The position numbers and the translations under genes were made by a program. Below, in pieces: positions 1 through 39,994 of a stretch of 39,994 nt of DNA (its first letter is position 1; each line of letters begins with the position of its first letter). The stretch spans positions 1 to 39,994 of the IMG/VR virus record IMGVR_UViG_3300023500_000250. One strand, written 5' to 3'. The notes under the pieces were generated by a model that did not search any database, was not told the origin of the DNA, and saw only the letters and a program-made list of their open reading frames with translations. The DNA is from a virus.

Positions 1-162
1 CTACTTTAAGAGTTGCTCTTGATGGTTGGCTATTACGTTTAGTAGTTGGTAGATTTGATCACCGCTTATTGGCTCTTCGTTATCTACGGCTGAGGCTATG
101 CAGATAGCAACGGCTTTAAGTGCTGCCACTGAGTCTTTTAGTTGCTCTTTGTTTTGGTTCAT
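1..162 (-). CDS. small hypothetical protein, 53 aa, last visible gene of the BRO operon
   Basis: A complete small frame opens with ATG at 162 and closes with TAG at the first base of the window. The product is mostly helical, with an acidic stretch in the middle and no membrane segment or cysteine motif. It starts 2 bases downstream of the BRO stop on the same strand, so it is probably co-transcribed and translationally coupled. I do not recognise the family. The operon may continue to the left of the window. Confidence 0.55.
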   Translation of the reverse strand: MNQNKEQLKDSVAALKAVAICIASAVDNEEPISGDQIYQLLNVIANHQEQLLK

Positions 163-164
163 GG

Positions 165-698
165 TTATTCAAACAATGGTATTTGGTTGGGTGATTGACC
201 TAGTAGGCTTAGATCGGGCATGGTACGGCCTACACTGTTGGAACAATCTCTTAGCTCATCGATGAGTAGCTTTTGTAACATAGCATCTTTGGTTGTGGTG
301 AGTGTTTTGGTGATGTCGATGATTTGCTTTGAGTATGCCAGCCTATCTCTTGGGGCTATTTGACCAAAGAAGCCATTTTTGCGTAGGGTTGGGAGTACTT
401 CACTGCACACCCAATTACTGAACTCTATGGCTTTGGGTTTGTTTGATCTAAAGATGAGACGATAGAGACCAGGTTCATTGATAAAATTGGCGTCTCTTTC
501 GCCTTTTATGGTGATGAGTTTTATCACCATAAACCACTCATCAGGCATGTTTTCTAATGTCTGACTTGACCATGATATATCTAATGCATCACACACATCT
601 TTAGCACAAAACCATACTTGATCGTCTTGGCCTACGGCTGTGCGTACATCCATTTGGCTGAATTGAAATGGATTGGCTAGGGTTTTTAGGGGGTTCAT
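165..698 (-). CDS. BRO-N domain protein, putative phage antirepressor
   Basis: 177 aa. Residues about 12-112 read as a Bro-N domain: the pattern VWFCAKDVCDALDIS, then an aromatic-rich strand, then EPGLYRLIFRSNKPKAIEF and WVCSEVLPTLRKNG, is the classic order of that domain. The last 60 residues are a helical tail without the KilA-C domain often seen in antirepressors. Such proteins act in the cytoplasm on DNA or on the phage repressor and promote induction. Its ATG overlaps the stop of the upstream gene by 4 bases (ATGA), so its translation should depend on that gene, whose ribosome-binding region is complementary to the upstream antisense RNA. The domain call is firm; the antirepressor role is inferred from family and context. 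Confidence 0.85.
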   Translation of the reverse strand: MNPLKTLANPFQFSQMDVRTAVGQDDQVWFCAKDVCDALDISWSSQTLENMPDEWFMVIKLITIKGERDANFINEPGLYRLIFRSNKPKAIEFSNWVCSEVLPTLRKNGFFGQIAPRDRLAYSKQIIDITKTLTTTKDAMLQKLLIDELRDCSNSVGRTMPDLSLLGQSPNQIPLFE

Positions 699-1180
699 GA
701 CATCACCTCTTGCAATGCTGATGCTAATTTGAATGATGGTATTAAGGTTTTAAACATTGGGTTCATTGGCTCACCTTTATCATTAAAGCCTTGATGAGTG
801 AACTGAACGGGGTGATTAAGCAAATCACCTGACATTGAGGCATATTGTTTTATTTGTTGATGGCTTAAGCCACCGACCATGAACACCTGACCATTTTTTA
901 ACTCAATAGCAATGGGTTTTGGGTGTGTTAAGCCCGGCCACCAACCATGAATAATACCTTCACCCACATAGGCAGAGGGTAAATTAATGATGTTTGTTTT
1001 GTTTCTGTTACTGAATTTGTTTTGATAATATAACGCCGCTTCTAAAACAGCCTTAGTTGCTTTTTCATCGGCTATTGCTTCATCTTTTAACTGTTGTTTT
1101 TGATGAGCCGTTAGCATCCGCTTTGGGATTAGTTTTGGATCGGGAATGAAATTGTCGTCATTTGTGTAACCGTAAATCAT
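695..1180 (-). CDS. hypothetical protein, first gene of the BRO operon
   Basis: 161 aa. A longer frame opens at 1225, but the ATG at 1180 is preceded by GAGGAAC at proper spacing and fits better. An acidic, lysine-rich helix (about residues 20-50) is followed by a more globular C-terminal half rich in Gly, His and Trp. Its start region (1187-1224) contains two segments complementary to the RNA at 1233-1304, so its translation is probably the step controlled by antisense pairing. It overlaps the BRO gene by 4 bases, which resembles the icd-ant arrangement of phage P1. I do not recognise the family, and no function should be assumed beyond a leader or coupling role. Confidence 0.65.
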   Translation of the reverse strand: MIYGYTNDDNFIPDPKLIPKRMLTAHQKQQLKDEAIADEKATKAVLEAALYYQNKFSNRNKTNIINLPSAYVGEGIIHGWWPGLTHPKPIAIELKNGQVFMVGGLSHQQIKQYASMSGDLLNHPVQFTHQGFNDKGEPMNPMFKTLIPSFKLASALQEVMS

Positions 1181-1186
1181 GATAGT

Positions 1187-1224
1187 TCCTCGTGAAAATA
1201 AAAGAACTGACACTCTTGAGTTCA
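1187..1224 (-). promoter_or_regulatory. antisense target region around the ribosome-binding site of the BRO operon
   Basis: On the minus strand this leader carries TTGAACT (about 1223-1217) and, 25 bases later, TCACGAGG (1195-1188), which contains the Shine-Dalgarno sequence of the gene starting at 1180. Both are exact reverse complements of segments in the RNA at 1233-1304 (AGTTCAA and CCTCGTGA), in the order needed for antisense pairing. The complementarity is read directly; repression of translation is inferred from the C4 paradigm. Confidence 0.65.
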
Positions 1225-1232
1225 AACAAGGG

Positions 1233-1304
1233 TGACAGACTGCGCAGAGTTGAACTACCGCTCACGAGGGACGGCGCTCCGAAGAGCCTCTTTACAGCCT
1301 GTCA
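1233..1304 (-). ncRNA. C4-type antisense RNA
   Basis: A 72-nt element closed by TGACAG (1304-1299) and CTGTCA (1238-1233), with an internal GCTC-TTCG-GAGC hairpin. Its central segment contains CCTCGTGA and AGTTCAA, complementary to the ribosome-binding region of the next gene and also to an upstream leader at 1359-1379. A perfect TATAAT lies on the same strand at 1318-1313, which would place a start near 1305, right at the closing stem. The architecture (promoter, structured antisense RNA, then a coupled pair ending in an antirepressor-like gene) matches the C4 RNAs of P1/P7 and related prophages, which block antirepressor synthesis. Pairing is seen in the sequence; function is inferred. Confidence 0.7.
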
Positions 1305-1312
1305 TAAATTGA

Positions 1313-1318
1313 ATTATA
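1313..1318 (-). promoter_or_regulatory. candidate -10 box for the antisense RNA
   Basis: Perfect TATAAT on the minus strand ending 8-9 bases before the closing stem of the C4-type RNA. No convincing -35 hexamer stands at 16-18 bases, so it is either weak or activator-dependent, or the RNA is processed from a longer transcript as in P1. Confidence 0.4.
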
Positions 1319-1328
1319 CAACAGACAC

Positions 1329-1380
1329 AAAAAAAGCGCTTCGATTGAGCGCCTTGCGCTCGTGAAATCAGGAGTTCAAA
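1329..1380 (-). terminator. attenuator-like leader: second antisense target joined to an intrinsic terminator
   Basis: Reading on the minus strand: TTTGAACTC, then TTTCACGAG, then two mutually exclusive hairpins. One is GAGCGC-AAG-GCGCTC (1361-1347). The other is GCGCT-loop-AGCGC (1352-1336), followed by seven T (1335-1329), which is a good intrinsic terminator. The first hairpin uses the bases needed for the terminator stem. The C4-type RNA can pair with TCACGAG (1365-1359), which would open the first hairpin and favour termination. Structures are read from sequence; the switching model is inference. Confidence 0.6.
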
Positions 1381-1410
1381 CCTGCCACTAGAATGTGCTA
1401 GTGAGATATA

Positions 1411-1439
1411 AAGATAATAGAACTTGTTTACAGTGTCAA
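1411..1439 (-). promoter_or_regulatory. sigma70-like promoter for the leader/BRO operon
   Basis: Perfect TTGACA (1439-1434), a 17-base spacer and TATCTT (1416-1411, 4 of 6) on the minus strand. A transcript starting near 1404 would first copy a CACTAG/CTAGTG hairpin (1402-1385) and then the attenuator-like leader. The -35 box lies inside the palindromic operator at 1424-1442. Confidence 0.55.
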
Positions 1440-1442
1440 CAA
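1424..1442. promoter_or_regulatory. palindromic operator, probable phage repressor site
   Basis: TTGTTTACA-G-TGTCAACAA: two 9-base arms with 8 of 9 matches around one central base. It covers the -35 region of the minus promoter and upstream elements of the plus promoter. The half-site TTGTTTACA recurs between the repressor gene and the early operon (36397-36405, opposite strand), and a similar CTGTTTACAG lies at 36368-36377. Binding by the repressor encoded at 36420 is inferred. Confidence 0.6.
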
Positions 1443-1452
1443 TTATTATAAT
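1424..1452 (+). promoter_or_regulatory. candidate promoter for the TerB-BRCT gene
   Basis: Perfect TATAAT at 1447-1452 with a weak TTGTTT at 1424-1429, 17 bases upstream. A 9-base inverted repeat (AATTATTAT / ATAATAATT, 1441-1465) overlaps the -10 box and may be another operator. The start would be near 1459, giving a short leader before ATG 1484. Confidence 0.45.
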
Positions 1453-1483
1453 TATGATAATAATTTACACTAAAGTAATTTGC

Positions 1484-2113
1484 ATGGATAATAATAAAAT
1501 AACGGGTTATAACGATCAACGCCTTAAGGATCGTGCTATTGATGAAATGATTGGCATGTGTAAAGTCGTTTTAATTGATGGCAGTGTTTCAACTGACGAG
1601 GCTATATTTTTACTTAACTGGCTTAATGCTAACCCAATAGTGTCTACTGATTGGTTTGGTAAGGATTTGTATGAAACATTGCTTCACTTTTTAAATGATG
1701 GTGTTATTTCTAGTGATGAAGAACTTAAACTTTTAAATATTTTAACCGATATCACTGGTCGATCTGAAGTAAACACGGATGGCATTAATGCGGCCACTAC
1801 CTTGCCACTTTGTAAAAACCCACCTAATAACATTACGCTAAAAAATAATAATTTTATTTTAACGGGTAATTTTGTTCGAATTAAAAGAAAGGACCTGGAA
1901 CGTTATATTAAAAAACTGGGTGGCGCTATTAAAAAAACACCCACGGGTACCACTGATTATTTAATAATTGGTGATGAGGGTAGTAGTGCTTGGATGCATT
2001 CGACGTTTGGACGAAAAATTGAAGTGGCGGTTGCTGTGCGTGAAAAAGGTCATTCAATCGCTATTATCAGTGAAGATCATTTTTTTAAGTGCATTGATAT
2101 TAATCGAATTTAA
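1484..2113 (+). CDS. TerB-like plus BRCT domain protein, accessory gene
   Basis: 209 aa from ATG 1484; the frame is open from 1424, but the extra N-terminus is an isoleucine run with no Shine-Dalgarno sequence. Residues about 12-92 resemble a TerB-like helical domain with two similar halves (LIDGSVSTDEA and LNDGVISSDEE, acidic loops that could bind metal). Residues about 117-205 are a BRCT domain (FILTGNF near its start, GG with IKKTPTGTTDYLIIG, then a conserved W region and a final helix). BRCT domains bind phosphopeptides, DNA ends or other BRCT domains. The gene is more AT-rich than the late genes, reads against them, and is followed 14 bases later by the PH-like gene. Function unknown; a lysogen-expressed role such as defence or superinfection exclusion is only a guess. 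Confidence 0.75.
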   Translation: MDNNKITGYNDQRLKDRAIDEMIGMCKVVLIDGSVSTDEAIFLLNWLNANPIVSTDWFGKDLYETLLHFLNDGVISSDEELKLLNILTDITGRSEVNTDGINAATTLPLCKNPPNNITLKNNNFILTGNFVRIKRKDLERYIKKLGGAIKKTPTGTTDYLIIGDEGSSAWMHSTFGRKIEVAVAVREKGHSIAIISEDHFFKCIDINRI

Positions 2114-2127
2114 TAAAGAAAATAGCA

Positions 2128-2646
2128 ATGAGTAAAGAATCAAAACATGTCAAAAATTTCAAAAAAAATCATTTAAAAACTAATGAAACTCTTGTTGCTT
2201 TTGGTGATGGTTATATTGGTGAAGCCATGGGTAGTGGTGATAAAAAGCAACAAAATGGTTCTTTAATGGTTAGTGAAGAACGTGTTATTTTTTATAAAAA
2301 AGGTCTATTTGGTGAAATATTAGAAACAATTCCTTTGAAAAGCATTACCTCTATTGAGCGTAAATCTAAGCTAGGTCATCAAAGCCTGCATATGCATACA
2401 TCACATGACTCTTTGCAGTTTAAGTCATTTGATAAAGCATCTATGCAAAATTTATATGAATGGATTGAAGAGTGTCGAGGTGCATCAGTTGATCAAAATC
2501 AATCGGTACCAGTAACGCCTGTTTCTCAAATAGTTGAGTTATCGCCCATTGAAAAAATTAAACAATTGGGTGAACTTAAAGAGGCGGGTGTTTTATCTAC
2601 TGAAGAATTTGAAAGTAAAAAAGCTGAATTGTTAGCTCAAATATAA
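2128..2646 (+). CDS. PH-like domain protein with C-terminal SHOCT motif
   Basis: 172 aa. Residues about 18-112 look like a bacterial PH domain (GSLMVSEERVIFYKKG, then IPLKSITSIERK, then LQFKSF and a final helix with YEWIEECR). The last 35 residues match the SHOCT pattern (PIEKIKQLGELKEAGVLS, then EEFESKKAELL), a short oligomerisation helix. There is no signal peptide or transmembrane segment, so it is cytoplasmic. It sits 14 bases after the TerB-BRCT gene, forming a two-gene unit, and converges on the late operon with only 9 bases between stops and no visible terminator. Domain calls are reasonably firm; the biological role is unknown. Confidence 0.75.
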   Translation: MSKESKHVKNFKKNHLKTNETLVAFGDGYIGEAMGSGDKKQQNGSLMVSEERVIFYKKGLFGEILETIPLKSITSIERKSKLGHQSLHMHTSHDSLQFKSFDKASMQNLYEWIEECRGASVDQNQSVPVTPVSQIVELSPIEKIKQLGELKEAGVLSTEEFESKKAELLAQI

Positions 2647-2655
2647 ATAGACCCT

Positions 2656-3582
2656 TCATTCAGCAATAACATCAACCCGCCCTTTTACTCCGTTTGTATC
2701 ACTGCCTATAGTTGTAAAACTACTGGATTGGTTGGGTTGGGTATTGTGTGCGGGGTGGCTGTGGCTTGCGGCTTGGTTGCTTAGGTCTATGACTAATTGG
2801 GCTAGTTCGCTCATTAGCTTTAGGGCATTTTCTGTGTTTGAGCCTATCCATGTTTTGGGTGCTTTGTGGCTTTGCTTTCCGCTGGTTGTTGATAGTGTGT
2901 CGCCCAGTACTTTTATTATTTGATTGGCTTTGGTGGTGATGCGTATGTCATCGATTGCCGATAGATCTAACACTCCCCCACTTTGCAAGATGATGGCCCC
3001 GAAGGCTTCTATGCGTTTTACGGCGCCTATTATTTCTGTGTCGTTGGTTTTGGTGTTTTTGGTGGCCACATGAAATGTCTCGAGTACTTCGAGTGCTTCG
3101 ATCACGCGCTTGGTGCTTTTGTCGGTTATGGTTTGGTCTGTTTTGCGGGTCCAATTGCCATTTTTATCTATGTTTTGATATGCCTCGGCGTTTTGTTGCC
3201 ATTTTTGTTCACCACGCTGTATGTTTGGCAGGCTTAAGCCGTGGGGTAATATGCTGCGGATGAAGGGTTTGTTGGGTGAGCCATAGGCAAACGCTAACTC
3301 TACCCACGTGCCATTGTTGGGGTAAGCGAATTGCCCTTGTTCGTGGCCTGCGCCTGGCACGGGGAGCATGACATCTTTTAAAATGGGCCATTGTTTGTCG
3401 GGCTGGCCGTGTTGGTTTAGCACTTGCACATCGACGGCATAAAAGGGTCTAAATTCGTTGGCGATATCGCCTTGTGTTGGCGTTTCGCGTGCGGCGACTA
3501 CGACGGCGAACATGGGTAAGTGATAGCCTGCTGATAATTCGGGAAACAGTTTTAAGATGATGCGTTTGATGGCTGCTTTCAT
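2656..3582 (-). CDS. baseplate spike/assembly protein, gpV-like
   Basis: 308 aa from ATG 3582, which overlaps the stop of the hub gene as ATGA; a start at 3594 is less likely. The N-terminal 130 residues look like an OB-fold (VQVLNQHGQPDKQWPI, then a Gly-rich VELAFAYGSPNKPFI). The next 90 residues are short repeated beta strands (VIEALEVLETFHV, IEAFGAIILQSGG, LSAIDDIRITTKA), typical of a needle-like beta-helix. The C-terminus has a His-rich segment (ASHSHPAHN). This is the layout of membrane-piercing spikes of contractile tails. It is the last gene of the late operon. Confidence 0.8.
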   Translation of the reverse strand: MKAAIKRIILKLFPELSAGYHLPMFAVVVAARETPTQGDIANEFRPFYAVDVQVLNQHGQPDKQWPILKDVMLPVPGAGHEQGQFAYPNNGTWVELAFAYGSPNKPFIRSILPHGLSLPNIQRGEQKWQQNAEAYQNIDKNGNWTRKTDQTITDKSTKRVIEALEVLETFHVATKNTKTNDTEIIGAVKRIEAFGAIILQSGGVLDLSAIDDIRITTKANQIIKVLGDTLSTTSGKQSHKAPKTWIGSNTENALKLMSELAQLVIDLSNQAASHSHPAHNTQPNQSSSFTTIGSDTNGVKGRVDVIAE

Positions 3583-4277
3583 TGCTCGCCCCAACTTAGT
3601 GTCATGTGGTTGTTTGAAAAGTCGATGTTGCCAATTCTAAAACCATTTAATTGCATCCCGGGGCGCAGTTGCGGCAGTGCCATGATGCGCGCGGTTTCGT
3701 TGGCACTGTGATTGTCGAGTAAATTATCGGGCACACCAAACTCACTTAGGTTTGCCCAACGTGAATCTGCCCATGAGCCCACATAGATTATGCCGGCTTG
3801 TTGTTGCCAAATATAATCGTTTATTTGAAATGCTTCAGCCATTGCATCGAGTGCGGCATAACCTGAGCCTAAGTGATAAAAATTGGCAATTTTAGTATCA
3901 ACATAAGGAGCATCAGGCAGTGCAAAGCTTAAACCTGTTATTTTTTTTATATGCTCAATCACGTCTCGCAAGGTGACATGGCGCAAATTGAGCGGCAAAT
4001 TTTGGTGTAATACGGCGCACAGCTCACGGCAAAACACATGGGTTTTGGTGTGTGATACGGGTACGACTTTATCGATATAACCGATAAACCAACGGGTTAG
4101 ATTTTTATTGCTTGTATAGCCAAAATCATAAGTGACTAATTGCCTTGTTTTAATGTCGTGATTGTCTTTTACCAGCTCAAATTGAGCGCGCCCGGGCGTA
4201 TCGATATCCAGCACGATGCGCTCACTGATTAATTCACGTTGTTGGTGGTTGATGGTGAGTGTGCGATTAAGTTTCAT
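3579..4277 (-). CDS. baseplate hub protein, gpD/gp27-like
   Basis: 232 aa from ATG 4277, 11 bases inside the preceding gene; the upstream extension to 4337 is out of place. The sequence has the hub signature of alternating beta segments, a VTYDFGYTSN.NLTRWFIGYIDKV-type strand pair, and LNLRHVTLRDVIEHIKKITG, the domain common to late control protein D and gp27. It should form the trimeric platform that holds the spike encoded next. It is shorter than P2 gpD, suggesting a minimal hub. Role inferred from sequence style and from its place directly before the spike gene. Confidence 0.7.
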   Translation of the reverse strand: MKLNRTLTINHQQRELISERIVLDIDTPGRAQFELVKDNHDIKTRQLVTYDFGYTSNKNLTRWFIGYIDKVVPVSHTKTHVFCRELCAVLHQNLPLNLRHVTLRDVIEHIKKITGLSFALPDAPYVDTKIANFYHLGSGYAALDAMAEAFQINDYIWQQQAGIIYVGSWADSRWANLSEFGVPDNLLDNHSANETARIMALPQLRPGMQLNGFRIGNIDFSNNHMTLSWGEQ

Positions 4278-4803
4278 CGCTGTCTGACACCCAGTTTTCA
4301 AAATTTTGTAATACTTTTTCGGCACCACTGAGCACAATTTCAGGCTCTATTTCGCCACTGAGTACTGTTTTGGCAGCGGGCGAAATATCGGCCACTAGCT
4401 GTTTTTTTATGCGCTGTTCGACTAATTCGGGTATGGATTGCACCTCGATGAGTTTAAAGCTCACTCGCCACAATTCTAATGATTCGTCTTCTATGACTGA
4501 GACATCACCTTCAAACTTTACTTTGCGTACTTTCATCGCTGCCGTGGTGTCGTTTTTAACGCGATATATTTCACGGTTTCCGATGTTATTTTTAGCCTCT
4601 GCTAACACTACAATGTCGGTTAAATCATTGGCGTTAATAAATTTTATGAGACAATTAACGCTGATTTTTTTGGGCTTTTCGCCCGTTTCGGCACTGGCCG
4701 CCATGCTGGATGAACCGCTTAAATCGTCACCCGCACAGGTGAGTGACACCGACAGTTTTAAACTGCTGCCGTTAATTTTTTGGGCGTTTAAATGAAGGCT
4801 CAT
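4267..4803 (-). CDS. tail/baseplate complex protein
   Basis: 178 aa. It opens with MSLHLNAQKINGSSLKLS, continues with a beta-rich core around KISVNCLIKFINANDLTDI, and ends with an acidic helix. Its place between an unknown tail gene and the hub gene, with overlaps on both sides (ATGA at 4800-4803), points to a tail-tube terminator or baseplate adaptor of the gpU type. I cannot name the family with certainty. Confidence 0.6.
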   Translation of the reverse strand: MSLHLNAQKINGSSLKLSVSLTCAGDDLSGSSSMAASAETGEKPKKISVNCLIKFINANDLTDIVVLAEAKNNIGNREIYRVKNDTTAAMKVRKVKFEGDVSVIEDESLELWRVSFKLIEVQSIPELVEQRIKKQLVADISPAAKTVLSGEIEPEIVLSGAEKVLQNFENWVSDSDET

Positions 4804-5492
4804 GGCATTAACTCGGTTAAAAAACTTAAATCATTGGGCGTGCCGGCAAACGCTAAAATAGCGGTTAATGATTGCGTAGCGGTGGGGTGGCCCACGCGTA
4901 AATCGCTGGCGATATTGCCCTCTGAATAAAAGCGAAAACCACTGCCACCGCTCACCTGCTCGTCAATGGCTACATTAGCATCAAAGGCTGTTTTAGCAAT
5001 TTCAAAACTGTTTAAATGAGTTAAGGGGTCTGCACTGGCTAATGCCGCCGCATCGCTTAGAGCTTGCTGGCTGAGTGCTTTTTTATGAAACCGTGCCACC
5101 GTGGGAACGCTATGAATAAAGTGTGAGCGTTGCACGGGTTCGTGAGTCATTAAATTCATTTTATTGCTTTCGAGCTGTTCTAATTGCTCGGCTCGACGCT
5201 GCCATTGGTCTAATTGCTGCAATGGGAAACTAGCCGATAAATGAGCGCACGCTTTAGCAAAATCACGCAAGTTTGAGGCACTCACGGCCAGTGCAAAACA
5301 GGCCCCACCCGATAACACGGGCAGTTGATTAATGACCGCATCGATGGCCGCCGGAAAGCTGAGCAAAGTCACCGCGCCTTGCTTTTCGTTATGCTCAAAC
5401 ACCCACGGCGACACCGCAAACGTGAGCAGCTTGTGATTAACATTAAACGCACTGCTTGAAGGTGTGGCTAAGGTGAGGTTTGCCCAGCTCAT
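4800..5492 (-). CDS. hypothetical tail-region protein
   Basis: 230 aa. The first 100 residues are beta/alpha (LTLATPSS, LLTFAVSPWVFEH, ACFALAVSASNLRDFAKAC). The middle is a charged helix rich in Gln and Glu (about residues 115-155), and the C-terminus has a Gly-rich segment. Neither signal peptide nor membrane segment is present. It overlaps the next gene as ATGA, so it is translated as part of the baseplate block. Position suggests a DNA-circularisation-like or baseplate protein, but I do not recognise the sequence. Confidence 0.5.
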   Translation of the reverse strand: MSWANLTLATPSSSAFNVNHKLLTFAVSPWVFEHNEKQGAVTLLSFPAAIDAVINQLPVLSGGACFALAVSASNLRDFAKACAHLSASFPLQQLDQWQRRAEQLEQLESNKMNLMTHEPVQRSHFIHSVPTVARFHKKALSQQALSDAAALASADPLTHLNSFEIAKTAFDANVAIDEQVSGGSGFRFYSEGNIASDLRVGHPTATQSLTAILAFAGTPNDLSFLTELMP

Positions 5493-5501
5493 TAGGGTTA
5501 A

Positions 5502-5852
5502 TTACACAAAAAACGCATTACGTTTTTGTGCAAACCATGTTGCAAACGCTGTAAAGTCTGCGGCTACCATCGGCAATACCTGACCATTAGAGAGCTTGAT
5601 ATTAGTCGATACCTCACCCATTTCAAAAGCTGCTTTAACTTGCAAAACGGCGAGTGCATCATGAGATTTAAAAGGCACTTTAATACCTGTGGCTAAGTAA
5701 AGTTCACCCTCTTTTTTTACTAGCAATAAAGCATAATCAGCTTTTACTTTGTCGTACTCAGCTTGTGTTAAAGAGTTGTCTGCTAACAAAGCGTCTAAAG
5801 CTTTATCATCAAAGTTTACATAGTTCTTGTTATTTGCTTTAAAATTATACAT
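5502..5852 (-). CDS. small protein behind the tail spike, possible fibre assembly factor
   Basis: 116 aa from ATG 5852, which has AAAGG at good spacing; the frame open to 5888 adds residues without support. The N-terminal half contains an acidic helical hairpin (DDKALDALLADNSLTQAEYD). The C-terminal half has a strand-helix pattern ending in FATWFAQKRNAFF, reminiscent of small domains attached to tail-fibre and fibre-assembly proteins. It lies directly after the putative spike gene, where fibre chaperones usually sit. Function is inferred from place only. Confidence 0.5.
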   Translation of the reverse strand: MYNFKANNKNYVNFDDKALDALLADNSLTQAEYDKVKADYALLLVKKEGELYLATGIKVPFKSHDALAVLQVKAAFEMGEVSTNIKLSNGQVLPMVAADFTAFATWFAQKRNAFFV

Positions 5853-5862
5853 ATTTCTACCT

Positions 5863-6675
5863 TTAAATGTTTGCTGGTGGTTGTACACCGATTAACTTAG
5901 AGTTGTTTTCAGAGTATATGCAGCCAATGGCAATCGTAACCGAAGATATCTCAGATAAAACCCTTCCTTCTGCGTTATATATCATAGCAGTGTCAGTACT
6001 TCCTGCCTTTAATGTTATGTCAACTAAGTAAGCATTAAAAGACGCGCTTAAACCCCCCGCGTGTGCAGATAAAAATCCCTGCCCGTTGTTTAACTCTATA
6101 TTGACTCGATAGCCAGCAGATGCGTTAAGAACACACTTGATATCACCTTCTCCAAAATACCCAAGAAAGGAACGATTACGCGCCCACACACTACCATTAG
6201 ATGCCTTACCTTGAAAAGTAAACTTAAAGTGGCCTCTGAAAGCAAGTGTTAAAGAGTTACTGGTTGTTATACTATGAGATTGTGTCCATGTTCCATCATC
6301 ATATGTACCTGTATGGATAGTAGTTGGTGTGGCTGTTAGACTGCCCCATTCTAGGATGTTAATATATGCAGCGTTTGCATTAACATCACGATCTAAAGTG
6401 TGTGTTTGTGAAGCTCTTAAATAAATTGTGCAGTGTGAGGCCACAGGACACTTTTCCACTGCTGTCGCAAGTGTTAAAAAAGGTGTGCCTAATGAACCGT
6501 CATTACTATCATTTCCTGCGGCTGCATCTACATAAAAACTGTACTCCATAACTGGCACTGCTGCTACTGCCGCCGCCACTGCTGCCTCTATCAGCCCTTT
6601 TTTAGCATTAAAATAATCAACTAATTCTTGCACTTTCGCGGTTTGAGTCGCGACCTCTTGCTCTAACGTTGGCAT
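5863..6675 (-). CDS. putative tail spike/fibre with beta-helix-like repeat
   Basis: 270 aa. Residues 1-45 are a coiled coil with an Ala-rich run. Near residue 46 comes FYVDAAAGNDSNDGSLGTPF, the opening common to pectate-lyase-like right-handed beta-helix proteins, followed by short repeated strands to the end. This architecture suits a receptor-binding spike. It is separated by 8 bases from the fibre gene upstream and by 10 bases from the small gene downstream. It is short for a full tailspike, so it may be a C-terminal partner that rides on the fibre encoded at 6684-7313. Confidence 0.65.
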   Translation of the reverse strand: MPTLEQEVATQTAKVQELVDYFNAKKGLIEAAVAAAVAAVPVMEYSFYVDAAAGNDSNDGSLGTPFLTLATAVEKCPVASHCTIYLRASQTHTLDRDVNANAAYINILEWGSLTATPTTIHTGTYDDGTWTQSHSITTSNSLTLAFRGHFKFTFQGKASNGSVWARNRSFLGYFGEGDIKCVLNASAGYRVNIELNNGQGFLSAHAGGLSASFNAYLVDITLKAGSTDTAMIYNAEGRVLSEISSVTIAIGCIYSENNSKLIGVQPPANI

Positions 6676-6683
6676 GGTTTTTC

Positions 6684-7313
6684 CTATAGTAAATTAACGC
6701 CGTTGACATCACGGCTTAAGTAGTTGAGCGCATTGGTTAACACGCGGTTTTGCTCTAGTTGAGCGTTTAATTGGTCTTGCTGTTGCAATTGGCGCAAGCT
6801 GTTGTTGGCAATGGCGGTGGCTTGCACCACAAAGCCCTGGCTTAAATCATTGGCTTGTTGAATAAAATCAAGCTGCCACGATTCTGCCGGCACAGTAATG
6901 GCCGATAAATTGGCGGCATCGGTAAATTTCACCATTAAATTGCGCACCACATTGTTGCCAATTTGGGCATTAATGTATTTACGCTTAAGCACTTTGGCGA
7001 TGTTAACCGCCGCCACCAGCACGTTGTTTTCACCCACTAGGCCATACCAGTTAAAATCAAAATCCCCAATGGTCGAGTCCAACACCAATGAATAAATGAC
7101 CGTGTTGGCATCGTCATAACCCACGCGGCCTACGTTGCCGTCCCACACTATTTGTTGTGCCGGTGGCAGCCCTGCTGCCACATTAATGGGGGTGTTTTCA
7201 TCAATGTTGGGGATGTTGGCACACACCATTCGAGTGAGCGTTAAGGGTACCGCTGATTGTATTTTTGAGGCGATGTATTGCGCCCCTGCTGTGGTTATAT
7301 TTCCGGCCATCAT
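6684..7313 (-). CDS. tail fibre, N-terminal collar-type domain
   Basis: 209 aa. The start is one of two adjacent ATGs (7313 or 7310) after AGGAG. The opening MAGNITTAGAQYIASKIQ and the following WDGNVGRVGYDDANTVIYSL, then a WYGLVGEN motif, match the N-terminal fibre domain that attaches P2 gpH-type fibres to the baseplate. The last 60 residues form a Gln/Leu-rich coiled coil. It lacks the long C-terminal shaft of gpH, so receptor binding is probably supplied by the separate protein at 5863-6675. This split-fibre arrangement is inferred. Confidence 0.8.
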   Translation of the reverse strand: MMAGNITTAGAQYIASKIQSAVPLTLTRMVCANIPNIDENTPINVAAGLPPAQQIVWDGNVGRVGYDDANTVIYSLVLDSTIGDFDFNWYGLVGENNVLVAAVNIAKVLKRKYINAQIGNNVVRNLMVKFTDAANLSAITVPAESWQLDFIQQANDLSQGFVVQATAIANNSLRQLQQQDQLNAQLEQNRVLTNALNYLSRDVNGVNLL

Positions 7314-7319
7314 GTTCTC

Positions 7320-7943
7320 CTATAAAGTCAGTTCAACCACATCGGTGGCTTGGTTTAAGTTAAAATCAAAGGGCGCTATGGCCATACCACTGATCACATC
7401 GTTTAATGCAACTTCGGCAATGCTCACCACATGCGTGGCTTGGTCTAAGTTAAATTCAGCTGTTTCTAGCAAAATGGGGGGCACATTATCGACCGTGACA
7501 AACTCATAACGTCGGCATGTGCGTCCATATTGGCGCACGATAAAATTAAAAATATCTTCTTTACCGCTGAGCTCTGCCTCGGGAAATAACAGTTGAATCA
7601 CGTCCCAATTTATTGCGTTCCAACGTTCGCGTTGCAGTAATAACTCGATGTCTAAACGCTTAAAAATAGAGGCAAACCCCGCTTTAGAGCCTGCCTCTTG
7701 TGCATTGATAAGGGCATATTTAACGCGTAGCCTAAACAGCGTTTCAGGCTCATTATTAAAGCGCTTAATGTCGCGTTGCCAGGCTAATAAACTTAAAATA
7801 CTCAATGAGCAATGAAGCGCATCAAATTGTTGAATGGGCCATAGCATCCAGCCCTCTACCCTTACCCACCATGTTTGTGCCGCACCTATTAAGCGGCTAT
7901 TTTCAGTGGCGTTTAACCAAAAAGGTAATTGAATATTAATCAT
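7320..7943 (-). CDS. baseplate protein, gpI-like
   Basis: 207 aa. Trp-rich N-terminus (QTWWVRVEGWMLWPIQQFDA), then ETLFRLRVKYALINAQEAGS, as in baseplate proteins that follow gpJ in P2-like phages. The C-terminus carries two similar strands (AEFNLDQATHVVSI and FDFNLNQATDVVEL), an internal duplication that could present a small beta-sandwich. The start overlaps the gpJ stop by 4 bases. It should link the wedge to the fibres. Confidence 0.7.
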   Translation of the reverse strand: MINIQLPFWLNATENSRLIGAAQTWWVRVEGWMLWPIQQFDALHCSLSILSLLAWQRDIKRFNNEPETLFRLRVKYALINAQEAGSKAGFASIFKRLDIELLLQRERWNAINWDVIQLLFPEAELSGKEDIFNFIVRQYGRTCRRYEFVTVDNVPPILLETAEFNLDQATHVVSIAEVALNDVISGMAIAPFDFNLNQATDVVELTL

Positions 7944-8935
7944 GATTCAGTCACCGAAAGCGTAACGGTTAAAGACGTTAAACGTGGCACCCACAAGGCC
8001 GTTACAATGTCGGCAATATCAAAATCTATGCTGTGCAAACCCTCAAATTGCGCATGAATTTCTTGCGCCAAACGACTTAAACTAAAACGTGAATAAGGCA
8101 ATGTTTGTGTTGCGTTGTATAAGCTGTTTTCACGAAAGGCGGCATTAATAAAATCGGTAACATCGCTGCTTAATTGGCTTATTTGTGCTGCTGTTAAATC
8201 GGTGTTGTGCCACACGGTGGTGGTTAAGGTTTGGGTTTGCTCGGGCAATTGCCACACTTGCAAATCATCACCGTGGCCGTGGTGGCCACCAGCGGTAATA
8301 AAGTCGTTTATGTCGCTTAAATAACTGGCAATGGGTGCGGCAAAGTCGAACAAAATATACGCATTGGCTGTGCCGGGGCCGCGTGGTGCATCGTGCTCAA
8401 ACCAAATGGCGTTAATGTTGACCCCGGCAAATTGTGCCATTAACGATTTATACACCGAATCTGTGTGAAAATCAGACACCACACCCCACTGGTTACGAAT
8501 GCGTGCCCTTAGTTCATCATCGGTTTCAATATTTGCCCCGGGCACCACTAACCATGTATCTTCATTAGTGACGGCCACAATGTTAGCAATGGGCACGGGC
8601 AAAATAGAATAATAACCTGCCCCTAAATTAAAATCGGCACCTGCCTCGGCGGCCTTAACCGCCACATTAAGCGTGGCTTCACCGACCTTAAAACTGGCTT
8701 CATTAATGCTGATTAACTGATAAATTTTGTCGTTTAAGGTGGCGGTTTGAATCAGTGTGCCTACAGGGATGGTGACGGCAGCGCCAACATCACCACGGGT
8801 AAATAACACCGCACCTTGGGCAATGGTTGCGGCTTTGCGGCTTAAATTAACACCATCGGCCAGTTGCTCTAAAAACACACCGGATGATGTTTTAACAAAA
8901 AATGAGGGCAACACCGTGGTGGCCATAAAATCCAT
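7940..8935 (-). CDS. baseplate wedge protein, gpJ-like
   Basis: 331 aa. The baseplate J signature is visible: GAVLFTRGDVGAAVTIPVGT near residue 45, a long beta-rich central segment, and WLVVPGANIETDDELRARIR near residue 140, then an inward WFEHDAPRGPGTANAYI strand. Two starts are possible (ATG 8935 or ATG 8926); the second gives MATTVLPSF, a natural beginning for this family. The protein forms the wedge ring of the contractile baseplate. It follows a 59-aa gene with a 4-base gap. Confidence 0.85.
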   Translation of the reverse strand: MDFMATTVLPSFFVKTSSGVFLEQLADGVNLSRKAATIAQGAVLFTRGDVGAAVTIPVGTLIQTATLNDKIYQLISINEASFKVGEATLNVAVKAAEAGADFNLGAGYYSILPVPIANIVAVTNEDTWLVVPGANIETDDELRARIRNQWGVVSDFHTDSVYKSLMAQFAGVNINAIWFEHDAPRGPGTANAYILFDFAAPIASYLSDINDFITAGGHHGHGDDLQVWQLPEQTQTLTTTVWHNTDLTAAQISQLSSDVTDFINAAFRENSLYNATQTLPYSRFSLSRLAQEIHAQFEGLHSIDFDIADIVTALWVPRLTSLTVTLSVTES

Positions 8936-8938
8936 TAG

Positions 8939-9118
8939 CTATAACACAGGAGCAGTTACTAAGGCATTCATCACGCGCCAAAACGGGCTGTACGCATTAT
9001 TGTTATTAATGCTGCTGCCTTGTGCTTGCACGTCTGCCTTCCACTGCGTGTCTAGCTCTGCCGCCGTGGTGGGTAAACCACTGTCTTTTAGCACTTGTTT
9101 AAAATCTATTTCAGCCAT
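8939..9118 (-). CDS. small tail-region protein, 59 aa
   Basis: ATG at 9118 overlaps the end of the gp25-like gene, and TAG at 8939-8941 lies just before the gpJ start. The product starts MAEIDFKQVLKDSGLPT, has ELDTQWKADVQAQGSSIN in the middle, and ends in a hydrophobic SPFWRVMNALVTAPVL. Tight packing on both sides and the protein-like composition argue for a real gene, though it is under 60 aa. It is probably a small baseplate or gpJ-associated protein; the family is not named here. Confidence 0.75.
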   Translation of the reverse strand: MAEIDFKQVLKDSGLPTTAAELDTQWKADVQAQGSSINNNNAYSPFWRVMNALVTAPVL

Positions 9119-9437
9119 TGTTTAACTCCAAAGAAATTGCGCCATATAAATACGTGTTAGCAGTGATAAAAAATAGCCCCGTGTCTTTGCGCTCAATCGT
9201 TATGGTGCCAGGGATTAAGCGCTCGTCTTGCTCAATTAATAGTTCTAATTGCTGTTGCAAATCGGCAATTAAGGCGCGGTCACGTTGGCCAATCATTAAC
9301 ACCAATAAACCACTGTCTCTCACCAAATGTTTAATGTCTTGGGTGATGCAATCACGGTCAAAAATTAAGCGTGGCTCACCGTTGCCATCGAGCGTGATGT
9401 CATCGTTGGTGATTAAAAGATCGGTATAATCTGCCAT
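9111..9437 (-). CDS. baseplate wedge protein, gpW/gp25-like (DUF2590-type)
   Basis: 108 aa. Opens with MADYTDLLITNDDITLDGNG, and the middle contains DCITQDIKHLVRDSGLLVLM, then IERKDTGLFFITANTY. This is the compact fold of gp25-like wedge proteins, and I recall it as the DUF2590 family of HP1/K139-type phages. The order tape measure, gp25-like, small protein, gpJ, gpI, fibre is the usual baseplate order. It starts 2 bases after the tape measure stop. Confidence 0.75.
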   Translation of the reverse strand: MADYTDLLITNDDITLDGNGEPRLIFDRDCITQDIKHLVRDSGLLVLMIGQRDRALIADLQQQLELLIEQDERLIPGTITIERKDTGLFFITANTYLYGAISLELNNG

Positions 9438-9439
9438 GG

Positions 9440-11413
9440 CTAACCCGCTGCAAAGGCCATTTCGTTGATTAATACTTGGCCGTTCATTGGCGTACCGTAA
9501 TTATTAACGTGTACATCACCCATGCTTTTACTGTTGTTATTAGTGGCATTGCTAATGCGGTTAATAACCCCGCCTTGCGCATTTTTAGTGTCAAATTTAG
9601 GAGCAAAAGAGGCCGGGGCTTTAATGGATTTAGGTGTTTCTGTGCCAGTCATCCAATCCCAAGCACCACTTAATTTATTTTGCACGCTATCAACGGTTAT
9701 GTTGCCACCCATTTTTTGAAGCCAATCAGGAAGCACTAATTTTGCAATCATTTTCCAACCATCAATGATCATCTTAAAAACTTGGGCTATACCATCTAAT
9801 AAGGGGCCAAACCCTAACGCTCTAGCTAATGAATCAACAATACCTGTAATAGCTAAAACAACATCAGTTATAAAGCTTAAAATACTGCCTGAATTGTCAT
9901 TAATAATTGAAAAGATTAAAGACCATCCATCATAAATACGGGTTAAAAAGGCACTAAAACCAATCAATATGTCTGTAATACCTAAGGCATCGGTAATGGC
10001 TTTACCTACATGCAAAATAACACCACTCCATTCATCCCAATGCTTAACCACAGAAATAACGACCGCACTTAAAGCAGCAATAGCAATTATTACTAATGTG
10101 ATAGGACTGGTGACAATTGTCAGAACAAGTGCAAAACCACCTGCCATCGCAGTTGCTATACCAAGACCAATAGAAAATAAAGCTACAACAGCAATTAACC
10201 CAAAAACAACACCCATTACCGTGCCTAAATGAGATGATAACGTGGGGAATAACTCAGACCACCGCGACATTTTTGCAGATATCGGATCGAGAATATTTGA
10301 AAATAAGCTAATGCCGCTAATAACAGTGGGTAGCATTAAATTGCCTAGATTAATCATAAATCTTTCCCAAGCATTACTCATTAGCACAATTTTATTAGCC
10401 GTTGTATTGGCTCTAATTTGAAATTCTTTTTCCATGCTGCCTAAAAATTTCGATTGGTCGGCAACCAGCCCTATATTGTGTGAATATTTTTCAAATTGTT
10501 TGGCTAACAAGGCTATTTTCGGGGTGTGTTCTAGCCCAAAAATAGTGGCTAAGGTATTTGATGCTTGAGCATCACCCAAACCATTTATTTTTGTCAAAAA
10601 AGTATTAATGGCTTGCTGTGGTGATGCTAATAAATCATTTGCAAAGCGTTGACTGCTTAAGCCCATACCCGCCAATGCTTTTTGCACTTTAGGCCCCGCA
10701 CTTTGCAAATTATTGAGCTTTAAAAACATCGCATTTATGCTGGTGCCTGCTTGCTCAGCAGGAAAGCCCAGCTCTAACATGGATGCCGCCAAAGCCGCTA
10801 TCTTATTGGTTGATAAACCAATTAATTGCCCCGTACCACCCACTCGTTGAAGCACATCAATAATATCCCCTGCCTTGGCCGCTGTGTTATCAGATAAGTG
10901 ATTAATTACATCGCCTAATAGGCTTAATTTATGAATTGGGATGTTATAAATATTGGAGAGTGTTGCCGCCGCATCACCCGCTTGCTCTGTTTGCAAATCA
11001 AAAGCCGTGGCCATTTTTGCCGTCACATTAATAAAATCTGGTAACTCAATTTGCTTTAAACCTAAACGACCACCCGCCGCCGCAATTTCGCCTAAACCTT
11101 GAGCCGTAATTGGCAAAATTTTTGTCATGGCTAAAATATCATTAGCAAACAATTTAAAATCTTTAGGTGTTTTAAAATCGACGGTTTTATTAACATCAGC
11201 CATGACACTTTCAAATCTAACGGCTTTTGCGGTTAAACGGTCTATTGCAAACCCCACACCAATTAAACTCGCAGACCCAATAGCCACTTTTTGAAAACCC
11301 TTTTGCATACGACTGGTCACTTTATTAACCGTGTTCATCATTTTTCCAGCGGGCGCACTCACCTTGTCGATGAGACTAACCATAAAATCGAGTTTTTGCA
11401 TGGTGACTGACAT
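9440..11413 (-). CDS. tail tape measure protein
   Basis: 657 aa. ATG 11413 has AGGAAT at good spacing and gives MSVTMQKLDFMVSLIDKVSA, a typical tape-measure opening; the frame is open to 11449. Residues about 60-330 match the TP901/P2-like tape measure core (FESVMADVNKTVDF, MTKILPITAQGLGEIAAAGG, LELGFPAEQAGTSINAMFLK). Three long hydrophobic stretches lie around residues 400-460 (VMGVVFGLIAVVALFSIGLG and following), which probably enter the host membrane. The C-terminus is polar and Asn-rich. It sets tail length and lies after the frameshifted chaperone pair, as expected. Confidence 0.92.
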   Translation of the reverse strand: MSVTMQKLDFMVSLIDKVSAPAGKMMNTVNKVTSRMQKGFQKVAIGSASLIGVGFAIDRLTAKAVRFESVMADVNKTVDFKTPKDFKLFANDILAMTKILPITAQGLGEIAAAGGRLGLKQIELPDFINVTAKMATAFDLQTEQAGDAAATLSNIYNIPIHKLSLLGDVINHLSDNTAAKAGDIIDVLQRVGGTGQLIGLSTNKIAALAASMLELGFPAEQAGTSINAMFLKLNNLQSAGPKVQKALAGMGLSSQRFANDLLASPQQAINTFLTKINGLGDAQASNTLATIFGLEHTPKIALLAKQFEKYSHNIGLVADQSKFLGSMEKEFQIRANTTANKIVLMSNAWERFMINLGNLMLPTVISGISLFSNILDPISAKMSRWSELFPTLSSHLGTVMGVVFGLIAVVALFSIGLGIATAMAGGFALVLTIVTSPITLVIIAIAALSAVVISVVKHWDEWSGVILHVGKAITDALGITDILIGFSAFLTRIYDGWSLIFSIINDNSGSILSFITDVVLAITGIVDSLARALGFGPLLDGIAQVFKMIIDGWKMIAKLVLPDWLQKMGGNITVDSVQNKLSGAWDWMTGTETPKSIKAPASFAPKFDTKNAQGGVINRISNATNNNSKSMGDVHVNNYGTPMNGQVLINEMAFAAG

Positions 11414-11426
11414 AATTATTCCTACG

Positions 11427-11878
11427 CTATAAAACCTTAGCAATACCATCAGCTATGGCATTACTCATGTTGTCCCAATAGGTTTGCTCTAAATACACCG
11501 CTTCACCCATGGTTTGTTCGGTTACCTTTTCGGCGGGTAACCATTTTTTTACCAAACAATTAGCCTGGTGCAAGCCGTTGGTTTTTATGCCCTCGGCTAT
11601 GCTCTCTGCTTTTTTAGTGAGATTTTTACCTCAGCACCAAATTCTTCTGCAATCACACCCACTATTTGCAACACCACCACGCCGTTGGGTTTGCCGTCAC
11701 GCATCACTAGCGCTTTAAAGTCTTTTTGACATTTTTCATCAATGGTTTGGGCTAAAAAGTTATACGCCGGTGCCACTTTATCGTTGGGTGTTAAGTCGTT
11801 TAAATATTGGTTAAAATCGTCGGTTTCGACGTTAAAATTTAAGGCTTTATCGCCTGCGTTTATGGTTATTGTAGACAT
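11427..11878 (-). CDS. tail assembly chaperone fusion made by -1 frameshift (E-E' type)
   Basis: Joining the E frame (90 codons from 11878) to the -1 frame at the A AAA AAG slippery site (11609-11615) gives about 150 aa ending at TAG 11427. The extension (60 residues, with CLVKKWLPAEKVTEQTMGEA and ending ADGIAKVL) is open over its whole length and stops 13 bases before the tape measure ATG. This mirrors P2 E/E' and lambda G/GT, where the ratio of short and long chaperone is set by frameshifting. The extension has no start codon and ribosome site of its own at its 5' end, supporting frameshift expression. Confidence 0.8.
11597..11878 (-). CDS. tail assembly chaperone, short form (E type)
   Basis: 93 aa. 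Begins MSTITINAGDKALNFNVETDD, with DFKALVMRDGKPNGVVVLQ in the middle and ending in a basic SLKKQRA. Size, acidic N-terminal beta strand and position just before the tape measure fit gpE-like chaperones, which coat the tape measure during tube assembly. The last codons carry the slippery heptamer that allows the longer product. It starts 2 bases after the holin stop. Confidence 0.75.
   Translation of the reverse strand: MSTITINAGDKALNFNVETDDFNQYLNDLTPNDKVAPAYNFLAQTIDEKCQKDFKALVMRDGKPNGVVVLQIVGVIAEEFGAEVKISLKKQRA
11609..11615 (-). other. programmed -1 frameshift site A AAA AAG
   Basis: On the minus strand the zero-frame codons are CTA AAA AAG, giving the canonical X XXY YYZ heptamer A AAA AAG in the right phase, as in E. 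coli dnaX. A possible downstream stem is AGCCG / CGGCT starting about 10 bases after the slip. A shift here extends the frame for 60 codons. Confidence 0.8.
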
Positions 11879-11880
11879 GT

Positions 11881-12201
11881 TTAATTTCCTGATTTGTTTT
11901 TAATTCGTTCTTGTAAGTATTTTTCAATCATAAAAATAGATCTGCTACCCATATGGCCACTAATGGCAATAAAAGCAGCACTGAGCATCGGGTCTATTTT
12001 TGCCGATTCGCATAAAAAAAACGTCACTAATCCTGCAAACGCGCTGGTGACCAGTTCGCCGACAAATTCGGTAATTGAAAAGCAAGGAATAATGCCCTCG
12101 CGGCGTTTGCGAATGTAATTAACCACGCCACCCCATGATGCGACTAAAAACACCCAGCTATAAGTGATCATTTGATAAGTTGTTGGGTCTTTTTCAGGCA
12201 T
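11881..12201 (-). CDS. phage holin, LydA/class III-like
   Basis: 106 aa from ATG 12201, whose A is shared with the upstream stop (TAATG). Three hydrophobic segments: ITYSWVFLVASWGGVVNYI (about 12-30), ELVTSAFAGLVTFFLCESA (about 49-67), and MLSAAFIAISGHMG (about 72-85). The segment SAAFIAISGHMGSRSIFMIE is typical of a holin family found in many proteobacterial prophages. It would form holes in the inner membrane to let the endolysin out. The cluster also encodes another holin-like protein (12570-13052), so the two may act as holin and antiholin. Confidence 0.7.
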   Translation of the reverse strand: MPEKDPTTYQMITYSWVFLVASWGGVVNYIRKRREGIIPCFSITEFVGELVTSAFAGLVTFFLCESAKIDPMLSAAFIAISGHMGSRSIFMIEKYLQERIKNKSGN

Positions 12202-12557
12202 TAGCAATGGCCTTTGTCGTGTTGGTTTAGCATGGGGCATATTAAATGTGCGGCCTCGTATCGAAATCTGTTCATTTTGCAGGCGTTGGGATCAAGCTTT
12301 TTATAGCGTTTCATTCGGCCTGTAAATAACTCACTCCACGTGCCAGGCTTATCCCAAAAAATGATGGTTGACGCCATGTTTAGCGGCCAATCTAAAAACA
12401 CAATAAATGGCCAGCCAAACAGCGCCATGCCTAAGTTACGTTGCCATGCGCCCTTTTTGGTTTTGTGCTTTATTTTCATCACAAAGACAAAGGCAAAAAA
12501 GGTGTAAGCAAATAACAACATGTAAAAATTTAGGTAATCGATAATGAGTGTTAGCAT
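12201..12557 (-). CDS. membrane protein in the lysis cluster
   Basis: 118 aa. One long hydrophobic N-terminal segment (LNFYMLLFAYTFFAFVFVM, about residues 9-27), a second one around residues 42-60 (MALFGWPFIVFLDWPLNMAS), then a basic tail with two Cys. It lies between two holin-like genes, so a role in lysis timing or as a spanin-like part is possible. There is no lipobox, so it is not a typical o-spanin. Family not recognised. Confidence 0.6.
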   Translation of the reverse strand: MLTLIIDYLNFYMLLFAYTFFAFVFVMKIKHKTKKGAWQRNLGMALFGWPFIVFLDWPLNMASTIIFWDKPGTWSELFTGRMKRYKKLDPNACKMNRFRYEAAHLICPMLNQHDKGHC

Positions 12558-12569
12558 TTTAAGTTCCTT

Positions 12570-13052
12570 TTAATCAAATAAACTATTAGGTTTACTGCCT
12601 GTGGCCATGGCACTTAAGCCATTACGTGTACCGCGTTTTTCCATTGATCGACCCACACTATAAATGCTGACCGCACCGCCCCACGCCATCCAAAACTCTG
12701 CCGGAAATTCAAAGGGTTTAATCGCGATGCTCATCATCAGTTGAATGAGTGGCACACATAAATAGTTAATAAAAATCATGGCTAAGCCAAAATAAATAAG
12801 CGTGGGTCGGGCACGTTTTGTGTAGTTATCGCCTTGGTTCATTTCGGCCACAATAATGCGTTCTTTTGCGCCTAGTTCTGCCCTTATGGTTTGTTCTACT
12901 TCGCTGTCACGTTTTTGTAACACCTTTTCTAGCTCTAATTTAAACGCGGCTTTTTCATCATCTGACTGAATAAACTTATCTGCTACATCCGCCACACTAC
13001 CCAGCAAACCACCACTGACAAAACCCATAATTTTACCGATTAAACCACTCAT
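12570..13052 (-). CDS. 3TM holin-like protein
   Basis: 160 aa. N-terminal Gly-rich amphipathic segment, then a charged helix (DDEKAAFKLELEKVLQKRDSE), then RARPTLIYFGLAMIFINYLC and a second hydrophobic run near PAEFWMAWGGAVSIYSVGRSMEKRG. This is the pattern of the holin-of-3TMs family, whose conserved parts are the charged helix, the RPT..Y membrane segment and the final GRSMEK motif. It overlaps the endolysin gene as ATGA. Together they form a lysis cassette inside the late operon. Confidence 0.8.
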   Translation of the reverse strand: MSGLIGKIMGFVSGGLLGSVADVADKFIQSDDEKAAFKLELEKVLQKRDSEVEQTIRAELGAKERIIVAEMNQGDNYTKRARPTLIYFGLAMIFINYLCVPLIQLMMSIAIKPFEFPAEFWMAWGGAVSIYSVGRSMEKRGTRNGLSAMATGSKPNSLFD

Positions 13053-13633
13053 AAATCACCTTCATCTAATAATGTATAGCTCAATTTCTGGCCATATTTT
13101 TCAACCGATTTAGCCACTAAAGCCATCACCAAATCAAAATCATTTGGGCTTGCCATCACTTGACAGCCTGCGCTCCATTTATCCACTTGCAGACTGGTTT
13201 TATTAACCCCAGCTCGGTGCAAATTAATGCCAAATAAACCACGCTCTATGGTGTGTTTTGGGGTGTCTATGTCGGCATCAATATCATTGTCTCGATACAC
13301 ATCCATATTGCCGCGTTGCACTAAAGCTTTATATTTTCCTTGGTGTGCGCCCACTTGCCAACAGCTTTTATAATGTCCTGGCACCAGCACCGCTGTGCCG
13401 TTTACATTTAATGGGTGTTCGCGGTAATAAATGCCCGGGTCTGTGGTCATACTAAACACATACAGATGCGGCTTTTTGTCCATTTCAAACAAAATAATAA
13501 GCGTGTCGTTAAAGCTGTTTGCGTTCTTATCGGCTGATCTAACCCCGATTAAATTAAGGTTATAATCACCTTTAAAAAATGGGTATTTCTTCTTTTTTAA
13601 GGCATCCGTTATATTTTTAACATTCAGTTTCAC
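13049..13633 (-). CDS. putative endolysin, L,D-transpeptidase-like fold
   Basis: 194 aa. The key segment is FGINLHRAG (about residue 138) followed some 15 residues later by WSAGCQVM. A conserved His and a S-x-G-C motif at this distance are the hallmarks of YkuD-like L,D-transpeptidases and related carboxypeptidases, which use the Cys as nucleophile on peptidoglycan stem peptides. No signal peptide is present, which fits release through a holin. It overlaps the holin gene by 4 bases. No classical lysozyme gene is visible in the window, so this is the best endolysin candidate. Confidence 0.6.
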   Translation of the reverse strand: MKLNVKNITDALKKKKYPFFKGDYNLNLIGVRSADKNANSFNDTLIILFEMDKKPHLYVFSMTTDPGIYYREHPLNVNGTAVLVPGHYKSCWQVGAHQGKYKALVQRGNMDVYRDNDIDADIDTPKHTIERGLFGINLHRAGVNKTSLQVDKWSAGCQVMASPNDFDLVMALVAKSVEKYGQKLSYTLLDEGDL

Positions 13634-13950
13634 TGTCGCACCTCTGCTTTTATGTAGTCATCCCACGTCGCGGTTAATCCGTTATCCACGGCGGTTATTT
13701 TTAAGTGATATTGCTTGTTTTTAACTAAGCCAAGCCCTGCATTTAACACCGCGTTATAAGAGCCATCAGAGTCAGCCACATAATTTAAAGTGAGTGGCCA
13801 TGTTTGCCCGGGCACATTATTGCCTTTGCTGTCTTTAAGCGTTGCTGTCACCACGGCACTGCTGCTAAACGCATTATCTAATCCATTTTTAAGCCCCAAC
13901 AACTGCAACACATGACTGTTATTTAGGTATAAAATTTTGCTATTAAGCAT
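13630..13950 (-). CDS. small beta-sandwich structural protein
   Basis: 106 aa. Short helical N-terminus, then an Ig-like strand pattern (AVVTATLKDSKGNNVPGQTW, LTLNYVADSDGSYNAVL, YHLKITAVDNG). Such small Ig-like proteins often decorate heads or tails. The start overlaps the large repeat protein by 8 bases and the stop overlaps the endolysin start by 4. Role inferred from fold style and location. Confidence 0.6.
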   Translation of the reverse strand: MLNSKILYLNNSHVLQLLGLKNGLDNAFSSSAVVTATLKDSKGNNVPGQTWPLTLNYVADSDGSYNAVLNAGLGLVKNKQYHLKITAVDNGLTATWDDYIKAEVRQ

Positions 13951-15451
13951 GGTGGTTTACCTCTATTTTGGCGCTTAAGGCAGGGCTTAATTCACCACGG
14001 GCTTCGAGTGCATTGGCTATGTTCATTTGCCCTTCCAGCCAACCCAGCACCACTGCACTTAGGGTATTAACATGGGTTAAGTTCAGCACAAACGTGCCCG
14101 ACTCAAACACGCTTAGGGCTTGATAAAAGGTATCAACATTAGTGCCCTCTAACGCAAAACTGCCGTTATTAACCGTTAATTTAATGGTGGGCGTGCTGTT
14201 TATAGCGCTGGGATTTAAGGCAAAGCTGCTGCTTAAAATAGTGCTAATCGAGTGTTTTAAAACATCAAGATTAGAAGGTGATAACGCAAAACTGGCGCTG
14301 TTAATTTGTGCTTTTAACGCATTCACCACGGCTGAATTAACCGCCGATAAATTAAGCACAAACGCACCCGAACTGGACACGCTTAAATGGCTTTTTAAGC
14401 TATCAATGCTACCACCAGACAACACAAAAGAAGCCGATTGCGCAGAGGATGAAAAATTAACCGCTAATGAAATATTGCTGGGGTTAACATCAAAGGCATT
14501 GGCTGTGATCGCACTGCGATAGGTTTTAAGCGAGCTTAATAATGATGTGTTAATGTTAAATGTGTTGCTGTTAATGGTGCTAAGTGCTTCTAGCGATGTT
14601 TTAACGTTTGAAGCCAACGCATTAAATGAGTGCGTTGCAATGCTTGAACGCGTTGTTTTAAGTGAATCAATTAAATTTTGAGATACTATAAAATTAGCGG
14701 TATTAATGGAGCTTAATGAATTTTTTAAAGTATCTAATGATGCAGATGCAGCACTAAATGATGCGCTTTGAATGTTAGAAACAATAGCAGTAATGCCAGG
14801 GATACCCGCAATAGCAAACTGAAAACTGGCCGAACTGTCAGCGACGTTAGATGTGACTGTTGCCGTACCCGTTGCGCCTACAGATTGCTGATCTTTTGTT
14901 CCCCAGCAACTAGATACCGTTCCTGCCGACACATTGTATTGAAGCTCTGCGCGCTCCGTCCACCCTGTGCCACTCACGTTAAACGGAAACCCATCACCGC
15001 CGTCAAACGCTAGCACGTAAAAAACCAAACTATCGGGGGCTGTCGTCGTTAAACCAGAAATTGGCTGAGATGTGCTATTTGAGTTTTGTTGAGTTTGCGA
15101 TGAAACGATAATGGCAGCCGTGTTATCAACACCGCTAATTCTAAGATACCAGCCGACCGCTTCAGTGGTAGACGCCGCGTAAGATACGTTTTGTGTTGCA
15201 CTCTCTGTGCCGTTTGCGACACGCTCAAAAACAGATATGCGAGCATCAACAGCACCGCCCGTTCCGGCCTCTTTAAGTTCAGCCCAGCCGCTTGGTGTGT
15301 TAATTTTGGATGCGCCACTATACGGGTTATCTGTTGCGACTATTAATAGCAAGCGTTCGCCCACCACCACGCCTGCGGGCTTAGTAAGCGTAATTGTGCC
15401 ACTGCTTGCTCCCGTGGCGGGTGTAAAACCTTCTATTAATGGAATAGTCAT
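13943..15451 (-). CDS. virion protein with beta-sandwich head and eleven 22-residue repeats
   Basis: 502 aa. Residues 1-220 are a Gly/Ser/Thr-rich beta-sandwich region (TITLTKPAGVVVGERLLLIV, WTERAEL), a fold common in phage adhesins. Residues about 229-474 are eleven tandem units of 22 residues (two of them 24) with the pattern S-x-x-F-x-L-x-x-S-x-(I/L/V)-(D/N)-x-L-K-x-x-(L/I)-S-x-I-x. The last 28 residues form a charged helix. The start shares its A with the preceding stop (TAATG). It lies between the tube-region genes and the lysis cassette, not with the fibres. Possibly a tail-associated adhesin or decoration rod; family not recognised. Confidence 0.65.
   Translation of the reverse strand: MTIPLIEGFTPATGASSGTITLTKPAGVVVGERLLLIVATDNPYSGASKINTPSGWAELKEAGTGGAVDARISVFERVANGTESATQNVSYAASTTEAVGWYLRISGVDNTAAIIVSSQTQQNSNSTSQPISGLTTTAPDSLVFYVLAFDGGDGFPFNVSGTGWTERAELQYNVSAGTVSSCWGTKDQQSVGATGTATVTSNVADSSASFQFAIAGIPGITAIVSNIQSASFSAASASLDTLKNSLSSINTANFIVSQNLIDSLKTTRSSIATHSFNALASNVKTSLEALSTINSNTFNINTSLLSSLKTYRSAITANAFDVNPSNISLAVNFSSSAQSASFVLSGGSIDSLKSHLSVSSSGAFVLNLSAVNSAVVNALKAQINSASFALSPSNLDVLKHSISTILSSSFALNPSAINSTPTIKLTVNNGSFALEGTNVDTFYQALSVFESGTFVLNLTHVNTLSAVVLGWLEGQMNIANALEARGELSPALSAKIEVNHHA
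14030..14767 (-). repeat. coding tandem repeat, 11 units of about 66 bp
   Basis: The units are protein-level repeats: a central aromatic Phe at position 4, hydrophobics at 6, 11, 14, 18 and 21, and Ser/Asn elsewhere. Nine units are 22 residues and two (unit 7 and unit 11) are 24. The DNA has diverged, so the array is old rather than slippage-prone. Confidence 0.7.
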
Positions 15452-15912
15452 TAGTCAGCAGCTAGCTTAATCAACTCTAGTTTTACTTTTAACGCGCTTA
15501 AATCTGGCGCTTGATAAATTGTTTCTGTGCCATCGGCTGTAAAAGATTGAATCGCGATTTTATTATCAGCATTAACCGGCAAACTATTGACGGCCTCTGC
15601 AATTGCAGTAACGATTGAGTTTCTAAGCGCGTCATAATCGGCTTTAAAATCGGCACTTGGCGTTAATGTTTGCGATGCCGCATAATTAGCAAGCAGTACT
15701 ACCCACGGCGCTGGAAAATTAACAGAATCGGGCATTTGCCCTAAAATCGATTTAAGCGTAGGAATAACATCGCTAGTGAGATAATTATAATAAACGCCCC
15801 CCATATCAATTCTAATTATTGCCCTTTCTGAACAATCAAAGCTTGCTTTAGCGGCTGATTTTAAGCGGCTGTAAGTCTCGCTAACTGTATTTTGATTTGC
15901 TATTAATGACAT
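15451..15912 (-). CDS. hypothetical structural protein
   Basis: 153 aa. Mixed helix and strand, with RIDMGGVYYNYLTSDVIPTL and PWVVLLANYAASQTLTPSAD visible. Neither membrane segment nor signal peptide is seen. It sits just upstream of the repeat protein and shares the TAATG junction with it, so the two are probably made in fixed ratio. I do not recognise the family. Confidence 0.55.
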   Translation of the reverse strand: MSLIANQNTVSETYSRLKSAAKASFDCSERAIIRIDMGGVYYNYLTSDVIPTLKSILGQMPDSVNFPAPWVVLLANYAASQTLTPSADFKADYDALRNSIVTAIAEAVNSLPVNADNKIAIQSFTADGTETIYQAPDLSALKVKLELIKLAAD

Positions 15913-15940
15913 AATAAACTCTATTTAATTTCGTTATTAA

Positions 15941-16192
15941 TTAACCTTGCTTAGCACCCATAGCAATAGCAAACGCCTTAATGCCACTGCGCAGCTCTGT
16001 AATGCGTTCGGCATCTTGCATGGCCTCAATATTTAAATTAGCTTTTAGGTCTTCTAATTTTTCAATATCAAGCTGTAAATCAGCCATTTCTGCGGTCACT
16101 AAACCACGCGTTAACATCAAGCCTTTAAGCTCTTTTTCAGCCTTTTCTTTTGCTGCAAAAATCTCAGGGTGTTTGTCTTTGTTATGAATCAT
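15941..16192 (-). CDS. small coiled-coil protein
   Basis: 83 aa, strongly helical with heptad-like spacing from residue 10 to 70 (AAKEKAEKELKGLMLTRGLV, then LQLDIEKLEDLKANLNIEAM). No other motif. It lies in the late operon between two structural genes, 10 bases after one and 28 before the next. It may act as a scaffold or chaperone for its neighbours. Confidence 0.6.
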   Translation of the reverse strand: MIHNKDKHPEIFAAKEKAEKELKGLMLTRGLVTAEMADLQLDIEKLEDLKANLNIEAMQDAERITELRSGIKAFAIAMGAKQG

Positions 16193-16202
16193 GATTTAGC
16201 CC

Positions 16203-16622
16203 TTAAATTAATGTGAATAAATTGGTTAACACGTGAAACACAAACGGTTCGCCATCGTTTAGCGTTACGCTTTGCCCGTGGTCGTAAAAACCAATCACTT
16301 TTTTGGTGGGTGAGGTGTCGTTATATAAAACCATGTAACGAAACGGCCCTAGCTGCCCACCACTGGCAGTAAACGTAATATCTGTTGCATTTAAAGTGGC
16401 CGTACCGCCCACTTGCCCATAGCTGTTTAAGGTGTCTTCACCACCGGGCGTGTAGCCGCTGGCGGCGGCTGGTGCTGCATGGGCTGTGACGGCATCAAAT
16501 ACAGTTTGCCCGACAACCGGCAACACATTAGTCAGCGCCACTTTTAGGGTGTCGGTGTCTAAATTGTGGCCTTTTTTACCCAGCTCACCCACAAACTCTT
16601 CAAATTTTTGTAACGTTGGCAT
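16203..16622 (-). CDS. hypothetical structural protein after the tail tube gene
   Basis: 139 aa. N-terminal helix (LQKFEEFVGELGKKGHNLDT), then a Gly/Thr-rich beta region and PFRYMVLYNDTSPTKKVIGF. The layout resembles small phage proteins that present a beta sandwich, often linked to tail or head decoration. Position just after the tube gene fits a tail role. Function not known. Confidence 0.6.
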   Translation of the reverse strand: MPTLQKFEEFVGELGKKGHNLDTDTLKVALTNVLPVVGQTVFDAVTAHAAPAAASGYTPGGEDTLNSYGQVGGTATLNATDITFTASGGQLGPFRYMVLYNDTSPTKKVIGFYDHGQSVTLNDGEPFVFHVLTNLFTLI

Positions 16623-16630
16623 GATGTCTC

Positions 16631-17080
16631 CTAGCTATTACGCGTATCGTGATCGGATAGATAAGGCACGCCGTTAATGCGTACAAAATCGGCACTGGTT
16701 ACTTCAAAGGCTATTTTATGTTTCTGCTTTTCACTGCCTTTCGGGTCAATGTTGATTAAATCAGACACATTTAATAAGCAACCATAAAGCTCTACTTTTT
16801 GGCTTTGCCCTGTTACTGCTGCACTTAAAACAATATCAAACGGCTCTAACTCTCTAAACGATCCGGCAGACTTTGCAGCCGCTATAATTAAATTAAAGTT
16901 TTTACTGTCCAGCTCTAAATCACCCGCTGCACTCACATCACCATTAACCCAGCCATCGGGCACACCACCTGTTGATGTGGTTTTACGGTTGTCGGTAATG
17001 TTGGCGCTTAAGCTTTCAATACGTACCAGTAAATCACCCACCATTACGTCAAAATCTTGTCCACTAATATGTTGTCCCAT
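16631..17080 (-). CDS. tail tube protein (DUF2597-type)
   Basis: 149 aa. Opens with MGQHISGQDFDVMVGDLLVR, followed by an alternating beta pattern and DSKNFNLIIAAAKSAGSFRE and then PFDIVLSAAVTG. Size, beta-barrel style and position 10 bases after the sheath gene match the tube protein FII of contractile tails; I recall the family as DUF2597 in HP1/K139-like phages. It polymerises into the inner tube. Confidence 0.8.
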   Translation of the reverse strand: MGQHISGQDFDVMVGDLLVRIESLSANITDNRKTTSTGGVPDGWVNGDVSAAGDLELDSKNFNLIIAAAKSAGSFRELEPFDIVLSAAVTGQSQKVELYGCLLNVSDLINIDPKGSEKQKHKIAFEVTSADFVRINGVPYLSDHDTRNS

Positions 17081-17090
17081 GAGTTATCTC

Positions 17091-18212
17091 CTATGAAGTG
17101 GGTGCGCTTAAATCAAGCATAATGTTTGCGGTAATATCTTTTGGGATGTTAAACGGACGTGCCACCATAAAAATATTCACTTTAGTTCTCGTTACCCATT
17201 GAATGGCAATATCACCATCTTGTGGTGTTTGCAGTTCTGCCGGAAACGGTATGCCGTTAAACTCAAAGCTTTTACTCATTTCAAGCAAGGGTCGCATAAG
17301 CTTACTGCTTGCCCATGCTTCGCCCACTGGGCTACTGTTAAACTGTCGGTTACCCATCAAGCTAATAAGCACAATGCGTACGGCCCGGGCGGCTTTGTCT
17401 ACCACGCGTAGGTTTTCAATTACTTCATAATCACCGGCGGGCACATCAAGCATTTGGCCATCGCTCCAATACACCCCAGGGTAATCGGCATAAAAAGCAG
17501 GTACGCTAAAACGTTGGTCATTTAATGCTTTTGCATGAGCGTTGTTGTAAATAATGCCGGCACTATCTACGGGTAATGTTGATAAGTCTTGCCCTACAAT
17601 ACTGCCAGTGGCCACACGCATGGGTGTGTCGGCAATGCTCACTGCTTGGTTGCATAAGCGGCCTGCATAAATACCCACGGCATCGTCATAAATGTACGGC
17701 ACAATACCCACATGAAATGCACTTAAACCAGCGGTTAAATCATTAATGGCCCCAATGTACGTGGCCCATGTTTGCGTACCTGCATCAATCGCAACAGCCG
17801 CGGCAATAAACAGCACACGGCGACCATAGGCGCTATTAATTTCTATAACCTTAGCGTGCATGGCGGTTAAATCGGCTTGCGCTGCTACCGGTGTGCACAC
17901 CACAATCATTTCGACTTTTAAGTTTTCGTTCATGGCTAAATTAACGGGTGCATCCCACAGCGCACCATCCGCCACGGGTATTGCCGCACATGCCCAGTTT
18001 TGCCCGGCATTAAGCTTGGCGGCTTTAACCTGACGTTTTATTTCGCTGTCGGCTGCGCCTAGTTCAACGTCTAAATCACTGTCGGTGTTTAAATATAAAA
18101 GGGTGCCAACATTGGTAGCACCCACACCGATAAATAAACAAAAATTTTCGACTGTGGGAAATGCCCCTTGTTGTAAATTGAGTGCGTTTACCGTTATTTT
18201 ACCTAGTGACAT
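17091..18212 (-). CDS. tail sheath protein (DUF2586-type)
   Basis: 373 aa. Begins MSLGKITVNALNLQQGAFPT, and has an alpha/beta core (VEMIVVCTPVAAQADLTAMH, VLFIAAAVAIDAGTQTWATY) and a C-terminal DIAIQWVTRTKVNIFMVARP strand typical of sheath domains. It is a little shorter than P2 FI, as in HP1-like phages; I recall the family as DUF2586. It forms the contractile outer tail. It overlaps the gpS-like gene by 14 bases. Confidence 0.85.
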   Translation of the reverse strand: MSLGKITVNALNLQQGAFPTVENFCLFIGVGATNVGTLLYLNTDSDLDVELGAADSEIKRQVKAAKLNAGQNWACAAIPVADGALWDAPVNLAMNENLKVEMIVVCTPVAAQADLTAMHAKVIEINSAYGRRVLFIAAAVAIDAGTQTWATYIGAINDLTAGLSAFHVGIVPYIYDDAVGIYAGRLCNQAVSIADTPMRVATGSIVGQDLSTLPVDSAGIIYNNAHAKALNDQRFSVPAFYADYPGVYWSDGQMLDVPAGDYEVIENLRVVDKAARAVRIVLISLMGNRQFNSSPVGEAWASSKLMRPLLEMSKSFEFNGIPFPAELQTPQDGDIAIQWVTRTKVNIFMVARPFNIPKDITANIMLDLSAPTS

Positions 18213-18867
18213 ACTGTATCTCCCGTGTCATGTCTTTCATTGTTTTTTCTATGTATTGAGTCACTTCACGTGAAGTAGCCCCTAAAAATGATCGTGCTGG
18301 AATTTTTGTTTCCCAACTGCTTTTTATGCTGGCACCTTGTTGCTCGCGCAAATAACGCAATGCCATACCGGCTTGGCCTATCTTCATATTGCTTTGCACC
18401 CATTTAAGCGAGGGTGTTTTATCGCGCTTGCCATTTTTGGTTTTAATGCTGTAACCGGCAGCTCTTAACGCTTTTGCTTGTCTGCGCGTGGCTGGTGCGT
18501 TACGTCCTTTGCCTTTTTTAAGGGCTGAAGCGGTAATTTTGTCGGTGTGGCCAAACTGGTGCTTTGCCGCAATGCTGGCATTTTTGCTACTGCTAAAGCC
18601 AATGGTCGCGTGGGTGGCATTGTTGTTAACCACTTTTAAGCCCTTAACCAAACGGCTGAGCATTTTGCGCGTGCGTTTGCGTTGGCGTGCCACAAAGGGC
18701 TTGCCCTGCAAATCGGTTTGGTTTTTAACGTGTTTTTTGCTGTCACGTATCACCAATTTAGCCACCCGAAACAACAAACGTCTGCGGCTGTTTTTAGGCA
18801 TGGCTAAAATTTGCATCTGCTTTTTTAGCGGCAATAACCCCGTTATTTTTACGCTAGTTTGAAGCAC
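18199..18867 (-). CDS. virion morphogenesis/tail completion protein, gpS-like
   Basis: 222 aa, very basic. The segment RVAKLVIRDSKKHVKNQTD with GKPFVARQRKRTRKMLSRLV and later IAAKHQFGHTDK is the signature of the phage virion morphogenesis family (P2 gpS). C-terminal PARSFLGATSREVTQYIEK also fits, since this family ends with a conserved R-x-FLG-x-S/T motif. It acts in tail termination or head-tail joining. Overlaps both neighbours by 14 bases. Confidence 0.88.
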   Translation of the reverse strand: MLQTSVKITGLLPLKKQMQILAMPKNSRRRLLFRVAKLVIRDSKKHVKNQTDLQGKPFVARQRKRTRKMLSRLVKGLKVVNNNATHATIGFSSSKNASIAAKHQFGHTDKITASALKKGKGRNAPATRRQAKALRAAGYSIKTKNGKRDKTPSLKWVQSNMKIGQAGMALRYLREQQGASIKSSWETKIPARSFLGATSREVTQYIEKTMKDMTREIQYVTR

Positions 18868-19315
18868 GGTTTACCTCTCCCTCTTGCGCATAATCGGTTG
18901 TTACATCATCCAAACGCCATATTTTTGCGTTAAAACGAATCGTGCCTGCTGGGTCTTTTACCACTGTAATGTTTTCACTAAACTCAATGCTGATTTCAAC
19001 ATCGGCCCGTTTGTCGTCAATCACATCCACATCGGTGCTGGGCTGCGCTATCTCGTCGTCTTCATCACTGGGGTTGTTGTCCATTAACCAAGCACACACA
19101 TGAGCGAACAACAGCTCAGGCGCATGTTTGGCATGGGGAAAGTTTTCAATTGAAATAACGCCGGTATAGGTTTGGCGAAACAAAATAATCCCATCGTGGC
19201 CCAAGTTTTTACCGCACGGCACTATTTTAGGGTCTTCAACAAACGTATCTATTTGCTCAGCAGCGACTAAATTAAGTTGGGTAATAAACGCCGTTATTTG
19301 GTCTAATTTTTTCAT
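18854..19315 (-). CDS. tail completion protein, gpR-like
   Basis: 153 aa. A beta-rich core with YTGVISIENFPHAKHAPELL and FAHVCAWLMDNNP is the P2 gpR pattern. It is followed by an acidic linker and a C-terminal strand pair. Its start overlaps the head completion gene as ATGA. It lies directly before gpS, as in P2. The role is tail completion at the head-proximal end. Confidence 0.8.
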   Translation of the reverse strand: MKKLDQITAFITQLNLVAAEQIDTFVEDPKIVPCGKNLGHDGIILFRQTYTGVISIENFPHAKHAPELLFAHVCAWLMDNNPSDEDDEIAQPSTDVDVIDDKRADVEISIEFSENITVVKDPAGTIRFNAKIWRLDDVTTDYAQEGEVNRASN

Positions 19316-19809
19316 ATCAGCGCCACTTGCACATCGGCTTGAGACATCGGCTCAGCCGTGGGGATTATGTTAATAATCAGTGAGCGAATGCTAAATTGGC
19401 TTTCATCAAGCCAATGCTGTTCGGTCATTAAATCTTGGTCGTGTTGGTCTTGGGTTTTTTTAGTGCCTGTGGTTACAAATTGCTCTAACAGTGATGCTTT
19501 AGTACGTGCAAACACGGCATGTTGATAAAGCACCATTAACAATTCGTCGTCGCCTTGCGTTATTGAGTTATCGTCTAAATAGTCCTCAAACGTGGCGTGT
19601 GCCAAAGCAACCATGGCGGCTTTAGCATCGGCTAATTTTTCGTTAACGCGCACTATGGCCATCACCAATGCGGTTTTAATAACACCTTCATCCACTTCGC
19701 TTGGTACGCGGTACTTACCCATCAGATCGCCCAGAGCTAACGTTGGCCAAAAGCCATCATTAGCCACGGGGGCATCACTGGTTAACTTGGGTTTACCGCT
19801 AAAAGCCAT
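19312..19809 (-). CDS. head completion/stabilisation protein, gpL-like
   Basis: 165 aa, helical. DGFWPTLALGDLMGKYRVPS near residue 17 followed by long helices (ALVMAIVRVNEKLADAKAAM) and the WLDESQFSIRSLI segment match P2 gpL, which seals the packaged head. Order terminase small subunit, gpL, gpR, gpS is the P2 order. There is an unusual 158-base spacer between this gene and the terminase gene before it. Confidence 0.88.
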   Translation of the reverse strand: MAFSGKPKLTSDAPVANDGFWPTLALGDLMGKYRVPSEVDEGVIKTALVMAIVRVNEKLADAKAAMVALAHATFEDYLDDNSITQGDDELLMVLYQHAVFARTKASLLEQFVTTGTKKTQDQHDQDLMTEQHWLDESQFSIRSLIINIIPTAEPMSQADVQVALI

Positions 19810-19861
19810 GGTTTAAGTCTCTGTTTTAACCCTCTCATTGAGGACGTTTATTAAATTAGGT

Positions 19862-19929
19862 AGCAGGAGCAAAGCTCGATTAAGATTAAATGATTACAAT
19901 AATCTCATCGGGTTTGCCCAACTCCTGCT
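19862..19929. repeat. nested inverted repeats in the spacer 19810-19967 between terminase small subunit and gpL genes
   Basis: AGCAGGAG (19862-19869) pairs with CTCCTGCT (19922-19929), and GATTA-CAA-TAATC (19892-19904) lies between them. The arms could form a cruciform or an RNA hairpin with a structured loop. No T-run follows, so it is not a simple terminator. Nothing else is recognised in the spacer. Confidence 0.45.
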
Positions 19930-19967
19930 GAGTGGAGCTGTTGCAGTTTATTTAAAAAGTAAAATGC

Positions 19968-20846
19968 CTATTCAGTTGGCTCTGAATCCGTTTTTTCCGT
20001 TTGCTCCTGGTCTTCCTTAACTTCCTTCTCTGGAATCAGTTTTAATGCTTTGGCTTTTAAGGTTTTTACGCCTGCCTTTTCAGGGTTAACCGTTTCAGCC
20101 CTGGTGCAAAAATCAACCGCGTTTTTATATTGCTCTTCACGCATAGCGTGCTTGGCTAGCATCACTAAATTTTTACTCACAACGGCGGGGTGTAAATCCC
20201 AATCATTATTTTCAACCGCATTCACCCAATCACTTAAATAAGGGTTAGCGCCTTGGTCATTGGCTAATGCAACATTAGCCCAGTCATAAACGCTATCAGC
20301 GATAAACGTGGGTAAATCGCGATCAAACTTAGTGGGCATCACTTGCATATTGGTTTTTAATAAATAAACACCCAATTTTAAAGCCGCTTCTATTTGCCCA
20401 ATATCAAATAACCAAATACACACAATCACAGCCACGTCATTAGGGTAGTTGTGGCAAGCCTCAACATAGTTTTTAACAAACGGTAAATAATCGTTAATTA
20501 ACTCGGCTTTAATGGCTGCTTTATCGCCTAAATCTTTAGCGCCTGCTATGCGCGTTAAATGAACGCTCATTGCTGCTTGCATCATGTCTAACGTTGCAAG
20601 TTCGGCGTTTTTAATCTCAGCAATGGCGGTTTGATCATCCGCGCTTAAATCAATCGCTACGGCATAAGGGTTGGGTTTCCCCTCATCTTCTGCTGTGTCA
20701 ATTTGCTGTTGTTTAATCACATCAATACGGTTAAACGTGCGCGTGCTTTCGCCACTGCCACCTTTTGCATTGGCATAAGGGCTTTTGTCACCAGTCTCTT
20801 GTGCTGCGGCTACTTGAGCCGCCTTAATTTTTTCAATTTTTGTCAT
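19968..20846 (-). CDS. terminase endonuclease small subunit, gpM-like
   Basis: 292 aa. Helical and acidic, with TLDMMQAAMSVHLTRIAGAK, LPFVKNYVEACHNYPNDVAV, VCIWLFDIGQIEAALKLGVY and then FIADSVYDWANV, the run characteristic of P2 gpM. The C-terminal 50 residues are Glu/Lys-rich. With the ATPase encoded at 23021 it cuts DNA at cos and packages it. It follows the major capsid gene, as in P2. Confidence 0.9.
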   Translation of the reverse strand: MTKIEKIKAAQVAAAQETGDKSPYANAKGGSGESTRTFNRIDVIKQQQIDTAEDEGKPNPYAVAIDLSADDQTAIAEIKNAELATLDMMQAAMSVHLTRIAGAKDLGDKAAIKAELINDYLPFVKNYVEACHNYPNDVAVIVCIWLFDIGQIEAALKLGVYLLKTNMQVMPTKFDRDLPTFIADSVYDWANVALANDQGANPYLSDWVNAVENNDWDLHPAVVSKNLVMLAKHAMREEQYKNAVDFCTRAETVNPEKAGVKTLKAKALKLIPEKEVKEDQEQTEKTDSEPTE

Positions 20847-20884
20847 TGCTTTTTACCTAATTTAAAAGGAGAAATAATTAAGTT

Positions 20885-21910
20885 TTATTCAAACTCAATC
20901 ACTTCAGCAAAGGCCATTAACTCTTCGTCTTCCACCACATACCCTTGATTAACGCTGTTAAAATCTTGCACTTCATTTTTCTCGGGCTTGTCTTTTTGCA
21001 AGCGACGAACAGAGCTATCTTGATAATAAATACTTAAGTTATTAAAGGTCGTTACGACCACAGAGCTTTGTGGGAAAAACGCTGGGCTCATTGTTGGCAT
21101 ACCGGCATAGGCTTTAGTAATTCGCCCCGATAACATCGCTTTTTCTGTTGGTGTATTGCCGTTCATGGCTAAATACGTTTCTTCTTGATACGATAAAACG
21201 TCAGAGCCGACTAGCAGCACTAAATTAGGGTTTTGGCGGTGATAAATCGGCAGCATTTGTTTGACGTTATGCGCCAAATCATCTAAATTTTTAAATGAAG
21301 AGTTAGGCCCAATCTTTACAGAACCTACGCCATTACCCAGTAAATACTGAGAACCGCCGTTAAATAACCGCATAATTTGCAACCAACCAATATTCACATC
21401 TTGCAATAATGGGTTAGCACCAATGTTTGTCGCTGTGGCCGCCGATGTGCCAGACCAACCAATTTGCAACATATCGTTACCAATCGCTTGGCGCACTAGA
21501 GTCATATAACGCTGGCGAAAATCTGGAAACTTTGCCCAAGCATCAATGAGCGCATATTTTAGAGCGACATCAAATTCAGTCGGAAATAATTCATAAGGGA
21601 TGGCAGCGGTATCGACTAAATGCTTGGGTGCTCGTTCACCCGCTCCACTAGTATCAGTTCGACTGGCAACACGACCCGTTAGGCTCATACCAATTTTCTC
21701 ACCCTTAATCTCGGTCACGGGTAACACATTAATCATGCGTAAAAATTCGTTACCGTCTTCTACAATTTTATTGTAAATCCGTTGGTTGACCGTTGGCGTG
21801 GCGGCATAGTGCTGCCCAGCGGTTGGCACGCCGGCTGGCATACCAAAGGCTTTAGCCGTGTTTGCAAAATGCTCGTCTAACGCTTTTCTAGCTAATGCAC
21901 TTAAATTCAT
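20885..21910 (-). CDS. major capsid protein, gpN-like
   Basis: 341 aa. Opening MNLSALARKALDEHFANTAK and the following VNQRIYNKIVEDGNEFLRMI with VLPVTEIKGEKIGM are the P2 gpN signature; later GWSGTSAAT and YLAMNGNTPTEKAMLSGRI also fit. The protein takes the HK97 fold and is normally trimmed by the protease domain of the scaffold encoded upstream. Length is close to P2 N (357 aa). Confidence 0.95.
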   Translation of the reverse strand: MNLSALARKALDEHFANTAKAFGMPAGVPTAGQHYAATPTVNQRIYNKIVEDGNEFLRMINVLPVTEIKGEKIGMSLTGRVASRTDTSGAGERAPKHLVDTAAIPYELFPTEFDVALKYALIDAWAKFPDFRQRYMTLVRQAIGNDMLQIGWSGTSAATATNIGANPLLQDVNIGWLQIMRLFNGGSQYLLGNGVGSVKIGPNSSFKNLDDLAHNVKQMLPIYHRQNPNLVLLVGSDVLSYQEETYLAMNGNTPTEKAMLSGRITKAYAGMPTMSPAFFPQSSVVVTTFNNLSIYYQDSSVRRLQKDKPEKNEVQDFNSVNQGYVVEDEELMAFAEVIEFE

Positions 21911-21971
21911 AATCTTGTCCTTTTCGAGGTTATTTGTTCAGTAATATTTGTTCAGTAATTAAGGGTTAGCG

Positions 21972-22850
21972 TTACAAGCAGTCATCAACGTTGTCGCCAT
22001 TTGGCTCATCATCGATCGCGGTGCCATCTTGCTCACCCAATGCTGCCTTAAACTTTTCAGTTAACTCTTTAAGCGATGTTTCAAGGGCTTTAAATTTGTC
22101 TGCCGCATCGGTGTTTTCTTCATCACCGGCAGCGGTTAGCTTTTCTTCTAGTGCTGTAAATTTGTCGGTTAACACGGTCACGGCATCACTTAAGGCACTA
22201 AAGTTAGCGCTTTCGTCTTTATCTTCGGGCTTTTCATTATTTTCAGGCTTAACCGATAAGTCTTTAAATTGAGTTTGTAATGCGGCTAATTGAGTTTGTA
22301 ATGTGGCTAATGCTTTTTTGTCCATGTCGGTTCCGTTGTATTTGTTTAAAAAATTGGTGAACCAATTAGGAGTAGATTCATCATTAGTGTTGGTAAATTC
22401 GTGGTCAGTTGCTTCGGTGTTATCACCAAACTGAATGGCTTTGTCACCTGTTTGGCTAAAGCGCATTTCTTCTGTGGCTGCACTGGCTGGGTTGTCAGTC
22501 GCGCCCAAACCGGTTAAATAGGTTTCACCGGTGTTTCTAAAATCGTCTTTTAGCTCCATGCTGGTAAACAGCTTTTGGCCTTGTTTGTTTAGCCATAAAT
22601 ATTCATCGTTAGGGGCTAACACGGCAAATAGGTCTACCCCACCTTCGCTGTTATCTTCAACACGTAATTCAATCACCTTGCCCATGTTGTACCAGCGTGA
22701 ATGCTCTGGCCATATTAAAGCGGTGAATAATTTAGGGTCATAATTAGCGGCGGCTTGGCGTAATTGCTCGGGCTTAATCTCGCGGCCATCAACCGTGGCG
22801 CCACTGCGCCCAATGCGTTTAAAGTTTGTTCTTAAATTGCTGGTTGCCAT
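21972..22850 (-). CDS. capsid scaffold with protease domain, gpO-like
   Basis: 292 aa. N-terminal 150 residues match the P2 gpO serine protease region (RIGRSGATVDGREIKPEQLR, FTALIWPEHSRWYNMGKVIE with a His, LFTSMELKDDF with a Ser). The C-terminal half is a scaffold helix rich in Glu, Lys, Leu (LATLQTQLAALQTQFKDLSV, a small internal repeat), ending in an acidic tail. First gene of the minus-strand late operon, divergent from the terminase gene. Confidence 0.92.
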   Translation of the reverse strand: MATSNLRTNFKRIGRSGATVDGREIKPEQLRQAAANYDPKLFTALIWPEHSRWYNMGKVIELRVEDNSEGGVDLFAVLAPNDEYLWLNKQGQKLFTSMELKDDFRNTGETYLTGLGATDNPASAATEEMRFSQTGDKAIQFGDNTEATDHEFTNTNDESTPNWFTNFLNKYNGTDMDKKALATLQTQLAALQTQFKDLSVKPENNEKPEDKDESANFSALSDAVTVLTDKFTALEEKLTAAGDEENTDAADKFKALETSLKELTEKFKAALGEQDGTAIDDEPNGDNVDDCL

Positions 22851-22859
22851 GCTTCAAAA

Positions 22860-23020
22860 CACCTAAATAAATGTGAATATTGCTTAATTAACAAAATTCT
22901 AGGTGTTGATTTAGGTGTTTTCAACGTTAAAGCATCCTGTTTTCACCTAAATTTAGGTTATAGGAATTTTGAAAAACGCTAATGGGTTAATCACAGCAAA
23001 AACACACCTAAAATTAGGTG
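22860..23020. promoter_or_regulatory. divergent late control region with six TTTAGGTG half-sites
   Basis: Copies of CACCTAAA or TTTAGGTG, some with one change, lie at 22860, 22898 (TCTAGGTG), 22910, 22944-22959 (CACCTAAATTTAGGTT) and 23005-23020 (CACCTAAAATTAGGTG). The last is a palindrome that touches the terminase ATG and includes its ribosome site. P2 has its divergent late promoters at this spot, activated by Ogr. The boxes are visible; whether the Ogr-like protein, the LuxR-like protein or the terminase binds them is open. Confidence 0.55.
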
Positions 23021-24844
23021 ATGGCAAAACATTACTCCCCAGAAACGCGCACAGCGGCTAAAAATCTGTTTATAAAAGGCTGGGCTATTGCCGAAATAAG
23101 CAAAGACACCGGTGTGCCCGAGCGCTCACTGTATAAATGGAAAGACACTGAAGAGTGGGAAAAATTTGCCGCACCCGATTCGGTTGAACAAGCCATTGCC
23201 CGCAAAATTAATGGTTTAGTCGAAAAAAATAATAAAAGCCTCGTTGAGTTAAACGAGTTACAAATATTAATGGGCGTGTTTGGTGATTTTAAAATTAACC
23301 TGGCAAGAACCAACTTGCTTAATGCACAAGCAACCGCCACGGCTAATGGCACGTATATTCCTGCTGAGTTTTTACCTGCATTAAAGGATAACGAGCAACC
23401 ACCCAGCAAAAGCTCTAAACAACAACGCAATAAAAAGCGAAAAAAGAAAGGCGTTAAAAATGATATATCGGGCATTACGGGCGAGATGCTCGATGAGGTT
23501 CGTGAATCACTGTTTTATGAATACCAATTAAAATGGTACGAAGTAAAAAACGACCCGTTATATAACCGTAACCGCTTTATTTTAAAAAGCCGCCAAATTG
23601 GTGCGACTTATTACTTTGCGTTTGAGGCTTTAGACGATGCAATAAGAACCGGTGACAACCAAATATTTTTAAGTGCATCACGTGACCAAAGCGAAGTGTT
23701 TAAAGCCTACATTATCGCGTTTGCGATGGAACACTTTGAAGTAGAGCTAAAAGGCCAAGGCGTTATAAAACTAAGCAACGGGGCAGAGTTGCGCTTTTTA
23801 AGCACAAACAGCCGCACAGCACAAAGCTACCACGGGCATTTATACGTAGACGAAGTGTTTTGGATACCCGATTACGACAAGCTGTGGAAAGTAGCCAGTG
23901 GCATGGCCCTGCACAAAAAATGGCGCCGCACAGAAATGAGCACACCAAGCGCCATGAGCCACCAAGCCTACCCAAAGTGGAGTGGCGAAAAATACAATAA
24001 AGGCAAAGACGAAAGCAAAAAAGTAACCTTTGATACCCGCCACAAAGCCCTTAAAAACGGTGCGATGGGTGCAGACAATATATGGCGACATATGGTGACT
24101 ATTGTTGATGCGCAGGCGCAAGGCTGTAACCTGTTTGACATAGAAGAGATAAAAAGCGAATACACAAAAGACGAATTTCAAAACTTGTGTATGTGTATTT
24201 TTATCGACGATGCGCGCAGTGTGTTTACCCTAAGCAAGCTAATGGCCTGCATGACAGACACAGAAACATGGGACGATTATCACCCCGAAGCCGCAAGACC
24301 GTTTGGCAACCGACCGGTTGCATTGGGTTACGATCCATCACGTACGCGTGACAATGCAAGCCTCGCTATTTTAGCCATACCGCTGGTGGTGGTCGAAAAG
24401 TGGCGGGTGTTAAAGCACATCAGTTATCACGGCAAAAACTTCGAGTTTCAAGCGAACCGAATTAAAGAAATTTGTGACACACACAACGTTAAACACATCG
24501 GCATCGATGTCACCGGCATTGGCTATGGCGTGTTCGAGCTGGTCGAAAAGTTTTTTATAAGAGCCACGCCCATTAATTACAGCATCGAGACTAAAAACGA
24601 ACTGGTGCTAAAAGCCTTAAATGAAGTAGAGAATGGCCGCTTGCAGTTTCCCGCTGGTGATAAAGCCATCACTCAAGCATTTATGATGATTACCCAAACC
24701 ACCACGCCCAACAGCCAAAAAATAACCTACGCCGCTAACCGAAGCAACGCCACAGGCCATGCCGACGTAGCGTGGAGCATTATGCACGCCCTAAATTACG
24801 AAAAAATAGCACCGCGCAATAAGTCCACCGTGGCTTTTTGGTGA
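23021..24844 (+). CDS. terminase ATPase large subunit, gpP-like
   Basis: 607 aa from ATG 23021; an alternative GTG lies one codon upstream. The N-terminus has an HTH-like segment (FIKGWAIAEISKDTGVPERS, then LYKWK), as in P2 gpP. Around residue 190 is KSRQIGATYYFA, the variant Walker A, followed by HLYVDEVFWIPDY (Walker B, near residue 270). The nuclease half has GYDPSRTRDNASLAILAIP, GIDVTGIGYGVFELV and a final GHADVAWSIMHALNYE, giving the acidic residues of an RNase H-like fold. It powers DNA packaging through the portal. Confidence 0.94.
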   Translation: MAKHYSPETRTAAKNLFIKGWAIAEISKDTGVPERSLYKWKDTEEWEKFAAPDSVEQAIARKINGLVEKNNKSLVELNELQILMGVFGDFKINLARTNLLNAQATATANGTYIPAEFLPALKDNEQPPSKSSKQQRNKKRKKKGVKNDISGITGEMLDEVRESLFYEYQLKWYEVKNDPLYNRNRFILKSRQIGATYYFAFEALDDAIRTGDNQIFLSASRDQSEVFKAYIIAFAMEHFEVELKGQGVIKLSNGAELRFLSTNSRTAQSYHGHLYVDEVFWIPDYDKLWKVASGMALHKKWRRTEMSTPSAMSHQAYPKWSGEKYNKGKDESKKVTFDTRHKALKNGAMGADNIWRHMVTIVDAQAQGCNLFDIEEIKSEYTKDEFQNLCMCIFIDDARSVFTLSKLMACMTDTETWDDYHPEAARPFGNRPVALGYDPSRTRDNASLAILAIPLVVVEKWRVLKHISYHGKNFEFQANRIKEICDTHNVKHIGIDVTGIGYGVFELVEKFFIRATPINYSIETKNELVLKALNEVENGRLQFPAGDKAITQAFMMITQTTTPNSQKITYAANRSNATGHADVAWSIMHALNYEKIAPRNKSTVAFW

Positions 24845-24868
24845 TTGATAACACTTTATGAGAACATT

Positions 24869-25900
24869 ATGAACCCAACAAAAAGCGACACACAAATAGC
24901 CACACAACCCATAAGCCACGCGTTTAGCTTTGGTGATCCCGAACCCGTATTAAGTTCTAACCCTGTTGATTATTTAGGCACCTATTTAGATATTGGCGGT
25001 GACTATTACCGCCCTCCGATATCGCTTGAGGGTTTGGGTAAAATAATGGATGCCAATGGGCATCATAATAGTATTTTACACTTTAAAAAGAACATGGTTT
25101 TAAGATGGTTTAAACCCTCTAAAATAATCAGTTACAACACCCTGCAATCATTAGCGTTAGATTTTGTAGTAACGGGCAATATGTATCCTCAAGTATTTCG
25201 TAATGCCTTTAAGCGCCCTGTGCGATGTGGTCATTTACCTGCAATTTCTATGCGCCGTGGCAAAGAGGCGGGCAAATTTTTTAAACTAAAAAATGATGGT
25301 AGCCATATTGAGTTTAAACAAGCCGAAGTACTGCACATAAAAGAACCCGACTTTAAACAAAGAATATACGGCGTTCCTGAATATATGGGTGGCGTACAAA
25401 GCGTGTTATTAAGCGAAGAAGCTGGGCTATTTAGACGAAAATACTATGAAAATGGCGCACACATGGGCTATATATTAGTCACCAATGATGCCAACTTTGA
25501 CGACGAAACCGCAAAATTGATAGAAAAGGCAGTCAGCGAATCAAAAGGTCCAGGTAACTTTCGATCACTTTACATGAACATCGCAAAATCATCATCAAAA
25601 GAGCCCGTGCAAATCATCCCCGTGGGCGATATCGGAACTAAAGATGATTTTCATCGCATTAAAAATATTACTCAAAATGAAATATTATCAATGCACCGAA
25701 TGCAGCCCGTGTTAAGTGGCATCATGCCCGAAAATGTAGGCGGCTTTGGTGACATACAAAAAAGCTTAGAGGCCTATCACGAATTAGAAGTGATCCCACT
25801 GCAAAAAGCCTTTTTAGAGCTTAATGATCTATTAGGTGTTCGCGATGCGGTGGTATTTGATGATCCTGAGTGGATAAAAAATAAAACTAAGGCTGTTTAA
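24869..25900 (+). CDS. portal protein, gpQ-like
   Basis: 343 aa from ATG 24869, 24 bases after the terminase stop; the frame is open from 24845. FSFGDPEPV, YYRPPISLEGLGKIMDANGH, FVVTGNMYPQVFRNAF, AEVLHIKEPDFKQRIYGVPE and a late MHRMQPVLSGIMPENVGGFG are the P2 gpQ landmarks. It forms the dodecameric DNA channel at the head vertex. Last gene on this strand before the intergenic region that would hold cos in a P2-like map. Confidence 0.93.
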   Translation: MNPTKSDTQIATQPISHAFSFGDPEPVLSSNPVDYLGTYLDIGGDYYRPPISLEGLGKIMDANGHHNSILHFKKNMVLRWFKPSKIISYNTLQSLALDFVVTGNMYPQVFRNAFKRPVRCGHLPAISMRRGKEAGKFFKLKNDGSHIEFKQAEVLHIKEPDFKQRIYGVPEYMGGVQSVLLSEEAGLFRRKYYENGAHMGYILVTNDANFDDETAKLIEKAVSESKGPGNFRSLYMNIAKSSSKEPVQIIPVGDIGTKDDFHRIKNITQNEILSMHRMQPVLSGIMPENVGGFGDIQKSLEAYHELEVIPLQKAFLELNDLLGVRDAVVFDDPEWIKNKTKAV

Positions 25901-25917
25901 GATCAAGTGATTGTCTC

Positions 25918-25942
25918 GCGCAAAGACGCTAAGGCGCAAAGA
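25918..25942 (+). repeat. GCGCAAAGA direct repeat, possible cos region
   Basis: Two exact copies of GCGCAAAGA (25918-25926 and 25934-25942) form a GC-rich island in AT-rich DNA just after the portal gene. In P2 the cos site lies next to the end of the portal gene. Similar CGCAAAG-type repeats also occur as widespread filler in bacterial genomes, so the cos reading is tentative. Confidence 0.3.
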
Positions 25943-25998
25943 TAAGAAAACAACTCACATAAGGTGTTAATGATGACGTTAAAAATAAACTTAAAACA

Positions 25999-26026
25999 AT
26001 GGTACCGTAATTGATTACGGTACCAT
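25999..26026. terminator. bidirectional terminator between portal and methyltransferase operon
   Basis: Perfect 13-bp stem ATGGTACCGTAAT / ATTACGGTACCAT with a 2-base centre. T-rich sequence follows on the plus strand, and TTGTTTTAAGTTTATTTTT follows on the minus strand. It separates two converging operons. Confidence 0.75.
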
Positions 26027-26032
26027 CTGTAT

Positions 26033-26566
26033 TTATTTTAAATCATCATCAGTCGCATCGTTTAATGTTTGATGCACCCACAGCGTTAAGTTAAGCCCTT
26101 CACTTTGGGCTTGCTTTACCCAGCCCGCTTTGTTACGTTTTTTACAGCGTAAATTTAAATGTGCATCAAAATCTTTGCTGGCATTTTTATTACCATCATT
26201 ACCATGCTCTACAATGCATTTACAGGGAAACTGAAACTTTTCACCCAGTTTAATGTACACGCTAAACACGCAATCACCGTTGGTAATCGGTCTATCATTT
26301 TGCTCATGCGCAATCACTAACACAAAAGGATGATCTGACAAATCATCAAACAAAATTTGAATGCCTTCTTTCTTTTTGGTGATAACAACATGGTCACACT
26401 TCATATCTTTTATGTGTTCGCGTTGAGATTGTGGCACTAATAAACGAGCACACCCTGCATTCCACGTTAAATACATCTCGCCGCGTTGTGCTTGTGCTGT
26501 GTCGTAATAGTTAGTCATGTTGACTATCTGCCCGTTATTTTCAATGGTTATAATGTCGTCTTTCAT
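26033..26566 (-). CDS. hypothetical protein, last gene of the helicase-methyltransferase operon
   Basis: 177 aa. N-terminal segment TIENNGQIVNMTNYYDTAQA, a central beta-rich part (VVITKKKEGIQILFDDLSDH, PFVLVIAHEQNDRP) with three Cys, then a basic helix and a Trp-containing C-terminus (GLNLTLWVHQTLN). Neither membrane segment nor signal peptide is seen. It begins 21 bases after the methyltransferase stop. It may be a DNA-metabolism partner of the helicase and methyltransferase. Family not recognised. Confidence 0.6.
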   Translation of the reverse strand: MKDDIITIENNGQIVNMTNYYDTAQAQRGEMYLTWNAGCARLLVPQSQREHIKDMKCDHVVITKKKEGIQILFDDLSDHPFVLVIAHEQNDRPITNGDCVFSVYIKLGEKFQFPCKCIVEHGNDGNKNASKDFDAHLNLRCKKRNKAGWVKQAQSEGLNLTLWVHQTLNDATDDDLK

Positions 26567-26587
26567 TGTTATGCCTATATTTCCAAT

Positions 26588-27184
26588 CTAAAAAAACCTA
26601 AATTCTGCGCTGATTGTGTTTGCTAATTTTTCGTCTAGTTCCGTTAATGTGCATTGCTTGTCTAGCGCTAAACACGCAAACCCTATGGTGCCACTGCCCG
26701 CAAAGCAATCATAAATATGCTGCGCATCAAACGACCCGATAATATCTTCCATCGCTTTTTCGTTTTTCGCCATGCCGTGGTCTTGCAGCCGTTCGCGTGG
26801 TGCCCGAATGATTGACGGCCAATAACCATTATGGTCAAAGGTGTCTGAGCGTTGACGTAATTTACGGCTAAAAATAGATTTTGCTTTATTGCGCGTTAAA
26901 TAAAACCCATTCGCGTGGGTGTAATTGGGTTGATGTATGCTTTTAGATTTTTTAGGAACAACCGCATCCAGCACAAAATCAAAGTTAAGTTGCCAATCAG
27001 AGCATTTTATTAACTCTATAAATTGCTTCATAGTGGTTATTAATACCAAGTGATCACACTCAATGCCGTCAAACACTTGTTTTAATAATGGGCCAGGCAT
27101 ATCAAACGGTGGGTCTGTAAAAATAAGGTCACACGCCAGTTTAATGTCTAATGCATTGGCGTGATTTACTGTGATTTTAGCCAT
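26588..27184 (-). CDS. DNA methyltransferase, adenine-N6/cytosine-N4 type
   Basis: 198 aa. Motif IV DPPF at residues 24-27 comes before the SAM-binding motif FAGSGT at 161-166, the beta-class order. The short stretch between them contains a basic target-binding segment (NKAKSIFSRKLRQRSD). It transfers a methyl group from S-adenosylmethionine to a base in DNA. No restriction gene is adjacent, so it is more likely an orphan phage enzyme for anti-restriction or control. It overlaps the helicase gene by 19 bases, and the ATG lies inside helicase codons. Confidence 0.85.
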   Translation of the reverse strand: MAKITVNHANALDIKLACDLIFTDPPFDMPGPLLKQVFDGIECDHLVLITTMKQFIELIKCSDWQLNFDFVLDAVVPKKSKSIHQPNYTHANGFYLTRNKAKSIFSRKLRQRSDTFDHNGYWPSIIRAPRERLQDHGMAKNEKAMEDIIGSFDAQHIYDCFAGSGTIGFACLALDKQCTLTELDEKLANTISAEFRFF

Positions 27185-28767
27185 TTTTTATAAACCTTTA
27201 TGCATTTAGTGTCGTTGGTATTTAAATCGGCGAACGTAAAATTGGTAATCCAAAAATCTGTGCTATTTTCTGCCTTAAAAAAAGCATTTAAATCATAAAT
27301 AGAGACCTTACTTTCAAGCAAAACATCGGCAAACCAGCGTTTAATTTTATGCACCGATTGATCTAAATGGCGTAAGGCACCCTCATTCACGTTTAGTAAT
27401 TGTAAGTTATCTCTAAGCTCTTTTTCATTAGCCGCTTGTATTTTGTTTAACTCAATTTTCTTACGCTCAACCTCAACCAGCCTTAAGTCAATATAATCTA
27501 CATCGGGTTGCTCTTGTGATGTGCCATCAAACAATAGCTTTTGGCCGCATTCGGGGCAAAACTCAATCCATGCTTTTATTAAAAATGCACAAGAAGGGCA
27601 AGGGAATAAGTTAGATTTTGACGCTTGCGGTGGGTTTTCTAGGCTCCAATCTATGTGCAAATCAGGCAAGCCATGCGCGCGCACGTTGTTCACATGGTCG
27701 ATAATAATAGCATAGGGTTTGTTTGGCTCAGGCCGCAAACTGCGCCCAATCCATTGGCGATACAATCCAAAAGACGCGGTTTGTCGAAGCATAATTAAAG
27801 CCTCGATGGCTGGGATATCCACGCCCTCACCAATCATATCCACATTAATTAACACCTTAATCACGCGGTGTTCAAACAAATCAAAAATGCGCGCGGCTTG
27901 AACCGTGCCTAATTTTGAATGAATAGCGGCGCAGGCAATGCCCGCACGTTTAAATTCTTCGGCTGTTTTTTGTGCTATGTCGATTGATACGCAAAACACT
28001 AAGGCTTGTTTGTTATTAGCTAAGCGCTGATAGTGCTTAACGGCATCACCCGCCATTTTATAAACCACTTCCCCCGTGGTGTAATCTAAACTTTTAAAAG
28101 TGAAATCGTGTTTTCCTTGTTTAAGTTGTGTCACATCAATGCGGCTATGGATTGAATACACTTTAAAATCAGACAAATAACCCTGTTCAATAAGCGTGGT
28201 CACACTATTGGTCTTTAATTCAGGTGCTTGAATTAATCGGTCAAACACGCCGCCTTTTTTGCTTGATAAGCTTTCTTGGTCTAAGCGGCATGGCGTGGCC
28301 GTTGCGCCAATAATACGACTGTTTGGAAAAATTTCACGTAACCGCCCCCACTTGTTTTTATCAATCATGTGGTGGGCTTCGTCCACAATAATCACCCAAG
28401 CTTTTTGAGTATCGAGCATTAACAGCCCACGGCGATGACGTGATAATAACGAATCGATAGAACACACATGCTTATCTGATTGCTTAATTAATGTGTCGCT
28501 TAAGCCCAGTTTACGATGTTCTAATAAGCATTGGCGCACGGTATGTTTCGTTGCTAACACATCATGCGTGATATTAAATTTAGCCAAGGTTTTAGACAGT
28601 TGTTTAATTAAAATATTGCGATGCGCCATGCATAAAACAAAGCGGTTATTAACGGCTATTTGAGCCAACACGGGTGTTTTACCACTACCCGTATCGGCTT
28701 GAATCAGCACATTATCAGCGCCAGCCGATAGCTCGACCAGCTCTTTTTGATAGCGTCTTAATTTCAC
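27166..28767 (-). CDS. SF2 DEAH-box helicase with C-terminal zinc ribbon
   Basis: 533 aa, GTG start overlapping the upstream stop as GTGA. Walker A ADTGSGKT at 24-31, DEAH at 129-132, GATATP at 154-159, IGEGVDIP at 312-319 and QWIGRSLRP at 338-346 give a full SF2 set of the RecG/UvsW/RadD style. A zinc ribbon follows (Cys 390, 393, 404, 407). The C-terminal 120 residues are helical. It should unwind or remodel branched DNA in the cytoplasm. Its pairing with a methyltransferase gene suggests phage replication or DNA protection. Confidence 0.9.
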   Translation of the reverse strand: MKLRRYQKELVELSAGADNVLIQADTGSGKTPVLAQIAVNNRFVLCMAHRNILIKQLSKTLAKFNITHDVLATKHTVRQCLLEHRKLGLSDTLIKQSDKHVCSIDSLLSRHRRGLLMLDTQKAWVIIVDEAHHMIDKNKWGRLREIFPNSRIIGATATPCRLDQESLSSKKGGVFDRLIQAPELKTNSVTTLIEQGYLSDFKVYSIHSRIDVTQLKQGKHDFTFKSLDYTTGEVVYKMAGDAVKHYQRLANNKQALVFCVSIDIAQKTAEEFKRAGIACAAIHSKLGTVQAARIFDLFEHRVIKVLINVDMIGEGVDIPAIEALIMLRQTASFGLYRQWIGRSLRPEPNKPYAIIIDHVNNVRAHGLPDLHIDWSLENPPQASKSNLFPCPSCAFLIKAWIEFCPECGQKLLFDGTSQEQPDVDYIDLRLVEVERKKIELNKIQAANEKELRDNLQLLNVNEGALRHLDQSVHKIKRWFADVLLESKVSIYDLNAFFKAENSTDFWITNFTFADLNTNDTKCIKVYKKWLKSQ

Positions 28768-29633
28768 TTTTCTAACTTTTCGTTTAAATTGCTTCGGTTA
28801 TCAATCCAATATTTTGCCGTTTTAATGCGTTTGGTTTTTTGTGCTGCTTTTTCTGTGCACTGCTCTAAAAATTCCGCTCTTATTTTTTCAGCCCACACTT
28901 GTTGTTTGATGGTCCCTTTAAGTGTTGGTAAGCCTAAAAAATTAGCCGTGGTTGATAATTCTTTTATTTTAGCCTGCTTTGCTGCTTTTTTGTCTTTTTC
29001 ATAGCGCTCAAAATCAAAGGCATTGCTTACTTCTAAGCGAATGGCCTTTAAAATTTTAATGGTGTTTTGTTTGTTAGCTGCTAATTCTTCACCTTCTAAA
29101 CCTGTTGATAGCACTAATCCAGTCGCTTCAAATTGAACACAAAGAGGGTGGGGGTTGCCTTTATAGTAATGTTTTTCATCAAAATAAAATTTATTGCAAT
29201 GATCGTAATCATTATTATAGCCCGGCACACGCATCGAAAATTCGACCCATGCGATGTTTTCTTTAGCATAAATATGAAAAGAACCTACTTGCATATCACC
29301 AAAATACGCAATGGTGGTGGTTATTCTTGCTTCGTGAGGTATTTTAAAATGAAAGCCTTTAGGGAATTGCTCATCATGAAACTTTTCAAATTGAGCGGTT
29401 ACCCAAAAATCAGCTTCGGCGTGTGAATCTGCCTTATGTACTTCATTGTTATGAAAAAGCGTCACCGTGTTTTTGGTTATTTCGGCGAATTTTGTATGAT
29501 GAGATTCAGTGAACTTATTCCAAATAACTTCGTAAGTATTATGTGAATCTTCTGATTGAAAAAAATAGACTTCGGTTAAGCCGTCATCGAAGCGCGCAAG
29601 CTTATTAAGCTGTGGGTAATATAAAAAGCTCAT
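28764..29633 (-). CDS. hypothetical protein upstream of the helicase
   Basis: 289 aa from ATG 29633, which overlaps the upstream stop as ATGA. The N-terminal 190 residues are a mixed beta region rich in aromatic and His residues (DDGLTEVYFFQSEDSHNTYE, FKIPHEARITTTIAYFGDM, VPGYNNDYDHCNKFYFDEKH). The last 90 are basic helices (YEKDKKAAKQAKIKELSTTA). It may bind nucleic acid through this tail. Strict coupling to the helicase (GTGA) suggests a common complex or pathway. Family not recognised. Confidence 0.6.
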   Translation of the reverse strand: MSFLYYPQLNKLARFDDGLTEVYFFQSEDSHNTYEVIWNKFTESHHTKFAEITKNTVTLFHNNEVHKADSHAEADFWVTAQFEKFHDEQFPKGFHFKIPHEARITTTIAYFGDMQVGSFHIYAKENIAWVEFSMRVPGYNNDYDHCNKFYFDEKHYYKGNPHPLCVQFEATGLVLSTGLEGEELAANKQNTIKILKAIRLEVSNAFDFERYEKDKKAAKQAKIKELSTTANFLGLPTLKGTIKQQVWAEKIRAEFLEQCTEKAAQKTKRIKTAKYWIDNRSNLNEKLEK

Positions 29634-29821
29634 GATAGCACACCACATAATGCGTCTTTTAACGCTGATACTCTTTTATCGTCGTTAGCAGCTTTGGCGG
29701 CATCAATTAAAACCCACATTTCTTTTTCATAAGCGATATCTTCTTTAGTGCCATGAAATTCTTCGTGTATGGTTAAATTTTTGGTGGGTAAAGGTCTTTT
29801 AGGGATGTTAGATGTGTTCAT
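29630..29821 (-). CDS. small protein, first gene of the helicase operon
   Basis: 63 aa, ATG with AAGGAGC just upstream. N-terminus MNTSNIPKRPLPTKNLTIHE, then a charged helix and a hydrophobic end. First of five coupled genes from the TTGACA promoter at 29913. Possibly a regulator or partner of the helicase, but no motif supports a function. Confidence 0.65.
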   Translation of the reverse strand: MNTSNIPKRPLPTKNLTIHEEFHGTKEDIAYEKEMWVLIDAAKAANDDKRVSALKDALCGVLS

Positions 29822-29885
29822 TTTATGCTCCTTATTCTAAGTCCGGCTTAGTCCGTGAACTGCTTAGTTGTTGTTCATGACTGTG

Positions 29886-29913
29886 ATATTACGCTTTTTA
29901 TTTTGATTGTCAA
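29886..29913 (-). promoter_or_regulatory. sigma70-like promoter of the helicase-methyltransferase operon
   Basis: TTGACA (29913-29908), 16-base spacer, TAATAT (29891-29886). The leader then contains a minimal frame ATG plus three AAC codons and TAA, and a CTAAG-CCGGA-CTTAG hairpin before the ribosome site AAGGAG of the first gene. Confidence 0.65.
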
Positions 29914-29991
29914 CACAAACAAATAGAATAATGTGAAATAAATAGTTAAATAGTGTAAGTTATTGTTTTCTAACTAAAATAAAACAACTGA

Positions 29992-30246
29992 ATGCGGATT
30001 GATTGCCCACATTGTACCCAAAAAGCAGTGATAACATCACGCAATAAACTGTCAAATCACGTGTCTGATATTTATTGCGCTTGCACCAACCTCCCAGACT
30101 GCGGCGCATCGTTTGTATTTACCCTCAGCTACAAACACCAACTTAACCCACCCATTAAAAATACAAGACAATTAGCGGCTAGTTTATTGCAAAATTTACC
30201 GATCAGTGAGCGCCAAGCATTAATGCAAACTGATTTGTTTAATTAA
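29992..30246 (+). CDS. Ogr/Delta-like late transcription activator
   Basis: 84 aa. MRIDCPHC at the N-terminus, with Cys 5 and 8, then a basic RNKLS segment and a second Cys cluster (Cys 29, 31 and 37, ending in NLPDCGASF) form the Ogr/Delta zinc finger, which contacts RNA polymerase alpha and activates late promoters of P2-like phages. No strong Shine-Dalgarno sequence is seen before the ATG. It lies alone on the plus strand between two minus operons and is followed by a bidirectional terminator. Confidence 0.88.
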   Translation: MRIDCPHCTQKAVITSRNKLSNHVSDIYCACTNLPDCGASFVFTLSYKHQLNPPIKNTRQLAASLLQNLPISERQALMQTDLFN

Positions 30247-30279
30247 AAATCCCTTGTTTAGCGGCAATACAGGGGATTT
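30247..30279. terminator. terminator between the activator and the small-gene operon
   Basis: AAATCCCTTGT / ACAGGGGATTT, 11-base arms with one mismatch and an 11-base loop. On the minus strand the stem is followed by a T-rich run (AGGGATTTTTAATT), so it should work at least for the minus-strand genes. Confidence 0.65.
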
Positions 30280-30308
30280 AATTCCTCTTAATCATGCTGT
30301 TATATTAC

Positions 30309-30542
30309 TCAATTAAACTCTCGTAATACTTTACCAATTTCACTTGCTAAAGCGTAAGTGTTGCCATATTTGTAATCACCTTCGATTTTTTGATCTGGCA
30401 AAACATCGAGAGCGTATAAGCATTCATCTAGCAACTTTTTGTATGTGTTTCTTTCTTTCACTTCCATTTTTATCTGGTGTTTATCACACTTTACCCATGT
30501 ACTTGTAAGATTTTTGTCATGCTGTGTTTGTTCAGTAATCAT
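30309..30542 (-). CDS. hypothetical small protein after attC-like site A
   Basis: 77 aa from ATG 30542, with GAGGAA at good spacing; the frame is open to 30572. Charged, helical, with CDKHQIKMEVKERNTYKKLL in the middle and KYGNTYALASEIGKVLREFN at the end. It starts 23 bases after the attC-like site at 30565-30634. Family not recognised; its style fits small phage or gene-cassette proteins. Confidence 0.6.
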   Translation of the reverse strand: MITEQTQHDKNLTSTWVKCDKHQIKMEVKERNTYKKLLDECLYALDVLPDQKIEGDYKYGNTYALASEIGKVLREFN

Positions 30543-30564
30543 GTTTAATTCCTCGGTTACGTAA

Positions 30565-30634
30565 TATAACAATTTGCTGGTTCTGAACCTCCGGTCGCTC
30601 CGCTTCCTACGGTCAGCACAGCAAGGCGTTATGT
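30565..30634. repeat. attC-like integron cassette site A
   Basis: TATAAC at the left and GCGTTATG at the right bound an imperfect palindrome: TTGCTG and CAGCAA pair, as do CTGA and TCAG, with unpaired bases and a GC-rich apical region. These are hallmarks of attC sites. The stop codon of the gene 30629-30835 lies inside the right box, as usual for cassettes. Confidence 0.55.
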
Positions 30635-30835
30635 GTGAGAAGAAGATCTAAATCTTTCAAGTTCCTCTATTGCCGGTTTTAACCAGTTGTCCTCGAAATT
30701 TTTCATTTCCTCTCTGCCATCTTTTATTATTTCAAGCAGCTCCTCTCTTGAGTAATCGCTTTCTTCGCCCTCAATCCTCCTTAACCCATTCCCAGTATGT
30801 GAGTCGTAAACATGCAGTAATTCTTCTAAATCCAT
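30629..30835 (-). CDS. hypothetical acidic protein, possible cassette gene
   Basis: 68 aa from ATG 30835 after AAAGGTG. Very acidic, mostly one or two helices (EEESDYSREELLEIIKDGRE-like region, with KPAIEELERFRSSSHT at the end). Its TAA falls inside the GTTATGT box of attC-like site A, the arrangement of integron cassette genes. No family recognised; acidic proteins of this kind in phages often mimic DNA, but that is a guess. Confidence 0.6.
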   Translation of the reverse strand: MDLEELLHVYDSHTGNGLRRIEGEESDYSREELLEIIKDGREEMKNFEDNWLKPAIEELERFRSSSHT

Positions 30836-30918
30836 AATATTCACCTTTAATAAGATAAAAACACATAACAAGCTATTGTTGTACAAAACTTTTAGCTGTT
30901 ACTTCAACTATTTTTACA

Positions 30919-31017
30919 TCACCCAAAAATACCGAGGCAATATCTAAATTCTTCAACTGTATAATCAACAGTGTCGCCGTAATTATCAAAAACTCTTATT
31001 CTGTCGCCAGCTTTCAT
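30919..31017 (-). CDS. very small protein, 32 aa
   Basis: ATG 31017 with AGGTAG upstream gives MKAGDRIRVFDNYGDTVDYT and a short tail ending IFG. The strand pattern resembles a tiny beta-barrel. It starts just after attC-like site B. Supported by the ribosome site and protein-like sequence, but very short. Confidence 0.4.
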   Translation of the reverse strand: MKAGDRIRVFDNYGDTVDYTVEEFRYCLGIFG

Positions 31018-31043
31018 ATTCTACCTATATAAGTAAAAATTAA

Positions 31044-31108
31044 TATAACAAAGCAATTTAACGCTGACGGTGCAACAAACGCACCGCCGGTTAATTGCAG
31101 CGTTAGCT
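31044..31108. repeat. attC-like integron cassette site B
   Basis: TATAAC at the left and GCGTTAGC at the right. GCAATT-T-AAC pairs with GTTAATTGC, leaving one extrahelical T; GGTGC pairs with GCACC around an AACAAAC loop. The stop codon of the gene at 31103-31261 lies in the right box. This is the best of the three candidates. Confidence 0.6.
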
Positions 31109-31261
31109 TGCCTTTCTTCTTCGTTCTAAAATCTTCTTAATTTCACTTTTTAAAACTACTTTTTCTTTATCTGTCGCAAAAATCCCGCGAAGTTCAGACC
31201 GGCCAAGTTCGGCGTTTCTTTTACGAAACGCCGCTTGTTTTTCGTTATTTGAAAGTGGCAC
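31103..31261 (-). CDS. small basic phage protein, 52 aa
   Basis: GTG start shared with the upstream stop (TAGTG at 31263-31259). The product begins with PLSNNEKQAAFRKRNAELGR after the initiator and ends ILERRRKAS. The pattern N-x-E-K-Q-x-A-F-R-x-R-x-x-x-L-G is a common opening of small prophage proteins of unknown function. Its TAA lies inside attC-like site B. Confidence 0.7.
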   Translation of the reverse strand: MPLSNNEKQAAFRKRNAELGRSELRGIFATDKEKVVLKSEIKKILERRRKAS

Positions 31262-31482
31262 TACTTAAAATCACTCGGTATAAGCTCTAAAACAGGTTTA
31301 CTACCCATCACTTTGCATCCGTTTCGTGATGCTAATTGAACTGCAAAAGCGGCGGCGTCACCTTCATCTCCTTTAACTTCGTGACCTTCTTCCTGTCTTC
31401 CATTTGCAACAAGTGTTACTTTGTGATATGCCCTAATTTCTTGCATTCTTCTTACTGTTACTGTTACTGTTACTGTTTTCAT
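31261..31482 (-). CDS. hypothetical small protein
   Basis: 73 aa from ATG 31482 with AAAGG upstream; the frame is open to 31521. Starts MKTVTVTVTVRRMQEIRAYH; the TV run comes from four copies of the hexamer ACTGTT (plus strand reading), which cannot shift the frame. A beta strand, an acidic turn and a helix follow. Its stop overlaps the start of the next gene. Family not recognised. Confidence 0.6.
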   Translation of the reverse strand: MKTVTVTVTVRRMQEIRAYHKVTLVANGRQEEGHEVKGDEGDAAAFAVQLASRNGCKVMGSKPVLELIPSDFK

Positions 31483-31495
31483 GTTTTCTACCTTT

Positions 31496-31705
31496 TTAGT
31501 ATTCTGGATAATTTCTAGCAAAAGCTATAACACTTTTATTGAAAGTTTCAATTAAAGATTCGCGTCTTTCCATAGATTGATCGATCATTGCATTAAGATA
31601 TATTTCTTCTTCTCCATTCGCGAAACAAATATGATTCTCATTGTTAGTTAATAATAGTTTTTCTTTTGTTTCGTCTGTTAAAAGTTGTGTAGTGAACTTT
31701 GTCAT
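31496..31705 (-). CDS. hypothetical small protein, first gene after the 31.7 kb promoter
   Basis: 69 aa. ATG 31705 has AAGGA upstream. MTKFTTQLLTDETKEKLLLT and then a beta pair and a helix (DQSMERRESLIETFNKSVIA). It lies directly behind the promoter at 31758-31785. No family recognised. Confidence 0.6.
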   Translation of the reverse strand: MTKFTTQLLTDETKEKLLLTNNENHICFANGEEEIYLNAMIDQSMERRESLIETFNKSVIAFARNYPEY

Positions 31706-31757
31706 TGCTTTAATCCTTTTTTTTGGCTTCGGGGTTATTCCCTAAGTCCATATAAAG

Positions 31758-31785
31758 AGTATACTCTAGTTACGCGTAACCACAA
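31758..31785 (-). promoter_or_regulatory. promoter with a palindrome filling its spacer
   Basis: On the minus strand: TTGTGG (31785-31780), 16-base spacer, TATACT (31763-31758). The perfect palindrome GTTACGCGTAAC (31769-31780) lies between the boxes and AGAGTATACTCT (31756-31767) covers the -10, so a repressor site is likely. The GCGTAAC core also recurs in the array at 36865-37231. Confidence 0.5.
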
Positions 31786-31821
31786 GTATTGATTGCACTA
31801 AATTCAAAATAAAATCGGAAA

Positions 31822-31895
31822 ACTAACAATTAAAACGCACATGTATGTTTTGTTCCGCTGTGCTACACAAAATCCCAGTGATTTTGGCGTTGCTA
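31822..31895. repeat. attC-like site C, degenerate
   Basis: ACTAAC at the left and GCGTTGCTA at the right. AAAACGCAC aligns with AAAATCAC of the reverse strand, and an inner TTTTGT / ACAAAA stem is present. The stop codon of the gene at 31893-31997 lies in the right box. Weaker than sites A and B. Confidence 0.4.
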
Positions 31896-31997
31896 ATTAA
31901 ATCGCCGTTCATACTCAATAGTATTTTTTGTATTCTTATAATGTGAACACTTAACAATCACAGTGCCATCACTATCACCTTTCGATATTTTTATCAT
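31893..31997 (-). CDS. very small protein, 34 aa
   Basis: ATG 31997 to TAG 31893 gives MIKISKGDSDGTVIVKCSHY followed by a basic tail. The plausible beta-strand start and the stop inside attC-like site C support it; no clear ribosome site is seen, so it may be a remnant. Confidence 0.35.
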   Translation of the reverse strand: MIKISKGDSDGTVIVKCSHYKNTKNTIEYERRFN

Positions 31998-32007
31998 TTT
32001 GCTAAAA

Positions 32008-32319
32008 TCATTGTGTTTTTCTCCATGCCTTCATTAAAGCGTCTAAGCCTTTTTGGCCTCGATGCTTTTTAATTATTCGTTTTTGTTCGGCCCACCACGT
32101 AGGGCCGTTTTTTAAAATCATTGCTTTCCACTGCCTTACTTCACACGCAACGCGGTGTTCTTCACTGTTGTCCACTAACTCATAACAAAAGCGAATGCAA
32201 AAATGGACGCAAACCAAACAAAAATAACCACACTGGTAATCATTAATAATCCCGCATCTTCTCGTTGCACTTTGTCTAGTCTGCGTTTTGTCATTTATGA
32301 AATTCTCTGTAATATTCAC
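32008..32319 (-). CDS. Cys-rich hypothetical phage protein
   Basis: 103 aa from GTG 32319. A cysteine-rich segment (CGYFCLVCVHFCIRFCYELV, about residues 30-49) is followed by EEHRVACEVRQWKAM and a basic C-terminal GQKGLDALMKAWRK. The H-R-x-A-C-E-x-R segment and the basic end are features I associate with a small prophage family of unknown function. The first 20 residues overlap the csrA remnant in another frame and may not be native to this gene. Confidence 0.6.
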   Translation of the reverse strand: MNITENFINDKTQTRQSATRRCGIINDYQCGYFCLVCVHFCIRFCYELVDNSEEHRVACEVRQWKAMILKNGPTWWAEQKRIIKKHRGQKGLDALMKAWRKTQ

Positions 32320-32344
32320 CGACTCTTCTTGTTAAAATTAACAT
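32291..32344 (-). pseudogene. csrA: csrA 5' remnant
   Basis: ATG 32344, with TGGAGA at good spacing, encodes MLILTRRVGE, identical to the first ten residues of many CsrA proteins, then leaves the CsrA pattern (YYREFHK) and stops at 32291. Full CsrA has about 60 residues. The start of an RNA-binding regulator gene is thus kept while the rest is lost by deletion or frameshift. It now overlaps the start of the Cys-rich gene. Confidence 0.6.
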
Positions 32345-32501
32345 TGTTATAGTCTCCACTATGTTTAAAAAAGGTTGGTTACTTGCGGCAACCAATCGGC
32401 GCGATCACGATAATTTTTACAAAGGAGGAATTAATCGCTCATGCTGCGGCAGTTATTAGCCCCACTAACCGCTGGGGTGGGTTTACACTATTCTTTTTTG
32501 T

Positions 32502-32843
32502 TCATTCCCATTTGTGCGTCATATCGCTGTAATCAATAACGCCATAATGTCTTTTTTTGTTATGCTCTAATCCAATAATGCGGCAATGACCGGGTAACTT
32601 AACCATCACCATCGCTGATCTAATGGCTTCAATCACGTCCTCCATGCTCAGCATGATTTTTTCATCATCGATGTAATGCTCACTTAAATGATCAACCACA
32701 TCTTGTGCATCTAATAAATAAGGGAATTCATTTAAAGCGAGATAAGCCAGTTCACTTTGAAATGGTACTTTAAGTTGCTCTGCTGCAATGTTTTTAGCCT
32801 CATTTAATACGGCTCTTAATGGGTCTTGTGTTGCGTCGGTCAT
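32502..32843 (-). CDS. hypothetical protein after the primase-helicase gene
   Basis: 113 aa. Acidic and helical (VLNEAKNIAAEQLKVPFQSE, DAQDVVDHLSEHYIDDEKIM), then a short strand region (MVKLPGHCRIIGLEHNKKRH). ATG overlaps the primase stop by 4 bases, so it is made together with the primase. Possibly a replication accessory protein. The 158 bases between it and the csrA remnant hold hairpins (TTGGTT/AACCAA, CCCCA/TGGGG) and no convincing gene. Confidence 0.6.
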   Translation of the reverse strand: MTDATQDPLRAVLNEAKNIAAEQLKVPFQSELAYLALNEFPYLLDAQDVVDHLSEHYIDDEKIMLSMEDVIEAIRSAMVMVKLPGHCRIIGLEHNKKRHYGVIDYSDMTHKWE

Positions 32844-35596
32844 ACGTTTTTTCCTATTGTGTTTTCAAATGTCCAGCACCGAACGCTTCTATTTTGTAAG
32901 CGTGAAGTCACCACTTCATTGCGTAAATATTTAGGTTTTCGACTGGTTTTTAGTTGTTGTCTTAATTCTTTAGGGTCAATCATGGGTAGGCCGTTATCAC
33001 GGCATAGGCTGTGAAAATGTTCTATATTGATTGAAATTAATTTGTCTTTTTGCACGTTATGATTGAGTAAAAACTCAATAGGCTGGGCGTATGGATCGCC
33101 GTTTTCTTTTGCTTTTGTATTGATGTATTCAAACTGGCTCCAAAAACGTCTCACAATTTCATGGTCTTCATTCAGTGTGCTTTGGCACTTTGTGGCCATG
33201 GTTAATAATTCGGCTTTAACTTGGTTTAGGGTGTCTTCGCTTATTTGCGGCAACACGCCTTTTAAACAGTCAGCAAACGCCATCATTTTTGCGTGGTTTT
33301 CAACAATGCGTTGCATTTTTATGTTTGGGTTTTTCTGCAACTCAGCCATGTGTTTTTTTAATTGCCTTGCAAAGTGTTTTAACACTCGGCTGCTTTGTTG
33401 CACCGCGTGCAAATAAAAGCCGCTTAACACTTTAATGGGCAACATGTTTAAACGGTCACTGGCTAATTTACCCGCCGCAGTGTGGTGGCTGGTGTCAAAC
33501 CACACGTGACAAAAGCGCGAAATCATCGCTTCGCTGGCGATAATGCGTGGGTTTTGAATGGCCATTAATGCGCCTTTAAATTTGGGCTTTTTGGTGCTGT
33601 TGTCTTGGCTTTTTATGCCCGTCACACGTCCAAACTCCCCATCAAACAAGTCTTTGTGCTCATCCCAATTAAACTTTTTAGCGTGTTTATCGGCGGCTAT
33701 GTCTTCATTGTCGGTCTCGTTAAACACCACGGGCATGTTGCTTACCTCGGCCATTTTGCGCGTGCGCCCTGCAAGGGTTGACGTAACAGGGTTAAAACTT
33801 TCACCATGCTTGCCCAGTAAATTCCATAAAAAATCAACAAGGTCAGACTTGCCACTGTTCGCCGGGCCAACCAACTCTAAATAAGGGTATGATCGGTAAT
33901 CATCACGCACTTGCTCGGCAAAAAAACTGCCAAACCACCACACCAACGCCACATACCCTTTAATGCCAAAAGCAGTGCTAAAGTCGGCAAGCCAATCGGC
34001 ATTAAAATCTGTGTTTAAAGTTTGTTTAATGTCTACCGTGGTTTTAATACCCGACTTTTTTAGCTGAAAAAACGACTCGGCATTAACTTTTAATAAAGTG
34101 CCCTGCTCTACAGCATATTCATTCATCACATACGTTTTAGTGGCTTTGTCATAGCCAATAAAATCAAGTGTCGTCACTACCTTGGGTTTATAACTAATCC
34201 AAGCGCGATACAGCTTATCCATATCTTTACCGCTGCCCGTAAATAAAGCCCCTGGCGCTTTATGCATGGCCGATTTTTTAAAGTCACCTGCAGCACTTAA
34301 CGTTTTACCCGCAAACGCCAATTGTTGGTCGGGCAGTTGGTTAGAAAACCGAAAGCGAAAAAAGTATTGTCCATCTTCGTCGTTGTCGGGCTGTTGAAAA
34401 TACAAAAACCGCATATCAAACGTAGCAATCTCTGTTATTTTGCAGGCTTGGCCAAAAGCTTGCTCTTTCGCTTCTTTGTTTTCATCATCACTGCGTTTTG
34501 CAATTTCTTCTTTTAAAAATTGATCAGTCAGCATGTCGGGGTTATCAACACCTAAAACAGCCGTCCAATACGCTTTATAATGTTTGTCATAACTCGCTTT
34601 ATCCATGTTAAATCGATAAGTACGGTACTTATAATCAAACAAAAAATAACCAAGTGTTTGGTTAAACCACATTAATTGCGCTTTTATTTTATAACTCGGT
34701 GCCAGTTCCAAATCACCCAAATAGCGATAATGCTGTATGTCTGTTGTGCTTAGTTTTTTAGCCTTGTGCAAATCATTCCAATCTGCTTTTTCTTCACCCT
34801 CAGCGCTAATGGCCGCGCTTACCTTCTCGCCCATATCTCGCAAACGTTGTGCATGTTTTTGCAAACATTTGCGCCCTGTTACATCGTTATCCAATGCCAA
34901 CACCCAAGTAATGCCTTTGTTTAGATAAGGCTTAATCGCATCACTTGGGAAGGTGCCACTACTCATAATAGCCACGGCTTTAATGCCATTTAAGTTAAGC
35001 GCAATAGCGTCTAAAATGCCCTCGCAAAACCAAATTTCGTCATCTTTTTTAATGCGTAAATCGGTGGGCTTCCACCACATGCCTTTAAATGCACCTTTAA
35101 AATTTTTATTGCGCGTCTCAGTAGACCCCTCTTTAGTGATGTTAACGTCTTCAATAAAACGCTCCCACATCACGCTTTTATCACCACTTTTTTCAGTGGT
35201 TAAATAAAACCGAACCGTAGCCGTGCCTTTATCTGCACCGTTGCACCAAAATTTCCCTTGCTCATACCAACCTTTAATTTGGCTAATGTTAAAACCACGA
35301 ATAAGCGACAAATACTTATCGGCTGTGGCATTAGGCTGTTTTTCTGTCGGTGGATATTTTTCAGTTAAAACGACAAAAACCTCCGGAAACAAACTTTTAG
35401 ACGTATCCACAAAACCGCACTTGTTGGTGCGATCACACTGAATTTGCCCGGGGCTATGCGCCCAAGTCCATAACGTTTTTTTGCTGCAATCAGGGCAAAC
35501 GCCAGCGCGTAAAGAACGGCCATCTTTAGACAATTTCATGCCAAACTTTTGCTCAAGTTTGCTAATAATCTGCGGTACTAAATCTTGTCTTTCCAT
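32840..35596 (-). CDS. phage primase-helicase (zinc finger, Toprim, P-loop)
   Basis: 918 aa. A zinc-binding motif with Cys 34, 37, 54 and 60 opens the protein. The Toprim domain follows with WFCEGILDAIAL (Glu 192) and ALDND (Asp 236, 238). A helicase-type P-loop, GPANSGKS, is at 577-584. This is the arrangement of large phage or plasmid primase-helicases such as gp4/alpha-like proteins, and it should start and unwind DNA during lytic replication. No obvious ribosome site precedes ATG 35596. It is the main replication gene of the prophage; no P2 A-type nicking protein is seen in the window. Confidence 0.9.
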   Translation of the reverse strand: MERQDLVPQIISKLEQKFGMKLSKDGRSLRAGVCPDCSKKTLWTWAHSPGQIQCDRTNKCGFVDTSKSLFPEVFVVLTEKYPPTEKQPNATADKYLSLIRGFNISQIKGWYEQGKFWCNGADKGTATVRFYLTTEKSGDKSVMWERFIEDVNITKEGSTETRNKNFKGAFKGMWWKPTDLRIKKDDEIWFCEGILDAIALNLNGIKAVAIMSSGTFPSDAIKPYLNKGITWVLALDNDVTGRKCLQKHAQRLRDMGEKVSAAISAEGEEKADWNDLHKAKKLSTTDIQHYRYLGDLELAPSYKIKAQLMWFNQTLGYFLFDYKYRTYRFNMDKASYDKHYKAYWTAVLGVDNPDMLTDQFLKEEIAKRSDDENKEAKEQAFGQACKITEIATFDMRFLYFQQPDNDEDGQYFFRFRFSNQLPDQQLAFAGKTLSAAGDFKKSAMHKAPGALFTGSGKDMDKLYRAWISYKPKVVTTLDFIGYDKATKTYVMNEYAVEQGTLLKVNAESFFQLKKSGIKTTVDIKQTLNTDFNADWLADFSTAFGIKGYVALVWWFGSFFAEQVRDDYRSYPYLELVGPANSGKSDLVDFLWNLLGKHGESFNPVTSTLAGRTRKMAEVSNMPVVFNETDNEDIAADKHAKKFNWDEHKDLFDGEFGRVTGIKSQDNSTKKPKFKGALMAIQNPRIIASEAMISRFCHVWFDTSHHTAAGKLASDRLNMLPIKVLSGFYLHAVQQSSRVLKHFARQLKKHMAELQKNPNIKMQRIVENHAKMMAFADCLKGVLPQISEDTLNQVKAELLTMATKCQSTLNEDHEIVRRFWSQFEYINTKAKENGDPYAQPIEFLLNHNVQKDKLISINIEHFHSLCRDNGLPMIDPKELRQQLKTSRKPKYLRNEVVTSRLQNRSVRCWTFENTIGKNV

Positions 35597-35681
35597 AATT
35601 ATTTTTATTGTTGAATTTCAGCCGTTTTAGCCATTAATTTGCCCATCGTGCGCAATACCTGTTGCATCTCTTTTACTTTTA

Positions 35682-36077
35682 TTAAAAAAATCTATTTTGG
35701 GTGCGCGATAAACGCAACGATGTACGTTGTGATCGCACAGGTCTGGGTGATCGGGGCGCTCGGCGTAAATCAATATGAGCTGCACTAATGTTAAAAGCTA
35801 AAATGGCACACAAACATTGAGCGAATAAAGAATGTGTTTGGTCAATTTTTATGCTCACTAAATGCACCGCCACTGCTGTGGCCACAATTTCGGCCGCGCT
35901 ATGGCATTTCAACTTATAAGCAATGCTTTCAATTTGGCAACTCACCGTGCCCAGTGACCGAAACACAAGGTTCGCAATCTCTTTGCGGCTATAGCCTTCA
36001 CACAATTTGCATAAAACAATGGCTTCTTTAGGTGATAAAGGCCCCTGCTTTAATAAGGTCACGTGTATTTTTCGCAT
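35682..36077 (-). CDS. LuxR/GerE-type HTH regulator
   Basis: 131 aa. LSPKEAIVLCKLCEGYSRKE, then IANLVFRSLGTVSCQIESIA and YKLKCHSAAEIVATAV (residues 14-66) is a LuxR-type helix-turn-helix. No receiver or ligand domain precedes it. The C-terminal 60 residues include a hydrophobic segment with several Cys and a basic Arg/Pro/Ser tail. TTTAGGTG, the same box as in the late control region, lies just before its start on the opposite strand. It may activate early or late genes; the target is unknown. Confidence 0.75.
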   Translation of the reverse strand: MRKIHVTLLKQGPLSPKEAIVLCKLCEGYSRKEIANLVFRSLGTVSCQIESIAYKLKCHSAAEIVATAVAVHLVSIKIDQTHSLFAQCLCAILAFNISAAHIDLRRAPRSPRPVRSQRTSLRLSRTQNRFF

Positions 36078-36114
36078 GTTTTTAGGTGTTTTAACTGATT
36101 ACGGGGTTAATCAA

Positions 36115-36348
36115 TTATTGCGATACTGTGTCTGTGGAAGCCTTACTTTCGACTATCTCATTGCCTTCGATTTTCCAGCCGTAAAGTGAAGAAAGCCCAG
36201 CATTAAATGCGTTTCTAAAAACATTGGCAGGGTCTATATTCTGTTGCAAAGCCTTATCTATTAGCTTTTGCTTCACTTTGTCGCTATGTCTAAAAGCGAT
36301 AACCGGACGGTTTTTTGATGGTGTTTTTTGGGTGTTTGTGTTCGACAT
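36115..36348 (-). CDS. small basic protein, first early gene opposite the repressor
   Basis: 77 aa from ATG 36348 with AGGAATC upstream; the frame is open to 36411. RPVIAFRHSDKVKQKLIDKA and NVFRNAFNAGLSSLYGWK visible. It occupies the place of Cox/Cro-like regulators, divergent from the CI-like gene across the operators. No clear HTH, but the helical, basic form is compatible with DNA binding. Function inferred from place. Confidence 0.65.
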   Translation of the reverse strand: MSNTNTQKTPSKNRPVIAFRHSDKVKQKLIDKALQQNIDPANVFRNAFNAGLSSLYGWKIEGNEIVESKASTDTVSQ

Positions 36349-36368
36349 GGTTTGATTCCTATATACTC

Positions 36369-36405
36369 TGTTTACAGGGTCTTTAATAATTAACAGTGTA
36401 AACAA
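36369..36405. promoter_or_regulatory. operator region between repressor and early operon
   Basis: Two related sites: TGTTTACAG (36369-36377), and CAGTGTAAACAA (36394-36405), which reads TTGTTTACACTG on the other strand and continues as TGTTAATTA, giving a palindrome like that at 1424-1442. They lie between the divergent starts 36348 and 36420. Confidence 0.65.
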
Positions 36406-36419
36406 TAGCACTTAATATC

Positions 36420-36839
36420 ATGGCAAACAACGTAAAATCAGGTGAAATAATACGCTTAAAGCTTTTTATCGAGCAAAATAACCTTCAACTTATTGATATT
36501 TCTAATAAATTATCCATTACAGAACGATCAATAAAAAATATTATTTATGAAAATTTACCCTTAAGTGGGAAGATTTTGCGCTTATTACACCTACATTATG
36601 GGTTATCAATGGATTGGATTGTGTCAGGAACAGGCAGAATGATGATATTTGAGGATGAAATAAATGAAGAACAAGCAATATATGAAGTGAATAACAATGA
36701 TCGAGCAACACGCATAAAAGCATTTATTGATGATTACATGAGTTATGCCACCGAAGATGAAAAAGCATGGCTAGAAATTGAACTTGAAATAAAAATCAGA
36801 CAATACCGCTCATTTAAAGAAGATTATTCACTTAAATAA
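36420..36839 (+). CDS. CI-like phage repressor, HTH
   Basis: 139 aa. N-terminal HTH about residues 20-60 (LQLIDISNKLSITERSIKNI), followed by LRLLHLHYGLSMDWIVSGTG, a sequence typical of CI repressors of P2/HP1-like and related prophages. The C-terminus is a short acidic helical region with no peptidase domain, so cleavage by RecA-stimulated autoproteolysis is unlikely and antirepression is the more likely route of induction. No Shine-Dalgarno sequence is visible before the ATG, so it may be leaderless. Confidence 0.85.
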   Translation: MANNVKSGEIIRLKLFIEQNNLQLIDISNKLSITERSIKNIIYENLPLSGKILRLLHLHYGLSMDWIVSGTGRMMIFEDEINEEQAIYEVNNNDRATRIKAFIDDYMSYATEDEKAWLEIELEIKIRQYRSFKEDYSLK

Positions 36840-36864
36840 ACAGCTTAAAAAACATAAAACCTTG

Positions 36865-37231
36865 GAATGGGTTCCGGAACAGCGTAACTTTTGTAATCAT
36901 TAAACTGGTTTTTTATAAATAACTTGTTAAATCAATGATTTAACTGAGTTTTTAAGCATATGAAAAAGTGTAACTTTTATGTAACCAAGCGTAATCAAGT
37001 AAATGCTAATATTCTCTGAAAGCTTTCTTTAATAAGGCTCTTAGCGTTTTTTAAAGGTGTAACTTAAAAGTAATAAAAAAGTAACTAAAAAGCGTAATGT
37101 GATTACGCTAAAGTTACGCATAAGTTACACTTTTGAAAACAGTAAAAACACTTATAACCTATTGATAAATATAATAAATTTTCAATAAATAAAAATAGGT
37201 TACATAAGTTACACTTTTCCGGAACCCATTC
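36865..37231. repeat. repeat array with inverted ends, between repressor and integrase
   Basis: GAATGGGTTCCGGAA (36865-36879) and its exact reverse complement (37217-37231) bound 337 bases containing at least nine copies of AGYGTAAC(T/C)-like sequences: for example 36881, 36967, 36988, 37057, and inverted at 37111, 37122 and 37206, plus the palindrome AGCGTAATgtgATTACGCT (37091-37109). Left copies point one way, right copies the other. No gene is convincing in this 450-base gap (36840-37290). Confidence 0.8.
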
Positions 37232-37290
37232 TAAGTTTTGACTTTTTTCAACCAAACTACCTAACGCTATACATACAAAAGGAGTTCTAA

Positions 37291-38307
37291 GTGACTGTAA
37301 AGAAACAACAAAATGGCAAATGGCTGTGTCAAATCGATAGAAAAAACATGCAGCGTGTTAGAAAAAGTTTTGACACTCAAATAGAGGCCGAAATATTCGA
37401 GCGAGAAACATTTGCCAACAATCGTATTAAGAAATTACAAAACACTGACCCTAGACATTTATCAGAGCTTATTTCGCTTTGGTACAAATATCATGGCATT
37501 AATTTAGCCGATGGTGAAAAAATGAGAAATAGGCTTAATGATGTATCAAAGGCACTCAATAACCCTAAAGCCAGCTCGATCACCCCCGAACAGTTTGTAA
37601 ATTATCGAGCCAACAGAATAAGCAAAGGCTTAAACTCAAAAACATTCAACAATCATCATGGCTATTTATCTGCAATGTATAACAAACTCAGAAAGTTAAA
37701 AGTCATTGATTACAATAACCCAGTGGGTGACATAGACTTTATAAAGATCCAGCAACGCATGTTGTCTTATCTATCAATCAATCAAATAAACACACTGTTA
37801 AACAGCATACAACAAGGCTGTGACAACAAATCCACATGGTTCGTCACTCAAATATGCTTAAGAACGGGGGCAAGATGGGGAGAGGCCGAACAGCTAAAAA
37901 GAAAACAAATTCACAACAACTCCGTCACGTTTGAATTCACAAAATCAAAAAAAATAAGAACCGTTCCATTAGATGAAGACTTTTTAAAACAACTAAAAAT
38001 ATTCATGGGCAATAAAACTCCCGAACAAAGAATATTTACAAACTGCATTGGAGCCTTTAGAAGAGCAGTCATAAGAGCAAAAATAGAATTACCAAAAGGC
38101 CAAAACACCCACATCTTAAGGCATTCATTCGCCAGCCATTTCATGATGAATGGCGGCAACATACTCACGCTACAAATAATATTAGGCCATTCCGACATCA
38201 GACAAACAATGAAATACGCGCACTTGGCACCCGATCACTTACTAGATGCTTTAATATTAAATCCAGTCGCCAGTTCGATTCCAAAACAAGGAACTAAACC
38301 CAAATAA
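37291..38307 (+). CDS. int: tyrosine recombinase integrase, P2-type
   Basis: 338 aa, GTG start with AAAGGAG at good spacing. N-terminal arm-binding region, then a SAM-like core-binding domain (about 50-150) and a catalytic domain with Arg 195 (TGARWGEA), His 274 and Arg 277 (HILRH), His 300 (LGHSD) and nucleophile Tyr 309 (MKYAHL). All five key residues are present, so it should be active. It inserts and, with an excisionase, removes the prophage at the att core 125 bases downstream. Confidence 0.93.
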   Translation: MTVKKQQNGKWLCQIDRKNMQRVRKSFDTQIEAEIFERETFANNRIKKLQNTDPRHLSELISLWYKYHGINLADGEKMRNRLNDVSKALNNPKASSITPEQFVNYRANRISKGLNSKTFNNHHGYLSAMYNKLRKLKVIDYNNPVGDIDFIKIQQRMLSYLSINQINTLLNSIQQGCDNKSTWFVTQICLRTGARWGEAEQLKRKQIHNNSVTFEFTKSKKIRTVPLDEDFLKQLKIFMGNKTPEQRIFTNCIGAFRRAVIRAKIELPKGQNTHILRHSFASHFMMNGGNILTLQIILGHSDIRQTMKYAHLAPDHLLDALILNPVASSIPKQGTKPK

Positions 38308-38311
38308 CGAA

Positions 38312-38359
38312 GGCGGTAAATTGGCGGTAAAAACCGCCACAAACCGCCAACAACCGCCA
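38312..38359. repeat. five GGCGGT/ACCGCC boxes at one-turn spacing, probable integrase arm sites
   Basis: GGCGGTA at 38312 and 38323, then ACCGCCA at 38333, 38343 and 38353. Spacing of 10-11 bases puts all on one face of the helix. TGGCGGT and ACCGCCA form a palindrome around AAAA. The array lies between int and the att core, where arm-type sites are expected. Confidence 0.6.
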
Positions 38360-38431
38360 CTCATCAAACCCAATAAAAGCACAAAACGACCATACAGAGC
38401 CATCTACGAAAAAACAAACAAATAAGCAGAG

Positions 38432-38456
38432 TTTTCGATTCCCCCCGTCTCCACCA
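38432..38456 (+). other. att core: 3' end of a tmRNA- or tRNA-like gene
   Basis: TTTTCGATTCCCCCCGTCTC followed by CACCA reads as T-loop, 3' T-stem (CCCCC), 3' acceptor strand (CGTCTCC), discriminator A and CCA. Only this 3' part is present, so the gene is displaced; the intact copy should be at the other prophage end, left of the window. ssrA is likelier given the neighbouring AlpA/P4-type island, but tRNA-Ser is possible. Confidence 0.65.
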
Positions 38457-38492
38457 CAACAAGGTTCATCAAGAACCATTAAAGACCTTTAG

Positions 38493-38525
38493 ACCCTTTA
38501 AAAACAAGGATCTAAGGGTTTTTTT
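38493..38525 (+). terminator. terminator of the interrupted RNA gene
   Basis: ACCCTT (38493-38498) and AAGGGT (38514-38519) followed by a T-run to 38525. It lies 37 bases after the CCA end, as expected for the original RNA gene. Confidence 0.65.
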
Positions 38526-38568
38526 ATGCCTATAGCATCCATTACAGTCTAATAAAAACCAGCTTGTT

Positions 38569-38608
38569 AAGCAGTACCATTAAGTTAACCCGACTACTGG
38601 TACTGCTT
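38569..38608. promoter_or_regulatory. inverted repeat before the second integrase, possible operator
   Basis: AAGCAGTACC and GGTACTGCTT are perfect 10-base arms 20 bases apart, ending 2 bases before the start codon at 38611. Likely an operator or autoregulatory site of the second element. Confidence 0.45.
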
Positions 38609-38610
38609 AT

Positions 38611-39006
38611 ATGCCTTATATTGTTAAACCATTGACAAATACAGAAGTCAAACAATCTAAACCAAGAGAAAAGGTTTATGCTTTATCTGATGGTGATGGA
38701 CTTTCATTACGAGTTAAACCTAATGGATCTAAACTTTGGTTATTTAATTACACTGCTCCCTATACAAAAAAGCGAACGTGTTTAAGTTTTGCCTCCTATC
38801 CTGAACTTTCAATAGCCAATGCCCGCTGTAAACGCCAAAACGTTAGAGAACTACTTGCTAAGAATATTGACCCTAAAGAGCAAAGAGATGAAGAACTAAG
38901 AATTAAAGAAACAGGTAATCTTGAAGAGTGGTTAACAAAAATCATCGGTGCCGATACACGAGAAGCCGAAATCATTAAAAAAGTTCTGTCAGAAATATAC
39001 AAATAA
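38611..39006 (+). pseudogene. truncated P4-type integrase (N-terminal domain only)
   Basis: 131 aa. Residues 1-95 are the N-terminal arm-binding domain of P4/CP4-57-type integrases (YALSDGDGLSLRVKPNGSKL, WLFNY, TCLSFASYPELSIANAR, then NIDPKEQRDE). The core-binding and catalytic domains, some 280 residues, are absent; an unrelated short tail follows. The island can no longer move by itself. It directly follows the att core and terminator, so it used the same target gene as the prophage. Confidence 0.8.
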
Positions 39007-39115
39007 TGTATTAAATCAATCACTTAAACTTGTCAGAAAATTAAGTTCTGACAAAAGATGTGACAAACTAATAATCCAACGAACATGGTCGAGTTCATTC
39101 CACAGAGACTCAAAC

Positions 39116-39403
39116 ATGACCATTACATTTCTAAGACTACCTACAACATTAAAAAAACGCGGTCGATCTAAAAGCTCACATTATCTAGATATACAGCAAG
39201 GTTTATTCACCAAACCTGTTGCTATAGGAGGCAGAGCTACTGCTTGGCCAGATCATGAAATAGATATCTTAAATGAAGCTCGTTTAGCGGGATATAACGA
39301 TGACAAAATTAAAGAACTAGTCATAGAACTTGAAAAAAACCGTAAAAAACCATCCCCCATAATCGACGATTATTTTGATGATATAACAAAAATTAAACTG
39401 TAA
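39116..39403 (+). CDS. AlpA-family regulator
   Basis: 95 aa from ATG 39116; the frame is open from 38948. LRLPTTLKKRGRSKSSHYLD is a short winged HTH, then GLFTKPVAIGGRATAWPDHE gives the P-K-P-V-x-(I/L)-G-x-R-A-x-x-W-x-x-x-E signature of AlpA. AlpA regulates excision of CP4-57-like islands at ssrA. This copy is intact while the island integrase is not. Confidence 0.85.
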   Translation: MTITFLRLPTTLKKRGRSKSSHYLDIQQGLFTKPVAIGGRATAWPDHEIDILNEARLAGYNDDKIKELVIELEKNRKKPSPIIDDYFDDITKIKL

Positions 39404-39463
39404 TTCATACAGTTTTTAATCTTCAAAATACACGGACTACATCATAAAAATTTAGAGAATATT

Positions 39464-39874
39464 ATGACTAAAAAATCTTATGCAACCGCTAAAGGGCGAA
39501 GAAATACCGCCCAATTTATTTCCATACCACATACCTGTTTAGACCATCCAAACTTTACTCGCCTTTCAACTAAGGCGATTAGACTTCTAATCGATGTAAC
39601 TAGACAATATAACGGCTTTAATAATGGTGACTTATCAATTACTTTCTCAAAGCTTAAAAAACGAGGATGGAAATCAGAAGGCACCTTAAATAGAGCAAAG
39701 AAAGAGTTACTTCATTTTCAATGGATAACGCGTACCAGAGTAGGGCCAACTATAAGAAGCACAATTCTTTATGCATTAACGTTTCATAATATTGATTACT
39801 GTAAAGGTAAATTAGATGTTAAACCAACAGGATCATCACTAGGAAGTTGGAAGATAAAAACTGAACTTTTGTAA
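39464..39874 (+). pseudogene. island replication-type protein cut by an IS66 element
   Basis: 136 aa readable. Residues 25-110 look like a winged helix (LSTKAIRLLIDVTRQYNGFN, ITFSKLKKRGWKSEGTLNRA) as in replication-linked proteins next to alpA. The stop TAA is formed by the first bases of the IS66 end (GTAAGCGG from 39871), so the native C-terminus is lost. Confidence 0.65.
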
Positions 39875-39994
39875 GCGGAAAACGAACCCATCTACCAAAT
39901 CAAACAACGTTACACTAAACTACTTCAAATCCACATTCCAAGGTAACAATGCTTCAATTTCTTCAACCGTTGAGGCATTAGGTAGTTCTTTAAA
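39871..39994 (-). mobile_element. IS66-family element, one end (continues beyond the window)
   Basis: GTAAGCGG at 39871 is the typical IS66 terminal sequence, and the transposase end lies 49 bases inside. The 8 bases before it, GAACTTTT, would be the target duplication, to be checked at the far end. Confidence 0.75.
39920..39994 (-). CDS. IS66-family transposase, C-terminus (partial)
   Basis: 24 codons and TAG. FKELPNASTVEEIEALLPWN then VDLK is the standard end of IS66 transposases (DDE type). The rest lies beyond the window. Confidence 0.8.
   Translation of the reverse strand, partial: FKELPNASTVEEIEALLPWNVDLK

Follow-up and report, generated by a model that had tools for sequence, protein, structure and literature searches.

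The minus strand between positions 1442 and 165 of the window, by which we mean the whole 39,994-nucleotide stretch of viral DNA analysed here, carries a promoter, a leader, a structured RNA element and a pair of overlapping genes. The second gene of the pair (165-698) encodes a Bro-N protein of 177 amino acids, with a PF02498 match (E=3.8e-22) of 79.2 bits against a Pfam cut-off of 25.6, and its nearest PHROG families are those of the anti-repressor (7.7e-36). These matches suggest that the protein is an antirepressor, with the caution that some Bro-N proteins are not. The first gene (695-1180) encodes 161 amino acids and is joined to the Bro-N gene by an ATGA overlap, so that the coupling claimed in the original prediction is present.

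The 161-aa gene occupies the position held by icd in phage P1. Comparison with P1 Icd gave E=0.027 over 45 residues, and hhalign gave a probability of 0.3% for D6 Icd; with no detectable similarity to either protein, homology with icd was ruled out, in agreement with the earlier description of the middle gene as unrelated. The protein has no match in Pfam or PHROG. Searching phages, plasmids, genome contigs and viral contigs with it returned only a spurious portal-like match (L002), and a DNA similarity search with the leader gave no useful match. Relatives of the gene are found in a viral contig (L005) and in a Piscirickettsiaceae sequence (L006), where they likewise overlap a Bro-N gene; this small gene family is uncharacterised. 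The L006 pair (4552-5540) has no C4 element, and its Bro-N frame is broken in pieces; it lies near two tRNA genes and appears to be a decayed module in a bacterial genome. Among annotated phages, the closest Bro-N protein (53%) belongs to L003, which has no C4.

Upstream of the gene pair, positions 1228-1309 (minus strand) match the Rfam C4 model (RF01695) from end to end (model positions 1-87), scoring 53 bits, above the curated gathering score (GA) of 45 that we used as a feature of membership, with E=1.4e-7 for the 40 kb window; C4 is the sole Rfam family above threshold there. The element folds with -32.3 kcal/mol (z=-3.6), and only 1 of 200 shuffles folds better. A C4-type antisense RNA, the kind of small RNA by which phage P1 is held dormant, had been proposed on the minus strand at 1233-1304, and the covariance search of this region, at 53 bits against a GA of 45, bears the proposal out. 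The 72-nt element as originally drawn is the mature RNA predicted by comparison with the annotated P1 c4, which would extend from about 1303 to 1232 (72 nt). Because transcription is predicted to start near 1404, the end at 1303/1305 would arise by processing, not by initiation at a promoter.

The two arms of the element, b' (CCTCGTGA, 1262-1269) and a' (AGTTCAA, 1250-1256), have exact complements in the leader of the 161-aa gene. The a' arm can form 7 bp with a2 (TTGAACT, 1219-1225) and the b' arm 8 bp with b2 (TCACGAGG, 1188-1195), the latter covering the Shine-Dalgarno sequence of the ATG at 1180; the exact complementarity claimed for both arms, ribosome site included, is therefore correct. 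The 7-nt and 8-nt matches occurred together in none of 20,000 shuffled leaders, which rules out chance complementarity, and none of the 63 leaders of other C4 loci carries both matches to the arms of the window.

A second pair of targets, which we counted as a feature of C4 membership alongside the covariance score and the arm-leader complementarity, is present upstream of the element: a1 (TTGAACT, 1373-1379) and b1 (TCACGAG, 1359-1365). Both lie in a leader (1329-1404, minus strand) composed of a 5' hairpin, a second hairpin with a1 in its loop, b1 and a terminator. This leader matches the IsrK model (RF01394) with E=2.6e-4 and 33 bits, where the gathering score is 50; its layout appears IsrK-like, and we do not assign it to the IsrK family. 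The Rfam model c4-a1b1 (RF03163) has no match in the window.

A sigma-70 promoter is predicted at 1411-1439 (minus strand; TTGACA at 1439-1434, a 17-nt spacer and TATCTT at 1416-1411; 10 of 12 consensus positions), placing the transcript start near 1404, where the IsrK match also begins. Its -35 box is covered by a palindromic candidate operator, TTGTTTACAGTGTCAACAA (1424-1442), whose half-site recurs at 36369-36383 and 36390-36404, between the candidate repressor gene and a divergent gene. With at most one mismatch the half-site gives three sites against 0.24 expected, a number that 0 of 100 shuffles reach; the case for the operator is built on these three sites in one genome. The adjacent gene (36420-36839, plus strand) encodes a helix-turn-helix (HTH) protein (HTH_19, E=2.9e-4, below the Pfam cut-off) that, judging by its position and these operators, is a candidate phage repressor and the probable target of the antirepressor. 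By analogy with C1 in P1, this repressor would govern the C4/Bro-N operon. The C4 reading given in the original prediction is supported, but it had overlooked a1/b1, the attenuator described below and the repressor operator.

Two genes lie beside the module on the opposite strand and look like accessory genes. One (1484-2113, plus strand) encodes a BRCT-domain protein of unknown function (phrog_3989), the other (2128-2646, plus strand) a protein with bacterial PH and SHOCT domains (phrog_2700). The window also has a phage integrase gene (37291-38307). A short ORF just beyond it (38611-39006, plus strand) resembles by eye the N-terminus of a second integrase and may be host DNA or a remnant.

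Co-variation of C4 arms and their targets

A scan of 369 genomes detected C4 in 23, and with the addition of phage and viral loci we obtained 55 distinct C4 loci. Pairing was counted where an arm could form 6 or more consecutive Watson-Crick pairs with the RNA's own flanks or, for comparison, with mismatched ones. Across the 55 loci, cognate a'-a1, b'-b1, a'-a2 and b'-b2 pairing was found in 100, 96, 78 and 75%, compared with 18, 29, 13 and 22% for non-cognate partners, and none of 5000 partner permutations reached the cognate means. The arms vary widely among loci, and the targets have changed along with them. This family-wide co-variation shows that the arm-target pairings are under selection.

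Since a search by gene order gave only 4 genomes, a held-out set was drawn from viral contigs by DNA pattern. In these 21 new viral loci cognate pairing at a1, b1, a2 and b2 reached 95, 76, 95 and 86%, against 18, 35, 13 and 45% for mismatched partners. The replication is clearest for a'-a1 and a'-a2; the mismatched rate is high for the b targets because b' generally complements a Shine-Dalgarno-like sequence.

Several genomes carry more than one element. One (G263; L022, L036, L044, L047) holds six C4 cassettes in 1.5 Mb, four of them in tandem on one contig; their b' arms are nearly identical, and their a' arms are six different sequences, each matching its own a1 and a2. In another (G276; L042, L046, L050, L052, L056) a1/b1 pairing is kept and a2/b2 are mostly missing, and a long hairpin, GCTTGCCAGCCGGCG...CGCCGGCTGGCAATCC, stands between leader and C4 in the place of the terminator. 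Phage D6 has a second C4-like element (L063, 1064-1143; 40.2 bits, sub-threshold) about 500 bases upstream of its main C4.

Attenuator layout and proposed mechanism

In most leaders, a segment shortly before the terminator (arm 1) offers the terminator's 5' arm an alternative partner, and the resulting hairpin excludes the terminator. The P1 leader has antiterminator TGCGG-ACAA-CCGCA and terminator ACCGCAG-(10)-TTGCGGT. In the window the antiterminator is GAGCGC-AAG-GCGCTC (1347-1361, minus strand; -8.3 kcal/mol), and it is mutually exclusive with an intrinsic terminator, AAGGCGCT-(7)-AGCGCTTT followed by a T tail (1333-1355, minus strand; -8.6 kcal/mol). This antiterminator begins within b1, whose final 3 nt double as the opening 3 nt of arm 1.

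An excluding antiterminator was found in 37 of the 53 loci that have a terminator (shuffles: mean 13.7, maximum 20). Although the search for arms ignored b1, in 33 of 36 loci the 3' end of b1 reaches 2-5 nt into arm 1. An antiterminator together with this overlap was thus seen 33 times against 4.9 in shuffled leaders, and 24 times against 3.1 when one locus was kept per sequence cluster. Arm 1 and the terminator arm also co-vary, giving 16 distinct complementary pairs. The perfect-stem test missed several loci with shorter stems, and a relaxed criterion anchored on b1 was set before the held-out test. It was passed by 39 of 48 testable loci (shuffles: mean 8.1, maximum 14) and by 11 of 17 testable loci in the held-out viral set (shuffles: mean 1.1, maximum 3). 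Four enterobacterial lambdoid loci (L061, L062, L064, L065) failed the attenuator test, showing that the layout is not universal.

Folding computed at equilibrium, not co-transcriptionally, predicted that occupation of b1 raises the mean probability of the terminator from 0.62 to 0.96, with control blocks at 0.63 on average. For the window the predicted probability rose from 0.59 in the free leader to 1.00 (a control block gave 0.76), and for P1 from 0.60 to 1.00. The overlap is small, C4 pairing with only 2-5 nt of arm 1. Four C4 loci of one genome (G369; L041, L043, L045, L051) lack cognate a2/b2 and have a1, b1 and the attenuator intact, which suggests that a1/b1 has a role of its own. On balance, layout and folding favour, with moderate confidence, attenuation in this operon, in which C4 would limit its own synthesis by acting at b1. 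With similar moderate confidence, we propose that, from P1 to this phage, C4 RNAs attenuate the operon that encodes them, acting through b1, the antiterminator and the intrinsic terminator upstream of c4.

That a C4-type antisense-RNA immunity module controls this operon is very probable. Sequence statistics show that the element is a C4, that it has two pairs of targets which co-vary with its arms, and that two hairpins exclude each other in register with b1. From these we infer a course of events that takes in excision by RNase P, repression by C4, a termination switch, an active antirepressor and a repressor bound to its operator. Repressor bound at 1424-1442 would keep transcription low. 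A single promoter (1439-1411, minus strand) would serve the IsrK-like leader with a1/b1 and terminator, C4, and the 161-aa and Bro-N genes. Transcripts that escape repression would either stop at 1333, giving a short leader RNA, or continue past the terminator and give rise to C4, excised from the read-through transcript by RNase P. Pairing of a'/b' in the mature RNA with a2/b2 would cover the ribosome site of the 161-aa gene, and with this gene blocked Bro-N would be denied translational coupling. C4 would pair with a1/b1 as well; because b1 includes the first bases of the antiterminator, this would free arm 2 and allow the intrinsic terminator to form. By favouring the terminator, C4 would hold down transcription both of itself and of the antirepressor gene. 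Where C4 is scarce, as in a new infection, or is titrated by the short leader RNA, both locks would open; in a newly infected cell without C4, transcripts could read through and Bro-N could be made, which would then inactivate the repressor. Rho-dependent polarity is known for icd in P1, and by analogy it is plausible within an untranslated 161-aa gene.

IsrK mutants of Gifsy-1 and other possible roles for a1/b1

Published genetics of Gifsy-1 can be read against this proposal. The C4 model matches Gifsy-1 (L121) at 34131-34214 (minus strand), just downstream of isrK (34240-34316, minus strand), and the match coincides with the position of STnc1160, a stable Salmonella RNA of about 80 nt (PMC4825925). 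With the start set at 34316, the numbering used in PMC4825925 fits all mutated bases that were checked. G28 and G31 (isrK G28A/G31A) fall in a1 (ATTGGCGTC), and C159 and C162 ('orf45' C162U/C159U) fall in the a' arm of C4 (TACGCCAAC). Expression of anrP was 4 units in the wild type, 484 and 926 units in the a' mutants, and 93 and 218 units in the a1 mutants, a 23- to 55-fold rise in translation (PMC4825925). Double mutants gave 224 and 327 units, a reduction of 2.2- and 2.8-fold relative to the single mutants in a' (PMC4825925), and we infer that they restore the pairing of C4 with a1 and not that with a2. IsrK supplied in trans raised transcription 8-fold and anrP translation 139-fold, and the trans activation of anrP was lost in a1 mutants of IsrK (PMC4825925).

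In outline, these figures would agree with titration of C4 and loss of both locks. There is a misfit: single a1 mutants rise more than the 8-fold change in transcription alone would give. The authors themselves invoked intramolecular structure and an action of IsrK on orf45; a P4 CI-like termination role for STnc1160 was raised and not favoured, and constitutive expression of orf45' (STnc1160) did not stop IsrK-driven growth arrest (PMC4825925). The term 'c4 RNA' is absent from PMC4825925. The IsrK experiments may be taken as genetics of C4, which would bring together two strands of work left unconnected in the literature examined.

The trans activation of anrP and its loss in a1 mutants (PMC4825925) also support the possibility, to which we give some but lesser credence, that a1/b1 is a decoy: the terminated leader RNA would soak up C4 in trans and so relieve a2/b2, the overlap with the hairpin being incidental. 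The position of the Gifsy-1 C4 directly downstream of isrK fits such a role, as does the retention of a1/b1 in leaders without an attenuator, and decoy and attenuator roles are able to coexist. A decoy, however, leaves unexplained the reach of b1 by 2-5 nt into arm 1, seen in most leaders and again in the held-out set, and why titration of C4 raises transcription 8-fold; attenuation at b1 is the reading we prefer.

We think it unlikely that a1/b1 serves instead as a cis partner of a'/b' in the unprocessed transcript, where it would hide C4 from processing or expose C4 to it in the manner of isrK-orf45 'structure A'. Native gels and compensatory mutants of Gifsy-1 do show a1-a' pairing within one long RNA (PMC4825925), and some G276 C4 loci keep 8-11 bp of a1/b1 pairing with neither a detected terminator nor a2/b2. 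Against this, a trans action of mature C4 is reported for P1/P7, as is high expression of C4 as a processed RNA in Acinetobacter (PMC12197685, PMC5320573), and pairing in cis predicts no constraint on the antiterminator-terminator layout. Finally, although loss does occur, as in the L006 gene pair, it is most improbable that the element of the window is a decayed remnant whose structure persists in an operon neither expressed nor repressed, since the window retains intact all four target sites, the promoter, the operator, both frames and the ATGA overlap, and its arms, though unlike the arms of relatives, still match their own targets.

Relation to known systems and significance

The GenBank record of P1 annotates, in order, a1, b1, c4, a2, b2, icd and ant, with the C1 operator Oc4 at the promoter. 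The locus described here shares with the c4-icd-ant (immI) region of P1 and P7 the succession of a promoter with operator, a1/b1, c4, a2/b2, a small coupled gene and an antirepressor, as well as the placement of b2 beside the ribosome site; in P1, b1 also overlaps the antiterminator arm. It differs in having Bro-N where P1 and P7 have Ant1/Ant2, in the replacement of icd by the dissimilar 161-aa gene, and in belonging to a phage with its own integrase gene rather than to a plasmid prophage. Phage D6, which is P1-like, has the order isrK-C4-icd-antirepressor.

An isrK leader and C4 stand directly before Bro-N in phiV10 and Moraxella phage Mcat4, and before an annotated antirepressor in Klebsiella ST11-OXA245phi3.2 and Enterobacter phage Tyrion; unlike in the window, the antirepressor gene of all four follows C4 with no small coupled gene intervening. 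Bro-N as a C4-controlled antirepressor is already known in sequenced phages. The original framing of the locus, in which Bro-N replaces Ant in the P1 logic, is accurate but less novel than it suggested, as C4 followed by Bro-N occurs in phiV10 and Mcat4. The viral contig L005 (IMG/VR 3300032253_000245) has an isrK-like leader, C4, the same small-gene family, the ATGA overlap and a Bro-N protein 79% identical, and it differs in its a' and b' arms, which have matching targets, and in a small gene of only 105 aa.

The isrK/STnc1160/anrP region of Gifsy-1 has a1 in a hairpin loop, a terminator, read-through, C4 and an antirepressor downstream; there, in contrast, C4 faces the antirepressor's own ribosome site, and the antiterminator layout is weak. 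The CI RNA of P4, with seqA and seqC, is described as a processed RNA with targets up- and downstream of itself that brings about premature termination (PMC4825925), which would parallel the action proposed for C4; the layout and folding of C4 leaders support termination of this type at the upstream target. P4 CI differs in controlling replication genes.

The locus is one further C4-antirepressor module, and greater weight lies with the comparison across loci. Through it a1/b1, the site preceding C4, gains a specific, testable role, backed by co-variation and a held-out set; this attenuator is the part of the account that a specialist might not expect, and it was judged apart from the classical P1 c4 papers. 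The arms of C4 RNAs also constitute a set of naturally orthogonal antisense addresses. If true, attenuation at b1 would place the operon under negative feedback and lock the antirepressor a second time, would give a function to a1/b1, labelled only 'putative' in P1, and would unify C4, IsrK and P4 CI immunity.
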